NCBI GenBank assembly: GCA_017474845.1
Contig: JAFVGS010000052.1
Location: 1 to 51,545, forward strand
Direction of reading: 5' to 3'
Length of the DNA: 51,545 bases
Source of the DNA: Prevotella sp.
GTDB lineage: Bacteria; Bacteroidota; Bacteroidia; Bacteroidales; Bacteroidaceae
The translations under genes and the position numbers were made by a program. Each line of letters opens with the position of its first letter. The stretch's first letter is position 1. The notes under the pieces were generated by a model, which saw nothing but the letters and a program-made list of their open reading frames with translations, was not told the origin of the DNA and did no database searches. This document shows positions 1 to 51,545 of this stretch, piece by piece.

Positions 1-1
1 G

Positions 2-412
2 ATCAACGGCGTGTTCTCCGACTTCCCGCAGTCGATCATCGACGAGCTGCTGAACGGCAACGCGGTGTCGATCGACGGCCTGGGCACGTTCAAGCTGAAG
101 GTGCAGGGCAAGAGCCAGAAGGACAAGAAGCTGGTGACGAGCGCCGGGGCGAAGATCACCGTGCTGTTCGACCCCGCCGCCGAGCTGACCTCGCGGCTGA
201 ACGACGAGCGGGAGTTCCGCTTCGTGGAGGTGCCCACGGCCGAGGGCCAGCAGGATGCCGAAGAGGGTGGTGACACCCCCGGCGGCGATACTCCTGGCGG
301 TGATACCCCTGGCGGTGATACGCCTACACCTACGCCCGACCCGGACAACGGTGGTGGCTCCGGCGACAATGGCGGCGGAGGCAGCAATGGCGGAGGCAAC
401 GACGTGAACTGA
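2..412 (+). CDS. HU/IHF-like DNA-binding protein with Gly-rich tail, 5' end outside the window
   Basis: The frame is open from base 2, so the true start lies upstream; the GTG at 11 is only an internal candidate. The visible 136 residues begin inside an HU-family fold: SIDGLGTFKL near residue 25 is the conserved strand-turn of Bacteroidales HU-like proteins. This is followed by the usual segment ending in a FR(F)VE strand. A low-complexity tail follows, with GGDTP repeated about four times, a TPTPDPDN stretch and a Gly/Asn/Ser-rich end finishing in NGGGNDVN. The same ending closes the DUF6261-type protein at 35517-36494. By family the N-terminal part should bind DNA as a dimer; the tail's role is unknown. 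The HU-fold assignment is fairly sure, and its cellular role is open. Confidence 0.75.
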   Translation: MNGVFSDFPQSIIDELLNGNAVSIDGLGTFKLKVQGKSQKDKKLVTSAGAKITVLFDPAAELTSRLNDEREFRFVEVPTAEGQQDAEEGGDTPGGDTPGGDTPGGDTPTPTPDPDNGGGSGDNGGGGSNGGGNDVN

Positions 413-423
413 TTCGCGTGAAT

Positions 424-461
424 AAAAAATCCCGTATCGTTTTGGCGGTACGGGATTTTTT
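424..461 (+). terminator. Rho-independent terminator of the HU-like gene
   Basis: A perfect 13-bp stem (424-436 with 449-461) with A- and T-rich ends and a 12-base loop lies 12 bases after the HU-like stop codon. The loop carries a TTTTGG that fits the -33 element of the next promoter. Confidence 0.85.
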
Positions 462-472
462 GTTTACCTTTG
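441..472 (+). promoter_or_regulatory. Bacteroidetes-type promoter for the GH43-GH105 gene
   Basis: TACCTTTG at 465-472 matches the -7 consensus TAnnTTTG exactly. A TTTG at 441-444 lies 20 bases upstream and is a -33 element. It falls in the loop of the preceding terminator. The start codon at 494 lies 21 bases after the -7 box. Confidence 0.8.
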
Positions 473-493
473 CAGCAAATATAGCTGAACGAT

Positions 494-2941
494 ATGAAAA
501 AGAGAATGTCATTATGCTTAGCAACATTGCTGGCGGTGTTGCTGACGGTGCCGGCAACGATGGCGGCGCAAGAGAGAAAGGGGAACTTCCAGAAGGGTGA
601 CTACGGCTATCTGTACTGCCACATGAACGACCGTGGACGGGCCTGGACGGCCTATGCCCTGAGCCGCGACGGCATGCACTACCACGACCTGCTGAACGGC
701 GACTCCGTGTTCAGCGACAGCGAGCATGCCCGCATCGAGGGAGCCACGCGCGATGCCTACATCTTCCGCAAGCACGACGGCTCGGGCTATCTGATGCTCT
801 GCACCGACATGAACGTGGGGGCCTTCAAGCGGCTGAGGAAACAGGCCGAGTGGGACAACTACGGCATAGACCTGCTGCGCAGCGACGACCTGCTGCACTG
901 GGAGAGCGTGACCTTCGACTTCCGTCAGGGCCCCGGCATCTTCAGCAATCCCGAGGCGGAGAGCGTCTATAAGGACTGGAAGACCGTCAACCGCGTGTGG
1001 GCTCCGCAGGCCGTTTGGGATGACGACTACGTGTGGCCTGACGGCCGGCGGGGAGGCTACTTCGTGTACTACTCGATGTGGAACCGTGCCGAGGAGCAGT
1101 ACGACCGGATGTACTACTCGTATGCCGACGAGTCGTTCACCCAGCTGACGCAGCCGCGACTGCTCTTCGACTGGGGCTACGCCACTATCGACGCCGACAT
1201 CAACTGGGTGAAGGCCGACCGCCAGTGGCACATGATGATCAAGAAGGAGGGAGGCACGCCGGGACTCTTCACGACGGCTGCCCCCGCGCTCACCGGTCCC
1301 TGGCCCGAACCGTCGGACGACGACTACGTCAACTTCGAGGGCAAGAAGAAATGTGAGGGTGTTTCGGCCTTCCAGCTGGCCGGTCGCGACGACTGGGTCA
1401 TCGGCTACATCGAATACTCGTCGCGTCCGAAGAACTACCGCCTGTGTCTGGCCGACGAGACGATGCACAACTTCCGCGAGCCCCGCAACATTGAGGGCGT
1501 GGACCGTCCGCAGCACGGATCGTTCCTGCGGATTACCAAGGAGGAATACGACCGTCTGGAAACATTGAACCGAGTCGCGACGGACGAAGGCGAAGCCAAC
1601 GACAACAATACGCCGCTGCACCTGATGAAGCCTGCCTACCGGGTGGGCTATGGCGTGTCGGCCAAGGAGCGCGTCAAGGCGACGATGGACCGCGTGCTGC
1701 GGTATATCGATGCCCAGACACCGGCCCAGCTCGTGGACAAGAAGACGGGCGAGGCGGTGACGGACATGAAGCAGATCACCGCCGACACCCAGCTGAAGCA
1801 GGGCGGCTTCCGGCTGACGAGCTACGAGTGGGGCGTCACCTACTCGGGCGTGCTGGCAGCCTATGAGGCTACTGGCGATGAGGCTTACCGCGACTATGTG
1901 TTCAAGCGCCACAAGCTCCTGGCAGAGATGGCGCCCTATTTCGCCAAGCTCCATCAGAAGGGTGAGCAGATAGATGTCAACGCCCGTAAGGTGGTCGATC
2001 CGCATGCGCTCGACGATGCCGGCGCGGTCTGCTGCTCGATGATCAAGGCCATGGGAACGGTCTTCAATGGAGCCGATCAGTCTTTGCGCACCCTCATCGA
2101 TGCTCGCATCAGCCACTACTCCGACTATATTATAAATAAGGAATACCGTCTGGCCGACGGAACCTTTGCCCGCATCCGTCCGCAGAAGAACACGGTGTGG
2201 CTCGACGACATGTTCATGGGTGTGCCCGCCGTTGCGTATATGGGAAAGTACACGGGCGATCCGAAATACTTCGACGAGGCAGCGCGCCAGGTGCTGCAGT
2301 TTGCCAGCAGGATGTGGGTACCGGAAAAGAACCTGTTCCGCCACGGATGGGTGGAGTCTATGCAGGAGCATCCCGCCTTCCATTGGGGCAGGGCCAACGG
2401 CTGGGCGATCCTTACGATGTGCGAGGTGCTCGACGTGCTGCCGGAGGATCATCCGCAGCGGGCGGAGATCATGAGTCTGATGCGGTCGCATCTGAAGGGT
2501 CTCGCCGCCCTGCAGCATCACGACGGCTACTGGCACCAGTTGCTCGACCGCAGCGACACCTATCTGGAGGCCTCGGCCACAGCCATCTATGCCTACTGCT
2601 TTGCCCATGCCATCAACAAGGGGTGGGTGGATGCCAAGGTCTATGGCCCCGTGGCGCAGCTGGCCTGGCACGCCGTGGAGGCATCCGTCAATGACAAGGG
2701 GCAGGTGGAGAATGTGTGCGTCGGCACGGGCATGGGCTTCGACCCTGCGTTCTATGCCTACCGGCCCGTCCATGTGATGGCCGCCCACGGCTACGGACCG
2801 GTCATCTGGGCTGGCGCCGAGATGCTACGGCTGCTCGACCGTCAGCATCCGAAGATGAACGACTCCGCCGTCTGGTTCTACGATGAGGCTATTCCTACCG
2901 ATGCGCCGATCTTCAACTACGACGGCAGCACACGGTTCTAA
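494..2941 (+). CDS. Exported GH43-GH105 fusion: beta-fructosidase-fold glycosidase plus unsaturated rhamnogalacturonyl hydrolase
   Basis: This 815-residue protein starts with a signal peptide (MKKRMSLCLATLLAVLLTV...AAQ). Residues about 35-365 look like a GH43 five-bladed propeller (YLYCHMNDRGRAWTAYALS near the start, then RVWAPQAVWDD). Residues about 390-810 are a GH105 (alpha/alpha)6 barrel: VWLDDMFMG near 568 and HWGRANGWA near 629 are family hallmarks. GH105 enzymes remove the 4,5-unsaturated galacturonate that lyases leave at the non-reducing end of rhamnogalacturonan fragments. The GH43 half probably trims arabinan or galactan side chains; its exact specificity cannot be read. It has its own promoter and converges with two PL11 lyases that would generate its substrate. 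The ATG at 494 is chosen because a complete signal peptide follows it. Single genes for each half are more usual. Confidence 0.85.
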   Translation: MKKRMSLCLATLLAVLLTVPATMAAQERKGNFQKGDYGYLYCHMNDRGRAWTAYALSRDGMHYHDLLNGDSVFSDSEHARIEGATRDAYIFRKHDGSGYLMLCTDMNVGAFKRLRKQAEWDNYGIDLLRSDDLLHWESVTFDFRQGPGIFSNPEAESVYKDWKTVNRVWAPQAVWDDDYVWPDGRRGGYFVYYSMWNRAEEQYDRMYYSYADESFTQLTQPRLLFDWGYATIDADINWVKADRQWHMMIKKEGGTPGLFTTAAPALTGPWPEPSDDDYVNFEGKKKCEGVSAFQLAGRDDWVIGYIEYSSRPKNYRLCLADETMHNFREPRNIEGVDRPQHGSFLRITKEEYDRLETLNRVATDEGEANDNNTPLHLMKPAYRVGYGVSAKERVKATMDRVLRYIDAQTPAQLVDKKTGEAVTDMKQITADTQLKQGGFRLTSYEWGVTYSGVLAAYEATGDEAYRDYVFKRHKLLAEMAPYFAKLHQKGEQIDVNARKVVDPHALDDAGAVCCSMIKAMGTVFNGADQSLRTLIDARISHYSDYIINKEYRLADGTFARIRPQKNTVWLDDMFMGVPAVAYMGKYTGDPKYFDEAARQVLQFASRMWVPEKNLFRHGWVESMQEHPAFHWGRANGWAILTMCEVLDVLPEDHPQRAEIMSLMRSHLKGLAALQHHDGYWHQLLDRSDTYLEASATAIYAYCFAHAINKGWVDAKVYGPVAQLAWHAVEASVNDKGQVENVCVGTGMGFDPAFYAYRPVHVMAAHGYGPVIWAGAEMLRLLDRQHPKMNDSAVWFYDEAIPTDAPIFNYDGSTRF

Positions 2942-2978
2942 ACAAAAATCCCCGCCAGTCTCCGGCGGGGATTTTTGT
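2942..2978. terminator. Bidirectional terminator between GH43-GH105 and PL11
   Basis: A perfect 15-bp stem (2942-2956 with 2964-2978) has a GC core and A/T flanks on both sides. It works for both convergent genes: it begins right after the plus-strand stop and touches the last base of the minus-strand stop. Confidence 0.9.
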
Positions 2979-5224
2979 CACTTGATGATGAGTTTCTTTC
3001 CTTTCTTGATATAGATGCCCTTGGCCTTCGGCTCTCCCTTCAGTTTCCGTCCGTCCAAGGAGTACCAATTATCCATTGTCCATTGTCCATTATCCATTAG
3101 CGTAGCGTCATGGATTCCCGTCGGGTTATAGGCGCCGATGAAGTCGGGCAGGTAGAATCCGAGGTGTGGCGGCTGGTTGTAGGCGGTGTTCTGCCAGGCT
3201 ACGGCCATGCGATAGGTGTGGTCGTGCATCAGGGTGGGGAAGCGGTAGTCGGTCTCGTAGGCCGTCGAGTAGATGTTCAGCGTGGCACTGTCGTCCTTGC
3301 TCCAGAGGATGATCTCCTCGCGCCAGTCGCCGAAGATATCGGCAGAGAGACAGGGCGTCGACTTCGTACCATTGCAGGAAGAGGAGTTGCCCATGGATAC
3401 GGCACCGATGGCCGACAAGCCTGGGCCGAGCATCAGATTGCTTTTGCCATATTTGCCGATGGACGTGCCGTCGAGCAATTCGTCACTGGCATCACCATCC
3501 CAATAGACGCGGAAGTTCATCGAGGGCTTCGACGAGCCGACCTCCTGGCCTGTGATGGCATTGAACGGGTTCTGGTTACGGCTGCCGCTGTTGAAACCGC
3601 CGTATGAAGACCAGAACTCATAGCCGCGACTGTCGGCTACGATGTCGGCAGCCAGTCCGCGGCCGTTGTCGGCTCCCTTCTGTCCGCCCTTCCAGATGAT
3701 TTCTCCCGTCGCGGCATCGTGCAGGTCCCAGGCATAGTCTCCTTTTTCCTCATGCACATCGAAGAGTTCCAGTCCGGGACGGTCGGGGTCGAGGTCGCCC
3801 AGATGGATGGCGTCGCCATGACCGAAGCCCACGGCATAGAGCATCTTGCCGTCGTTGTCGAGCGCAGCGGAACCCCAGATGATTTCGTCCGCACCATCCC
3901 CGTCGACATCGCCGATGGAGAGGTTGTGGTTACCGTTGGCATACATCGTGTAGCGGCCCAGGCCTGAAGTACAGATGTCGCCCTTGTAGGTCTCGGTATG
4001 GCCGTCGGCATCCATCACGCTGTAGCTGTCCTTCTTGTCGGAGCTGTGCAGCCAGCGCGTCGTCAGTTGCTTGCCGTCGAAATCGACCGCCCAGATATAG
4101 GCGTAGGTGTAATAGCCTCGGCAGAAGATGCCGCTGGGCAGTGCGTCGGGACCGCCGAGCCAGGCGACGGCCGCCAGATAGCGCTCACCACGGTTGCCAT
4201 AGTCGCCACGGTCTTTCTTGCCGCTGCGGTCGTCCCAGTTGAAGGAACCTTCGGCCTCACTCAGTTCTGCCTTGGCGTTGCGGTTGGGGTAGTAGGCGAT
4301 GGTATGGATGGCAGCACCGGTCTGTCCGTCGAACACGGTGAGATACTCCTGGCCGCCGTTGATACGTCCGGCGGAAGTGCGCCAGTCCTTCGTGTTGTCG
4401 GCGGCCTTGATGTTTTCATCGGTAGCGGCCTGGTTCACGTAGTTGCCTTGTCCGTCCTTGCTGCCCGGAGCCGTCTTGCACATCAGCTCAGCCCGTCCGT
4501 CCTTGTCGAAGTCGTAGACCATGAACTGCGTATAGTGGGCTCCGGCACGGATGTTCACACCGAGGTCGATACGCCAGAGTAATGTACAATTTGACAATGT
4601 ACCATCTGACAATTTGCCATTTTCGATTTTATAGCAGTCGAGGAACACGTTGTCGGTCTTGTCGCTCTGGGAGTTGTCCTTCGAGGTGGAAGGATCCCAT
4701 TTGACGATGATCTCATACTGTCCGTCGCCGTCCACGTCGCCCACCGAACAGTCGTTAGGGGAGTAGGTTCCTCCCTGGGCTCCAGTCTCCGGACGGTCGA
4801 GCTTCAGTTCCAGATAGCTCTTCGCCCAAGGCTTCACGGCTGGTGTGGTATCCACGGCTTTCCCACCCACGAGTGTCACCACCTGGAATTCATCGTCGGC
4901 CGTTCCATCGACAGTCATCGATGTGGCTCCTGCGATGTCTTGGGCGATGGGCTGACCGTTTTTCAACAGGTCGAACGTCACGGTGGCATCGTTGTTTAAT
5001 GGGTCGGGGGCTTGCACCTCGGTACCTAACAAGCGCCAGCTGACGAACACCTTATCCTTTGTTGTCGGGAAGACCACCAGTCCGCGGTCCAGTTTCTCCA
5101 TCTGACTCTGTGGTGTGCTCAACGCTGTCTGAGCATGACTACCGACAGCCCATGCCAGCAGCCCGCACAGCACTAATGATTGTGCATGATGCATGATGCA
5201 TTGTGCATTAATAGTTAGTTTCAT
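2978..5224 (-). CDS. PL11 rhamnogalacturonan lyase with C-terminal sorting-like tail
   Basis: This 748-residue secreted lyase resembles the YesW/YesX family. It cleaves the Rha-GalA backbone of rhamnogalacturonan I by beta-elimination and binds calcium. The sequence shows KLDRGLVVF after the signal peptide, then the calcium-site repeats DVDGDGQYEI, DFDKDGRAEL and DVDGDGADEI. The hallmark RAGAHYTQFMVYD is intact, and ADIFGDWREEIILWS lies near residue 620. The C-terminus, YSLDGRKLKGEPKAKGIYIK, resembles T9SS type A or Prevotella sorting tails. The gene follows the larger PL11 by 15 bases, so the two are probably one operon. Three simple-word repeats are embedded in frame: in the signal peptide region, inside the lyase domain, and just before the tail. 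The domain insertion is evident because relatives read KLDGTLLWRIDLG there, whereas this protein carries about ten extra residues. Confidence 0.9.
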   Translation of the reverse strand: MKLTINAQCIMHHAQSLVLCGLLAWAVGSHAQTALSTPQSQMEKLDRGLVVFPTTKDKVFVSWRLLGTEVQAPDPLNNDATVTFDLLKNGQPIAQDIAGATSMTVDGTADDEFQVVTLVGGKAVDTTPAVKPWAKSYLELKLDRPETGAQGGTYSPNDCSVGDVDGDGQYEIIVKWDPSTSKDNSQSDKTDNVFLDCYKIENGKLSDGTLSNCTLLWRIDLGVNIRAGAHYTQFMVYDFDKDGRAELMCKTAPGSKDGQGNYVNQAATDENIKAADNTKDWRTSAGRINGGQEYLTVFDGQTGAAIHTIAYYPNRNAKAELSEAEGSFNWDDRSGKKDRGDYGNRGERYLAAVAWLGGPDALPSGIFCRGYYTYAYIWAVDFDGKQLTTRWLHSSDKKDSYSVMDADGHTETYKGDICTSGLGRYTMYANGNHNLSIGDVDGDGADEIIWGSAALDNDGKMLYAVGFGHGDAIHLGDLDPDRPGLELFDVHEEKGDYAWDLHDAATGEIIWKGGQKGADNGRGLAADIVADSRGYEFWSSYGGFNSGSRNQNPFNAITGQEVGSSKPSMNFRVYWDGDASDELLDGTSIGKYGKSNLMLGPGLSAIGAVSMGNSSSCNGTKSTPCLSADIFGDWREEIILWSKDDSATLNIYSTAYETDYRFPTLMHDHTYRMAVAWQNTAYNQPPHLGFYLPDFIGAYNPTGIHDATLMDNGQWTMDNWYSLDGRKLKGEPKAKGIYIKKGKKLIIK
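3068..3099. repeat. In-frame ATCCATT/GTCCATT word repeat in PL11
   Basis: Four to five imperfect copies of a 7-base word (TATCCAT/TGTCCAT) encode the linker LMDNGQWTMDN just before the C-terminal tail. The same words occur at 5333-5361 and near 49243-49276. Confidence 0.75.
4581..4620. repeat. In-frame word repeat inserted within the PL11 lyase domain
   Basis: Imperfect copies of ACAATTTG/ACAATGTACC words make up this stretch. It encodes ENGKLSDGTLSN between the YKI and LLWRIDLG strands. The paralog at 5240-9367 reads FKLDGTKLWWLDFG there without extra residues, so this is an insertion in a conserved position. Confidence 0.7.
5181..5210. repeat. TGCATGA word repeat in the signal-peptide region of PL11
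   Basis: Overlapping TGTGCAT/GATGCAT words encode the residues INAQCIMHHAQS near the start of the PL11 protein. This gives an unusual polar n-region before the hydrophobic LVLCGLLAWAVG core. Confidence 0.6.
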
Positions 5225-5239
5225 TTTTATTATACCTTA

Positions 5240-8200
5240 TTATTTTATAATGACTTTCTTTCCGTTCTTGATATAGATGCCCTTCACCTTCGGCTCGCCG
5301 TTCAACTTCCGTCCGTCGAGCGAATACCAATGATCCATTATCCGTTGTCCATTATCCATTAGCGTAGCGTTATAGATTCCCGTAGGTACATCCGTCACTT
5401 TCAGTTTGCCTTCTTTCTTCAACAGTTCTGAGGTATCCCAGTACAGTCCCTCTGGCAGTTCAGGCAGGTTCACGACCGTGCCCGATGTGGCTTGCAGGGC
5501 ACCTGCCTTCCACAGCACAATCTCGTCGCCGGCCTTCATCTCCTTGCTCTTCAGACTGATGTTTATGCTGCCGCTGACGATGAGTGTGCCGGCCACCTCG
5601 ATATAGGAATGACTGATTTTGCCTTTCACCTTCGAGATATCCAGAACGAGCCGCTTGGCTGTGGTGCGGCCAGTGCCGGTAATCACAGCCTTGTCGATGA
5701 GTGTGCCGATGGTCACGTCCTTGCCGTTGTTGTGGAATGTGCCCGTGACGGTGGCCTTGCCCAAGCCTTTGTCATTGTTCCACTGCAACTGGGGATCATA
5801 ACTGCCGGTCTTCTTGTTCAGGAAGTTCAGGGTGCCCTCAAACTGGCTCCAGTCGCCCTGCATATTACAGCGCACGCTGGTCACGTTCACCGTCAGTTCA
5901 CCGCTACCGAGCAACTTGCCCTGATAGTCGCAGCGTGAGTCGAGAATCCACGTAGCGGTCTTCCCTTCAGGCACTACGATGTTCGCGGAGCTTGTAGAAT
6001 AGCTATAGATGTCGTCGGGATCTTTCAGCGAACCGCCGTTCAGTATGACGAGTGAGGGATATTGATGACGGTTGCCGACTTCACCACCCTGAAGGATGCC
6101 CTGCTCCACGATGAGCGTGTCGGCCTTCAGTGTGTTGCCGATCACGAGCGTGCCGCTGCCCGTCTTCGTGAGGCTCGAATTGTCTATTTGACTGATGGCG
6201 CCATTGGCCGTAAGCTTCGAGCCAGAAGTGGTGTTGATGATGCCGCCGCCCTTACCCAACGCCAGCCTTTGCGTGGTGACGATGGTGCCCTTCGTGGCCA
6301 GTTCACCCTTACCCTTAAAGGTTATTAGAGAAGCAGCACTGCCCAGCGCACCGTATTCTGCTCCCTGGGCATTAGCCAGCGCAGACACGGTGAGCGTGCC
6401 CTCCTCTATGGTGACACCGCCTGTCAGTCGGTTGGTATTGTTGATGGTGAGATTGCCTGCCCCGCGCTTGGTGATATAGTAAATACCGATGATGGCTCCG
6501 TCGCCCGTGAGTGTGTAGTCCTTTGTGGTGTTATCAAACACTACGTTGCCAGGTATCACATCCTCGGTGATGGTAACAGTCGTCTGCTGGGCCTCGTCGT
6601 TGAAAGTCACCCGGTCACCAGTTACGAAGAAGTCCTTTGTACCATCGGCAAGCAGGAAGTTCTGCTTTCCGGCAAAGTCCCAGATGCCGTCGGTACCACC
6701 ATCCCATGTTACGTCTGCAGCATGGCGCAAGGCTGACACATCGAGGTAAATCTTACCGCCCTCATGACTGAGAGAAGCCTTCTCACCGGTGAGTCCCTCG
6801 ATCACGATGTCATCGATGTTGCCTTCAATCTTTTCTGCATCCACGAGCAGGTGTCTGCCTTCATAGAATCCGCCTGTCAACACAAACTTGAACACAGGAG
6901 CTGAGTATTGTGGTCCATACTGCCAATCCTTTGTCTCGATGGATAGTACGCGGGCCTTTACGCATCCGACGGTGCCACTGGCGGATACATTGAAATGGAT
7001 CCGAGAGCCGAACCCCATGGTGAGCGTGTCGGTCTCTACACCATCCCATCCTGGGCATAATTTTGCACCATAGTCCATCTTGATTCCTTTCAGGAATTTT
7101 CCGCCATTCGAAACAAGTGTCGCAAAGCGGTTCAGCCACACGCGGCTGTTCTGCATCGTGCCGTTAAAACGCAGTGCGCCTGCCCATACATCCGTCGGGC
7201 CGGTATAGGTCTCTGTCACCTTAGGCAAATCCAAGATGCCGTCGCCTTGCTTCACTAGACGCATGGCACCAGTAAAGGCTCCTCCCGTCAGCGTATGGAT
7301 AAAGTATTCTTTGATGATATGTTCGTTGTCGTCGTAGCCCTGTACCCAGATCGGCGCATTGTCATAGAAGACGCTGGGGCTTGCGCCGTCAGCAACACTG
7401 ACCGTCATGTCGTTAGGCTCACACAGGATAACTGGAGCCTGATCGTCCGTGTCCGTCCGTGTTTGTCCGATGCCAATTGTTTCTCCGTTGCCTATTTCCT
7501 GACGGCCGGTCATCGTCAGCGGAGGCGGTGCCTGGGTGATGCCTTCCAGCTCGCCTACGAAATAGCTCACGTGGGGAGGCTGGTTATAGCCGCACATCTG
7601 CCAGGCCATCGCCTGACGGTACTGGTGGTCGTGCCACAGCGTGGAGATACGCCAGTCTGTGGGGATAGTTGTGGTATAGATACGGATCTTGTTATCCTTG
7701 GTTCGGGTGATTACTTCCTCGCGCCAGTCACCGAGGATGTCACCCTGATAACAGGGCGTTCCCTTCGTGTCGTTGTTGGTCATCGAACCCTTCAAGGTCT
7801 CTATCACGCCCTTGCCATATTTATAAATAGTGACAGCCGTGTTCTTTCCCTGACTCGAATAGTCCTGGGTTTCCTCCAGCAGGTCACCATCCCAATAGAT
7901 GCGGAAGTTCTGTGTGATGTTGTCCTTCGTACCACCATGCAGCGGACCGTTGATGACTGAGCTGATTAGCCCAGGATCGCGGCTTGACACACCCTGACAG
8001 CCGGGATGGTCGTTGGTAAAGTTACCCATCATCGCACGCCCGTCATCGCGGTCGGAAGTATAGCGGTAGTAGATTTTCGATGTTGTGGCATCTCGGTAGT
8101 TGTTGCCAGGGTTGTCCTCGTTGCAGGCGAAGATCTCCTGTCCGTGAACGTAAGGATTGAAGTCTCCCACGTGGTGGGCATCGCCGTGACCTAAGCCTGT

Positions 8201-9367
8201 GGTGGAGAGTCCGTTGCCGTTGTCGTCGATGACCATCGAACCGAAGCATATCTCATCACGTCCGTCCCAGTCGACATCGGCGATGCTGTAATTGTGATAG
8301 CCCTGGCCGTACCAAGGTGAACCTGGTGTGTTGTTCGTCCAACGCCAGCGCTCCGTCAGTTCGTGGGTCTCAGGATTCACGTCAAGCGCTATCATCTTAT
8401 GTTGTGTATAGATGCCTCGTGCCAGGAAGATGCTCGCCTTTCGGCCATCGAGACAAGGAGCACCGAAGAAATACTTCGATGAGCGATGGCCATAGCCGTC
8501 GCCCCAAGCCGCATTCAGATCTGTTTCACCAGCCTCCAAACGCTTCAGAGGATAGTCCATCACCTGATAGGGCTTACCCGTCGCACCGTTCATATAGACA
8601 AGGTATTCGGCCCCCTCATGCATAAACCAGTTGGTGCCGCCACCGGTGGCGGCACGGTAGTTCTTTGTGGCATCGCCCACCACGTAGGTCGTGCCGTCAG
8701 CCATGTGTATTGTCGTGCCGTCGGCAGCACGGATGACAGCCTCTGCCCGTCCGTCCTCATCCCAGTCGTAGGCGATGATATTCTGTTCGTTGTTCTGGAA
8801 GTCACCCATGTTCGGGCCGAAGTCCAGCCACCATAGTTTCGTGCCGTCCAGCTTGAAGACTTCAACGATGGAGTACTCCCCATAATAGCCCTCTCTCGGA
8901 TAACTGGCCTGAATCTCGCTTTGGTTGTCGAACTTCATCAGGATTTCCAGCTCTCCGTCGCCATCGACATCGGCCATACAGGCATCGTTGGGCACGTAGG
9001 TCGATTTCAGGTCGCCGTGGTCGGGGGTGATCTCTAACCAATGCTGATTCCACACAGCGGCCTCTTTGCAGGGTTCGCTTTCATGGTTGCGCAGTCCGAT
9101 AGCCGTCACCGTGTACTTGCTGGCAGCCGTACCTGCGGCATCGGTATAGTTCGACACCGTGAGCGGTTCGGCGTTCACTTTCACCCCGTCGCGATAGAGG
9201 TTATACGTCACGTCATAGTATTCCTCAGCCAAGACACGCCAGGAACAGAACACGCCCGCATCAGTCTTCACCGCCATGAGCCCCCGGTCCAGTTTGTCAG
9301 TCATGCGCTGAGCCATAACATGGATGGTTATCATAGCCATCACAGCCATCATTATCAGTCTTTTCAT
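5240..9367 (-). CDS. Very large PL11-type lyase with autotransporter-like beta-strand repeats and sorting tail
   Basis: This 1375-residue protein has a signal peptide ending VMAQ. Residues about 20-630 form a PL11 eight-bladed propeller (KLDRGLMAV, ADVDGDGELEI, DWDEDGRAEAVIR, GDILGDWREEVITR). It is a divergent member: the RAGAHYTQF hallmark of the neighbour is absent (NNEQNIIAYD stands at that place). A predicted beta-sandwich follows, then about residues 900-1290 contain repeats of the type LTKTGSGTLVIGNTLKADTL, typical of autotransporter-associated beta-strand (PATR) repeats. The end is the same YSLDGRKLNGEP...KGIYIKNGKKVIIK tail as in the downstream PL11. A consensus promoter lies directly upstream, so this is the first gene of a two-gene PL11 operon. 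Lyase activity on rhamnogalacturonan is likely; exact specificity may differ from the canonical neighbour. Confidence 0.85.
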   Translation of the reverse strand: MKRLIMMAVMAMITIHVMAQRMTDKLDRGLMAVKTDAGVFCSWRVLAEEYYDVTYNLYRDGVKVNAEPLTVSNYTDAAGTAASKYTVTAIGLRNHESEPCKEAAVWNQHWLEITPDHGDLKSTYVPNDACMADVDGDGELEILMKFDNQSEIQASYPREGYYGEYSIVEVFKLDGTKLWWLDFGPNMGDFQNNEQNIIAYDWDEDGRAEAVIRAADGTTIHMADGTTYVVGDATKNYRAATGGGTNWFMHEGAEYLVYMNGATGKPYQVMDYPLKRLEAGETDLNAAWGDGYGHRSSKYFFGAPCLDGRKASIFLARGIYTQHKMIALDVNPETHELTERWRWTNNTPGSPWYGQGYHNYSIADVDWDGRDEICFGSMVIDDNGNGLSTTGLGHGDAHHVGDFNPYVHGQEIFACNEDNPGNNYRDATTSKIYYRYTSDRDDGRAMMGNFTNDHPGCQGVSSRDPGLISSVINGPLHGGTKDNITQNFRIYWDGDLLEETQDYSSQGKNTAVTIYKYGKGVIETLKGSMTNNDTKGTPCYQGDILGDWREEVITRTKDNKIRIYTTTIPTDWRISTLWHDHQYRQAMAWQMCGYNQPPHVSYFVGELEGITQAPPPLTMTGRQEIGNGETIGIGQTRTDTDDQAPVILCEPNDMTVSVADGASPSVFYDNAPIWVQGYDDNEHIIKEYFIHTLTGGAFTGAMRLVKQGDGILDLPKVTETYTGPTDVWAGALRFNGTMQNSRVWLNRFATLVSNGGKFLKGIKMDYGAKLCPGWDGVETDTLTMGFGSRIHFNVSASGTVGCVKARVLSIETKDWQYGPQYSAPVFKFVLTGGFYEGRHLLVDAEKIEGNIDDIVIEGLTGEKASLSHEGGKIYLDVSALRHAADVTWDGGTDGIWDFAGKQNFLLADGTKDFFVTGDRVTFNDEAQQTTVTITEDVIPGNVVFDNTTKDYTLTGDGAIIGIYYITKRGAGNLTINNTNRLTGGVTIEEGTLTVSALANAQGAEYGALGSAASLITFKGKGELATKGTIVTTQRLALGKGGGIINTTSGSKLTANGAISQIDNSSLTKTGSGTLVIGNTLKADTLIVEQGILQGGEVGNRHQYPSLVILNGGSLKDPDDIYSYSTSSANIVVPEGKTATWILDSRCDYQGKLLGSGELTVNVTSVRCNMQGDWSQFEGTLNFLNKKTGSYDPQLQWNNDKGLGKATVTGTFHNNGKDVTIGTLIDKAVITGTGRTTAKRLVLDISKVKGKISHSYIEVAGTLIVSGSINISLKSKEMKAGDEIVLWKAGALQATSGTVVNLPELPEGLYWDTSELLKKEGKLKVTDVPTGIYNATLMDNGQRIMDHWYSLDGRKLNGEPKVKGIYIKNGKKVIIK
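5333..5361. repeat. In-frame ATCCATT word repeat before the sorting tail
   Basis: The words are the same as at 3068-3099 and sit at the equivalent place in the second PL11 gene. They encode LMDNGQRIMDH directly before WYSLDGRK. The flanks on both sides are also similar between the two genes, so the 3' ends are duplicated or have been converted. Confidence 0.7.
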
Positions 9368-9399
9368 ATCCTTCGTTTAGTAAATTAGTATTCTGCGTG

Positions 9400-9430
9400 C
9401 AAAGGTACTCATTATTTTCCTAACAGCAAA
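9400..9430 (-). promoter_or_regulatory. Promoter of the PL11 operon
   Basis: On the minus strand TACCTTTG (9407-9400) matches TAnnTTTG exactly. A TTTG (9430-9427) lies 19 bases upstream. The start codon of the large PL11 follows after about 32 bases. Confidence 0.8.
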
Positions 9431-9502
9431 ATTCTAATATGTTATTTGGTGGCAATTTCAAGGCGTCTGAATGAAAACTATATTTTACGAATTATTTGGC
9501 AG

Positions 9503-10051
9503 TTATTGTTTTGTGGCTTCGTCAATCAACCATGTTATCCTGTTGGAAGAGAGGTCCGCTTTTTGGCCATTGCAGTAGAGGTCTTCTACGATGATGTTGG
9601 CAGACAATTTATCGTAAGTGTTAGAATAGCGGACAGTAGTGCTCATAAGGGCATTGATATCATACTTCATGTTTCCCACTGTAGCTGTAAATATCCAGTC
9701 GGTGGGCTCCATGGTCACATAGACCAGATCTCTTTCAATCGTCATCGACGATGTTGGAGCCTTAAAGAGCCTCTCCTTAACAGATGCTACAGCTGCGTCT
9801 AAGTCTTTGCCTGAGAAAAAACGGCTCAACAATGGGGTCACAGGCAAATCTCTTATGGAGAACTCATCACCAATGTTTATATATACTGCTGTAGGTACGT
9901 TTCTGTCCAACACCACCCCCTTATATGTACCTTTTGCGTCATTAAAGGCTTCCTGGGCATCAACTACAGTCAGCTCCGTCTTGCTGTCGTCTGAGCATGC
10001 TGCCAGCGACATACATAGTATAAGGAGAAGATAAGAGATTACTTTATTCAT
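9503..10051 (-). CDS. Small lipoprotein, DUF4840-like
   Basis: This 182-residue protein begins MNKVISYLLLILCMSLAACS, a signal peptide with lipobox (SLAAC), so it should be lipidated at Cys 19 and anchored in a membrane. The mature part has no recognised catalytic motif. The pattern (DAQEAFNDAKGTYKG near the N-terminus, then a beta-rich body with VRYSNTYDKLSANI) resembles Bacteroidales DUF4840 lipoproteins; I hold that family name with moderate confidence. It lies between the terminated surface-protein gene and the PL11 operon on the same strand. A near-consensus -7 box (CATCTTTG) sits on the minus strand about 60 bases before its start. A function in pectin use is suggested only by location. 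Confidence 0.6.
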   Translation of the reverse strand: MNKVISYLLLILCMSLAACSDDSKTELTVVDAQEAFNDAKGTYKGVVLDRNVPTAVYINIGDEFSIRDLPVTPLLSRFFSGKDLDAAVASVKERLFKAPTSSMTIERDLVYVTMEPTDWIFTATVGNMKYDINALMSTTVRYSNTYDKLSANIIVEDLYCNGQKADLSSNRITWLIDEATKQ

Positions 10052-10134
10052 ATAAATTATTAATTACGTTATCGTCTTTCTGTCATCATCTTGCTGCAAT
10101 TATGCTGCAAAGATGGTGTAAATCGGGTGAAATT

Positions 10135-10166
10135 AATCCCCGCACTCCACACGGGAGGCGGGGATT
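10135..10166 (-). terminator. Terminator after the surface-protein gene
   Basis: A 9-bp GC-rich stem (10135-10143 with 10158-10166), extended by an inner CTCC/GGAG pairing, is followed on the minus strand by TTAATTT. It lies 38 bases downstream of the 10205-12280 stop codon. Confidence 0.75.
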
Positions 10167-10204
10167 GATATTGTGGGTTTCGTCAGACGAATCTCTTGGA
10201 GAGA

Positions 10205-12280
10205 TTAGCGAACGATGAACTTCTTACCCTGCTTCACATAGACACCCTTCTTCAGAGACTTCGCGTTCACCTGAACACCGTTGAGGTTGAAGATCGGAGC
10301 ATTGTGGTCAGAAACAATCTGGTTGTAAGGCAGCACCTGAATACCACTCTCACCCTGAAGAACGAAGGTGCGTACACGTGCCAGAGCAGTATCAATACGA
10401 TAGAGCTGGAAGGTCTCAGTACCCTTGATCACGCTCAGACCAGACTCTGGAGCCCAGTTCTCAGCATTGTACTGAGCGATAGCCTCTTCCTCGGTATCTG
10501 CAAAGATGGTGATATAGTCGGTCTTACCACGACCATAGTTGTCAACACGGTTCACAATGATATAGTCACTGTCAGTCAGACCATCGACACCCATTATTGC
10601 ATTGGTAACACCCTGACCTAATGCACCAGACATATCGTCCTCGCGGGCACCGACATTGATCAAACCGATGTTCAGATTGAACTTGGCATTGGCAGTAGCT
10701 TCCTCACCAGTAGACCATGTGTAGACAGGAGCAAAGATCTTGTGAGCCTCTTCCTCTGTCAGAGTAGACTGCAGCTTCATGAAGCGACGGATGCCACCGT
10801 GATCAACATCGTAAGGACGAACCTGTATGGTATCACCTACATTGGTACCCTTAATCCATGTGAAGCGGAGGGCGTCTGGACGTCCTGTCCAGTTGTTCTC
10901 ACCAGACATCTGGTCTGACACTAACGGCTCAATCTCACTGAATCCCTTAGAGGTCAGATCTGCTTCAGTCATATGCTGGAAGTCAATATCGTCCTTCACA
11001 CCATACTCAGTGTTATTCTCGTAAGAAACAGTAGTAGAACCGAACTTGTCGTTACCACCATCATGGGTAGTAATCTCAAGCACACCCTGTGCATTGACAG
11101 TCAGACTCTCACCAGTCTGGCAGTTCTCCTTCTCAATCACGTCACCTGAAGCCGGTGTGTACTTGTAATTGAAGAAGAGGGCCGGCTGTGTGGGAACATC
11201 AGCATTGCTAACGGTCATCTTATAGGTCTTCACAAAGCCCTCATCAACACCAGTGATTTCTGCAGTTACAGCAGGCAGATTGATAATCTCTGCTACCACG
11301 TCGACAGAAACCTCCTCTGACTTAGCTGTACCAGACTCAGTCCAGGCTACTAACTTACCAGAAGCATCGAGGTTGAACTTATACATACCTGGTAGTGTGG
11401 TATCGTCGGGAGTTAACTCTGCACCATCGAAGGTGACATGCAGCACCTCGTTATTGGCCTCCTCGAAGGAGATCGTGTAGGTGCGGGATGTTCCGTCAAC
11501 ACTAGTCAGAGCGACGGTAGGAGCATTGGCATAGTCTTCAGCAGTCTCCACCTGAATCAGGATGTTGTCAATAATGTTGATAGAACCGACCTTACCACCA
11601 AGCACATTCAGACCGGTAGCACGTAGATTTTCAACATACTCAGGAACGTTATAGGTTCCACTGACAACGGGATTACCGAACTCATCAGCCACATCGTAAG
11701 CTACGGTACGAGCCTCAACATCTACATCCAACTGAATCTTATAGAAAGAGTCAAAGTTGATGGTAGCAATGTTGGTAGAGTCACCGTTAATAGCATAGGT
11801 GTTTCCCTCGCCGGCCTCGTCAGACAGCTCTGTCAGGTCAAACAGCCACCAGCGGTCAGGCTCTGTTGCACCAGCCTTAATATCACCGGCAGAACGGCGA
11901 TAGTTCTGGTTGGCCCAACGGTTGGTAGAGAAAGTCGAGTCTGCCATCACAACGATTTCATTGGCCAGATTGGTATCGGGCTTCTTCTTCGGGCACCAGT
12001 CGAACTTCAAGGTGTACTTGTTAATACCCTCGCCATAGATGTCTGTTCCCCAAAGGGTGTAAGCGTTACGCTCACCACCTCCAGCGTGAATGAACTGGAA
12101 ATAGCTACCAAACTCGTCACCGGCAATAGACATACCGTCAGCATTGTTGGGAGAGATCCAACCCGCATCGGCGGGCGTCTTTGCCAACTCAAAGTCCTGC
12201 TTGTACAGGTTCTTGATACCAGCCGTTGCCACTAAGGTGTAGGCAAACATAGCTGCGAAAAGGAGATAAAATTTTCTCAT
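10205..12280 (-). CDS. Secreted multi-domain surface protein of unknown function with sorting-like tail
   Basis: This 691-residue protein has a signal peptide (MRKFYLLFAAMFAYTLVATAG). Residues about 25-240 look like a jelly-roll or concanavalin-type beta-sandwich (YKQDFE...TLKFDWCP...IQLDVDVEARTVAYDV). One or two immunoglobulin/fibronectin-like modules follow. The C-terminus, FNLNGVQVNAKSLKKGVYVK then GKKFIVR, matches the Prevotella/T9SS-type tail on the PL11 enzymes. No catalytic motif is visible. It sits just after the SusC-SusD-SusC-SusD run but has its own consensus promoter and terminator. It may therefore be a carbohydrate-binding surface protein, comparable in place, not sequence, to SusE/SusF; this is inference. 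Codon use appears more A/T-rich and regular than in the PL11 genes, like a highly expressed gene. Confidence 0.65.
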   Translation of the reverse strand: MRKFYLLFAAMFAYTLVATAGIKNLYKQDFELAKTPADAGWISPNNADGMSIAGDEFGSYFQFIHAGGGERNAYTLWGTDIYGEGINKYTLKFDWCPKKKPDTNLANEIVVMADSTFSTNRWANQNYRRSAGDIKAGATEPDRWWLFDLTELSDEAGEGNTYAINGDSTNIATINFDSFYKIQLDVDVEARTVAYDVADEFGNPVVSGTYNVPEYVENLRATGLNVLGGKVGSINIIDNILIQVETAEDYANAPTVALTSVDGTSRTYTISFEEANNEVLHVTFDGAELTPDDTTLPGMYKFNLDASGKLVAWTESGTAKSEEVSVDVVAEIINLPAVTAEITGVDEGFVKTYKMTVSNADVPTQPALFFNYKYTPASGDVIEKENCQTGESLTVNAQGVLEITTHDGGNDKFGSTTVSYENNTEYGVKDDIDFQHMTEADLTSKGFSEIEPLVSDQMSGENNWTGRPDALRFTWIKGTNVGDTIQVRPYDVDHGGIRRFMKLQSTLTEEEAHKIFAPVYTWSTGEEATANAKFNLNIGLINVGAREDDMSGALGQGVTNAIMGVDGLTDSDYIIVNRVDNYGRGKTDYITIFADTEEEAIAQYNAENWAPESGLSVIKGTETFQLYRIDTALARVRTFVLQGESGIQVLPYNQIVSDHNAPIFNLNGVQVNAKSLKKGVYVKQGKKFIVR

Positions 12281-12341
12281 AATCGATACGTTTTTAATTG
12301 TTAATATTAAAGTGGTTTATAAAAATAGTTTTTATCGGATG

Positions 12342-12372
12342 CAAAGTTACAAAAATAATCACAAACTGCAAA
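12342..12372 (-). promoter_or_regulatory. Promoter of the surface-protein gene
   Basis: On the minus strand TAACTTTG (12349-12342) matches TAnnTTTG. TTTG (12372-12369) lies 19 bases upstream, the exact consensus spacing. The start at 12280 leaves a leader of about 60 bases. Confidence 0.8.
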
Positions 12373-12395
12373 GGATATTGTCAATTTAACACTAA

Positions 12396-12434
12396 TTTAT
12401 GCTGTGAGACACCATTTGCGCCTCACAGCATAAA
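12396..12434 (-). terminator. Terminator of the SusC/SusD operon
   Basis: A perfect 13-bp inverted repeat (12396-12408 with 12422-12434) sits just past the stop codon of the last SusD gene and before the promoter of the next gene. Confidence 0.75.
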
Positions 12435-12440
12435 ACTTTT

Positions 12441-14087
12441 TTACCAACCAGGGTTCTGTGTCAGGTTGCCGGCCTTTAGGATCTCACTCTGCGGGATGGG
12501 GAAGAGATTCATCTTCGATTCGTCCCACAGACGACTTTGTACCTGCTTCTTGCTCGGCTCAGAGAAGGTGTTTTCACCTGTCTTGCTTATCTCTACGCCA
12601 TAAATATTCTGGAAATACTTCTGGCCTTCTTTCCAGCGACGGACGTCAAAGAAACGATGTCCCTCGAAGGCAAGCTCTACAAAGCGTTCGTTCTTGCAAG
12701 CCTCTAACGTTGCTTCAGCATCACTAAGATCTGTCAGACCTGCACGCTTACGGACGGTGTTGATAGCCTGGGCTGCAGTCATGGTAAAACCAGACTTGTC
12801 GCTCAGGTTAAGCAGGCATTCGGCATAATTCAGATAGAACTCAGCCAGACGGAAGGTGACCCAAACGTGATAGAAAGAGTTCTCACCATTACCGGCAATC
12901 TGCGTTGTGCCGTCCACATATTTCTTCAGATAATAGCCTGTTGGAGTGGCATTGACATTAGGCAGACCATTGGCACCGCCAACGTAGGTTTCCAGAGGCT
13001 GTGTGTTGGCATTAGGCCACATATCACCGTTCTTGGCTACGGTTGCAGCCAGACGCAGATCACCTTCCTCGTAAGTCTCCACCAGGTTCTGAGTCGGGCA
13101 GTTGCCACCCTGACCACCAGCACCGGCACCAGACATACCGACCGGGAAGTTATATTTCTCGAAGGAGTTGGAAGCACTCAGCACACGGCGGGCAAAGATA
13201 ATTTCCTTCAAGGCCTTGGCATCCTTCCAGTTTGTCTGACCCTGGAACAATCCGGCATAATCAGACGACAGCGTGAACTGACGGGCCTTGGCTGCATTGA
13301 TCAGGTCGAGGTTGGCCTGAGCAGCAGCTTTCCAAAGTGACTGATCATTATTAGGATTGAACAACGGACTTGCGTGATACAGGGCAGCACGAGCACGGAG
13401 TGCCAATACAGCCAAGTTGTTAGCACGACCGGTTTCTGTGATGCTCAAAGCCATTTTGCCTAAGTCAGCATAATCTTTGATAATCGTATCCTTGATAGCG
13501 ACACATTCGTCGTCGATAAACTTGAAGATTTCATCAGCCGTAGCACGAGGCAGGTTATTTGCCTCATCAGCATCCATATCTGATGTCTTCAAGGGTACAC
13601 CACCATACTGGCGCACCAGCAGGAAATAGAAATAGGCACGAAGGAAACGGGCTTCATACTGGAAATTGTTGTACTGATGCATCTCCTCAAGGTAGGAGAT
13701 GTCGAGCTTATAATCATCGAAGGTCAGGTTATTGAACTCATCGAGGAACATGTTGGCATAGCTGATGCCCTCATAGCAGGTAGTCCAAAGAGAACCGTTG
13801 GCATTAGTAGCACTCCAGGCACCATTATAGAAGCTCTCGATAGCATTACCCGACTGCGAATAGACGGACTCGTCGGTGGCTGATGACAACATGGCACCAC
13901 TGTAGTTGTTGCCAAAATCATAGTCAAGCTTCGCATACATAGTAGTAATGAAACCGCCTGCACGCTCAAATTTCACCTTCATATACTCTGCATCGTCATA
14001 CTTAAATTCCTTATAGTCCATTTTGTCACTACAGGATGCAAGGACACTGGCTGCAAGAGCACTTAACAATATATTCTTCAGTTTCAT
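12441..14087 (-). CDS. SusD/RagB-family glycan-binding lipoprotein (second pair)
   Basis: This 548-residue outer-membrane lipoprotein has the lipobox LASC at Cys 19 (MKLKNILLSALAASVLASCS). It caps its SusC partner and binds oligosaccharide on the cell surface. SusD features include FLRAYFYFLLVRQYGGVPL near residue 135, a RARAALYHASPLFN helix near 240, and a C-terminal FEGHRFFDVRRWKEGQKYF followed by LFPIPQSEILKAGNLTQNPGW. The gene lies 22 bases after its SusC and is the last of the four-gene Sus run. Ligand specificity cannot be read; context points to rhamnogalacturonan fragments. Confidence 0.95.
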   Translation of the reverse strand: MKLKNILLSALAASVLASCSDKMDYKEFKYDDAEYMKVKFERAGGFITTMYAKLDYDFGNNYSGAMLSSATDESVYSQSGNAIESFYNGAWSATNANGSLWTTCYEGISYANMFLDEFNNLTFDDYKLDISYLEEMHQYNNFQYEARFLRAYFYFLLVRQYGGVPLKTSDMDADEANNLPRATADEIFKFIDDECVAIKDTIIKDYADLGKMALSITETGRANNLAVLALRARAALYHASPLFNPNNDQSLWKAAAQANLDLINAAKARQFTLSSDYAGLFQGQTNWKDAKALKEIIFARRVLSASNSFEKYNFPVGMSGAGAGGQGGNCPTQNLVETYEEGDLRLAATVAKNGDMWPNANTQPLETYVGGANGLPNVNATPTGYYLKKYVDGTTQIAGNGENSFYHVWVTFRLAEFYLNYAECLLNLSDKSGFTMTAAQAINTVRKRAGLTDLSDAEATLEACKNERFVELAFEGHRFFDVRRWKEGQKYFQNIYGVEISKTGENTFSEPSKKQVQSRLWDESKMNLFPIPQSEILKAGNLTQNPGW

Positions 14088-14109
14088 AATCTTCTATCTA
14101 TTTAAAAGT

Positions 14110-16947
14110 TTAGAATGACAACTGTACACCGGCGACGACACTCTTGTTCAGAGGAGCCGAAACACCATAGCACTCGGGATCTGCTTCGTCGAGATGGCTA
14201 AGACAGAACAGGTCGATACCACGGAGGTATACCTTGGCTGTCTTCATGAATCCGGTCTTCTGTACCAGGCAATCCGGCAAATTATAGTACACCTCCACGT
14301 TGCGGAGCTTCAGGAACGAGCGATTACGCTGCCAGTAGGTACTGGTCTGATAGTTGTTGGCATTGCTCGTCGTAGAGAGACGTGGGAACTCTGCATTCAC
14401 GTCGGGGTTGGAGGGACTCCAGCGGCCGTCGTAGTACTGCTGTGAGAGCGAGGTCGAGTTGAGCAGGGGCCAGTACATACCCTTGGCACTGAGGTTTGCC
14501 GTGTAGTTGCCCACTCCCTGGAACATCATGTTCAGTCCGATACCCTTATACTCTGCACCGACGTGAAAGTTGTAGAAAATCTCAGGTGCATAGGCACTAT
14601 AGCCGATCTTCGTTTTATCGTTGGCATCGATGACACCGTCATTATTGATATCCTGATACTTGATGTCACCAGGACGGACTGTCGAGAAGTTCTGCTTGGG
14701 ACTGTTGGCAATGTCAGCCTCATCCTTGAACAGGCCGATAGCCACCAAACCATAGGTAGACTGCAGTGGATTGCCCGTCTCCACGAGGTTGTCGTATGCT
14801 TTCGGTTCCTCTGCCTGATCCTTGATCTCATTCTTATTGTAGTTGAAAGTACCTCCCAGGTTAAATGTCAGATCACCGATGGTTTTGGTATAGTCGAGCG
14901 AGAATTCAAAACCCTTGCTATCAACCTTACCCGCATTTGTATAAGGAGCCTCGAAACCGATAAGAGCAGAATAAGCTCCGGCACCAGACACCCAAATATC
15001 CTTACGTTGCTGCATGTAGGCATCAAACTCCACATTCAGACCACCGAAGAGGGTGGCGTCTATACCTATATTATATTTATAGGCCTTTTCATTGGAGGGA
15101 TCAACTGCTGCCATTCGACCACGCTGCTGTGCACCAAAAGCATTACCCGTATTGGCCTCATAACCACTGCCGAAGGGATAGTTATAAGATGCATTAGCAC
15201 CATAAGACTGTACATAATAGTCCCAGACATTGTCACCCGGCAGATAGTCAGCGTTGATAATGCCGAAGCTACCGCGGAGCTTTAGGAAGTTCACTATGGA
15301 GCTACCCTTCAGGAAACTCTCATTGGAGAGCACCCAGGCAGCAGACACCGTGGGACCAAGGTTCCACTTCGTGCCAGGAGCCAGACGGTTACTGCCCGAA
15401 TACATGAGGGCTACCTCACCGATATAGCGATTGTCATAACCATAGTGTGCCAAGAACGAAGCATTCTGGCGGTAGATGGTATAGCCTGTAGCACCTGTTG
15501 AGTTCTGATACTCATAGTCATACTTCAGCTGACCATAGATATAATGCTTCTCTGCAAAAGTACGTTCGAAATTGAAACCACCCGCAAAAATCAGGCGGCG
15601 TGCCCACTGGTCAGTGGCCGCTTCTTTTCCCATCGTACCAGGAGTACCAGATGTCCAATATTCGCCTAACTGAGGGACTCCGTTCTGCCAACCTGTAACA
15701 GGATAGCTTCCATAAACGTATGTCATGCTATGATCCTCATAGAGGGTGCTGTAGGTATCATAACCCACTCGCAATGTCATGCTCAGACCAGGAATCCAAT
15801 ATTTAAGATCCTGATTCAGTGTCATGTCAGCATAGAGTGCACGCTCATGAATCTTATAGTAGGCAGCACCTGAAGACTGAGCCATCGGGTTCAGTTCACC
15901 AGAATATGTCGACGTACCACCCCATTCGCCATTCTCATTCCTAATAGGGAAAGCACTGGATGGAACGCTGTAAACCATATCCCACAAGTCGGCCTGAGAA
16001 CCAGGTCGCGACATCTCACTCAGCATACCAAGCATGTTCACTTTCAACATTGTTGTCGGAGTCAGGTCGATATCAAGGTTGGTACGGAGATTGCCACGCA
16101 CATACTTGTCCTGAGTAGAATAGCCATCATTATCCGAGAAGTTCTTGATGAAACCCTTATCTGAGAGTAAATTAAGCGTCGTATAATAACGGAAGCGCTC
16201 ACCACCACCGCTAAACTCCACGCCGATCTTGTTCGTGGCGCCGCTTTTACGGAAGGTCTCATCCACCCAGTTTACATTGGGATACTGATAAGGATAGTTG
16301 CCATTCTGGAAGGCTGCAATCTCCTCGGAAGAATACCGAGCAGGAGCCCCTTCATTTGCCATTGCCTCATTCATAGCACTGGCGAAAGTGGCACCGTCGA
16401 CAAACTTCGGTCGGTTTGACTGGAAATTAAACAGATGATCGTAGGTGACACGGATATTCTTGGAGTTATACTCACCACGCTTGGTGGTAATCAAAATAGC
16501 TCCATTAGCACCCTTATAACCATAGAGAGCCACAGCTGCAGCATCTTTGAGTATACTAACGTGGTCGACCTCATCGGCACTGACGAAGCTGAGGTCACGT
16601 TCCACACCGTCGACAAGGATCAGCGGGGTACTGGTGCTCAAACTCTGGAGGCCGCGAACGTAAAAAGTGGGATTCTGCTCAAAGTAGGTACCCGTTCCCT
16701 GTAACGAGACAAGACCATTACCCTGACCGAGGATTGAGTTTCCAATATTTTTGGCTGAGCGTTTGTTAACATCCCTATTGGTAATCACAGAGACAGCAGC
16801 CGTAGACTGGGCACGGGTAAAGTCCTTATTGGCTCCTACCTCGATGACCTGGTCCGCGAAGCTGATGCCTGTGCTGTCCTGCTGTGCTGCTGCCGGCAGG
16901 CTCAGGCTTGCAAGCAGTGTCAGCATTAATATATTTTTCTTTTTCAT
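14110..16947 (-). CDS. SusC-like TonB-dependent transporter, short form without N-terminal extension
   Basis: This 945-residue outer-membrane transporter has a signal peptide ending PAAAQQ. The plug domain starts almost at once (VITNRDVNKRSAKNIGNSIL near residue 55), with FYVRGLQSLSTSTPLILVDG and the hallmark ALYGYKGANGAILITTKRG. The barrel ends VVAGVQLSF. The carboxypeptidase-regulatory-like domain seen in the other SusC here is absent, which explains the shorter length. It would import oligosaccharides in complex with the SusD encoded next to it, using TonB energy. Forty-six bases separate it from the upstream SusD, with no promoter seen, so it belongs to the same operon. Confidence 0.95.
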   Translation of the reverse strand: MKKKNILMLTLLASLSLPAAAQQDSTGISFADQVIEVGANKDFTRAQSTAAVSVITNRDVNKRSAKNIGNSILGQGNGLVSLQGTGTYFEQNPTFYVRGLQSLSTSTPLILVDGVERDLSFVSADEVDHVSILKDAAAVALYGYKGANGAILITTKRGEYNSKNIRVTYDHLFNFQSNRPKFVDGATFASAMNEAMANEGAPARYSSEEIAAFQNGNYPYQYPNVNWVDETFRKSGATNKIGVEFSGGGERFRYYTTLNLLSDKGFIKNFSDNDGYSTQDKYVRGNLRTNLDIDLTPTTMLKVNMLGMLSEMSRPGSQADLWDMVYSVPSSAFPIRNENGEWGGTSTYSGELNPMAQSSGAAYYKIHERALYADMTLNQDLKYWIPGLSMTLRVGYDTYSTLYEDHSMTYVYGSYPVTGWQNGVPQLGEYWTSGTPGTMGKEAATDQWARRLIFAGGFNFERTFAEKHYIYGQLKYDYEYQNSTGATGYTIYRQNASFLAHYGYDNRYIGEVALMYSGSNRLAPGTKWNLGPTVSAAWVLSNESFLKGSSIVNFLKLRGSFGIINADYLPGDNVWDYYVQSYGANASYNYPFGSGYEANTGNAFGAQQRGRMAAVDPSNEKAYKYNIGIDATLFGGLNVEFDAYMQQRKDIWVSGAGAYSALIGFEAPYTNAGKVDSKGFEFSLDYTKTIGDLTFNLGGTFNYNKNEIKDQAEEPKAYDNLVETGNPLQSTYGLVAIGLFKDEADIANSPKQNFSTVRPGDIKYQDINNDGVIDANDKTKIGYSAYAPEIFYNFHVGAEYKGIGLNMMFQGVGNYTANLSAKGMYWPLLNSTSLSQQYYDGRWSPSNPDVNAEFPRLSTTSNANNYQTSTYWQRNRSFLKLRNVEVYYNLPDCLVQKTGFMKTAKVYLRGIDLFCLSHLDEADPECYGVSAPLNKSVVAGVQLSF

Positions 16948-16993
16948 AATTATATTCTCTTAATACTTAATTCTTAATTTTACATTCAAGAAT

Positions 16994-19072
16994 TTACCAT
17001 CCAGGATTCTGCACAAGGCCGTAGCCTTTGTTGATCTCAGTCAGAGGAAGCGGGAAGAGAAACCACTTGCGTACCTCGAGGTCATCAGGAGAGTAATCCC
17101 ATAGGACACGACTGCGATTCTGCAGTTCAAAAAGACTGTGTTCAAAACGACTGGGTTCTGCCACACCGGCATTCTTGTCATCACCGATATACGGACGGAT
17201 GTTGTGCTCCCAGTTCTTACCAATTTGAATCAGACGATAGGTCAGCAGACCGTGGAGGCGCTTGGTCATCCAGTCACCGTGCTTATATCGAATCATGTCA
17301 TAGTAGCGATTGTTGCTCATTCCGAGCTCACAAGCCCGCTCACGAAGGATTTCCTCGATAACATCTTGCTTATTGTCCATATTTGGCTTCACGGCGGCCT
17401 TCGACTTGGTGATGCTGGTCTTCAGGCCTTTCATGCCTACGCGGGCACGGACCTCATCGACATACTTTAGGGCCTCGTTCAGTTGGTCACACTGTGCCAG
17501 ACATTCGGCGTACATCAGAAGCATTTCGTCGTAGCTCAGATACACCCATTGGGTATACTTTCCCTGATACTCACGACCTAAGTAATACTTAATTGTGCCG
17601 TAGCCTGAAGGAAAGCGCTCGGTATCTTGCTCCACGATCTTTCCATCGGCATCAGCCACTTGATACTTCTCGTGGTAGCCTCCGACCCAAAGCTCATAGT
17701 TGTTCCCCTCAGACACACCCGAAGTCCAATTCAGTCGTTCAGACTGGCCATTGACAATAGCATTCTCATAGAGACGGGGATCACGACTGGCCTTACGCTG
17801 TACAGCACCACCACGCCCCTTCACATATTCAAAGAAAAGCTTACCCTTCTCACCGTTGATATTACCAGCAGTCATATCGCCCTCCCAGTCAAACGGAGTA
17901 CCATCGGCCCAACAGAACATATCCACATACTCCTGGGTAGGACCGTAAGAATGACGGAAGGGACCAGGACCAGTCTCTGTTGTAGTCGGACCCACGAAGT
18001 TGTTCCACTGGTAAGAAGCCTTGTTACTGGTGGCACCGGCTACACGGGTAGAGTGGATGATTTCACGGCTGCCCTGATAGATATAGCCCATACGATAAGC
18101 CTGACGATAGGCATCGGGCGTGGCGGCAGTCGCCTTATTCAGCTCATACCAATTGCCATTGGCGTCATTGGCATTCATAAAGTCCTGACAAGCTTGGAGG
18201 GCACGTTGCCAACGCTCTTGTTTGAAATCACCATGCCAGACGACGCTGTCACGCTCGGCATCCGTAGAGCCGTCATAGTAAGGCTGATTAGCATTATAAA
18301 GTGGCGAGGCATTGAAGAGCAGGATCTTTGCCTTTAGAGCCATGGCACCTGCAGATGTCCAGCGTCCCGTGTTGTTGGTAGCATCGGTCTCAATTGTGGT
18401 ACCATTGTATGCCCAGAGCAGGTCGGGAATAGCTTCGTCAAGCAACTTTACCATATAGTTAGCAGTTGCCTCAGCGGTAGCACGACGAGTGGAGAGATCG
18501 CCTTCCGTACCAGTATAGGTATGTTCTACAATTGGGAGTCCTCCATAGACCGAATAGAGGTCGAAATAGCGGCTGGCCATGATACACTTGGCCTGCGCAA
18601 TCATATTCTTTTTCTCCGAATCACTCAGGCCGGGAACCCTGTCGATGTTCTCAATCAGCAGCCAACAGTGGTGAACCGTCTCCCACACCTTGTCATCATT
18701 ATAGGCGATGATGGCACGGTCGTTAGAAGTGAGTGCATTAGAATAATACATGGTATAAGCATTGGAACCACTGAAATGCTGATGATAGCAGTCAGTCAGT
18801 GCGTCAAGCTTTGTATTCCAGTAGCTCTGACTCCACGGCGACGCAGTAGAATTCTTATAGGGAAGTCCATAATACTGCTGTACATAGAGACCTACAAGGA
18901 ACTGTCTGGTATATTCGGCACTATTGAACACCGTGTCGAGTGTCACTGTTCCGCCAGGTGCTTTCTCGATAAAGGAACTACCAAACTTTATGTCATCAGT
19001 ACAGGCTGTAAAAGCCACACCAGCAAGGGAGAGCATCACAACACCTGATAATAATTTATGATGTAGTTTCAT
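16994..19072 (-). CDS. SusD/RagB-family glycan-binding lipoprotein (first pair, long form)
   Basis: At 692 residues this is a long SusD. The signal peptide carries a lipobox ending FTAC (Cys 24). SusD hallmarks are KCIMASRYFDLYSVYGGLPI, KAKILLFNASPLYN, and near the C-terminus ERACELGMSNNRYYDMIRYK followed by FPLPLTEINKGYGLVQNPGW. It should sit over the SusC encoded 42 bases upstream. The extra length relative to the second SusD (548 residues) lies in surface loops and suggests a larger or different ligand. Confidence 0.95.
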   Translation of the reverse strand: MKLHHKLLSGVVMLSLAGVAFTACTDDIKFGSSFIEKAPGGTVTLDTVFNSAEYTRQFLVGLYVQQYYGLPYKNSTASPWSQSYWNTKLDALTDCYHQHFSGSNAYTMYYSNALTSNDRAIIAYNDDKVWETVHHCWLLIENIDRVPGLSDSEKKNMIAQAKCIMASRYFDLYSVYGGLPIVEHTYTGTEGDLSTRRATAEATANYMVKLLDEAIPDLLWAYNGTTIETDATNNTGRWTSAGAMALKAKILLFNASPLYNANQPYYDGSTDAERDSVVWHGDFKQERWQRALQACQDFMNANDANGNWYELNKATAATPDAYRQAYRMGYIYQGSREIIHSTRVAGATSNKASYQWNNFVGPTTTETGPGPFRHSYGPTQEYVDMFCWADGTPFDWEGDMTAGNINGEKGKLFFEYVKGRGGAVQRKASRDPRLYENAIVNGQSERLNWTSGVSEGNNYELWVGGYHEKYQVADADGKIVEQDTERFPSGYGTIKYYLGREYQGKYTQWVYLSYDEMLLMYAECLAQCDQLNEALKYVDEVRARVGMKGLKTSITKSKAAVKPNMDNKQDVIEEILRERACELGMSNNRYYDMIRYKHGDWMTKRLHGLLTYRLIQIGKNWEHNIRPYIGDDKNAGVAEPSRFEHSLFELQNRSRVLWDYSPDDLEVRKWFLFPLPLTEINKGYGLVQNPGW

Positions 19073-19114
19073 ATCTATAAACTAAAAACTGTAAATTGTA
19101 AACTTTAAACTAAC

Positions 19115-22100
19115 TTAGAAACCCAACTTAAGACTTGCTGTATAAGTACGCTGCAAAGGATAAGAGGGCGTAGAGCTGGCGCGAGCCTCTGGATCACCGA
19201 ACTTATACGGGGTGAGGGTGAAGAGGTTGTAGCCGCTGATAGACAACTGCAACTGATTCAGGCCTAACACCTTCATGAATGGGAAATGGAAGTCGTAGGC
19301 AATCTGCAAGGTCTTCAGACGTAAGTACTTGGCATCTTTCTCCCAAAGGGTAGAGGCGGCATAGTTCTGGATGGCGTTAGTCCATGTAGCACGTGGATAT
19401 TCTGCATTAGGATCAGGATTCTCAGGTGTCCAGGTATTATCTAGATGATACTGGAGCAGACCACCATTGTTCTCCGTATTACGATTGTGGAACGGACGCT
19501 GGAAGACATCGCCAAGCACACGGCTAACATTCCAGGCTCCCGTGAACTGTGCACTGACGGAGAGATTCTTATAAGAAAGAGCGAGATTCAGACCTGCGAT
19601 ATACTGCGGGTCATCAGTATAGCCAAAGTCGCGACTCTGGTCATTAGGATCAATATAGCCATTTCCGTCGAGGTCCACATAGACTGGGTCGCCAGGATAG
19701 AGTTTGGATACCAACTGTGTGGGGAACGGTGAACCGAACTCCTTCTCATAGTCGGCCTCTGCTCCTGGATAATATAACTTCCAGAACAAGTACTGCAGGC
19801 GGCTTCCGATACGATGGCCGGCAGTATACATATAGTCATTCTGCTGTGGTGCCTGACGGTCTTCAATAATCTCATTGAAGTTGTATGAGAGGTTTAACTT
19901 CACAGAGTAACGGAAATCCTTTCCAATCTTGTCTTGCCAGTTGACGGAAACCTCCCAACCATGGCTATCGACGACACCAAAGTTGGAATAGGGAGGTGTG
20001 AAGCCAATGAAGGTCGGAATACGGTAGTCAATGGCCAAGATGTCAGTACGGTGTTCCATATAATAGTCGAAAGTCGTACGCAGACGGTCGTCGAAGAAGT
20101 TCATATCGAAACCGTAGTCCTGCTTGAAGGCCTTCTCCCAAGTCACGTCTGGGTTGTTTTTGGCACTTTCATAGGCACCCTTCGTTGCCGTGCCGTTCTC
20201 CACACCGAACAGATAGGCGTATGCCACACCGGAATCACTGCCCGACGAATACTGGGCACGCTCCCAAAGGGCTGTCTGGTTCACGTTATAGGGATCGGAC
20301 ATAAACAAGAATCGGCTACCACCAATCTTGTCGTTACCAACGAGACCCCACGAAGCACGAAGCTTCAAGAAACTGATATACTTCTTGACAGACTTGAAGA
20401 AAGGTTCATCGCTAACGACCCATCCTATAGAACCAGCAGGGAAGGAACCAAATCGCTTGCCGGGAGCGAAGTTCTCGGAACCATTGTATCCAAAGTTGAC
20501 CTCGGCCATATAGCGGTTGTTCCAGTCGTAAGTGACACGACTTACGAAACCAACGTATGTACGGGCAATATCAGAATAATCGCCTTTGATATAATACTCC
20601 TTACTCTGGTTGTAGAGTGCAAGAGCCGATATCGTGTGCAGACCGAAGCTGCGGCTATAGTTCAGTGAACCTTCTGTGTACCAGTTACGACTCTTGCCAT
20701 TCTGGTAATTGCGGTAGGTGGGCGTTGTATCATCTCCTGCTTTACGGTAAAGGATTTCTTCATAAATATTTCCACTTTCATTAACACCGCGGTGGAAAAC
20801 AGCTGTATAGGTAGAAGCATCATTAGTAATCTCTGTTGCTGTGGCAAAGGAGCTATTATATGAACCCTTCAATTTCACAGAAAGCCCCTTGGTGATGAAA
20901 TCGAGATTCTGATCGAGCACAAGGTCCATCTGCAGCTTGTTATTATTATATTGGAACGCACCTGGCTGGCTCATGCAGTAAGCCATCGGCGTACCGCCAG
21001 TGAAGGGCAGGACGGGAATGGTCTTTGCATTGTCACCCTCAACGGTCGTATAGTTATCAGAGGTAGAATTACTATTGACAATGTACTTGCCATCAACAAA
21101 GCCCGGACTGCTGAACGGAGTGGCCCAATAAACCTCCTTCACGAGCTGATCAGAAGACTGACCAGAATGAGGCTTGTCAGAGTTATCCACCTTACCTGAA
21201 ATATTAAAGCTCAAGCGAGTGGTCTTTGTGACATCGATATCCAAGTTCGAACGGTAGTTAAAACGACTGTAGCCATAACCGAAGTCATAAGGACGGTCAA
21301 ATTCATTAAAGATACCATCCTGAGTGAACATACCAGCAGAGATGAAGTACTTTACGGTCTTATTACCACCAGAGATATTCACATTGTGCTGTGTCTGCAG
21401 CGTTACATCTTTCATAATATAGTCTGACCAGTTCATGCTCGGGAATCGGATAGGATCGGTATTATTCTTGAACATATCAATCACCGTCTGCGAAAACTCA
21501 TGAGCCGTTCCATCGTTGTCATGCATAGCATTGTGGAACATAGCATAGTCATACGATGAGGCCATTTCTACCATTTTGGTTGGTGTCAATGCTGAGAACG
21601 AGGCTGTGGCCGAGATGTGAGCCTTGCCCTCCGCACCGCGCTTCGTCGTAATCAGCACCACACCATTGGCACCGCGTACACCGAATACAGCTGTGGCAGA
21701 GGCATCCTTCAGCACGGTAACACTCTCGATTTCGTTGGGGTCGATATCCCACATCTCACGTTCTACACCGTCCACCTGGATCAGAGGCGATGAGTCACCC
21801 CACGTTCCCTGTCCACGGACGAAGACTTGGGCAGCGTCGGCACCCGGCTCACCTGAGGTCTGGACGGTGGTCACACCCGAGAGCTGACCGGCCAGCACGT
21901 TGTTGACTGAAGACACCGGCGTGCGGGTCAGTTCCTCTGCCTTCACACTGGAGAGGGCACCCGTCACGGTGACTTTCTTCTGAACACCATAGGCCACAAT
22001 CTCGACGCCCTGAAGCATCGTCGATTCTTCTTCGAGCGTCACCTTCATGCCGTTGGCTGCCTTCACAATCTGCTCCTTGTAGCCGACGAACGAGATCTTC

Positions 22101-22372
22101 AACTGCGTGCCGGGCTTGACATTCAGCGTAAAGTTACCGTCAAAGTCGGTGACTGTACCCGTGGTCTGCTGGGCACCGACGACAATCACGCTGGCACCGA
22201 TGACGGCCTCACCCGTTTTGTCTATCACCGTACCGCTGACAGATTCCTGCTGTTGCGTGCTCTGAACAGACGCGTGGGCAGAAAGCATCCCGGCAGAGGG
22301 CACAAACAACATGGCCGACAGAATGGCGGCAAAAGGTATGGCCTTACCTTTGATAAACTTTAATTTATTCAT
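19115..22372 (-). CDS. SusC-like TonB-dependent oligosaccharide transporter (first pair)
   Basis: This 1085-residue protein has a signal peptide ending in SAHASVQ. A carboxypeptidase-regulatory-like domain follows at about 44-120 (VSGTVIDKTGEAVIGASVIV...DFDGNFTLNV...ISFVGYKEQ). Then come the plug (VFVRGQGTWGDSSPLIQVDG, TAVFGVRGANGVVLITTKRG) and a large barrel ending YTASLKLGF. It imports glycan fragments across the outer membrane with its SusD partner. This is the first gene of the C-D-C-D run; a TAnnTTTG box lies about 60 bases upstream of the start. Confidence 0.96.
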   Translation of the reverse strand: MNKLKFIKGKAIPFAAILSAMLFVPSAGMLSAHASVQSTQQQESVSGTVIDKTGEAVIGASVIVVGAQQTTGTVTDFDGNFTLNVKPGTQLKISFVGYKEQIVKAANGMKVTLEEESTMLQGVEIVAYGVQKKVTVTGALSSVKAEELTRTPVSSVNNVLAGQLSGVTTVQTSGEPGADAAQVFVRGQGTWGDSSPLIQVDGVEREMWDIDPNEIESVTVLKDASATAVFGVRGANGVVLITTKRGAEGKAHISATASFSALTPTKMVEMASSYDYAMFHNAMHDNDGTAHEFSQTVIDMFKNNTDPIRFPSMNWSDYIMKDVTLQTQHNVNISGGNKTVKYFISAGMFTQDGIFNEFDRPYDFGYGYSRFNYRSNLDIDVTKTTRLSFNISGKVDNSDKPHSGQSSDQLVKEVYWATPFSSPGFVDGKYIVNSNSTSDNYTTVEGDNAKTIPVLPFTGGTPMAYCMSQPGAFQYNNNKLQMDLVLDQNLDFITKGLSVKLKGSYNSSFATATEITNDASTYTAVFHRGVNESGNIYEEILYRKAGDDTTPTYRNYQNGKSRNWYTEGSLNYSRSFGLHTISALALYNQSKEYYIKGDYSDIARTYVGFVSRVTYDWNNRYMAEVNFGYNGSENFAPGKRFGSFPAGSIGWVVSDEPFFKSVKKYISFLKLRASWGLVGNDKIGGSRFLFMSDPYNVNQTALWERAQYSSGSDSGVAYAYLFGVENGTATKGAYESAKNNPDVTWEKAFKQDYGFDMNFFDDRLRTTFDYYMEHRTDILAIDYRIPTFIGFTPPYSNFGVVDSHGWEVSVNWQDKIGKDFRYSVKLNLSYNFNEIIEDRQAPQQNDYMYTAGHRIGSRLQYLFWKLYYPGAEADYEKEFGSPFPTQLVSKLYPGDPVYVDLDGNGYIDPNDQSRDFGYTDDPQYIAGLNLALSYKNLSVSAQFTGAWNVSRVLGDVFQRPFHNRNTENNGGLLQYHLDNTWTPENPDPNAEYPRATWTNAIQNYAASTLWEKDAKYLRLKTLQIAYDFHFPFMKVLGLNQLQLSISGYNLFTLTPYKFGDPEARASSTPSYPLQRTYTASLKLGF

Positions 22373-22432
22373 ACATTTGTTATTATAGTTATAATTTCAC
22401 TTGTTAGCATGGCTGTGATTAGTTTTCGGATG

Positions 22433-22440
22433 CAAAAATA
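22433..22440 (-). promoter_or_regulatory. Probable promoter (-7 element) of the SusC/SusD operon
   Basis: TATTTTTG on the minus strand matches TAnnTTTG. No clear TTTG is seen 19-21 bases further upstream, where the DNA is very A/T-rich, so activator dependence is possible. The 161-base gap 22373-22533 holds nothing else I can identify. Confidence 0.6.
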
Positions 22441-22533
22441 CTAAAATAATTTTGGATTATTAAAATAATATGATTCTTTTTTAGCCTATATGAGATAAAA
22501 TTATATAAAAATGAACAATTTTGATAGTATTTC

Positions 22534-25500
22534 CTATGGGAAGACCTCCAAAATGTAGATGGCATCCAGACTCCAGAGGGCTGCATTGTTGGTGCTGACA
22601 CCCGGCAGCTCGGCCATCGGAGCAGGCACTTCTGGCGGCAAAACGGTCTGCGACTTCCCGGATAGCAAGAGATCGTTGTCGGCAACGCCCCAGAGAGCCT
22701 CCCATGTGGATTTCATCCTGGAAGGGTTGCGGTCGTTCCATGCGGCGTATGCTTCCAACCGGCGCACCGGGAAATGGCTGTTGCGTGTTTCAACTGCCAT
22801 TTGCTTGTAACGGCGGGCAAAGTCGAGCCAGGTGTTGTGGAAAGTGGTGTCAGGAAGGAGAACGGAGAGTTCGTTCATGACCTCAAAGCCTCCCATGATG
22901 GTCATTAGGTGGTTGGTGCTCTTGACGGCAGGGTCGCCATCGTAAGTGATTCGGCCTGTGACGGGATCGTAGCCTTTGGCGAGGTTGCCGGTAAAGATGC
23001 CATCCTCTAAAGCGGCAATGCTCTGGAGACCCGTCAGGATCTTATCTCGGTATTTCGTTGTCCCGAACCGTTCCCACTCCGTCATCCAGTTGCCGGCGTA
23101 TGCCAGCCAGTCAGGACCTATCCTGAGGCGTGCCGGTGCTTGGCAGGGATATTGCGAGCGGGGTTCTGCAAGTCGCATGGGGTCGAGGTGGTATAGCAAT
23201 GTGTCGGCATCGGTCTGTTCCCGCATCAGGTCACCAGTACGCTCGTCGGTGGTGAGATAGTAGTAGAAACGGTCGAAGGCCGACTGGCTGATACGTGCCT
23301 CCTTGGCTCCACAGCCCCAGTGGCTCACGTTGTGGCGGCTGCCTAAGGGCGCAAACGGTCCGATGTGATAGGTGTCGACCTCGCTGCAGTGGCGGGTCAT
23401 GGCTTCGGCCATCGTAAAGATGTCGCTGCGACCGGTGCGGAGGAAGTTGTACCACAACCACATTGGCGTGGCCAGTTCTGTATTGTCCCAGGCAAATCCA
23501 CCGACGTCGTAGCGCCACGAATGACGCTCCGGGTCATAGGTGTGCATCATATCACCGTAGTTCCACAGACCATACCATTTGTGTTGCTCAATGGCCTGGC
23601 GATAGAAATCAATGTACTGTGCCAGACGGCGTTCTACGGGGCTGACCGTGTCTTTGGGCAACGACCAGATGCCAAACGCCCGCTTCTCATAAAGGTATTC
23701 TGGGGTAGGCAACAGACGGGCATCGGCCGAGAGACGGCTGGCAGTGGAAGCAACGTCGGTCTTCCCGCCGTAACATTCTTTCGCCACAATCCACAGTACA
23801 TTCGTCCTGGCTATACCGTAGGGGGTGCTCATGCCCTCCTGCACATCTTCGTAACTGGCGATTAGATTGTGTGCCACCGTGTCATAATGACAGAGGTTCA
23901 TTGGCTCGGCCTCCGGACTCCACAGCCACATGGTCACTTCTGCTTCGGAACTGCGGGCCTTGGCTACCTCAATGGTGGACGGGTATGACTGCCAGAAGTC
24001 TTTCAAGCCGATGCCGATGCCACCGCTGACATCGCCGACAAAGGCATAGCCGGGTGACCGTCGGCCGGTAAAGGTGCCAATCCAGGGGGATTTTGCTGTA
24101 GCCCGTTTGCGCACAGAGAAGGAGTTGTCGGTCAATTGCGAGAGACGGAAACCGTCCCACTTGGCCCAATGGTCGAGCAGCATCTGGTTCTGAGGGTCAA
24201 ACTCAGTATAGGGCGGAATACGTTGCCCAAGCATCTGTTCTTGCTGGAGGTTACGCCTGACGCTTCTGTCGCCGATGCGGAGGTCGCGCCGACCGTCGAG
24301 CGGTTGTACGGGCTCTGCCCATACACCACCATCGTCCGTGGCAAAGGCAATATGACGGTTATAGAGCTCTTCGCGCATCGGCACACGGAGCCTGACGCCT
24401 AACGAGGTGAGCATATCGCGATGCATGTCGCCGTCGTAGATGAAGGTATGCACCATCTTCACCTGTTCGCAGCCAGCATAGAAATACAGTCTCACTACAA
24501 AAGGCAGCCACTGGTGGCCGTCACGGCAATGCCATCCGTCGATCTTGACCACGGCATGGACTTTGCCCTGGCGTTCAATGGTGACTTCCTTGATTTCTGA
24601 CTGATAGGATCCTTGGGCTGTTGTGGCCACCAAAGAGACGCTGCCGCCAATCTTCTTTCCATGAAGCCGGAGACTGTCGATCAGGAAAGGCCCGCTCTTG
24701 GGAATGAAAGCCTCCAGACTGCCTGTATGGATGATGAACTGCGACACCTCTTTTATATTTATACCTGCAGGAGACATCTGTCTGTTGGGGCGTTGAACGA
24801 CCGTCAGCCTGTCAGCATCCGCTGGAACTACTGCCGCAAGACCTGCCCACTTTACGGACCCGTCAGGCCATCGGGCATTGATCCAGGTGTCTGTGGCAAT
24901 GCTTTCAGAGAGTGTAAGTTGCGACACATCTTTCAGTTCCCCTTGTACAAACGGCACACCGAAACTCACTGGACCAGACCCGTGAGTTCCTACCCAGTGC
25001 AGCGGCACTCCCGTTGTCTGATACGACAGCATTGGAGTATCGTAGGCCTTGAAATTCGTAATCCGGGTTCTCGAAAGTGTTGTGCGGAAGCCGAACCAAC
25101 CGCTCTCCAAGGGCTGGGGATCCAGATAATCTACGATGCACTTCCCGTCGATGAAGAAACGGGTATGACCATGTTTGCTCTCGATTTTCACATGATACCA
25201 GTGGTTGGCCTTCAGCAGGTGATCCGCATCGGTATACTCTTTCAGAATGGCAGGACGCTTAGTTGCATCATCAACACCAGCCTCATCACCGTCGTAGCGG
25301 CGGAACCGGGTCGTGGTGTTGTGGTTGCCGCCATAGCCGAGGTAGTACATCTGCAGCGTATAGCACCTTACGAAGATGCCGCTGCGCCATCCGGCTCTTG
25401 CCCAGAGGTCTTTGGCCTTCGGGTCACTGGCTAGCCAGAAGCAGTTCAAGTCACTCAGTCGGTCGCCATCCTTGCCTTCGTCCACGACACAGGCGTCATA

Positions 25501-25725
25501 CTCCACGGTCATGTCCTGATGCATCTTTTCCTTACGCCAGAGTGTCAACCCCTTTGGCGACAGAATCTCACAGGTGTCGCCGCGGAACGTTACCCGATAG
25601 CCGGGCGACTCTGATTCCACCCGCCAGAACTTGTTGAATTGGCGCTTGTTGAGTCCAGATTCCGTTGCCTGAGTGCTTGTGAATGTTGCGGCAAGAATCA
25701 ATATTAGAATGCTAAGTCTAAACAT
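22534..25725 (-). CDS. PL26-type exo-rhamnogalacturonan lyase with N-terminal DUF6250 domain
   Basis: This 1063-residue exported protein begins with a signal peptide (MFRLSILILILAATFTSTQA). Residues about 30-230 are a DUF6250-like beta-sandwich (FWRVESESPGYRVTFRGDTC, NHWYHVKIESKHGHTRFFID). From about 235 the sequence matches the PcRGLX/PL26 type: SGPVSFGVPFVQGEL, ARWPDGSVKWAGLA, then YGLWNYGDMMHTYDPERHSW and RYDVGGFAWDNTELATPMWL in the (alpha/alpha) barrel. PL26 enzymes release unsaturated disaccharide from rhamnogalacturonan chain ends. The gene follows the GH2 gene by 5 bases and is third in an operon with the esterase and GH2. No terminator was recognised after it. Its product would feed the GH105 half of the 494-2941 protein. 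I am confident of the family, less of exo action. Confidence 0.85.
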   Translation of the reverse strand: MFRLSILILILAATFTSTQATESGLNKRQFNKFWRVESESPGYRVTFRGDTCEILSPKGLTLWRKEKMHQDMTVEYDACVVDEGKDGDRLSDLNCFWLASDPKAKDLWARAGWRSGIFVRCYTLQMYYLGYGGNHNTTTRFRRYDGDEAGVDDATKRPAILKEYTDADHLLKANHWYHVKIESKHGHTRFFIDGKCIVDYLDPQPLESGWFGFRTTLSRTRITNFKAYDTPMLSYQTTGVPLHWVGTHGSGPVSFGVPFVQGELKDVSQLTLSESIATDTWINARWPDGSVKWAGLAAVVPADADRLTVVQRPNRQMSPAGINIKEVSQFIIHTGSLEAFIPKSGPFLIDSLRLHGKKIGGSVSLVATTAQGSYQSEIKEVTIERQGKVHAVVKIDGWHCRDGHQWLPFVVRLYFYAGCEQVKMVHTFIYDGDMHRDMLTSLGVRLRVPMREELYNRHIAFATDDGGVWAEPVQPLDGRRDLRIGDRSVRRNLQQEQMLGQRIPPYTEFDPQNQMLLDHWAKWDGFRLSQLTDNSFSVRKRATAKSPWIGTFTGRRSPGYAFVGDVSGGIGIGLKDFWQSYPSTIEVAKARSSEAEVTMWLWSPEAEPMNLCHYDTVAHNLIASYEDVQEGMSTPYGIARTNVLWIVAKECYGGKTDVASTASRLSADARLLPTPEYLYEKRAFGIWSLPKDTVSPVERRLAQYIDFYRQAIEQHKWYGLWNYGDMMHTYDPERHSWRYDVGGFAWDNTELATPMWLWYNFLRTGRSDIFTMAEAMTRHCSEVDTYHIGPFAPLGSRHNVSHWGCGAKEARISQSAFDRFYYYLTTDERTGDLMREQTDADTLLYHLDPMRLAEPRSQYPCQAPARLRIGPDWLAYAGNWMTEWERFGTTKYRDKILTGLQSIAALEDGIFTGNLAKGYDPVTGRITYDGDPAVKSTNHLMTIMGGFEVMNELSVLLPDTTFHNTWLDFARRYKQMAVETRNSHFPVRRLEAYAAWNDRNPSRMKSTWEALWGVADNDLLLSGKSQTVLPPEVPAPMAELPGVSTNNAALWSLDAIYILEVFP

Positions 25726-25730
25726 AATGT

Positions 25731-28700
25731 CTATAAGTTTTCGAGAAGTTCTATTTCTACAATGCGAAGTTCATTCTTAGTGTCGCCACCATTCTTGGCC
25801 TTGAAGAGATCGAGTTCACCGGCTGCGGGTTCAGTCACCTCGACGATGCCACCAAAGGCATCCTTGTCCTTACCTGCTCCTTTCAGGCGGATGGATATCT
25901 CGTCGGTTTTGACAGCCTTGCAGGGCTTAAGATGCACATAGCCCAGACTGCGTTCTGTCTCACCGCTCCAGATGAGCGTCTTGCCAGCATAGATTTCCAG
26001 TGGATAGCTGCGCAGGCGCCATCCAGTGAGTTTCAGACAGATATCGTCGATGACGGCCTTTTTGGTTAGACGATAGGTAATCCAGGCTGTTGACAGGCGT
26101 CCGTCGTTTTTCCACTCGGACAGTTCATTGTCATCATAGCTGTTGGCAGCATGTTCGCTGTCGTATCCGGCTTTGCTCGATACAATTTCTATGCCACGCT
26201 TTTTCTCTGAATAAGATGGCGTTTCTGGTGTCTCACCACGATCCAGACGGCATGGAAGCGTCAGCGACGGCATATACTCCTCACTTTTCACTTCCTCACT
26301 TTTCACATCAATAGAGTCAGGTTTCAAACCTTCAGCGTTAGCAGAGAGATGTATTTCGCCAGCATTGATGGTGGAACGAACCAGTACCCGATTAACGCCG
26401 CATTCGACAGGTAGGTCCATAGCACCAACGTAGTTGTCTGATATGTTTTTTGTAGCAGCGGCATCAAGCAAACCAGCTGGACGATTGTCATCAGGACGCT
26501 GCATGTCTTTGTTGTTACGGGTCCCAATGCCACCGATCCACTTGCCTTCGCCCCAGAGCTCAAAATGAACCATACGGTCGTCGAGCGGACAACGACGGCC
26601 TTGGGCATCCGTCACTTCCACCTCAAAGAGCACCATGTCGGCACCGTCGGCCTTCAACCCCTCGGGATTCTGGATGGCGCGGATCTTCAGGTTCTTGGGT
26701 TCGCCGGCGGTCTCTATCTGGTATCGGCTGCCGTCGGAGCCTACTGCCTCAAGGATGCCAGACTCGAAAGTGACATCGTCGAAGGTGAAGAGATAGCGGT
26801 AACTCTGGCTACCTTTGCCTAATGAGCGGCCATTGAGTAACAACTCTACCTCATCAGCTGTAGATACTACATAAACTGGTTTCTGCGTACCTGGATTGTA
26901 ATTCCAGTGCCCTATGATATATGTCTGACATGCCTCCGGCTCCACCCAGCCGTTCCACATCACCTGGTGTACATAGAAGGCATCTTTTGGAAGACGCATG
27001 GCATCCACAACTCCACTGGTACGATAGTTGGACTCGCCGCGATGATGGGTGTTGGTATCGGAGAAGACAATCTTCACCCCGCCGCTGCTGACACGTGTAC
27101 CAGTACCAGGGCGCTCAAGCCAATAGTCATACCAACGGCGCACCATCTCTACGGCGAAATTGTCCATGTTATGATTGTAGTCGGTAGCGGGTTTGCCACG
27201 GTAGAGCGGACCGTCACCTTCCTTGTGGAACGGATAACTATATTCATCCCAGTATTTGCGCAGTCCCTCGTCACGGCAATACTCCATCGCCCACATGGGG
27301 TGCTTCTTCGACTTGTTGATATACAACATCTCGCCACCGTATTCCGCCTCGTCGATATCTAGCATCTCACGGCTGCCGATGGCACGCCCGCCATGGGGAT
27401 CGTATTCGTCGCGGATCTGCTTCATCTCCAGCATGTGCTCTCGTGAAATACTTTCATTGCCGCACTCGTAGAAAAGGATAGAAGGATTGTTGCGGTTGTA
27501 GATGATGGCATCGCGCATCAGCTCGGTGCGTTGCGCCCAACGGGGACCTGTGACATCCTTCTCTGCATCACCGGCAGGCATTGCCTGGATGAGTCCCACA
27601 CGGTCGCACGACTCGACGTCCTGTTTCCATGGGGTGACGTGCATCCATCGCACAAGGTTGGCGTTCGACTTGACCATCAGGTCGTTGGAATAGTCGCTGA
27701 GCCAGGCTGGTACAGATATGCCGACGCCAGGCCACTCGTTGGAGGTGCGCTGGGCATAGCCGTGCATCATCAGCACACGGTCGTTGAGCCAGATCTTCCC
27801 TTCGGCGAAACGAGTCTTTCTAAATCCGGTTCTTGTGATAACATCATCAATGATCGAACCATCATCGGTCTTCAGCTGGGTCTTAACAGTGTACAGATAG
27901 CCGTAGCCCCACGACCAGAAATGCAGTCCACTTACGGGTTGCTGTATTTTTACAGTACGTGTTTCGCCAGGCTGCATGGTGATACGCTCGCCATAAAAAT
28001 GGGTTACCTCTTTTCCATCCATATCAAGTACCTTTGCCAAGAAGGTGAACGAACGGGGCTTACTGTCCTCGTTCCTTACCTGCGACTCGGCATGGATCAC
28101 CGCTTTCCGGCCTGCGATGTCGAAATCGGTAGCATAGATATAGGTACCGGTGGTGCCAAGGTCGGAATACAGGGGAAGTGTCTGATACAGTTTGTCGGTT
28201 ACATGCAGAAATACATTCTTGGGTATTCCGCCGTAGTTGGCGTTGAAGTTCCGGTCGTTCCATTGGTAACGGCTGTCATGCTTGCGCGAACGGTATGCCC
28301 AACTATTGTCGCAACGCACAGCAATCACGTTCTTACCTATTTTTATATAAGGTGTCAGGTCGAATCCGCAGGCCATCACACCGTTCTCGCTGTATCCGAG
28401 GTGTTGTCCGTTGAGATAGAAGTCGGCCCCTTGACGTACACCCTCAAACTCGATGAATACTTTCTTGTCGGGCATGTCGTCCATCTTAAAAGTCTTGCGG
28501 TACCATGAAATTGTGTCGGTAAGGTCGACGATATCTTTTCTGAATGCTTCATCACCGTTGAAGGCGTATGGAAGTGTCACCTGCTGCCATCTGCTGTCAT
28601 CAAAGTCAGGTCTTGAAGCCTCCTTAAAATCACCTACCGACAGTCGCCAGCCGGCATTGAAATTCAGTTTGACACGGTCGACTGCCCCAGTAGCCATACA

Positions 28701-28772
28701 GACAAGGGAAAGTGCAATTATACATAGAATTCTGTTCGTTTTCATTTGCTTGGCAATTGGTATTCGTCTCAT
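25731..28772 (-). CDS. Exported GH2 glycoside hydrolase, beta-galactosidase-like, with C-terminal binding module
   Basis: This protein of up to 1013 residues has a GH2 sandwich (FNAGWRLSVGDFKEA), jelly-roll and TIM barrel. The acid/base Glu lies in FYECGNES near residue 437; WAMEYC near 493 probably holds the nucleophile. The C-terminal part has a malectin- or CBM-like discoidin fold (NSYDDNELSEWKNDGRLSTAWITY). It probably removes beta-galactosyl or related side chains from pectin. The first ATG abuts the stop of the upstream esterase (TGAATG), which allows translational coupling. An ATG nine codons later (28745) gives a more typical signal peptide (MKTNRILCIIALSLVCMATG), so either may be used. 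A 15-bp repeat, twice in tandem at 26279-26308, encodes VKSEEVKSEE in the linker. Confidence 0.85.
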   Translation of the reverse strand: MRRIPIAKQMKTNRILCIIALSLVCMATGAVDRVKLNFNAGWRLSVGDFKEASRPDFDDSRWQQVTLPYAFNGDEAFRKDIVDLTDTISWYRKTFKMDDMPDKKVFIEFEGVRQGADFYLNGQHLGYSENGVMACGFDLTPYIKIGKNVIAVRCDNSWAYRSRKHDSRYQWNDRNFNANYGGIPKNVFLHVTDKLYQTLPLYSDLGTTGTYIYATDFDIAGRKAVIHAESQVRNEDSKPRSFTFLAKVLDMDGKEVTHFYGERITMQPGETRTVKIQQPVSGLHFWSWGYGYLYTVKTQLKTDDGSIIDDVITRTGFRKTRFAEGKIWLNDRVLMMHGYAQRTSNEWPGVGISVPAWLSDYSNDLMVKSNANLVRWMHVTPWKQDVESCDRVGLIQAMPAGDAEKDVTGPRWAQRTELMRDAIIYNRNNPSILFYECGNESISREHMLEMKQIRDEYDPHGGRAIGSREMLDIDEAEYGGEMLYINKSKKHPMWAMEYCRDEGLRKYWDEYSYPFHKEGDGPLYRGKPATDYNHNMDNFAVEMVRRWYDYWLERPGTGTRVSSGGVKIVFSDTNTHHRGESNYRTSGVVDAMRLPKDAFYVHQVMWNGWVEPEACQTYIIGHWNYNPGTQKPVYVVSTADEVELLLNGRSLGKGSQSYRYLFTFDDVTFESGILEAVGSDGSRYQIETAGEPKNLKIRAIQNPEGLKADGADMVLFEVEVTDAQGRRCPLDDRMVHFELWGEGKWIGGIGTRNNKDMQRPDDNRPAGLLDAAATKNISDNYVGAMDLPVECGVNRVLVRSTINAGEIHLSANAEGLKPDSIDVKSEEVKSEEYMPSLTLPCRLDRGETPETPSYSEKKRGIEIVSSKAGYDSEHAANSYDDNELSEWKNDGRLSTAWITYRLTKKAVIDDICLKLTGWRLRSYPLEIYAGKTLIWSGETERSLGYVHLKPCKAVKTDEISIRLKGAGKDKDAFGGIVEVTEPAAGELDLFKAKNGGDTKNELRIVEIELLENL
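26279..26308. repeat. In-frame 15-bp tandem repeat in the GH2 linker
   Basis: Two copies of CCTCACTTTTCAC(TT/AT) stand side by side. They encode VKSEE twice, between the barrel region and the C-terminal module. The length is a multiple of three, so copy changes keep the frame. Confidence 0.7.
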
Positions 28773-29468
28773 TCATCTCATGTATTGCATCATGAAATGT
28801 TCTGCCACAGGAAGGAATCGGTCATGACCAACGGCGTTGAGATGAGCTTTGTCGGTACCGTTATTACCTTGGAAATAAATCTTGCGGAAAGCCTCACTGG
28901 CAGCGAAAATATTGCTTTGCCGAGCGGCATCAAAGACAGGGATACCATAGCTGCCACATACCTCCAGTATGGCATCAACTACTTGCTGTCGTGTACTGCC
29001 TATGAATCCCTCACAAGTCCATGGCGTGAAAAAGAAGATAAATGCATGAGGATATTTCTCGATGAGCCCGCTGCATAATATGCCCAGTCGCTCTTTGAAG
29101 GTGCTGATGCCAATAGAGTCAAGGCGACCTTCGGAGGCATCGTTATGCCCGGCAATAACCACTACGATGTCAAGATCGTCGCGCATATCCTTATATCTCT
29201 TATACATACCAGTTCCCCATCTCTCTAAGTCGAGCGCGATACAGTTACCGTTACGGCCATAATTGTAGTACTCCATTTGATGCTTCTGGGCAAATTTATA
29301 ATGCCATGTGTTTTCAATCGGTTCTTTATGATTGCGCACATAGCTATCGCCAATAACCCCGATCTTCTTGTTTGAGAGGAAATCCAGATCAATAGTATCG
29401 TTACAGATGCTAGCCATGGATTGCTGGCATATAACGATAGATGCTAAAATAGTGAATAATCTTTTCAT
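28773..29468 (-). CDS. Exported SGNH/GDSL esterase
   Basis: This 231-residue protein has a signal peptide (MKRLFTILASIVICQQSMAS). SGNH blocks are in order: IGVIGDSYV near residue 36 (nucleophile Ser), NYGRNGN (Gly block), VVIAGHNDAS near 107 (Asn block), and DKAHLNAVGHD near 212 (Asp-x-x-His). It probably removes acetyl groups from galacturonate residues of rhamnogalacturonan, opening the chain for lyases. It is the first gene of an operon with GH2 and PL26, with a TAnnTTTG promoter just upstream. It is unrelated in length and detail to the tandem-domain SGNH protein at 30610-32304. Confidence 0.85.
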   Translation of the reverse strand: MKRLFTILASIVICQQSMASICNDTIDLDFLSNKKIGVIGDSYVRNHKEPIENTWHYKFAQKHQMEYYNYGRNGNCIALDLERWGTGMYKRYKDMRDDLDIVVVIAGHNDASEGRLDSIGISTFKERLGILCSGLIEKYPHAFIFFFTPWTCEGFIGSTRQQVVDAILEVCGSYGIPVFDAARQSNIFAASEAFRKIYFQGNNGTDKAHLNAVGHDRFLPVAEHFMMQYMR

Positions 29469-29494
29469 TGCTCGTTTTTAGTAAGAACTTGGTG

Positions 29495-29502
29495 CAAAGT
29501 TA
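29495..29502 (-). promoter_or_regulatory. Promoter (-7 element) of the esterase-GH2-PL26 operon
   Basis: TAACTTTG on the minus strand matches TAnnTTTG and lies 26 bases before the start codon. No convincing -33 TTTG is at 19-21 bases. Confidence 0.65.
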
Positions 29503-29578
29503 CTCGTTTTTCCTGACTCTACCACCCGATATCATACGAAAAGATACAGAATTGTTCAAAAATGTACGTTTTTAATGA

Positions 29579-29607
29579 TTGTAATTCGAAGGAAAACGTT
29601 ATCTTTG
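29579..29607 (+). promoter_or_regulatory. Promoter of the aldo/keto reductase operon
   Basis: TATCTTTG at 29600-29607 is an exact TAnnTTTG. A TTG at 29579-29581 lies 18 bases upstream. It is divergent from the esterase promoter within the same 165-base gap. Confidence 0.7.
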
Positions 29608-29633
29608 CAGCAAAAAGACTAAAATAGATAAAG

Positions 29634-30608
29634 ATGAAGGAAAATTACTTTGCGGACAAGGACCGCTACAGCAATGGGATGGAGTTTGAACGTTGTGGTC
29701 ACTCGGGCGTTTTGTTGCCGAAGGTGAGCTTGGGATTCTGGCATAACTTTGGTAGTGTAGATCCCTATGAGCGTAGTCGCGAGATAACCCATTATGCCTT
29801 CGACCACGGCATCACTCATTTTGATTTGGCGAACAACTATGGGCCTGTTTACGGCTCGTCAGAAGAAACGTTAGGACGGCTGATGGACGAGGATTTCCGT
29901 CCATATCGTGATGAGTTGTTCATTTCCTCAAAGGCGGGCTATGACATGTGGCCGGGGCCCTATGGTAATTGGGGTAGCCGCAAGTATCTTATGGCAAGTC
30001 TTGATCAGAGTCTTAAGCGGATGAAGATAGACTATGTAGACCTTTTCTATAGTCATCGATATGACCCTGAGACACCATTAGAGGAGACGCTTCAGGCTTT
30101 GGTGGATATCGTGCGTCAGGGTAAGGCTTTATATATAGGTATATCCCGTTGGCCATTAGAGGCAGCACGTTTTGCGGCAAAGTATCTTAGGGAGCGTGAT
30201 GTACCGCTGCTGATTTATCAGGGAAAATTGAATTTGCTCGACCGCGAACCTATGGAAGACGGTATTCTTGATTTCTGTGCTGAAGAGGGTGTCGGCTTTA
30301 TCTCTTTCTCACCATTAGCTCAGGGACTCTTGACAGATAGGTATCTGAACGGAATTCCTGAAGACAGCCGTATGTCGAAGGGCAAATTCCTGAAAGAGTC
30401 GATGCTTACTCCAGAGTTGCTGCAGAAACTTCGTCGCTATAACGAAGTAGCAGAGAGTAGGGGTGAGACGCTCGCAGAGATGGCTCTTGCCTGGATTCTC
30501 CACCAGAAGGCCGTTACATCGGTACTTGTGGGAGCCAGCTCTGTGGCTCAGTTGGAAAAGAATATGCATTGCATCAAGGCTGCACCGTTTTTAGATAGTG
30601 GACTATGA
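29634..30608 (+). CDS. YghZ-like aldo/keto reductase (AKR14 type)
   Basis: This 324-residue cytosolic NADPH-dependent reductase closely resembles E. coli YghZ (L-glyceraldehyde 3-phosphate reductase): SLGFWHNFGSVDPYERSREI, FDLANNYGPVYGSSEETLGR, SKAGYDMWPGPYGNWGSRKY and FYSHRYDPETPLEETLQAL follow that enzyme almost word for word. These contain the AKR tetrad (Asp and Tyr in FDLANNYG, Lys in SKAGYD, His in YSHR). The C-terminal NADP loop (SVLVGASSVAQLEKNM) is present. The protein is about 20 residues shorter than YghZ at the C-terminus. It is first in an operon with an SGNH esterase and rhamnose mutarotase, so in this setting it may reduce L-lactaldehyde or a related aldehyde from rhamnose; that is inference. 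Confidence 0.85.
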   Translation: MKENYFADKDRYSNGMEFERCGHSGVLLPKVSLGFWHNFGSVDPYERSREITHYAFDHGITHFDLANNYGPVYGSSEETLGRLMDEDFRPYRDELFISSKAGYDMWPGPYGNWGSRKYLMASLDQSLKRMKIDYVDLFYSHRYDPETPLEETLQALVDIVRQGKALYIGISRWPLEAARFAAKYLRERDVPLLIYQGKLNLLDREPMEDGILDFCAEEGVGFISFSPLAQGLLTDRYLNGIPEDSRMSKGKFLKESMLTPELLQKLRRYNEVAESRGETLAEMALAWILHQKAVTSVLVGASSVAQLEKNMHCIKAAPFLDSGL

Positions 30609-30609
30609 T

Positions 30610-32304
30610 ATGATTATGAGAAGACTTTTATCAGTCCTTTTTGCTTCAGCGGCGTCATTGACAGCGATGGCTCAGGTGGCTGAGGCTCCAAAAGATGTGA
30701 ATGGTGTTGTCGACAATACCCCCGACAGCATCGCCAAGGCCCTGACGGCACGGCCCGTACCGGGGTCGAGTAGGGTGGGCGACAATCCTGTGCTCTTTCT
30801 GATTGGCAATTCAACGATGCGAACAGGTACCCTGGGTAATGGTAACAACGGCCAGTGGGGATGGGGATATTATGCCCACGAGTATTTTGACCCTGCCAAG
30901 ATCACCGTCGAGAACCAGGCGCTTGGCGGCATGAGCAGCCGCACGTTCTATAACAAGTTGTGGCAACCGATCAAGCAGGCCATCCGTCCGGGCGACTGGG
31001 TGATTATCTCCATCGGCCATAACGACAACGGACCCTATGACTCCGGACGTGCCCGGGCCAGCATCCCCGGTGTGGGTGATGACTCCTTGGAGGTGACTAT
31101 CCAGGAGACAGGCGAGTACGAGACCGTCTATACCTATGGCGGCTACATGCGTAAATATATTAATGATGTGCGTGCGCAGGGCGGCAATCCCATCCTGATG
31201 TCGCTTACGCCCCGCAATGCCTACGACGACAGCGGAAAGATCATCCGCAAGCCCCACACCCAATGGCAGATGCAGGTTGCTGCCGAAGAGGGCGTGCCGT
31301 TCATCGACCTCAACGAAATCTCCGGTCGTAAGCTTGATGCCTACGGGCCGTGGAAGACCGACTATCATTTCTTCCTCGATAAGATCCACACCAGCCGCTT
31401 CGGGGCTCAGATGAACGCCCGTTCGGCGGCCGAAGGTCTGATGGCCAGCCATAACCCGGCCCTCCGTCCGCTGCAGGCGATGATGCGGAATGTGGAGCCC
31501 GTCACCTGGCAGGTGGACCGCTCTGAAGGCAAGCCTGTCGTTTTCATCACGGGTGACAGTACGGTGAAGAACGAGGACAAGACGGACGATGGCATGTGGG
31601 GCTGGGGCGCCGTTGCCGGAACGGTGTTCGACGAGAGCAAGGTCAGCATCGTCAACGCCGCCATGGCAGGGCGCAGTTGCCGCACCTTCCTCAACGAAGG
31701 CCGTTGGGAGAGGGTCTATAACAGCCTCCAGCCGGGCGACTTCGTACTTATCCAGTTCGGCCACAATGATATTAGTCCCATCGACATGCCCAAATACCGT
31801 GGAGCCATCGCTACTGCCTCCGACACCTGCCACGTCTATCAGATGAAGGCCGCCAAGGAGGATCTGGCGAAGCAGAACGTCATCGACCAGAAGCTGAAGT
31901 CGAACACGCTCGTCGGCAGTTACGAGGTCGTCTATTCCTTCGGCTGGTACCTGAAGAAATTCATCCAGGATGTCCGTGAGAAGGGTGCTACGCCCATTCT
32001 CGTCTCGCTGACACCACGTAATGAGTGGCCCAACGGAAAGATGGAACGCCGCAACGACACTTACGGCCTCTGGTATCGTCAGGTGGCGGAAGAGACAGGC
32101 GTGGAGTTCGTTGACTTGCATAACATCGCAGCCGATTTCTATGACAAGAAGTGCGGCAGTAAGGAGAAAGCCAACAAATACTTCAAGAAAGACCATACCC
32201 ACACGTCGCTCCTTGGTGCCAAGACCAATGCGAAGTGCGTGGCCCAGGGCCTGATGGCCAACAAGAGTCCGCTTGCGAAATACCTGAAGTCAAAAATCAA
32301 GTAA
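30610..32304 (+). CDS. Exported tandem-domain SGNH (CE12-like) rhamnogalacturonan acetylesterase
   Basis: Two SGNH domains are fused. Domain 1 (about residues 50-280) has FLIGNSTMRTG, WVIISIGHNDNGP and DKIHTSRFGAQ. Domain 2 (about 300-560) has VFITGDSTVKNED, FVLIQFGHNDISP and DHTHTSLLGAK. This is the signature of rhamnogalacturonan acetylesterases, which remove acetyl groups from GalA. In domain 1 the GDS motif is GNS. The Ser and the Asp-x-x-His remain, so activity is possible but altered. The frame is open from a GTG at 30598, but the ATG at 30610 or 30616 directly precedes the signal peptide (RRLLSVLFASAASLTAMAQ), so I choose 30610. It starts one base after the reductase stop and ends 4 bases before rhaM, forming a three-gene operon. 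Confidence 0.88.
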   Translation: MIMRRLLSVLFASAASLTAMAQVAEAPKDVNGVVDNTPDSIAKALTARPVPGSSRVGDNPVLFLIGNSTMRTGTLGNGNNGQWGWGYYAHEYFDPAKITVENQALGGMSSRTFYNKLWQPIKQAIRPGDWVIISIGHNDNGPYDSGRARASIPGVGDDSLEVTIQETGEYETVYTYGGYMRKYINDVRAQGGNPILMSLTPRNAYDDSGKIIRKPHTQWQMQVAAEEGVPFIDLNEISGRKLDAYGPWKTDYHFFLDKIHTSRFGAQMNARSAAEGLMASHNPALRPLQAMMRNVEPVTWQVDRSEGKPVVFITGDSTVKNEDKTDDGMWGWGAVAGTVFDESKVSIVNAAMAGRSCRTFLNEGRWERVYNSLQPGDFVLIQFGHNDISPIDMPKYRGAIATASDTCHVYQMKAAKEDLAKQNVIDQKLKSNTLVGSYEVVYSFGWYLKKFIQDVREKGATPILVSLTPRNEWPNGKMERRNDTYGLWYRQVAEETGVEFVDLHNIAADFYDKKCGSKEKANKYFKKDHTHTSLLGAKTNAKCVAQGLMANKSPLAKYLKSKIK

Positions 32305-32308
32305 CAAT

Positions 32309-32626
32309 ATGAAGAGATTTGCTTTTAAGATGCAGCTGAAGCCGGGCTGCGAGAAGGAATATGAGAAACGGCACGCCGCCATCTGGCCGGAACTGGTGAA
32401 GATGATCAAGGATGGTGGAGTCAGTAACTACAGCATCTATTGGGATCGCGACACGAACATCCTGTTCGGCTATCAGGAGTGCGCCGGAGAAGGGAACTCA
32501 CAGGATACGGACAACGTGGACCCCATCACCCAGAAATGGTGGGACATGATGGCAGACATCATGGAGGTGAACCCCGACAATTCGCCCGTAACAGTTCCCC
32601 TGGTAGAGGTGTTCCACCTCGACTAA
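32309..32626 (+). CDS. rhaM: L-rhamnose mutarotase
   Basis: This 105-residue cytosolic protein is of the typical RhaM length (about 104). It carries the family pattern KRFAFKMQLKPGCEKEYEKR, HAAIWPELVKMIKDGGVSNY and the Trp-rich QKWWDMMADIM near residue 75. It interconverts the anomers of L-rhamnose and so supplies the form used by the isomerase. It is the last gene of the reductase-esterase-rhaM operon. Its presence ties this operon to the rhamnose catabolic genes 6-12 kb downstream, separated by the fimbrillin/toxin-antitoxin region. Confidence 0.92.
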   Translation: MKRFAFKMQLKPGCEKEYEKRHAAIWPELVKMIKDGGVSNYSIYWDRDTNILFGYQECAGEGNSQDTDNVDPITQKWWDMMADIMEVNPDNSPVTVPLVEVFHLD

Positions 32627-32692
32627 GCGGCACCTTCGCCTGCTTTTCGTATATTTAACGGGGAAGAGGGACGATATTTCCAAAAGATTTCG

Positions 32693-32700
32693 TACCTTTG
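32693..32700 (+). promoter_or_regulatory. Promoter (-7 element) of the antitoxin gene
   Basis: TACCTTTG matches TAnnTTTG exactly and is followed by CACC, as at many Bacteroidetes start points. No good -33 TTTG is seen. The antitoxin ATG follows 26 bases later. Confidence 0.65.
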
Positions 32701-32726
32701 CACCGACAATTAAATATGAAGACGTT

Positions 32727-32951
32727 ATGACTGCAATTACAATCAACATCCCCAACCACGAGGTCAGCTTCTTCAAGAAGATGATTGCGAAGATGGGCTG
32801 GACGTACAGCGAGGCCGACGTGGTGCGCTCGGCTGCCACGCCTAAGGAACAGGCACTTGCCAAGGTTGACCATGCTTTCGGACAGCTGCGCCAGATGAAG
32901 GACGGCGAGCTCCAGGGCATCAATGCGGAGGACCTGCTCAATGAACTGTAA
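32727..32951 (+). CDS. Antitoxin-like protein of a RelE-type toxin-antitoxin pair
   Basis: This 74-residue cytosolic protein resembles small Bacteroidales antitoxins. TAITINIPNHEVSFFKKMIA is a ribbon-like start, then KMGW, and an acidic helical C-terminus (GINAEDLLNEL) of the sort that wraps a toxin. The stop codon overlaps the start of the following frame by 11 bases, the usual layout of antitoxin-toxin pairs. The downstream toxin frame is truncated, so this gene may be an orphan. It could still repress its own promoter. The short ATG frame at 32715 is not used, because it closes after four codons. Confidence 0.6.
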   Translation: MTAITINIPNHEVSFFKKMIAKMGWTYSEADVVRSAATPKEQALAKVDHAFGQLRQMKDGELQGINAEDLLNEL

Positions 32952-33138
32952 GATTGATACCACGCCCGACTTCGCCCGCGACCTGACCGGACGCGAGGGA
33001 TATATAAATAAAGTTAAGGACACGAAAATAGTGGCCTTAATGTTTGGCGGTCTCGGAGTTTTTTATACAGACAGACAGACAGACGTAGTCTTAAACAACA
33101 AGGAAGACGCAGCGGAGCGGCTCTTCCCGGACCGATGA
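32941..33138 (+). pseudogene. Remnant of a RelE/ParE-like toxin
   Basis: The frame starts at the ATG inside the antitoxin end. It reads MNCKIDTTPDFARDLT, a start typical of RelE/YoeB-like toxins in Bacteroidales. After about 16 residues the similarity stops. The rest (to a stop at 33138) is unlike a toxin and runs into simple repeats and a hairpin. No catalytic Arg/Lys/His core of RelE is present. I read it as a toxin gene cut off by deletion or insertion near 32990. A short independent protein is a less likely alternative. Confidence 0.5.
33067..33084. repeat. ACAG tetranucleotide repeat
   Basis: Four and a half tandem copies of ACAG lie 146 bases upstream of the small protein start. The tract is short, but of a kind that can slip during replication. 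Confidence 0.7.
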
Positions 33139-33166
33139 GGGACGGGGGGAGCCGCTCCGACGCGTC
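33106..33166. other. Long hairpin between the toxin remnant and the small protein
   Basis: A perfect 10-bp GC-rich inverted repeat (33114-33123 with 33149-33158) is extended by a 5-bp outer stem (33106-33110 with 33162-33166) around a 3x3 internal loop. No T-run follows, so it may be a leader structure of the downstream transcript or a relic of an insertion. Confidence 0.6.
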
Positions 33167-33229
33167 TGTGCATGATGGCGACGGAATATAAATCATATAC
33201 ATAATAAACAATTTAAAAACTAAAAAAAG

Positions 33230-33364
33230 ATGAAACGAAAAGGCTATCAGACACCGACGATGAAAGTCGTCAAGTTACATCAACGGACACACCTGCTCCA
33301 GGCGAGTGGAGAGGTGCAAGCCACAATGAATGGAACGTTTAGGGAGGAGACTGTAGAGGAATGA
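33230..33364 (+). CDS. 44-residue small protein preceding the fimbrillin-like gene
   Basis: The ATG follows an A-rich stretch (TAAAAAAAG) and the frame ends at TGA 33362-33364. The peptide starts MKRKGYQTPTMKVVKLHQRT, then HLLQASGEVQ and an acidic end (FREETVEE). The pattern Y-x-x-P-x-x-x-V-V-x-L with a later L-L-x-x-S-G is one I recall in short Bacteroidales proteins that lie before or among surface-protein genes. It has no signal peptide or membrane segment. It lies 41 bases before the fimbrillin-like lipoprotein, so the two are likely cotranscribed. The function is unknown; a small regulator or an exported peptide with a leader-like N-terminus are both possible. Confidence 0.6.
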   Translation: MKRKGYQTPTMKVVKLHQRTHLLQASGEVQATMNGTFREETVEE

Positions 33365-33405
33365 CCCCGCAGCGATCCGAGTATTAACAACAAAAGAAGA
33401 AGAAA

Positions 33406-35061
33406 ATGAAAACAAAGACTATCTTCAAAACGCTGGCACTTGCCATGCTTATGCCAGCCATGCTGCTGACCACCGCTTGCAGCAGTAGCAACGACGATGC
33501 CATCATTAACAACGAGAACATCAACAATGAGAATACCGCCAAGAAAGGCTTCACTATTCCCGTAACCGTGAACGTAACCCGCCAGGGCGACGCCACCACC
33601 CGCGCCACATATAACGGCAGTACGCTCTCCTTCAGCACGGGCGACAAGCTGTTTGTGAAGGGTTATAATTTGACGACCTCTTTTGACTTTGCCGGCACGC
33701 TGACGTGGCAATCTGGCGGAACATTCAGTGGAACCATTACTACCAGTACAGCGTATTCCGGCACTGCCGACGAACTTTTCTCTTTGAATGACGTTAAAGT
33801 CACGCTGCTGCCTAACGGCTATGGAACCTATGGCTTTTACTCTATTGACGAAAAAAAAGGTTATGACGATGTGATTACTCCTAATTATAACAACACTTTT
33901 GCCTCCACGAAGGCCTTAGCCGTAGAGCAATTCAGCGATGAATATACATATGATTATAACGGTGGCTTTGACCTGACTCCCCATAATGCCATTCTCAATT
34001 TCACCATCACTGGGTTGACGCCAAATGCTACCGATGTTGCTATATCATTTACTGGAATTAATCAAGTTAATATCAGTAAAACAGTATCAGCTGACGCTGA
34101 TGGCAAAGCAACATTTGCTATAGGTGTAGAGGGTGATAATGATTTAACAGATTACGCCCTGACTGTGGGGGGTACTGCCATCACTCTTGGCAGTCATGAA
34201 CTCGTAGCAGGCCACATTTATAACATCACCAGAACGCCAGGCCTCCTCAGCGGTAAGTTCACCATCAACAGCAGCGGCAAGCAAGTGCGCTTCTCTCAGG
34301 GCAACCTGCAGGCAACGACGACTGACAAGGGCGCCAACTGGACGTGGGGCTTCTCCACAAACCAGTGGGACTACATCGGCAGGGCCGCGGCCAATACCAA
34401 AATCAACGGCAACGGAAAAGTATCTACTACCAACGGCACCGTCGATCTCTTCGGCTGGGTGGGTGCAACGTCATCATGGACAGGTGACGCACAGTACGGT
34501 ATCAGCAATTCGAAGGAGAACAGCGACTACGGCACGAATACCAGCGACGCGCTAAAGAGCGACTGGGGCAACACCATCGGCTCTGGCTGGCGCACTCTGA
34601 CTATAGCCGAATGGTCTTATTTGTTTAATACCCGCAGCGGCGCTACCGTCAACGGCACCAGCAATGCTCGCTACGCCCGCGCCACCATCAATACTGACGT
34701 CGAGATCGTGGAAGGTGTGATTCTGTTCCCCGATGGCGTGACCATCGCCGACAACGAGGCTACCTGGGGCACTATCAATGATAGGAATACCAGATGTACC
34801 TCTGCGCAGTGGACTGCTCTTGAGGCTAAGGGTTGTGTGTTCCTGCCGGCTGCCGGCTACAGGTATGGCAATGAAGTCTATTGCGCCGAGGGACTCGGCT
34901 CCTACGGCAACGGCTTCTTCTACTGGTCGTCGTCGCCCTACACGTCGGATGTGAATTATGCCCAGGCAGTATACTTCTTCAACAATAACGGCGCTCTGCA
35001 AATGTATTACGACAACCGCAGCTACGGGGGCTCCGTGCGCCTGGTTCGCGACGTAGAGTAG
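33406..35061 (+). CDS. Fimbrillin-like lipoprotein with FISUMP/C-lectin-like C-terminal domain
   Basis: This 551-residue protein has a signal peptide with lipobox (LLTTAC, Cys 25). Residues about 45-280 are fimbrillin-like (GFTIPVTVNVTRQGDATTRA, then LSFSTGDKLFVKG), the Mfa/FimA-type fold with its TTRA segment. From about 285 (GKFTINSSGKQVRFSQGNLQ) comes a FISUMP or DUF1566-like domain of about 265 residues. It ends FFYWSSSPYTSD, then ALQMYYDNRSYGGSVRLVRD. Such WSSS...VRLVR ends have a C-type-lectin/formylglycine-enzyme-like fold and vary strongly between paralogs. It is probably a surface-exposed adhesin or pilus component. It shares no function with the pectin genes on either side. A strong hairpin 44 bases after the stop may end its transcript. 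Confidence 0.75.
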   Translation: MKTKTIFKTLALAMLMPAMLLTTACSSSNDDAIINNENINNENTAKKGFTIPVTVNVTRQGDATTRATYNGSTLSFSTGDKLFVKGYNLTTSFDFAGTLTWQSGGTFSGTITTSTAYSGTADELFSLNDVKVTLLPNGYGTYGFYSIDEKKGYDDVITPNYNNTFASTKALAVEQFSDEYTYDYNGGFDLTPHNAILNFTITGLTPNATDVAISFTGINQVNISKTVSADADGKATFAIGVEGDNDLTDYALTVGGTAITLGSHELVAGHIYNITRTPGLLSGKFTINSSGKQVRFSQGNLQATTTDKGANWTWGFSTNQWDYIGRAAANTKINGNGKVSTTNGTVDLFGWVGATSSWTGDAQYGISNSKENSDYGTNTSDALKSDWGNTIGSGWRTLTIAEWSYLFNTRSGATVNGTSNARYARATINTDVEIVEGVILFPDGVTIADNEATWGTINDRNTRCTSAQWTALEAKGCVFLPAAGYRYGNEVYCAEGLGSYGNGFFYWSSSPYTSDVNYAQAVYFFNNNGALQMYYDNRSYGGSVRLVRDVE

Positions 35062-35104
35062 ATCAGGGGGACAGGTCTTTGATTGGTTTGAGGCACAGAA
35101 AACA

Positions 35105-35148
35105 GGAGGGCGGTGCTTCCGCCGCGGCGGACGGCTCCGCCCTCCTTT
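35105..35148 (+). terminator. Terminator-like hairpin after the fimbrillin-like gene
   Basis: A 9-bp stem (35105-35113 with 35137-35145) encloses the 12-bp palindrome CCGCCGCGGCGG. It is followed by TTTCCC, so the U-run is short. Confidence 0.6.
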
Positions 35149-35235
35149 CCCTCTGCCGACAGAAGAAAATAAGAAAGAAACGTGAGAGAAATATGAATAT
35201 GTCTAACCAAAAAAAGGATTCACGCCCTCCGCCGG

Positions 35236-35478
35236 ACGGTCCGAAACCCTGATGCAGGGGTGCAACGGATTAGCTGGCGGTCAGGAAACCTCATTACAGG
35301 GGTGAAACGGATTAGTTGACGGTCCGGAAGCCTCATTTCAGGGGTGCAATGGGCTAGTTGACGGTCCGGAAACTCCATTTCAGGGGTGCAATGGGCTGGT
35401 TGACGGTCCGGAAACCTCATTTCAGGGGTGCAACGGGTTAGTTGACGACCCGGAACCCCGTTTCAGGGGTGCAACGAG
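35236..35478. repeat. Six-copy 42-bp tandem repeat array
   Basis: Units begin at 35236, 35277, 35319, 35361, 35403 and 35445. The first is 41 bases and the last is partial. The consensus has ACGGTCCGGAAACC, then TCATTTCAGGGGTGCAA, then a variable YGGRYTRGTTG end. Each unit carries the TCCGGA palindrome or a close variant and the invariant CAGGGGTG. Outer units are more diverged than the middle ones. There are no spacers, so this is not CRISPR. It fills the gap between the fimbrillin terminator and the DUF6261-type gene, where no TAnnTTTG promoter is seen; repeated protein-binding sites or a leader element are possible. The rest of 35062-35516 shows only the hairpin at 35105-35148. Confidence 0.9.
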
Positions 35479-35516
35479 AAAAAAGAACATTATAAACTTA
35501 AAAAACTAATATTATT

Positions 35517-36494
35517 ATGGCAGATATATTGCAACTGAATACATCGTGGCTGGCCGAACTGACCAACCCGCACCACGACGGCACGACGCAGCAGATTGAC
35601 GACTTCGTGCAGGCCTTCACGACAGACAACGCCCGTTTCCTGCAGAAGGCCGCTGCCCTGCACCAGGCCCGCCAGGCCGAGGACGAGGTGTGGCTGAAGT
35701 CGCAGCGCGACCCGGCCGCGAAGCAGCTGGAGGCCGCTGACAAGCAGCAGGACGCCTACGTCACTGCGGCGCGCTACATCAACCTGGGCCATGCCTCGCT
35801 GCCCGACGACGAGCCGACGAAGGCCGAGGCCGTGGAGTGCGAGCAGGTGTTCAAGGACTATAGGTTCCAGACGCGCGATGCCTACGGCGCCGAGAGCGAC
35901 AAGATCATCCAGATGCAGCAGAACTTCGCAGCGCACGTGACGCACCTGACGCAGATCGGCGCATGGCCGCTCTACCTGAAGGCCGTGGAGGCCGCACAGC
36001 TGGTTCGCCAGCTGCTGGGCCAGCGCGCACTGACCCTGGGCGAGGCCGTGAGGGGCGAGATGAAGGCCGCCCGCAAGGCCACCGATGCTGCCATCGCCGA
36101 CCTCTACGTTACCATCGAGGCCATGATGGACCTGATGCCGAGTGCCGAGCTGACCACGCTCTACAACCAGCTGAAGGGCATCGAGCTCTACGCCCGCCAG
36201 TACTACCTCAACGGCAAGGGCAGCGGCTCGGGCGTCAACAACGGCGACACGGATGACAACGGTGGCTCTGGCTCAACGGAGCAGGGTGGCTCATCATCCG
36301 AGCAGGGTTCCGGCTCGACTGAGCAGGGCGGCTCATCATCTGAGCAAGGTTCCGGTTCGTCCGAACAAGGCGGCTCGACAGAACAGGGCGGCGGTTCGGG
36401 CAACAATGGCTCCGGCTCCGGCGACAATGGTGGAGGTTCGGATAACAATGGTGGCGGCGGAGGCCCCAACGGCGGCGGCAACGACGTGAACTAA
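35517..36494 (+). CDS. DUF6261-type protein with Gly/Ser/Glu repeat tail
   Basis: This 325-residue protein lacks a signal peptide (MADILQLNTSWLAELTNPHH). Residues about 1-230 are highly helical (KAEAVECEQVFKDYRFQTRD, LGQRALTLGEAVRGEMKAAR) and match my recollection of Bacteroidales DUF6261 proteins. From about 240 the tail consists of alternating STEQGGSSSEQGSG units, then Gly/Asn-rich sequence ending PNGGGNDVN. The HU-like protein at 2-412 ends in the same way, although the bodies are unrelated. Base composition is much more GC-rich than in the fimbrillin-like gene. The function is unknown. The shared tails suggest a common partner, location or recombination source. A clear terminator follows. 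Confidence 0.65.
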   Translation: MADILQLNTSWLAELTNPHHDGTTQQIDDFVQAFTTDNARFLQKAAALHQARQAEDEVWLKSQRDPAAKQLEAADKQQDAYVTAARYINLGHASLPDDEPTKAEAVECEQVFKDYRFQTRDAYGAESDKIIQMQQNFAAHVTHLTQIGAWPLYLKAVEAAQLVRQLLGQRALTLGEAVRGEMKAARKATDAAIADLYVTIEAMMDLMPSAELTTLYNQLKGIELYARQYYLNGKGSGSGVNNGDTDDNGGSGSTEQGGSSSEQGSGSTEQGGSSSEQGSGSSEQGGSTEQGGGSGNNGSGSGDNGGGSDNNGGGGGPNGGGNDVN

Positions 36495-36523
36495 GGCCGC
36501 CGGAACATATAGAAAACACGACG

Positions 36524-36559
36524 AGAGGACTGACAGATCAACTCTGCCAGTCCTCTTTT
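36524..36559 (+). terminator. Terminator of the DUF6261-type gene
   Basis: A perfect 9-bp stem (36524-36532 with 36548-36556) is followed by TTT, 30 bases after the stop codon. Confidence 0.85.
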
Positions 36560-36612
36560 ACACAGGGTGCCAGGAACGTTGTGTTGTTTAATTTGGTGCA
36601 CTTTTTACTTCT

Positions 36613-36762
36613 TCACAACAACACCATGCCTGATGAGGAACAAAGGAAATCATCAATTGAGTTGACATCTTTTGTCCGCTCTTCAACTTTCTCGATGGCA
36701 GAAAGGATATCTTCGAGAATATCCAATGCGATGCCTTTGGTCTCAGAAGATAAAGATTCCAT
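36613..36762 (-). pseudogene. Truncated HEPN (DUF86-like) toxin
   Basis: The frame starts at an ATG 20 bases inside the end of the MNT gene and gives 49 residues: MESLSSETKGIALDILEDIL, then SAIEKVEERTKDVNSIDDFL and CSSSGMVLL before TGA. This is the N-terminal helix pair of HEPN partners of MNT antitoxins. Complete members are about 110-140 residues. The R-x4-6-H catalytic motif, which lies further on, is missing, so RNase activity is unlikely. The overlap with MNT is the normal layout of the MNT-HEPN pair. Too short for routine gene calling, it is supported by position and by its amphipathic pattern. Confidence 0.6.
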
Positions 36763-37036
36763 CCTTCAATATACGTCTTCTTAAACGGGGATTCAGATTC
36801 TGATGATTGCGGATAATGTCGACGGAAGAGCCGGTTTCCTTTTCCAAAAACTCCTTGGCATCCATCAGAAGGAATGGATTAGGCGTCTCTGTGTCAACGA
36901 ACAGATCAATATCACTGTTTTCCTTCTGCTCCCCCCTTGCCGTTGATCCAAACAGGGACAAAGAGGTGATACCATACTTACCTTTAAGTATGTCCATATA
37001 CTTCTTGAGCAGCTGTACACATTCGTCTTTGTTCAT
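36743..37036 (-). CDS. MNT-domain nucleotidyltransferase antitoxin
   Basis: This 97-residue protein carries the minimal nucleotidyltransferase signature: SLFGSTARGEQKENSDIDLF with the paired Asp residues (SDIDLFVD near residue 45) that bind magnesium. Relatives (MntA) transfer AMP to, and so neutralise, the HEPN toxin encoded next to them. Here the partner is truncated, so the enzyme is either idle or acts on another HEPN protein elsewhere. It ends 44 bases beyond the stop of the downstream-facing aldA gene on the same strand. The minus-strand leader contains TACTATTTG, one base longer than the TAnnTTTG consensus. Confidence 0.85.
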   Translation of the reverse strand: MNKDECVQLLKKYMDILKGKYGITSLSLFGSTARGEQKENSDIDLFVDTETPNPFLLMDAKEFLEKETGSSVDIIRNHQNLNPRLRRRILKDGIFIF

Positions 37037-37080
37037 ATTCGTTATCTCTTACACTTTGCAAATAGTATTTGGGGAGATGC

Positions 37081-38523
37081 TTACATATCCTCGTAGGTGT
37101 CGAGGTAGGTGACGTGGGTGACGAGGTATTCGTCGACGCCGTGCTTGCCGTCGGCACCGCCGATACCGGACTTCTTCACACCGGCATGGAAGCCCTGGAT
37201 GGCCTCGAAGTGCTCGCGGTTGATGTAGGTCTCGCCGAACTCCAGTTCGCGGCAGGCCTTCACGGCGACGTTCAGGTCCTTGGTGAAGATACTCGAAGCC
37301 AGGCCGTACTCGCAGTCGTTGGCGTACTTGATGGCCTCGTCGATGTCGGAGAACTCCACCAGCGGGATGACGGGGCCGAAGGTCTCCTCATGGATGATGT
37401 CCATGTCCTGCGTGCAGTTGTCGAGCACGGTGGCGGCATAGAAATATCCCTTCTCGCCGACGCGATGACCGCCGCAGAGCAGCGTGGCACCCTGCTTGAT
37501 GGCGCGCTCCACCTTCTCGGTGACGCTCTCCAGGGCGCGGGCCTCTACCAGCGGACCCATGTCAACGCTCTCGTCGGCGCAGACATCGCCCACCTTTACC
37601 TTCGACATCTTATCGACCAGGATCTTCGTGAAGGCCTCCTTGACCTCCTTTTGCACATAGACGCGCTCGGCGTTGTTGCAGATCTGGCCATTGTTGCCGA
37701 TACGGCTGTCGACGATCCACTGGGCAGCGCGCTCCAGGTCGGCGTCCTTCATGACGATGGCAGGAGCCTTGCCGCCGAGTTCGAGGCTGACCTTGGTGAT
37801 GTTCTTCGAGGCGGCGGCCATGATGCTCTCGCCTGCACCCACGGAACCCGTGACGCTGACAATGTCGATCTTCGGCGATCCGGCCATCTCGTTGCCGATG
37901 ACGGAACCCTTACCCGTGACGATATTGATGACACCTGCGGGCAGCCCGATCTCATCGACGATCTTGGCAAACTCCGTACAGTTCTCCGGCGTGAGCTGAC
38001 TCGGCTTAATCACGATGGTACAACCGGCAATCAGCGCAGCACCGGCCTTGCGGGCGATGAGGAAGAAGGGGAAGTTCCAGGGCAGGATGCCAGCCACGAC
38101 GCCGATGGGCTTCTTCGTGAGCAGGATGGTCTCGTTGGGACGGTCGGAGGGGATGATCTCACCCTCGATGTGACGGGCGAAGGTGGCCATGTACTCGAAA
38201 TAGGCGATGGTGGCGCCCACCTCAATGGCGGCCCAGGTGCGGGTCTTGCCCTGCTCGCGCATGATGATCTCGGTGAACTCCTTCTCGCGCTTCTTAATGC
38301 CGTCGGCCATCTTCAGCAGGTACTGTGCACGCTCGATGGCGGGCGTCTTGGCCCAGGCCTTCTGGGCGGCGCGGGCGGCGTCGAGGGCGCGGTTCACGTC
38401 TTCAATGGTTCCTTCCGGCTGGCGGGAGATCACTTCCTCGGTAGAGGGGTTCAACACGTCGATCCACTGGCCGTTCGAGCTCTCGCAGAACTGACCGTTG
38501 ATGTACATTTTTAAGTCTTTCAT
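37081..38523 (-). CDS. aldA: Lactaldehyde dehydrogenase
   Basis: This 480-residue NAD-dependent enzyme oxidises L-lactaldehyde, the product of rhamnulose-1-phosphate aldolase, to L-lactate. It follows E. coli AldA closely: MYIDGQF-like start (MYINGQF), SDRPNETILLTKKPIGVVAG, ILPWNFPFFLIARKAG, SVTGSVGAGESIMAAASKNI, ELGGKAPAIVM, the catalytic Cys in NNGQICNNAERVYVQK (about residue 281), and NREHFEAIQGFHAG near the end. The frame is open further upstream to 38604, but those 27 residues are hydrophobic, have no family match and cross the promoter. The ATG at 38523 gives the same length as AldA. It is divergent from the GH28-rha run, with consensus -7 boxes in both directions. Confidence 0.92.
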   Translation of the reverse strand: MKDLKMYINGQFCESSNGQWIDVLNPSTEEVISRQPEGTIEDVNRALDAARAAQKAWAKTPAIERAQYLLKMADGIKKREKEFTEIIMREQGKTRTWAAIEVGATIAYFEYMATFARHIEGEIIPSDRPNETILLTKKPIGVVAGILPWNFPFFLIARKAGAALIAGCTIVIKPSQLTPENCTEFAKIVDEIGLPAGVINIVTGKGSVIGNEMAGSPKIDIVSVTGSVGAGESIMAAASKNITKVSLELGGKAPAIVMKDADLERAAQWIVDSRIGNNGQICNNAERVYVQKEVKEAFTKILVDKMSKVKVGDVCADESVDMGPLVEARALESVTEKVERAIKQGATLLCGGHRVGEKGYFYAATVLDNCTQDMDIIHEETFGPVIPLVEFSDIDEAIKYANDCEYGLASSIFTKDLNVAVKACRELEFGETYINREHFEAIQGFHAGVKKSGIGGADGKHGVDEYLVTHVTYLDTYEDM

Positions 38524-38570
38524 AACGATTGTTTGTTTAAAAAATTTAGAGTAGATAAGTTTATCGTCAG

Positions 38571-38600
38571 CAAAAATACAAATAATTTGTGAGATGACAA
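38571..38600 (-). promoter_or_regulatory. Promoter of aldA
   Basis: TATTTTTG (38578-38571 on the minus strand) matches TAnnTTTG. A TTG (38600-38598) lies 19 bases upstream. The start codon at 38523 follows after 47 bases. Confidence 0.7.
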
Positions 38601-38697
38601 GCATCCTGAGGGCATAATTTTTGCTAAAATCGCACGAATTGTACTAAATGATAACAATTAGGACGATTTGTATCGCTCTTTTTCGGGAAATAATCCG

Positions 38698-38705
38698 TAA
38701 CTTTG
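38698..38705 (+). promoter_or_regulatory. Promoter (-7 element) of the GH28-rha operon
   Basis: TAACTTTG matches TAnnTTTG, 30 bases before the GH28 start. The nearest TTTG (38667-38670) is 27 bases away, too far for a standard -33, so an activator may be needed. Confidence 0.65.
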
Positions 38706-38735
38706 TGCGCAAATAACAAATTACTTAACTGATAT

Positions 38736-40046
38736 ATGATGAGAAAGATCATTTTGCTGCTATTGTCGGCTGTCGTCGTGGCAGGATCGGCCAAGACGAA
38801 GAAGCGGCCTGCGGTGGAGACGTGGCCTGACGGGACGGTGATGGACGCATGGTTTAAGGACACGGCCAAGGTGGATGTTGCGTCGCTGGGCCGACAGTAT
38901 GTCATCACCGACTACGGCGTGAAGCGTGATTCTGCCATTGTCCAGACATCAGCGATACAGAATGTAATCGACCTAGCTGCCAGCGAAGGTGGTGGTGTGA
39001 TCGTCATTCCTGAAGGGACATTTCTGACGGGTGCCTTATTTTTCAAACAAGGTACGCACTTGCACGTCATGGGTCGTCTGAAGGGGTCGGAGCGCATCGC
39101 AGACTTCCCGGTGATGACGACCCGCATAGAGGGCGAAACCTGCAAATACTTCGCGGCGCTGGTGAATGCCGACGGCCTCGACGGGTTCACCATCAGCGGT
39201 CAGGGCACCATCGACGGCAACGGCCTGCACTACTGGCAGGAGTTCTGGATCCGCAGGAGCTGGAATCCGCAATGCACGAATAAGGATGCCCAAAGGCCGA
39301 GGCTGACGTATGTCTCGAATTCCAGGAACGTGACCATCCAGGATGTGCGGCTGATCAATTCGCCGTTCTGGACTAACCATGTGTACAAGAGTGACCATGT
39401 GCGCTATTTGGACTGTTATATCTATGCGCCCACGGAGAATGTCTGGTCGCCGGAGCCCAGGCGCGGAGCTCCGTCGAGCGACGCCATCGACATCGACGCC
39501 TGTACGGACGTGATGGTCAGCGGCTGCTATATGCACGTGAATGATGATGCCGTCGTGCTGAAGGGCGGCAAGGGAACCTGGGCGGACAAGGACGAGACCA
39601 ATGGCGACTGCGAGCGCATCCTGATCGAGAACTGTCACTACGGCAAGGTGCACGGCTGCCTGACGCTGGGCTCCGAGTCGCTGCACGACAGGAATATCAT
39701 CCTCCGTAACTGTTATACGGAACGGGCCGACCGTGTGCTGTGGCTCAAGATGAGGCCCGACACGCCGCAGCACTATGAGTACGTGACGGTGGAGAACATC
39801 ACGGGCCGTTGCAAGCGCTTTCTCTATATCCATCCCTGGACGCAGTTCTTCAAACCGGGAGACCGGGAGGATATGCCGTTGTCCCGTTGTAACAACATCG
39901 TGATGCGGAATATCCAGGTGGATGCTGAGACGCAGTATGACGTGAAGACGTCGGATAAGTATGAGTTGACAGACTTCTCCATCGACGGGAAGGCCTTGAG
40001 TTTTGATAATACACCGGTAAGTGCAGAACCTACAGTATATGAATAA
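38736..40046 (+). CDS. Exported GH28 glycoside hydrolase (polygalacturonase/rhamnogalacturonan hydrolase family)
   Basis: This 436-residue protein has a signal peptide (MMRKIILLLLSAVVVAGS) and a right-handed beta-helix. GH28 motifs are visible: the NTD-type site as SSDAIDID near residue 248, the Asp pair as NDDAVVL near 270, and the substrate-binding RIK-type motif as LWLKMRP near 335. The canonical GHG-[ILV] motif reads VHGCLTLGSES near 306, so the His is shifted by one position. This suggests an exo-acting or otherwise divergent enzyme rather than an endo-polygalacturonase. It probably cleaves galacturonate linkages in pectin oligomers. Its last 8 bases overlap the start of rhaB, so hydrolysis and rhamnose catabolism are coupled in one operon. 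Confidence 0.88.
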   Translation: MMRKIILLLLSAVVVAGSAKTKKRPAVETWPDGTVMDAWFKDTAKVDVASLGRQYVITDYGVKRDSAIVQTSAIQNVIDLAASEGGGVIVIPEGTFLTGALFFKQGTHLHVMGRLKGSERIADFPVMTTRIEGETCKYFAALVNADGLDGFTISGQGTIDGNGLHYWQEFWIRRSWNPQCTNKDAQRPRLTYVSNSRNVTIQDVRLINSPFWTNHVYKSDHVRYLDCYIYAPTENVWSPEPRRGAPSSDAIDIDACTDVMVSGCYMHVNDDAVVLKGGKGTWADKDETNGDCERILIENCHYGKVHGCLTLGSESLHDRNIILRNCYTERADRVLWLKMRPDTPQHYEYVTVENITGRCKRFLYIHPWTQFFKPGDREDMPLSRCNNIVMRNIQVDAETQYDVKTSDKYELTDFSIDGKALSFDNTPVSAEPTVYE

Positions 40047-41520
40047 GAAATATTTTTTTGCCGTAGACTTAGGTGCTACGAGCGGCAGGACGATCATTGG
40101 CAGTATCAGCGACAGTAAGTTCGAATTGGAGGAGGTGACTCGCTTCCCCAATAACCTGATTGTACAGGGCGGACATTATTATTGGGACATCCATGCCCTC
40201 TACTTCGAGATCGTCAAGGGTCTGAAGGAGGTGGCCCGCCGACAGTTGGATATCGTCAGCATCGGCATCGACACGTGGGGCGTGGACTTCGTCTTCGTCG
40301 GTAAGGACAATGCCATCCTCAGGAATCCGAGGGCCTATCGCGACCCCATTACCTTCGCAGCCATGGATGACTATCTGAAGCATGTCGTGGCGAAGAGAGA
40401 TGTCTATGACGTGACGGGCATACAGTTTTTGAATTTCAACTCCATCTTCCAGCTCTACGCGATGCGGAAGGAGGATAACGCGGCGTTCAACCATGCCAAG
40501 AGCATTCTCTTTGTGCCGGATGCACTGAGCTGGATGCTGACGGGCGAGGAAGTGTGCGAATACACCATCGCCTCGACCTCGCAGCTGTTGGACCCCCGTA
40601 CCAAGCTGTTGGATGAGCGACTGCTTGCAAGCATCGGACTGAGCAGGGACAAGTTCGGGCGGATGGTGAACCCTGGCGATGAGATTGGCGTGCTGACCGA
40701 GGAGATGCAGCAACTGACGGGCTTAGGACCTGTGCCGGTGATCGCCGTAGCAGGGCATGACACAGCTTCTGCCGTGGCCGCCGTGCCAGCCAGGAATGAA
40801 AGGTTTGCCTATCTGTCGAGCGGCACGTGGAGTCTGATGGGTATCGAGACGAAAGATGCCATCATCAGCGACCTGAGTTATGAGCGTAACTTCACTAACG
40901 AGGGCGGTATCGAGGGCACAACCCGTTTCCTGAAGAATATCTGTGGCATGTGGCTCTATGAGCGCTGCCGGTTAGAGTGGCCCGAGGAGGTGCGCAAACT
41001 GAGCCATCCTGAGTTGCAAGGGTCGGCGATGGAGGTGGAGGCCTTCCGTTCGGTCATCAACCCCGATGATCAGCTGTTTGCGGCACCGTCGTCGATGGTC
41101 GAAGCCATTCAGACGTATTGCCGTCAGACCGGTCAGCCGGTTCCGGAGACACCGGCGGAGATCTGCCGCTGTATCTTCGACTCGCTGGCCCTGAGATACA
41201 AGCAGGTGTTCCAGTGGCTGCAGGAGTTTGCACCCTTCAGACTGGACGTGCTCCACATCATCGGCGGCGGCAGTCTGAACAAGTATCTGAACCAGTTTAC
41301 GGCCAATGCCACAGGAGCAACCGTCCTTGCCGGTCCTCAGGAGGGAACAGCCATCGGAAACATCATGCTCCAGGCCAAGGCGGCAGGTCAGGTCAAGGAT
41401 ATCTGGGAGATGCGTCAGATCATCGCCAACTCCCTCGACCTCGTAAAGTACGAGCCGACCGACAAAGCCACATGGGACCAGGCTTACGAGAAATATCTAA
41501 AAGTAACAAATCAAAAATAA
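40039..41520 (+). CDS. rhaB: L-rhamnulokinase
   Basis: This 493-residue FGGY-family kinase phosphorylates L-rhamnulose to L-rhamnulose 1-phosphate in the cytosol. It shows the N-terminal phosphate loop FAVDLGATSGRTIIG, GIDTWGVDFVFV near residue 83, AVAGHDTASAVAAVPA near 240, YLSSGTWSLMG near 258 and the C-terminal HIIGGGSLNKYLNQFTANAT. The ATG at 40039 is chosen over an in-frame GTG at 40021 because it gives the usual start MNKKYFFAVDLGATSG and overlaps the GH28 stop by 8 bases. The isomerase-like gene follows after 9 bases. Confidence 0.95.
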   Translation: MNKKYFFAVDLGATSGRTIIGSISDSKFELEEVTRFPNNLIVQGGHYYWDIHALYFEIVKGLKEVARRQLDIVSIGIDTWGVDFVFVGKDNAILRNPRAYRDPITFAAMDDYLKHVVAKRDVYDVTGIQFLNFNSIFQLYAMRKEDNAAFNHAKSILFVPDALSWMLTGEEVCEYTIASTSQLLDPRTKLLDERLLASIGLSRDKFGRMVNPGDEIGVLTEEMQQLTGLGPVPVIAVAGHDTASAVAAVPARNERFAYLSSGTWSLMGIETKDAIISDLSYERNFTNEGGIEGTTRFLKNICGMWLYERCRLEWPEEVRKLSHPELQGSAMEVEAFRSVINPDDQLFAAPSSMVEAIQTYCRQTGQPVPETPAEICRCIFDSLALRYKQVFQWLQEFAPFRLDVLHIIGGGSLNKYLNQFTANATGATVLAGPQEGTAIGNIMLQAKAAGQVKDIWEMRQIIANSLDLVKYEPTDKATWDQAYEKYLKVTNQK

Positions 41521-41529
41521 AACAGTATT

Positions 41530-42960
41530 ATGGCAAAACCATTAGTTGAAACCAAAGCAAAGGTAGGTGTATTCAGTATAGCCCTCCAGGCTTACCTGCC
41601 ACAGTTCCCTCAGCTCGTCCCTGAGTTCGAGGCCCAGTATGAGGCATTCAAGAAGACATTGCCCTCTACCATTGAGATTATCGATGGCGGTATGGTGACC
41701 ACCAAGGAGCAGTCGATGGCTGCCGGCGATAAGTTCCGTGCCGCCGATGTCGATCTCGTCATCCTCCAGATGCTCACCTATTGTACCTCTTATAATATGT
41801 TGCCTGCCGTTCGCGACCTCGACGTGCCTGTTGTCATCGTGAACCTGCAGAAGAAGTTGGCTCCCGACTATGCCAAGACCGATATCCCCACCTGGTTGGG
41901 CGAGCTCTATGCCTGCGGTGCCATCGGTGAGATGGTGGCCGACTTGAATCGTGCCGGCAAGCGCTCGGCTGTGATTACTGGCGTGGTAGAAGGTGGCGAC
42001 CCAGGTGTTCAGGCTGAGCTTGAGGACTGGTGCCGTGCTGCTCAGGTACGTCGCCGTTTCCGTGATACCAACATCGCACAGATCGGACGTCCGTATCCAG
42101 GCATGATGGACCTCTACATCGACGAGACCAACCTCTATCATCGTATGTTCGTCTATACGAAGCAGTTTGACTGGGAGAAGATGTGGGCGATTGCCGACAA
42201 CATTACCGACGAGGCTGCTATCCGTGCGAAGGCAGAGGATATCCTGGCAACCTTCGACATCGAGGGTGGCGGCACAGTAGAAAAAGTTTGGGATATGGCG
42301 AAGTATGTGGTTGCCTTCGAGCAATGGGTGAAGGATGAGAAGTTGGGTATGATTGCTTCTCACTATGATGGCTTTGCCCAGGGTATTGCCGGCAAGCTCG
42401 ACTCGATGCTGATTCCTGCATTCTCAATGCTGATTAAACAGCACACCGCTTGTGCCGTTGAGGGTGATATGAAGGTGGCTATGGCCATGTCTATCCTAAA
42501 GACCATCTCCGGCACAGGAACATTGGCTGAGATGTACTCCATCGACTTCCCGAAGGATATCTGTATCATCGGTCACTCCGGCTCTGGCGACTTCGACATC
42601 TCGCAGGCCAAGAAGCCGACGATGAAGATTGTGCCCGTGTTCCACGGAAAGGCCGGCGGCGGATACCTTACTCAGTTCTATCCCCCTACAGGTCCTATCA
42701 CCTATCTGGCCATCACCCAGGATAAGAATGGCGTATTCAAGTTCGTCGTTGCTGAAGGCATCAACGAGGAAGGCGAGATCTTTACCTTCGGCGATACTAA
42801 TATGCGCACCAAGTTCTCTTTGAGCTGCCGCGAGTTCGTCAACAAGTGGAGCGAGGCAGGTCCTACCCACCACATGGCAGCAGCCGTGGGTCATCATATC
42901 GACACCATCCTGAAGGTGGCCAAGATCTTCAATATCGAGTGCGATGTCGTCTGCCGCTAA
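41530..42960 (+). CDS. AraA-superfamily sugar isomerase, candidate L-rhamnose isomerase
   Basis: This 476-residue cytosolic protein belongs to the L-arabinose/L-fucose isomerase fold, not to the RhaA or RhaI family. The four metal ligands of E. coli AraA can be matched: Glu in AVEGDMKVAMAM, Glu in TLAEMYSIDF, His in CIIGHSGSGD and His in GPTHHMAAAVGHH. It lies between rhamnulokinase and the transporter and aldolase of the rhamnose pathway, exactly where the rhamnose isomerase gene should be. No RhaA or RhaI is present in the window. I infer that it converts L-rhamnose to L-rhamnulose by non-orthologous replacement. L-fucose or L-arabinose isomerase activity is the alternative, but no kinase or aldolase for those pathways is nearby. 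Confidence 0.8.
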   Translation: MAKPLVETKAKVGVFSIALQAYLPQFPQLVPEFEAQYEAFKKTLPSTIEIIDGGMVTTKEQSMAAGDKFRAADVDLVILQMLTYCTSYNMLPAVRDLDVPVVIVNLQKKLAPDYAKTDIPTWLGELYACGAIGEMVADLNRAGKRSAVITGVVEGGDPGVQAELEDWCRAAQVRRRFRDTNIAQIGRPYPGMMDLYIDETNLYHRMFVYTKQFDWEKMWAIADNITDEAAIRAKAEDILATFDIEGGGTVEKVWDMAKYVVAFEQWVKDEKLGMIASHYDGFAQGIAGKLDSMLIPAFSMLIKQHTACAVEGDMKVAMAMSILKTISGTGTLAEMYSIDFPKDICIIGHSGSGDFDISQAKKPTMKIVPVFHGKAGGGYLTQFYPPTGPITYLAITQDKNGVFKFVVAEGINEEGEIFTFGDTNMRTKFSLSCREFVNKWSEAGPTHHMAAAVGHHIDTILKVAKIFNIECDVVCR

Positions 42961-42964
42961 GTCT

Positions 42965-42996
42965 ATAACGATATAACGAAATAACGATATAACGAA
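42965..42996. repeat. ATAACGAT/ATAACGAA repeat before the transporter
   Basis: Two tandem 16-bp units (four 8-bp words) end one base before the start codon of the MFS gene. They occupy the whole ribosome-binding region of that gene. Confidence 0.85.
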
Positions 42997-42997
42997 A

Positions 42998-44329
42998 ATG
43001 GCTAAAAGTGGAAGTTTGAAGAGCACGCTGGCCGTGTCTCTGAATAATTACCTTGATGCGGGTGCCATTGTGGCTGGTGCCAGTGGCGTGACGCTATGGC
43101 AGAACTACCTGGGCCTCTCCGAGATGCACCTCGGATGGCTCAATGCCTTGAGTGCCAATGCCCTCGGAGCAGCCATCGGTGCCATCATCGGCGGATTCCT
43201 GGCTGACAAGTTCGGGCGTAAGTTCATCTTCACCTACAACCTGCTGGTCTATATGACAGGCGTGCTCATCATCTTGCTGAGCGTGAACTTCCCCATGCTG
43301 TTGGCAGGCTTCCTGATAACGGGCATCTCAGTAGGTATCGGCGTGCCAGCCTCATGGACCTACATCTCTGAGAGTTCGGAGGTAAACAATCGTGGTCGTA
43401 ACATCTGTATCTCGCAGATGTCGTGGGGCGTCGGACCGATGTGCATCCTGCTGTTTGGTATGCTGTTTGCCCCAGGCGGTTATCTCTATGGTCCCGTGGA
43501 GTCGTTGGCTCATGGCATCTTGGGCGCTGATGCTGCACAGGCGGCTGTCGAGGTATTCTCATCGCGTGTGGTATTTGCTACGCTCTTTATCGTGGCGTTC
43601 ATCGCCTGGAACCTGCAGCGACAGCTGGAGGAGAGTGCCGAGTTTACGGCTACCAAAGCCCAAGACAAGAGTGGCATCGTGGACAATATCAAGTTGTTGT
43701 TCACCAACAGGATTGCCGTCAAGACCGTTGCCTTCCTGGCAGCCATCTATCTGACGTGGAACCTTGTGGCCTCGGTGATGGGTTTCTTCATGCCCCATAT
43801 CTATGAGACGGCAGGCGGACTGTCTAATGAGGACGCCAATATGCTGAGCTGTATCAGCTGGGTATTCGTGGTTGTCACCACCCTGATTATCTCCTTCATT
43901 GTCGATAAGGTAGCCCATCGTTTCTTCTATGTGTTTGGATTGGCAGCAGCCCTTACGGCATGGATACTGATTATCGGCGGCGGTGTGTCCACTATTGGCG
44001 GCATCTGGCTGTTCACCATCCTGTGGGGTGTCAACAATGGTTCGTCCGTCCAGATATTCTATGCCCTGTGGGGGTCAGAGTTGTTCCCTGCCAAGTTCCG
44101 TGCCGGCGCCCAGGGACTGATGTTTTTCATTGTCCGTGGACTGTCTGCCGTTTGGGGACTCGTCTTCACCTTCATCTATGGTGACAACGGCGAGGGCTTC
44201 ACGGTGGCAGCCTACTGTATGATCGCCCTCCTGCTCACGTCCCTCATCGTGGGCCTCATCGGCATTCCAAACACTCGCGGCAAATCTCTCGACCAGATCA
44301 CCCGCGAACGCTACGGGGACACCTGTTAA
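42998..44329 (+). CDS. MFS sugar transporter, probable L-rhamnose permease
   Basis: This 443-residue inner-membrane protein has about twelve membrane segments. The sugar-porter signature after segment 2 reads GGFLADKFGRKFIF, and after segment 4 comes a SESSEVNNRGRN loop typical of sugar:H+ symporters (PESPR/R-G-R type). A large cytoplasmic loop follows segment 6 (LQRQLEESAEFTATKAQDKS). Its position between the isomerase and the aldolase makes L-rhamnose the likely substrate. It is not of the RhaT (DMT-type) family of enterobacteria. The spacing to the isomerase is 37 bases, filled by a word repeat. Confidence 0.85.
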   Translation: MAKSGSLKSTLAVSLNNYLDAGAIVAGASGVTLWQNYLGLSEMHLGWLNALSANALGAAIGAIIGGFLADKFGRKFIFTYNLLVYMTGVLIILLSVNFPMLLAGFLITGISVGIGVPASWTYISESSEVNNRGRNICISQMSWGVGPMCILLFGMLFAPGGYLYGPVESLAHGILGADAAQAAVEVFSSRVVFATLFIVAFIAWNLQRQLEESAEFTATKAQDKSGIVDNIKLLFTNRIAVKTVAFLAAIYLTWNLVASVMGFFMPHIYETAGGLSNEDANMLSCISWVFVVVTTLIISFIVDKVAHRFFYVFGLAAALTAWILIIGGGVSTIGGIWLFTILWGVNNGSSVQIFYALWGSELFPAKFRAGAQGLMFFIVRGLSAVWGLVFTFIYGDNGEGFTVAAYCMIALLLTSLIVGLIGIPNTRGKSLDQITRERYGDTC

Positions 44330-44373
44330 TCTAAAAATATGTTAGTCTGTTATTATGTCTTTAAATAGTTATT

Positions 44374-45198
44374 ATGTCTAAAAGTATATTAGAAGGCCGC
44401 GAAGGTTTGAAGGCGGTCGTTTATCAGATTGCCGAGGTGACCGGATACCTCTGGCAGAAAGGCTGGGCAGAACGTAACGGCGGCAACATCACCGTCAACG
44501 TCACCGAGTATATGGACGATGAGTGTAAGGTCATGCCGGCGATCTCGGAAGTCAAGCAGATCGGTATGACCCTGCCACAGTTGAAGGGTAAGTATTTCTA
44601 TTGCAAGGGAACCGGCAAGCGTATGCGTGACCTCGCCAAAGAGCCTATGCAGAACGGAAGCATCATCCGTATTCTCGATGACTGTGCCAGCTACGTAGTC
44701 ATTGCCGACGCGAACGTGGTGCCAACCTCTGAGCTTCCCACACACCTCGCCCTGCAGAACTACCTGCTCGAGACCGGCTCCTGCTATAAGGCAACGCTCC
44801 ACACGCATCCCATCGAACTGGTGGCCATGAGCCATATCCAGCGATTCCTGAAGGGCGACGAGATGACCCGTGTGCTGTGGTCGATGATTCCGGAGACGCT
44901 GGCCTTTGCGCCCCTTGGCATCGGCATCGTGCCTTACGCCCTGCCGTCATCGGTGGCCCTGGCTGAGGCAACCCTTGAACAGATCAAGACCCACGACGTG
45001 GTGATGTGGGAGAAACACGGTACGGTGGCCGTCGGAGTGGATATCATGGATGCCTTTGACCAGACCGATGTGCTCTGCAAAGCAGCCAATATCTATATGT
45101 GTGCCCGGTCGATGGGTTCTGAGCCCGATGGTATGACCGCTGAGCAGATGAAGGAAGTGCAGGATGTATTCAACCTGCCCAAGAAACGTCCCTGCTAA
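44374..45198 (+). CDS. rhaD: L-rhamnulose-1-phosphate aldolase
   Basis: This 274-residue class II aldolase splits L-rhamnulose 1-phosphate into DHAP and L-lactaldehyde. The length equals that of E. coli RhaD. Features: GWAERNGGNITVNVTEY near residue 30 (phosphate site), ELPTHLALQ, the zinc ligands in LHTHPIELVAMSH near 142, and WEKHGTVAVG near 212. The start region is duplicated: GTTATTATGTCT occurs at 44349-44360 and again at 44368-44379. Only the second ATG opens the aldolase frame; the first closes after eight codons. The gene is followed by the DUF4450 gene after 17 bases. Confidence 0.95.
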   Translation: MSKSILEGREGLKAVVYQIAEVTGYLWQKGWAERNGGNITVNVTEYMDDECKVMPAISEVKQIGMTLPQLKGKYFYCKGTGKRMRDLAKEPMQNGSIIRILDDCASYVVIADANVVPTSELPTHLALQNYLLETGSCYKATLHTHPIELVAMSHIQRFLKGDEMTRVLWSMIPETLAFAPLGIGIVPYALPSSVALAEATLEQIKTHDVVMWEKHGTVAVGVDIMDAFDQTDVLCKAANIYMCARSMGSEPDGMTAEQMKEVQDVFNLPKKRPC

Positions 45199-45215
45199 GG
45201 ACTTATGAAATAGGA

Positions 45216-48200
45216 ATGAGGAGAGTAATACTGGGCTTACTGGTGGGACTTGCCTCGTTGACTGCCGTGGCGCAGAAACACGGTGAATCGTCCCCTCGCA
45301 CCTTGCAATATGAGCCAGGTGCGGGGGGAACCTTTATCTGTACGAATGGCAATAACCGTTATACCCGTGCCCTTTATGGCAGTCATTCCGATTGGCGTCT
45401 GGAGACATCCGACCGTCCAGTATTTGCGGCGGTCAAGAAGGGATATCATCGAAATATCCAGATGGAAGTCAATGGCGTGCCACTTGACTCTACGGCGACA
45501 TGCAAGGCACAGTATCGCGACGGAATAAGATGGTATGTCCTGAACGACAACCGATGGCATTGGTCGCTTGATGTCGTCGTTGTAGCATTACCCGATGAAG
45601 AGGGAGCCGTATGGTGCATCTCGAAGACTGCTGACTGTACCGATACAGATGCGCAGAAGGAGCCGTTGCAGGTAAGGGTGATTACCAGTAGGATAGCGCA
45701 GCCGAAACTCAATCGCAATGGTGACATAGGCGCAGACCCTCCAGGCGTTTTCGAAGCATCACCTGATGATACTGCCAGGGTGGTGAGCCATGCCATCATG
45801 AGTGATGACGGTATGATGGCCTTTGTCGTCGTCAAGGTCAATGAAGTGGTTGACATGCCCTATCAGAAAGCCTATAGTCTCTTCTGGAAGTCTGTTGACT
45901 ATTACAAGCAACTGGCCTCGCGCATCCAGTTTCATACCCCCGATCCTTATATCAACACCCTCGGAGGGGCTTTGGTCTTGGCTGCTGACGGCGACTGGGA
46001 CGGACAGACGTGGCTGCACGGCTGTATCGGATGGCGTATGCCCTTGGCGGGTTGGCGGGCAGGATATTTAGGCGATGTGCTGGGGTGGAACGACCGGGCC
46101 GTCAGCCATTTCGATGCCTACGCCAAGAGTCAGGTGACGGACGTCGAACCTGTGATTCCACATCCCTCGCAGGACTCGGCGATGAATCAGGCGCGGGCCG
46201 AGAAGAGGTGGGGTACGCAGATGTATTCCAACGGCTATATCTGTCGTAATCCGGAGCGCAACGACCAGATGCTCCATTACGACATGAACCTGAACTACAT
46301 CGACGAACTGCTGTGGCACTTCCAGTATGATGCCGACACGGTCTATATGCGAAAGATGTGGCCTGTACTCAAGTCGCATCTGGTATGGGAGAAACGTAAC
46401 TTCGACCCCGACGGAGACCATCTCTATGACGCCTATTGCTGTATCTGGGCCAGCGATGCCCTCTATTATAGCGGCGGGGCGGTCACCCATAGTTCGGCCT
46501 ATAACTATCGTGGCAACAAACTGGCAGCCCGTATCGCGGAGATCATCGGCGAAGACCCGCAGCCCTATCGTGACGAGGCAGAGGCTATCCTTCAGGCGAT
46601 GAACAGTCGTCTGTGGCTCTCCGACAAAGGTGTATGGGCAGAGTATCAGGATGCTCTGGGAATGAAACGCACCCATGACCATCCGGCTGTGTGGAGCATC
46701 TATACGCCTATCGACTGTGGTGCCTGTACGCCCGAACAGGCTTATAGGGCCACACAATACATCGACCGTTACATCCCTCACATCCCTGTTGAGAAGACAG
46801 GCCTCTATACCATCTCCACTTCCGACTGGATGCCCTATTCCTGGAGCATCAACAATGTGGCTGCGGCTGAGGTGATGCACACCGCGCTGGCTTATTTCGA
46901 GGCAGGACGTTCTGAGGAGGGCTATCGGCTGATGAAGGCCAACATTCTCGATCAGATGTACTACGGCCAGAGTCCGGCCAACTTCGGACAGATCAGCCAC
47001 TACGATGCGGCCCGTGGTGAGTGCTATCGTGACTTCGGCGACTGCATCGGCATCAGCAGCCGGACGCTGATTCAGGGACTTTTCGGTATTATTCCCCAGG
47101 CATTGGACGGCACGTGTATCATCCGTCCAGGCTTCCCCTCAGACTGGGATTCTGTCCATGTGAAGACCCCTTATCTGGAATATACGTTCAGGCGGGAGAA
47201 TGGCCGTGATATTTACGACATCACCCAACATTTCCGTCAACCCCTGAAGATCATCCTCCGTCAGAATCTTTCCCACGGTGCCTATCGCGATATCGAAGGC
47301 ACCTCCGATGCGCACCAGGTAATATTTTCCCCTCCTAAGTTAGGAGGGGTGCCCGAAAGGGCGGGGTGGTCTGAACAGGGGCAAGAGTCTGCGGCGGATC
47401 AGACCCCCTCTGACTCCCCCTACTCAGGGGGAGAACTGGCGGAGCCAGACCCCTCTGCGCCCTTTCGAACAGTAAAGCTCGACAAATATTTCAACGCCTC
47501 CGTCGCCGACATCTTCCGCAACGACTACCTCTCTCCCCGTCCCCAGACCACCACTCTCCAGATTCCCATCCAAGGCATCGGCGAATGGTGTCATCCCCAA
47601 AAGACCGCAGAGATCAACGACTCCGTTTTCCGCACGAAAATCTCCAAAGGTATCTTCCGCATGGCAGGTGTCCCTCTGTGCACCCCGGCAAAAGGCCGTA
47701 ACATCATCTATACCAGTCTTTGGGACAACTATCCTGACTCCGTAGCCATTCCCTTGAAGGGCAGGGCAGCGCGTGCCTATCTGCTCATGGCTGGCTCGAC
47801 GAACCACATGCAGAGCCGGATTGACAACGGTCTGGTGGTCGTCTCCTATACCGACGGGACAACCGATACTTTGGCACTCAGGAACCCCGACAACTGGTGT
47901 CCCATCGAGCAAGACTACTATATCGACGGAAAAGCCTTTTGCGCTCCTGAGCCCAGGCCGTACCGTGTCTGTTTCGGCACGGGTGACGTCAGCCGGGACC
48001 TCAGCAGCGTCGTTCGTCTGGGAGGTGAGTATGGCCGTGATATCCCAGGTGGGGCAGGTCAGATGCTGGTGATGTCGCTAAACCCTGAAAAACAATTGAG
48101 AGCGCTCACGCTCAGAACGCTCTCAAATGATGTCGTGATAGGCCTCATGGCCCTCACTCTTTCCCCTCCTGAGTTCTTGCGTCCCTTCGGTAGCAAGCGG

Positions 48201-48326
48201 CAAAGCCGAGCGGGAGGGGACAGGGGTGGTCTGATCACCCTCTATTTCCCCTCGTACCATTCTTTAAGAACGAAGAATGCCTTCTTCTTCTCGCCCTTGT
48301 CGCTGACGAGGCCCTTCATGTTGTAG
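45216..48326 (+). CDS. Exported DUF4450 protein with glycosidase-like (alpha/alpha) barrel, enlarged by repeats
   Basis: This 1036-residue protein starts with a signal peptide (MRRVILGLLVGLASLTAVAQ). Residues about 20-230 match the DUF4450 type (GTFICTNGNNRYTRALYGSH, DRPVFAAVKKGYHRNIQMEV). Residues about 240-640 resemble an (alpha/alpha)6 glycosidase barrel (LAADGDWDGQTWLHGCIGWR, NGYICRNPERNDQMLHYDMN, YCCIWASDALYYSGGAVTHS). A beta-rich C-terminal part follows. The substrate is unknown; its place at the end of the GH28-rha operon suggests rhamnose-containing oligosaccharides. A palindromic repeat at 47327-47460 adds about 45 residues (PPKLGGVPERAGW...SPYSGGELAEPD). A second one at 48161-48240 lies at the 3' end and carries the frame 85 bases into the convergent GH2 gene. 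The unextended protein probably ended near residue 980. Confidence 0.8.
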   Translation: MRRVILGLLVGLASLTAVAQKHGESSPRTLQYEPGAGGTFICTNGNNRYTRALYGSHSDWRLETSDRPVFAAVKKGYHRNIQMEVNGVPLDSTATCKAQYRDGIRWYVLNDNRWHWSLDVVVVALPDEEGAVWCISKTADCTDTDAQKEPLQVRVITSRIAQPKLNRNGDIGADPPGVFEASPDDTARVVSHAIMSDDGMMAFVVVKVNEVVDMPYQKAYSLFWKSVDYYKQLASRIQFHTPDPYINTLGGALVLAADGDWDGQTWLHGCIGWRMPLAGWRAGYLGDVLGWNDRAVSHFDAYAKSQVTDVEPVIPHPSQDSAMNQARAEKRWGTQMYSNGYICRNPERNDQMLHYDMNLNYIDELLWHFQYDADTVYMRKMWPVLKSHLVWEKRNFDPDGDHLYDAYCCIWASDALYYSGGAVTHSSAYNYRGNKLAARIAEIIGEDPQPYRDEAEAILQAMNSRLWLSDKGVWAEYQDALGMKRTHDHPAVWSIYTPIDCGACTPEQAYRATQYIDRYIPHIPVEKTGLYTISTSDWMPYSWSINNVAAAEVMHTALAYFEAGRSEEGYRLMKANILDQMYYGQSPANFGQISHYDAARGECYRDFGDCIGISSRTLIQGLFGIIPQALDGTCIIRPGFPSDWDSVHVKTPYLEYTFRRENGRDIYDITQHFRQPLKIILRQNLSHGAYRDIEGTSDAHQVIFSPPKLGGVPERAGWSEQGQESAADQTPSDSPYSGGELAEPDPSAPFRTVKLDKYFNASVADIFRNDYLSPRPQTTTLQIPIQGIGEWCHPQKTAEINDSVFRTKISKGIFRMAGVPLCTPAKGRNIIYTSLWDNYPDSVAIPLKGRAARAYLLMAGSTNHMQSRIDNGLVVVSYTDGTTDTLALRNPDNWCPIEQDYYIDGKAFCAPEPRPYRVCFGTGDVSRDLSSVVRLGGEYGRDIPGGAGQMLVMSLNPEKQLRALTLRTLSNDVVIGLMALTLSPPEFLRPFGSKRQSRAGGDRGGLITLYFPSYHSLRTKNAFFFSPLSLTRPFML
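47327..47460. repeat. Composite palindromic element inside the DUF4450 coding sequence
   Basis: Three perfect hairpins stand in a row: CCCCTCCTA/TAGGAGGGG (47329-47337, 47341-47349), GCCC/GGGC (47351-47362) and CTCCCCCT/AGGGGGAG (47414-47421, 47426-47433). The frame stays open through all of it. The CCCCTCCT start and GGGGTGGTCTGA segment recur at 48161-48240. Confidence 0.85.
48161..48240. repeat. Second palindromic element of the same family at the DUF4450 3' end
   Basis: CCCCTCC (48163-48169) pairs with GGAGGGG (48213-48219), with an inner CTTGC/GCAAG stem, and GGGGTGGTCTGATC follows. TTTCCCCTCCT-GAGTT and GGGGTGGTCTGA agree with the element at 47327-47460. It ends at the last base before the GH2 stop codon. 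Confidence 0.8.
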
Positions 48327-50080
48327 AAGTCCTGGATACCGGGCAGCACCCTTCTCGGCGAACGGAAGTCCTTAAGTATCCACGGCGTGGTACCCGAGAG
48401 ACCGTCGATCTTGTCGATCATGGCGAGGTTCTCGCGGTAGAGGTTCTCCTGGAACTCCTCCGTCCAGCGCTGGTTCTTGGGACCGTGGTAGCCGTATTTC
48501 GCACCACCGCCGAACTCGCTGATGATGACGGGCTTGTTGTAGGGAATCTCCCACGTCATCTTCGGCGCATCGTTCACGTCGCGATACCAGCCCACGTACT
48601 GGTTGAATGATACCACGTCGACATACTTGTTCATATTGTCGTTCAGGCGGTTCACGTAGTTGGCGGCACCCGTCACCTCCATCGCCATCGAAATCAGTCG
48701 GGTGGAGTCTTGTGTGCGGGCGTACTGTGCCAGACGTCCGAGGAAGTCGTCACGCTGGGCAGAGTGGGGCGTCTCGTTGGCGATGCTCCAGATGATGATG
48801 TTGGCGCGGTTGTGGTCGCGGCCGATCATATCCGTCAGCTGCTGCTTGGCGTTGGCGAAGGTGGCGGGGTTCGTCCAGGCGATGGTCCAGTAGACGGGAA
48901 TCTCCGACCACACGAGGATGCCCATACGCTCGGCCTCGCGTACCATATATTCATTATGCGGGTAATGGGCCAGTCGCACGAAATTACACTCCAGTTCCTT
49001 GGCCCACGTGAGCAGCTGGTGGGCATCTTCTGTGGAGTTGGCTCGTCCGCCGCCGTTAGCCTTCTCATCGTGGATGCTGATGCCCTTGAGGAAGATGGGC
49101 TGGCCGTTGAGCAGGATCTGCTTGTCGCGTGTCTCGATGGTGCGGAATCCGATCTCGTCGGCGATGGTCGTCGCGTCGTCGAGCGTGATCTTCACCTGAT
49201 AGAGCTTGGGGTTCTCAGGGCTCCAGAGCGACAGCTTTTTTGATGGACAAGGAATAATGGATAATGGACAATTGCCGTCGGCATCGGTGGTGACGGTCTG
49301 TTTGATTTTCAGTTCGGGGATGCTCAGGGTAATGGCATGTCCAGCCTCCTTCTTATTCAGCTTCGCGGTGAAGCTGATCTCCCTCAGCTTTTCACCTTTT
49401 CCCCCTTTCACCTTTTCCAATTGCACATTGTAGTTCTCGAGATACACGGGTGTCACCTTCACCAGCTTCACGTCGCGGGTGATGCCGCCGTAGTTCCACC
49501 AGTCGAAGATCTGTGTGGGCACATCCTCGGCGTGGCGCTTGTTGTCCACCTTCACGATGACCGTGTTCTCGCCCTCCTTCAGCATGTCCGTGACGTCGAA
49601 GTTGAAAGGTGTGAATCCGCCGACGTGATGCCCGGCCTCCTGACCGTTCACCCACACCCGGCAGTCGTAGTTCACCGCCCCGAAATACATTAGGTATCTA
49701 ACTCCCCCTCCTTGGGAGGGGGCTGGGGGGAGGTTCCAACTCTTCTTGAACCATACGGTTCCCTCATAGAAGAACAGTCTCTCGTCCTGCGTGTTCCAGT
49801 CTCCGGGAATCTGCATCGTGGTCGACTTGTCGAAGTCGTACTCGATGAGGTCTTCGGGCTTCTGTGGCTTCGCGTTGCGGAAGAATCCCCAGGGCGTGGG
49901 GTTCATGCGGTAGTCGTAGTAGCCTTCCTCCTGCACGTCTACGATGTAGTTCCACTCGCCGTTGAGCGACAGGCTCTCATAGGCGTTCACGTTCTGTATC
50001 ACCGGCAGCGTCTCGGCTGCGGCAATCGCCGGGAGAAGTACTCCCGCAACGGCGAAAAAAAGTTTCCTGATTTGTCTCAT
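48242..50080 (-). CDS. Exported GH2 glycoside hydrolase, beta-glucuronidase/beta-galactosidase-like
   Basis: This 612-residue protein has a signal peptide (MRQIRKLFFAVAGVLLPAIA). The sugar-binding jelly-roll is followed by an Ig domain and a TIM barrel. The acid/base Glu is in WSIANETPHS near residue 434 and the nucleophile Glu is in IISEFGGGAKYG near 521. HDEKANGGGRA and FVRLAHYPHNEYM are typical of beta-glucuronidases in GH2. In this setting it may remove terminal glucuronate or galactose from pectin side chains. Three foreign-looking stretches lie in frame in loops: PPAPSQGGGVR, KVKGGKGEKL and PLSIIPCPSKKL. Each maps to a repeat (49704-49736, 49388-49418, near 49243-49276). The 3' end overlaps the enlarged DUF4450 frame by 85 bases. 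No promoter box was found before it; it may be read from the epimerase promoter. Confidence 0.87.
   Translation of the reverse strand: MRQIRKLFFAVAGVLLPAIAAAETLPVIQNVNAYESLSLNGEWNYIVDVQEEGYYDYRMNPTPWGFFRNAKPQKPEDLIEYDFDKSTTMQIPGDWNTQDERLFFYEGTVWFKKSWNLPPAPSQGGGVRYLMYFGAVNYDCRVWVNGQEAGHHVGGFTPFNFDVTDMLKEGENTVIVKVDNKRHAEDVPTQIFDWWNYGGITRDVKLVKVTPVYLENYNVQLEKVKGGKGEKLREISFTAKLNKKEAGHAITLSIPELKIKQTVTTDADGNCPLSIIPCPSKKLSLWSPENPKLYQVKITLDDATTIADEIGFRTIETRDKQILLNGQPIFLKGISIHDEKANGGGRANSTEDAHQLLTWAKELECNFVRLAHYPHNEYMVREAERMGILVWSEIPVYWTIAWTNPATFANAKQQLTDMIGRDHNRANIIIWSIANETPHSAQRDDFLGRLAQYARTQDSTRLISMAMEVTGAANYVNRLNDNMNKYVDVVSFNQYVGWYRDVNDAPKMTWEIPYNKPVIISEFGGGAKYGYHGPKNQRWTEEFQENLYRENLAMIDKIDGLSGTTPWILKDFRSPRRVLPGIQDFYNMKGLVSDKGEKKKAFFVLKEWYEGK
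49243..49276. repeat. In-frame ATGGATA/ATGGACA word repeat in GH2
   Basis: The words GATGGACAAG, AATAATGGATAATGGACAATTG belong to the same family as 3068-3099 and 5333-5361, in opposite orientation relative to the window but the same strand sense within a GH gene. They encode LSIIPCPSKK in the minus-strand protein. The boundaries are approximate. Confidence 0.6.
49388..49418. repeat. In-frame CTTTTCACC word repeat in GH2
   Basis: CTTTTCACCTTTTCC and CCTTTCACCTTTTCC stand in tandem. They encode the basic linker KVKGGKGEK in the minus-strand protein. Confidence 0.7.
49704..49736. repeat. Short palindromic element in the GH2 coding sequence
   Basis: CCCCCTCC (49704-49711) pairs with GGAGGGGG (49715-49722) around a 3-base loop, then CTGGGGGGAGG follows. 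It encodes PPAPSQGGG between two predicted strands (WFKKSWNL and VRYLMYFG). Confidence 0.75.
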
Positions 50081-50096
50081 GTTACAAGTTGATTAA

Positions 50097-50205
50097 AGCC
50101 ACAGATTTCACAGATTATCACAGAAGAAACGATTATCACAGAATTCTGTGATTCTTCTATCTGTGTGAATCTCATTATCTGTGAGAATCTGTGTAATCTG
50201 TGGCT
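50097..50205. repeat. 109-bp imperfect palindrome of CACAGATT words
   Basis: The outer arms AGCCACAGATT (50097-50107) and AATCTGTGGCT (50195-50205) pair perfectly. The centre CACAGAATTCTGTG (50137-50150) is itself a perfect palindrome, with more CACAGATT/AATCTGTG words between. It fills almost all of the gap between the epimerase stop and the GH2 start, both on the minus strand, so it may end or process that transcript. Confidence 0.85.
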
Positions 50206-50212
50206 CATGATA

Positions 50213-51238
50213 CTATAGTTTGAATTTCTTCTTTGCTTCTTCTTGCGCCTCAATCACCTTGTCGCACCACTGGTCGAACTCAGGATCTTCCTCCTGCAGC
50301 TCCGGATGCTTCAGGATATAGTCCAGCGTGCGGCGCACGCCCTCCTCGAACCTGACCGTCGCCTGGAATCCCGGCACGGCCCGTTTCAGCTTCGCGCAGT
50401 CGAAGACCACGCTTACCGCCTTGTCGCCCAGCAGCGAACCCTCCAGGTCGTACGCCTTCGGGCAGACCTCGGCCAGGAATGCCGACGACACATAATACGG
50501 CTTCAGCTCCACGCGCAGGGCGTCGGCGATGGCCTGATAGATCTGCGTCCACGTGAGCGTCTCGTCGTTCATGATCTGGAATGCCTCGCCGATGGCGTGC
50601 GGATTGCCCAGCAGACCGATGAACCCGCGGGCGAAGTCCTCGTTCCACGTCATCGTCCACAGCGAACTGCCGTCGCCCTGTATCAGCACGGGCCGTCCCT
50701 CCATCATGCGCTTCACCACCTGCCAACTGCCCTTTAGACCGTGAATGCCGAGGGGCACGCTGCGCTCGCAGTACGTGTGGCTTGGGCGGACGATCGTCAC
50801 GGGGAATCCCTCCTCTCGGTAGTGCTTCATCAGCAGCTCCTCGCAGGCGATCTTGTTGCGTGAGTATTCCCAATGGGGGTTGGCCAGCGTCGTGCCTTCG
50901 TTGATGATATAGCCGCGTGCCGGCTTGTTGTAGGCCGAGGCCGAGCTGATATAGACATACTGGCGCGTACGGCCGCGGAACAGCCTTATGTCGCGGGCCA
51001 CCTGCCCGGGCAGGAACCCGATGAACTCGCAGACGACGTCGAACGTCATGTCGCCCAGCTTCTCCGCCACCGACTGTTCGTCCTCCACGTCAGCCACAAT
51101 CTGTTTCACTCCCGCAGGCAGCTCCGCCTGACGGTTACCGCGGTTCAACAGCCACAGTTCATGCTCACTCTCGGCCAGCTGTCGGGTGATGGCACTGCTG
51201 ATGGTGCCCGTACCGCCGATCATCAAGATCTTCATCAT
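50213..51238 (-). CDS. NAD-dependent epimerase/dehydratase-like protein (extended SDR)
   Basis: This 341-residue cytosolic protein has an N-terminal Rossmann fold (MKILMIGGTGTISSAITRQL) with the GGTGTIS nucleotide loop. Residues YVYISSASAYNKPAR near 95 hold the SDR Ser, and HWEYSRNKIACEELL near 122 holds the Tyr-x3-Lys pair. The C-terminal part (TMTWNEDFARGFIGLLGN) is of the sugar-nucleotide or sugar-modifying type. The substrate is not evident; a role in nucleotide-sugar or uronate metabolism is possible. The start is the first of two adjacent ATGs (51238 or 51235). A fully consensus promoter lies upstream. GH2 follows after the 109-bp palindrome. Confidence 0.8.
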   Translation of the reverse strand: MMKILMIGGTGTISSAITRQLAESEHELWLLNRGNRQAELPAGVKQIVADVEDEQSVAEKLGDMTFDVVCEFIGFLPGQVARDIRLFRGRTRQYVYISSASAYNKPARGYIINEGTTLANPHWEYSRNKIACEELLMKHYREEGFPVTIVRPSHTYCERSVPLGIHGLKGSWQVVKRMMEGRPVLIQGDGSSLWTMTWNEDFARGFIGLLGNPHAIGEAFQIMNDETLTWTQIYQAIADALRVELKPYYVSSAFLAEVCPKAYDLEGSLLGDKAVSVVFDCAKLKRAVPGFQATVRFEEGVRRTLDYILKHPELQEEDPEFDQWCDKVIEAQEEAKKKFKL

Positions 51239-51303
51239 AGTCTTATCAGTTTAATTGTTTATGTTATTTGTTATGATTTTAAGTATTTCATACAATGTCG
51301 GTG

Positions 51304-51335
51304 CAAAGATACGACAAGTTTCCGAGAATACCAAA
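51304..51335 (-). promoter_or_regulatory. Promoter of the epimerase gene
   Basis: TATCTTTG (51311-51304 on the minus strand) matches TAnnTTTG. TTTG (51335-51332) lies 20 bases upstream. Confidence 0.8.
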
Positions 51336-51362
51336 TCCTTCTGCGAAAGAATTCGATATTTT

Positions 51363-51393
51363 TTTGCAGATTCAAAAATATTGTTTACCTTTG
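51363..51393 (+). promoter_or_regulatory. Promoter of the gene at the right edge
   Basis: TACCTTTG (51386-51393) matches TAnnTTTG and TTTG (51363-51366) lies 19 bases upstream. It is divergent from the epimerase promoter in a 224-base gap that otherwise shows nothing. Confidence 0.8.
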
Positions 51394-51462
51394 CACGCAA
51401 AATAATGGTTCTACAGGATTTAGTGTGAGTTAACTTAACTATTTTAACACAAGGAAGTCTTT

Positions 51463-51545
51463 ATGCAACGTCAAGCCGCCATAGAAGAAGAGTACAGCAA
51501 TGCGGAATCTCTCCACATCGCGATAGCCTCTGCCAACGGTCTGCA
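51463..51545 (+). CDS. Unidentified gene, 3' end outside the window
   Basis: An ATG at 51463 follows AAGGAAG at 51451-51457, one of the few Shine-Dalgarno-like sequences in the window, and a consensus promoter 70 bases upstream. The 27 visible residues begin MQRQAAIEEEYSNAESLHIA and continue IASANGL. They show no signal peptide and match no family I can name. Too little is visible to assign a function. Confidence 0.55.
   Translation, partial: MQRQAAIEEEYSNAESLHIAIASANGL

Follow-up and report, generated by a model that had tools for sequence, protein, structure and literature searches.

In the genome of a Prevotella sp., several perfect hairpins lie inside a long open coding sequence, which raises the question whether this segment is an old part of the encoded protein or a mobile repeat that is read as codons. 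The locus belongs to a stretch of 51,545 nt (contig JAFVGS010000052.1), here called the window, to which all coordinates without a contig or locus name refer. In a sequence-only reading, the segment had been described as three consecutive perfect hairpins occupying about 134 bases (47327 to 47460) and carried in frame within an open coding sequence. The following features were distinguished:

45216 to 48326, + strand: host gene, 1036 aa, loosely matched by fold to (alpha/alpha)6-type glycan enzymes
47318 to 47436, + strand: palindromic element, GGTAATATTTT CCCCTCC ... GGGGGAGAA, edges approximate
47329 to 47349, + strand: hairpin 1, CCCCTCCTAAGTTAGGAGGGG, arms CCCCTCCTAA-G-TTAGGAGGGG, perfect
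47351 to 47362, + strand: hairpin 2, GCCCGAAAGGGC (GCCC-GAAA-GGGC), present in only a subset of copies
47368 to 47405, + strand: central stem, GGTCTGA (47368-47374) with TCAGACC (47399-47405), long-range, around a 24-nt spacer
47414 to 47433, + strand: hairpin 3 (right half), CTCCCCCTACTCAGGGGGAG, arms CTCCCCCT-ACTC-AGGGGGAG
47437 to 47467, + strand: native linker, LAEPDPSAPFR, resuming 3' of the element
48163 to 48234, + strand: second copy of the family, starting at the point where the orthologs of the host gene stop (..VIGLMAVTLQ*)
48170 to 48212, + strand: nested structured cassette, TGAGTTCTTGCGTCCCTTCGGTAGCAAGCGGCAAAGCCGAGCG, within the apical loop of the second copy's hairpin 1

The copy in the window is a composite palindromic element, and the frame is open throughout the 1036-codon gene, as had been claimed. 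Three hairpins are present and all are perfect, but they are not strictly consecutive; a palindromic element does lie at the place described, but its true extent is about 47318 to 47436. Homology with the native LAEP linker fixed the right edge; positions 47437-47460 are assigned to this linker, as a similar LxEPDxxxPF is retained by orthologs that lack the element. The match of 47458-47467 to 47354-47363 over 10 nt looks incidental. The predicted coding product of 47318-47436 is about IFSPPKLGGVPERAGWSEQGQESAADQTPSDSPYSGGE. Folding of 47320-47475 gave z-scores of -5.89 as DNA and -4.05 as RNA, with 0 of 200 dinucleotide shuffles equally stable in each case. Since orthologs end (..VIGLMAVTLQ*) where the second copy begins, the ORF in the window is extended into that copy.

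The naming of the host as a DUF4450 enzyme was not upheld, because the Pfam match reached 24.4 bits against a cut-off of 27; an MGH1-like match was likewise below its cut-off. The predicted structure resembles (alpha/alpha)6 glycan enzymes loosely, with a TM-score by query of 0.23-0.39 among the matches listed. An AlphaFold2 model built on 25 sequences leaves the insert unstructured (pLDDT 34, 27 and 26 in residues 711-740, where the thin alignment also depresses confidence) and places it directly after strand 700-705 of a confident beta domain. Contrary to what had been supposed, the insert follows the last strand of this domain in the model and does not interrupt it; it lies in a variable linker that is predicted to be disordered.

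Orthologs of the host gene were found in 99 of 200 genus genomes, the closest (92% identity) in genome G160. Linkers were compared at 30 loci, the window itself included, all within genus genomes. Among the 29 other loci, the same copy occurs in the closest ortholog (L165, G160) only, one ortholog (L169) has a different, related-looking insert at the linker, and 27 have a variable native linker and no element. The alignment with homologs lacking the insert, which the earlier reading had called for, thus places the native linker alone in 27 of 29 loci, and the insert is therefore no ancient, conserved portion of this protein. In L165, the DUF4450-like gene has an additional palindrome (CATGGGGACTGTCCCCGTG), also in frame, which follows the element and precedes the native linker.

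A search for further copies, also called for earlier, was positive in the genome of the window (G000; 2.15 Mb in 93 contigs, 58.9% complete). BLAST returned 44 pieces at E<=1, weak and both-strand ones included, and the 12-nt tail GGGGTGGTCTGA had 33 exact copies versus 0 for the reversed control. An exact half-element pattern, which misses diverged copies, was present in 28 of 398 genus genomes, while the control matched once in all 398. Exact-pattern copies numbered 26 in the window's genome, 98 in G160 (one genome with G226), 22 in G234, 20 in G298, 16 in G090, 15 in G321 and 12 in G414. By BLAST, the element was found in 6 of 60 genomes (the window's included), all within one of 25 genera. 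A scan of named genomes yielded at least 116 stretches with the element; among the 80 listed, 78 are titled Prevotella, Prevotellaceae or Bacteroidaceae, one is titled uncultured bacterium and one Gracilibacteria, the match in the latter being without the hairpin. Genome bins named RUG are of rumen origin. No match to the element was obtained in the plasmid and phage collections searched. The family occurs in Prevotella-type gut bacteria, with dozens of copies per genome.

Full-length copies consist approximately of GGTAAYNNTTTCCCCTCCTGAGTTAGGAGGGGTTAGGGGTGGTCTGAACA, a spacer and TGTTCAGACCCCCTCTGGCTCCCCCTAACTTAGGGGGAGAAANRGTTACC, measure 107-119 nt with 12 nt on each side, have GGTAA/TTACC-like ends and fold stably; among genic copies, solo halves of about 45 nt are frequent. 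Spacer lengths cluster near 12, 23, 35 and 47 nt, in steps of about 12 nt. When both strands of three copies were folded, four of the six strands formed three stems (one with an additional outer stem) and both strands of the copy in L072 folded into one long rod; the z-scores of these folds were -5.6 to -6.4. The inner pair of hairpin 1 (n=99) is A..T in 53 copies, G..C in 22, G..T in 24 and A..C in 0, and that of hairpin 3 (n=30) is A..T in 22, G..C in 5, T..A in 1 and A..C in 2. Judged from these alternatives, compensatory changes are present in hairpin 1, and also in the nested cassette described below. The excess of G..T over A..C in hairpin 1 hints at folding of this strand of the half-unit; the A..C mismatches of hairpin 3 indicate the other strand, and the hint is for this reason not extended to the whole element. 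Little compensation was seen in the central stem, where the left-side T was paired with A in just 2 of 12 copies. Covariation in this stem was weak over 28 copies, where 209 of 5000 shuffles reached the value of its best position and the other two positions gave nothing notable; over 92 copies, 75 were complementary versus a shuffle mean of 65.6. Covariation of this stem was set aside because 73 of those 75 are the common A..T.

Placement relative to genes was determined for 41 sites in the genome of the window, of which 28 lie in frame inside open genes and 13 are intergenic or at gene ends. The ORF filter had given 31 genic sites, and three (window 48160-48235, C55:22776 and C23:9685) were recounted as gene ends or chance ORFs. 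As this filter counts open ORFs only, a broken gene would land among the 13 non-genic sites, which were judged via ORFs ending at the element edge; judged in this way, no gene was seen to be broken by a copy. Host proteins above NCBIfam cut-offs are Lon, TsaD, HisIE, RNase R, MurF-Alr, MenD, HflX and HypD (trans-4-hydroxyproline dehydratase). Further hosts are LptD, a UvrD/PcrA helicase, RsmF, GH106, GH9, GH25 and GH43/DUF6055 proteins, C10 and M15 peptidases, DUF3987- or BT4734-like proteins (one of them below cut-off) and a GH2 enzyme; its GalB match and the GH106 equivalog match are below the NCBIfam cut-off. TsaD, MurF, Alr and LptD are usually essential. Solved homologs of RNase R, TsaD, alanine racemase (L043), HflX and HypD have nothing that aligns with the insert, and the predicted junction peptides are SIRRISPPESGGAR in RNase R and EADQTTPSPSYSGGE in HypD. 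Conceptual translation gives SPPELGGVRGGLN in one orientation and VQTTPNPSYSGGE, FRPPLTPPNSGGE or SDHPAHPGTPPNLGGE in the opposite one, and the element probably adds a flexible stretch to its host proteins.

Individual hosts differ in how the site is filled. Six peptidase genes that look alike (L012, M15 by Pfam, and L046, L056, L070, L081 and L147) have the element in roughly the same place, and in L012-like genes of several genomes it often occurs as two inverted halves. In MenD, positions 6694-6912 of L091 hold two tandem forward copies, an inverted copy and part of the nested cassette. All of these are in frame, and the corresponding place in MenD of the window's genome has one hairpin only.

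Frame retention was analysed in 148 distinct clusters (window's genome and the 116 stretches) from codon-usage scores of both flanks, with no open frame presupposed; none of the resulting figures is a probability, because the copies are related and neither pairs nor copies are independent. Both flanks are coding on the same strand in 49 clusters, and 35 of these share a single frame that stays open. The frame entering the other 14 from upstream ends before the element, at its edge or inside it, the stop often being the TAA of the element's GTAA edge, and there is a start codon further downstream; from these stop and start positions the 14 read as intergenic. The remaining clusters are coding on opposite strands (7), on one side only (64) or on neither (28). 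After random insertion of copies into ORFs in silico, 10-13% stay open. Length differences between orthologous filled sites were non-zero in 19 of 24 genic pairs and in 3 of 4 mixed pairs (one side open), and 22 of these 22 are multiples of 3 versus 4 of 10 for non-genic pairs, multiples of 3 being forced in the genic class since it is defined by open ORFs. A frame-broken copy would show up in the mixed class, and none of the three differences there is a frame break. Between filled and empty sites, multiples of 3 made up 16 of the 17 differences in the genic class, all 6 in the mixed class and 4 of the 9 in the non-genic class, at least two of the sites taken as empty (L161 and L037) being actually filled.

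These data bear on the idea that expression eliminates the insert, in an intron-like or intein-like manner or by ribosomal bypassing, for which the strong hairpins within coding sequence and the otherwise intact hosts can be cited. Because a removed segment needs no frame, the retention of frame in 35 clusters found without presupposing it counts against removal, as do the lack of clear genic disruption and the search of five loci in Rfam, where no match exceeded the gathering score (best 28.9 bits versus 79); we regard removal or bypassing as very improbable.

Among the 35 in-frame clusters, 21 have the element in the opposite orientation only, 8 in the same orientation only, 5 in both, and 1 has the other half only. 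The 20-nt version of the hairpin has two open frames in the opposite direction and none in the same direction, and the orientation pattern fits survival of open frames. Alternatively, the palindrome could be kept for a function at the DNA or RNA level (mRNA stability, terminator, nucleoid or gyrase site), its genic place being incidental. Stable folds on both strands and the intergenic copies at gene ends agree with such a function, but genic copies are found either way round, differ widely in length from one ortholog to the next and are missing in most relatives read, which makes it improbable.

Movement of the family can be read from site comparisons. The Alr domain of MurF-Alr holds a copy in L043 and is empty in the window's genome, with flanks 92.5% and 90.5% identical; in filled and empty pairs the linkers are too diverged for clean boundaries or a target-site duplication to be read. 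A private 23-nt motif occurred 13 times in 4 of 11 genome records. In the 10 contexts read it always takes the same position in hairpin 1, on the arm next to the tail, and replaces about 4 bases; two pairs of contexts look orthologous, leaving about 8 distinct sites. The presence of this private cassette at about 8 sites implies movement, since either the composite would have been copied as a unit or the cassette would have re-entered the same spot. On these sequence comparisons the element family moves, and the proposal of a mobile, protein-altering repeat is supported by the many copies, the empty Alr site and the private cassette. Of the two outcomes named beforehand as refuting it, neither was encountered: the genome has further copies, and among the genus genomes compared the peptide is not shared at the site beyond the closest ortholog. 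A second cassette, also present at 48170-48212, sits at the apex of hairpin 1 in the 11 loops listed; its stems were complementary in 10 of 10 examined (CTTGC/GCAAG, CTTGGC/GCCAAG, CTTTGC/GCAAAG and CTTTG/CAAAG). The cassette of the second copy in the window has only 5 exact copies in the genome.

All element-bearing records examined are drafts, mostly titled MAG or uncultured, and the repeats could in principle be artefacts of assembling metagenome bins. Separate bins share the same filled sites (MurF-Alr in L036 and L043, Lon in L018 and L155) and the frame is kept, and the probability of an artefact is considered negligible.

The full-length TsaD gene was read in 25 loci, that is 24 genomes (L215 and L216 are one genome). 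Its loop is short in 16 of the 25 loci and longer in 9. It holds the element in the window's genome and in L206, a different palindromic repeat in L207 (G225) and yet another palindrome in L217 (G083); the inserts of L207 and L217 are G+C-rich and not kin to the element. The TsaD motif of G225 has 4 copies in that genome and 2, 3 and 6 copies in three others, and with the element and the G225 repeat this one loop has therefore received at least two unrelated repeats. The G083 palindrome has one exact copy only and was not counted as a further repeat. What appears to be new here is the nesting of other hairpin cassettes within hairpin 1 and the presence of two repeat families in a single loop of TsaD.

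Other palindromes were noted in passing. A 17-nt palindrome, CCCCTCCTTGGGAGGGG, lies in frame at 49705-49721 in the GH2 gene at 48242-50080 (- strand), where it codes for part of PPAPSQGGG and resembles another palindrome family (CCCCTCCCTTGGGGAGGGG). Yet another family, CCCCTCCCCAAGGGAGGGG, was seen at L036:829-915 (C89:119929-120014 in the window's genome) and in L031 (C12:34957-34975); the L036 pair lies in an ORF, and the L043 ortholog has a different native sequence there (94 and 86% flank identity). We tentatively suggest, with more doubt than conviction, that a set of palindromes inserts into one another and into exposed protein loops, that sites such as that in TsaD are refilled by at least two unrelated families, and that an undescribed mobiliser, possibly acting on single-stranded DNA, would be responsible.

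REPINs are described as inverted REP doublets linked to RAYTs (PMC3116915) and REPs as mostly extragenic (PMC3116915, PMC3733652), with REPs inside ORFs reported in several species, where GTAG ends supply stop codons (PMC3733652). Like these, the repeat is an inverted, hairpin-capable doublet of small palindromes with a spacer, with stop-supplying ends and some ORF copies; unlike them, it is genic at 28 of 41 sites in the window's genome. In 177 copies, the commonest bases by position about 10 to 7 bases 5' of the hairpin are G, T, A and then A/T, so that GTAA or GTAT stands in place of the GTAG/CGTC foot tetranucleotide.

A strict REPIN would be a pair of REP units in inverted orientation, mobilised by a RAYT (Y1) transposase of the same genome. 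The doublet with its spacer, the GTAA or GTAT near the foot, the element edges that often give the stop codon of the upstream gene, the RAYT-like genes of the window's genome, and the 24 G..T against 0 A..C of 99 in hairpin 1, as expected if that half-unit strand folds, all speak for this reading. Against it, the GTAG tag is replaced, and the two A..C copies of hairpin 3 would place the wobble on the other strand. The mobiliser search comprised PF01797 in the window's genome and ten genome records, tblastn of two RAYT proteins and a HUH motif scan of loci. Y1/RAYT genes were present in the window's genome and in 6 of the 10 records (5 of 9 genomes, G160 and G226 being one) and were not found in four element-bearing drafts (G027, G035, G227 and G228). 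In 0 of 14 Y1/RAYT loci from these incomplete genomes is a RAYT gene flanked by the element; the flanks of L194, L198 and L199 were covered by the motif scan. L199 alone holds a copy, which lies in an adjacent gene at a distance of about 1.2 kb; L203 has an 8-nt match only. The RAYT flanks read carry other repeats (TAACAGAGGGACGGTTCTTTTGTTA; CTGACAGGGGACAGGTACCTGTCAG), and no parent transposon with matching ends was found in the Y1/RAYT loci searched. Taken as a strict REPIN, the repeat would be rather unlikely to be correctly described. The Y1/RAYT-like genes of the window's genome lie at C24:1752-2111 (L041) and C55:9688-9849 (L042), and the former is flanked by its own inverted repeat TAACAGAGGGACGGTTCTTTTGTTA, likely a separate REP family.

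Bacterial MITEs such as the 107-bp Correia/NEMIS and ERIC are described as short, non-autonomous repeats with terminal inverted repeats that form ORF fusions (PMC2229807). The Prevotella repeat shares the TIR-like ends, the shortness, the non-autonomous character and the ORF fusions, and differs in that neither a target-site duplication could be read nor a parent transposon with matching ends found. The closest architecture is that of the Rickettsia palindromic elements (RPEs) to which it had been compared from the start. RPEs are described as 105-146 bp long, with terminal inverted repeats, in frame in 19 protein genes (PMC2229807), and as lying between genes and in frame in unrelated conserved genes, with several families per genome (PMC2229807, PMC10969869). 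The comparison stands: the Prevotella repeat is likewise a palindrome in the range of about 100-150 bp (full copies 107-119 nt) with terminal inverted repeats, many in-frame copies in unrelated protein genes and intergenic copies in addition. It differs in its Prevotella-group hosts, in the many genic solo halves of about 45 nt, in a spacer that grows in steps of about 12 nt and in the cassettes nested in hairpin 1. For RPEs, translation is described for one protein, the RPE-bearing and active Gmk (PMC2229807), while in the Prevotella family it is inferred. By analogy of architecture and placement rather than of sequence, the Prevotella family would work like RPEs. Among the titles and abstracts of the best-ranked matches in open-licence PMC articles, no report of an in-frame palindromic repeat in Prevotella or Bacteroidales was found. 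It is chiefly in Rickettsia and its relatives that palindromes read in frame within genes are known.

With its repetition, its in-frame placement, its absence from most orthologs read, the shared private cassette and the compensatory changes, the element is very probably a non-autonomous mobile palindromic repeat whose genic copies persist if they lie in frame in tolerant loops or linkers, where they would be read as codons. A repeat of about 107-119 nt (solo halves about 45 nt), folding as three stems or one long rod, would spread in Prevotella-type genomes and enter intergenic and genic sites alike. Frame-breaking genic insertions would be purged and in-frame ones in tolerant loops or linkers would remain, and the surviving genic copies would be translated into a Pro/Gly-rich flexible peptide that the host protein tolerates. 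The movement itself may depend on an enzyme acting in trans, perhaps via single-stranded DNA. The peptides might instead form an adaptive, domesticated linker module that improves enzymes. The same site is indeed filled in related species with a changing internal structure (Lon, MenD, MurF and GH2), but the proteins are unrelated, the peptide differs by frame and orientation, and it is absent from the enzymes of most relatives read, and we give little credence to this alternative.

A mobile palindromic repeat of this kind would place coding palindromes in a widespread group of gut bacteria and in genes that are usually essential. Related species differ in the sites that are filled and therefore provide natural pairs with and without the insert (Alr domain, TsaD and the DUF4450-like enzyme), which offer a route to testing the tolerance of proteins for added segments and a start for finding the mobiliser. 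Programs that call genes or predict structures will encounter mobile DNA within core proteins, which calls for caution. If a set of palindromes does insert into exposed loops and into one another, there would be an ongoing supply of new disordered protein segments in core enzymes.
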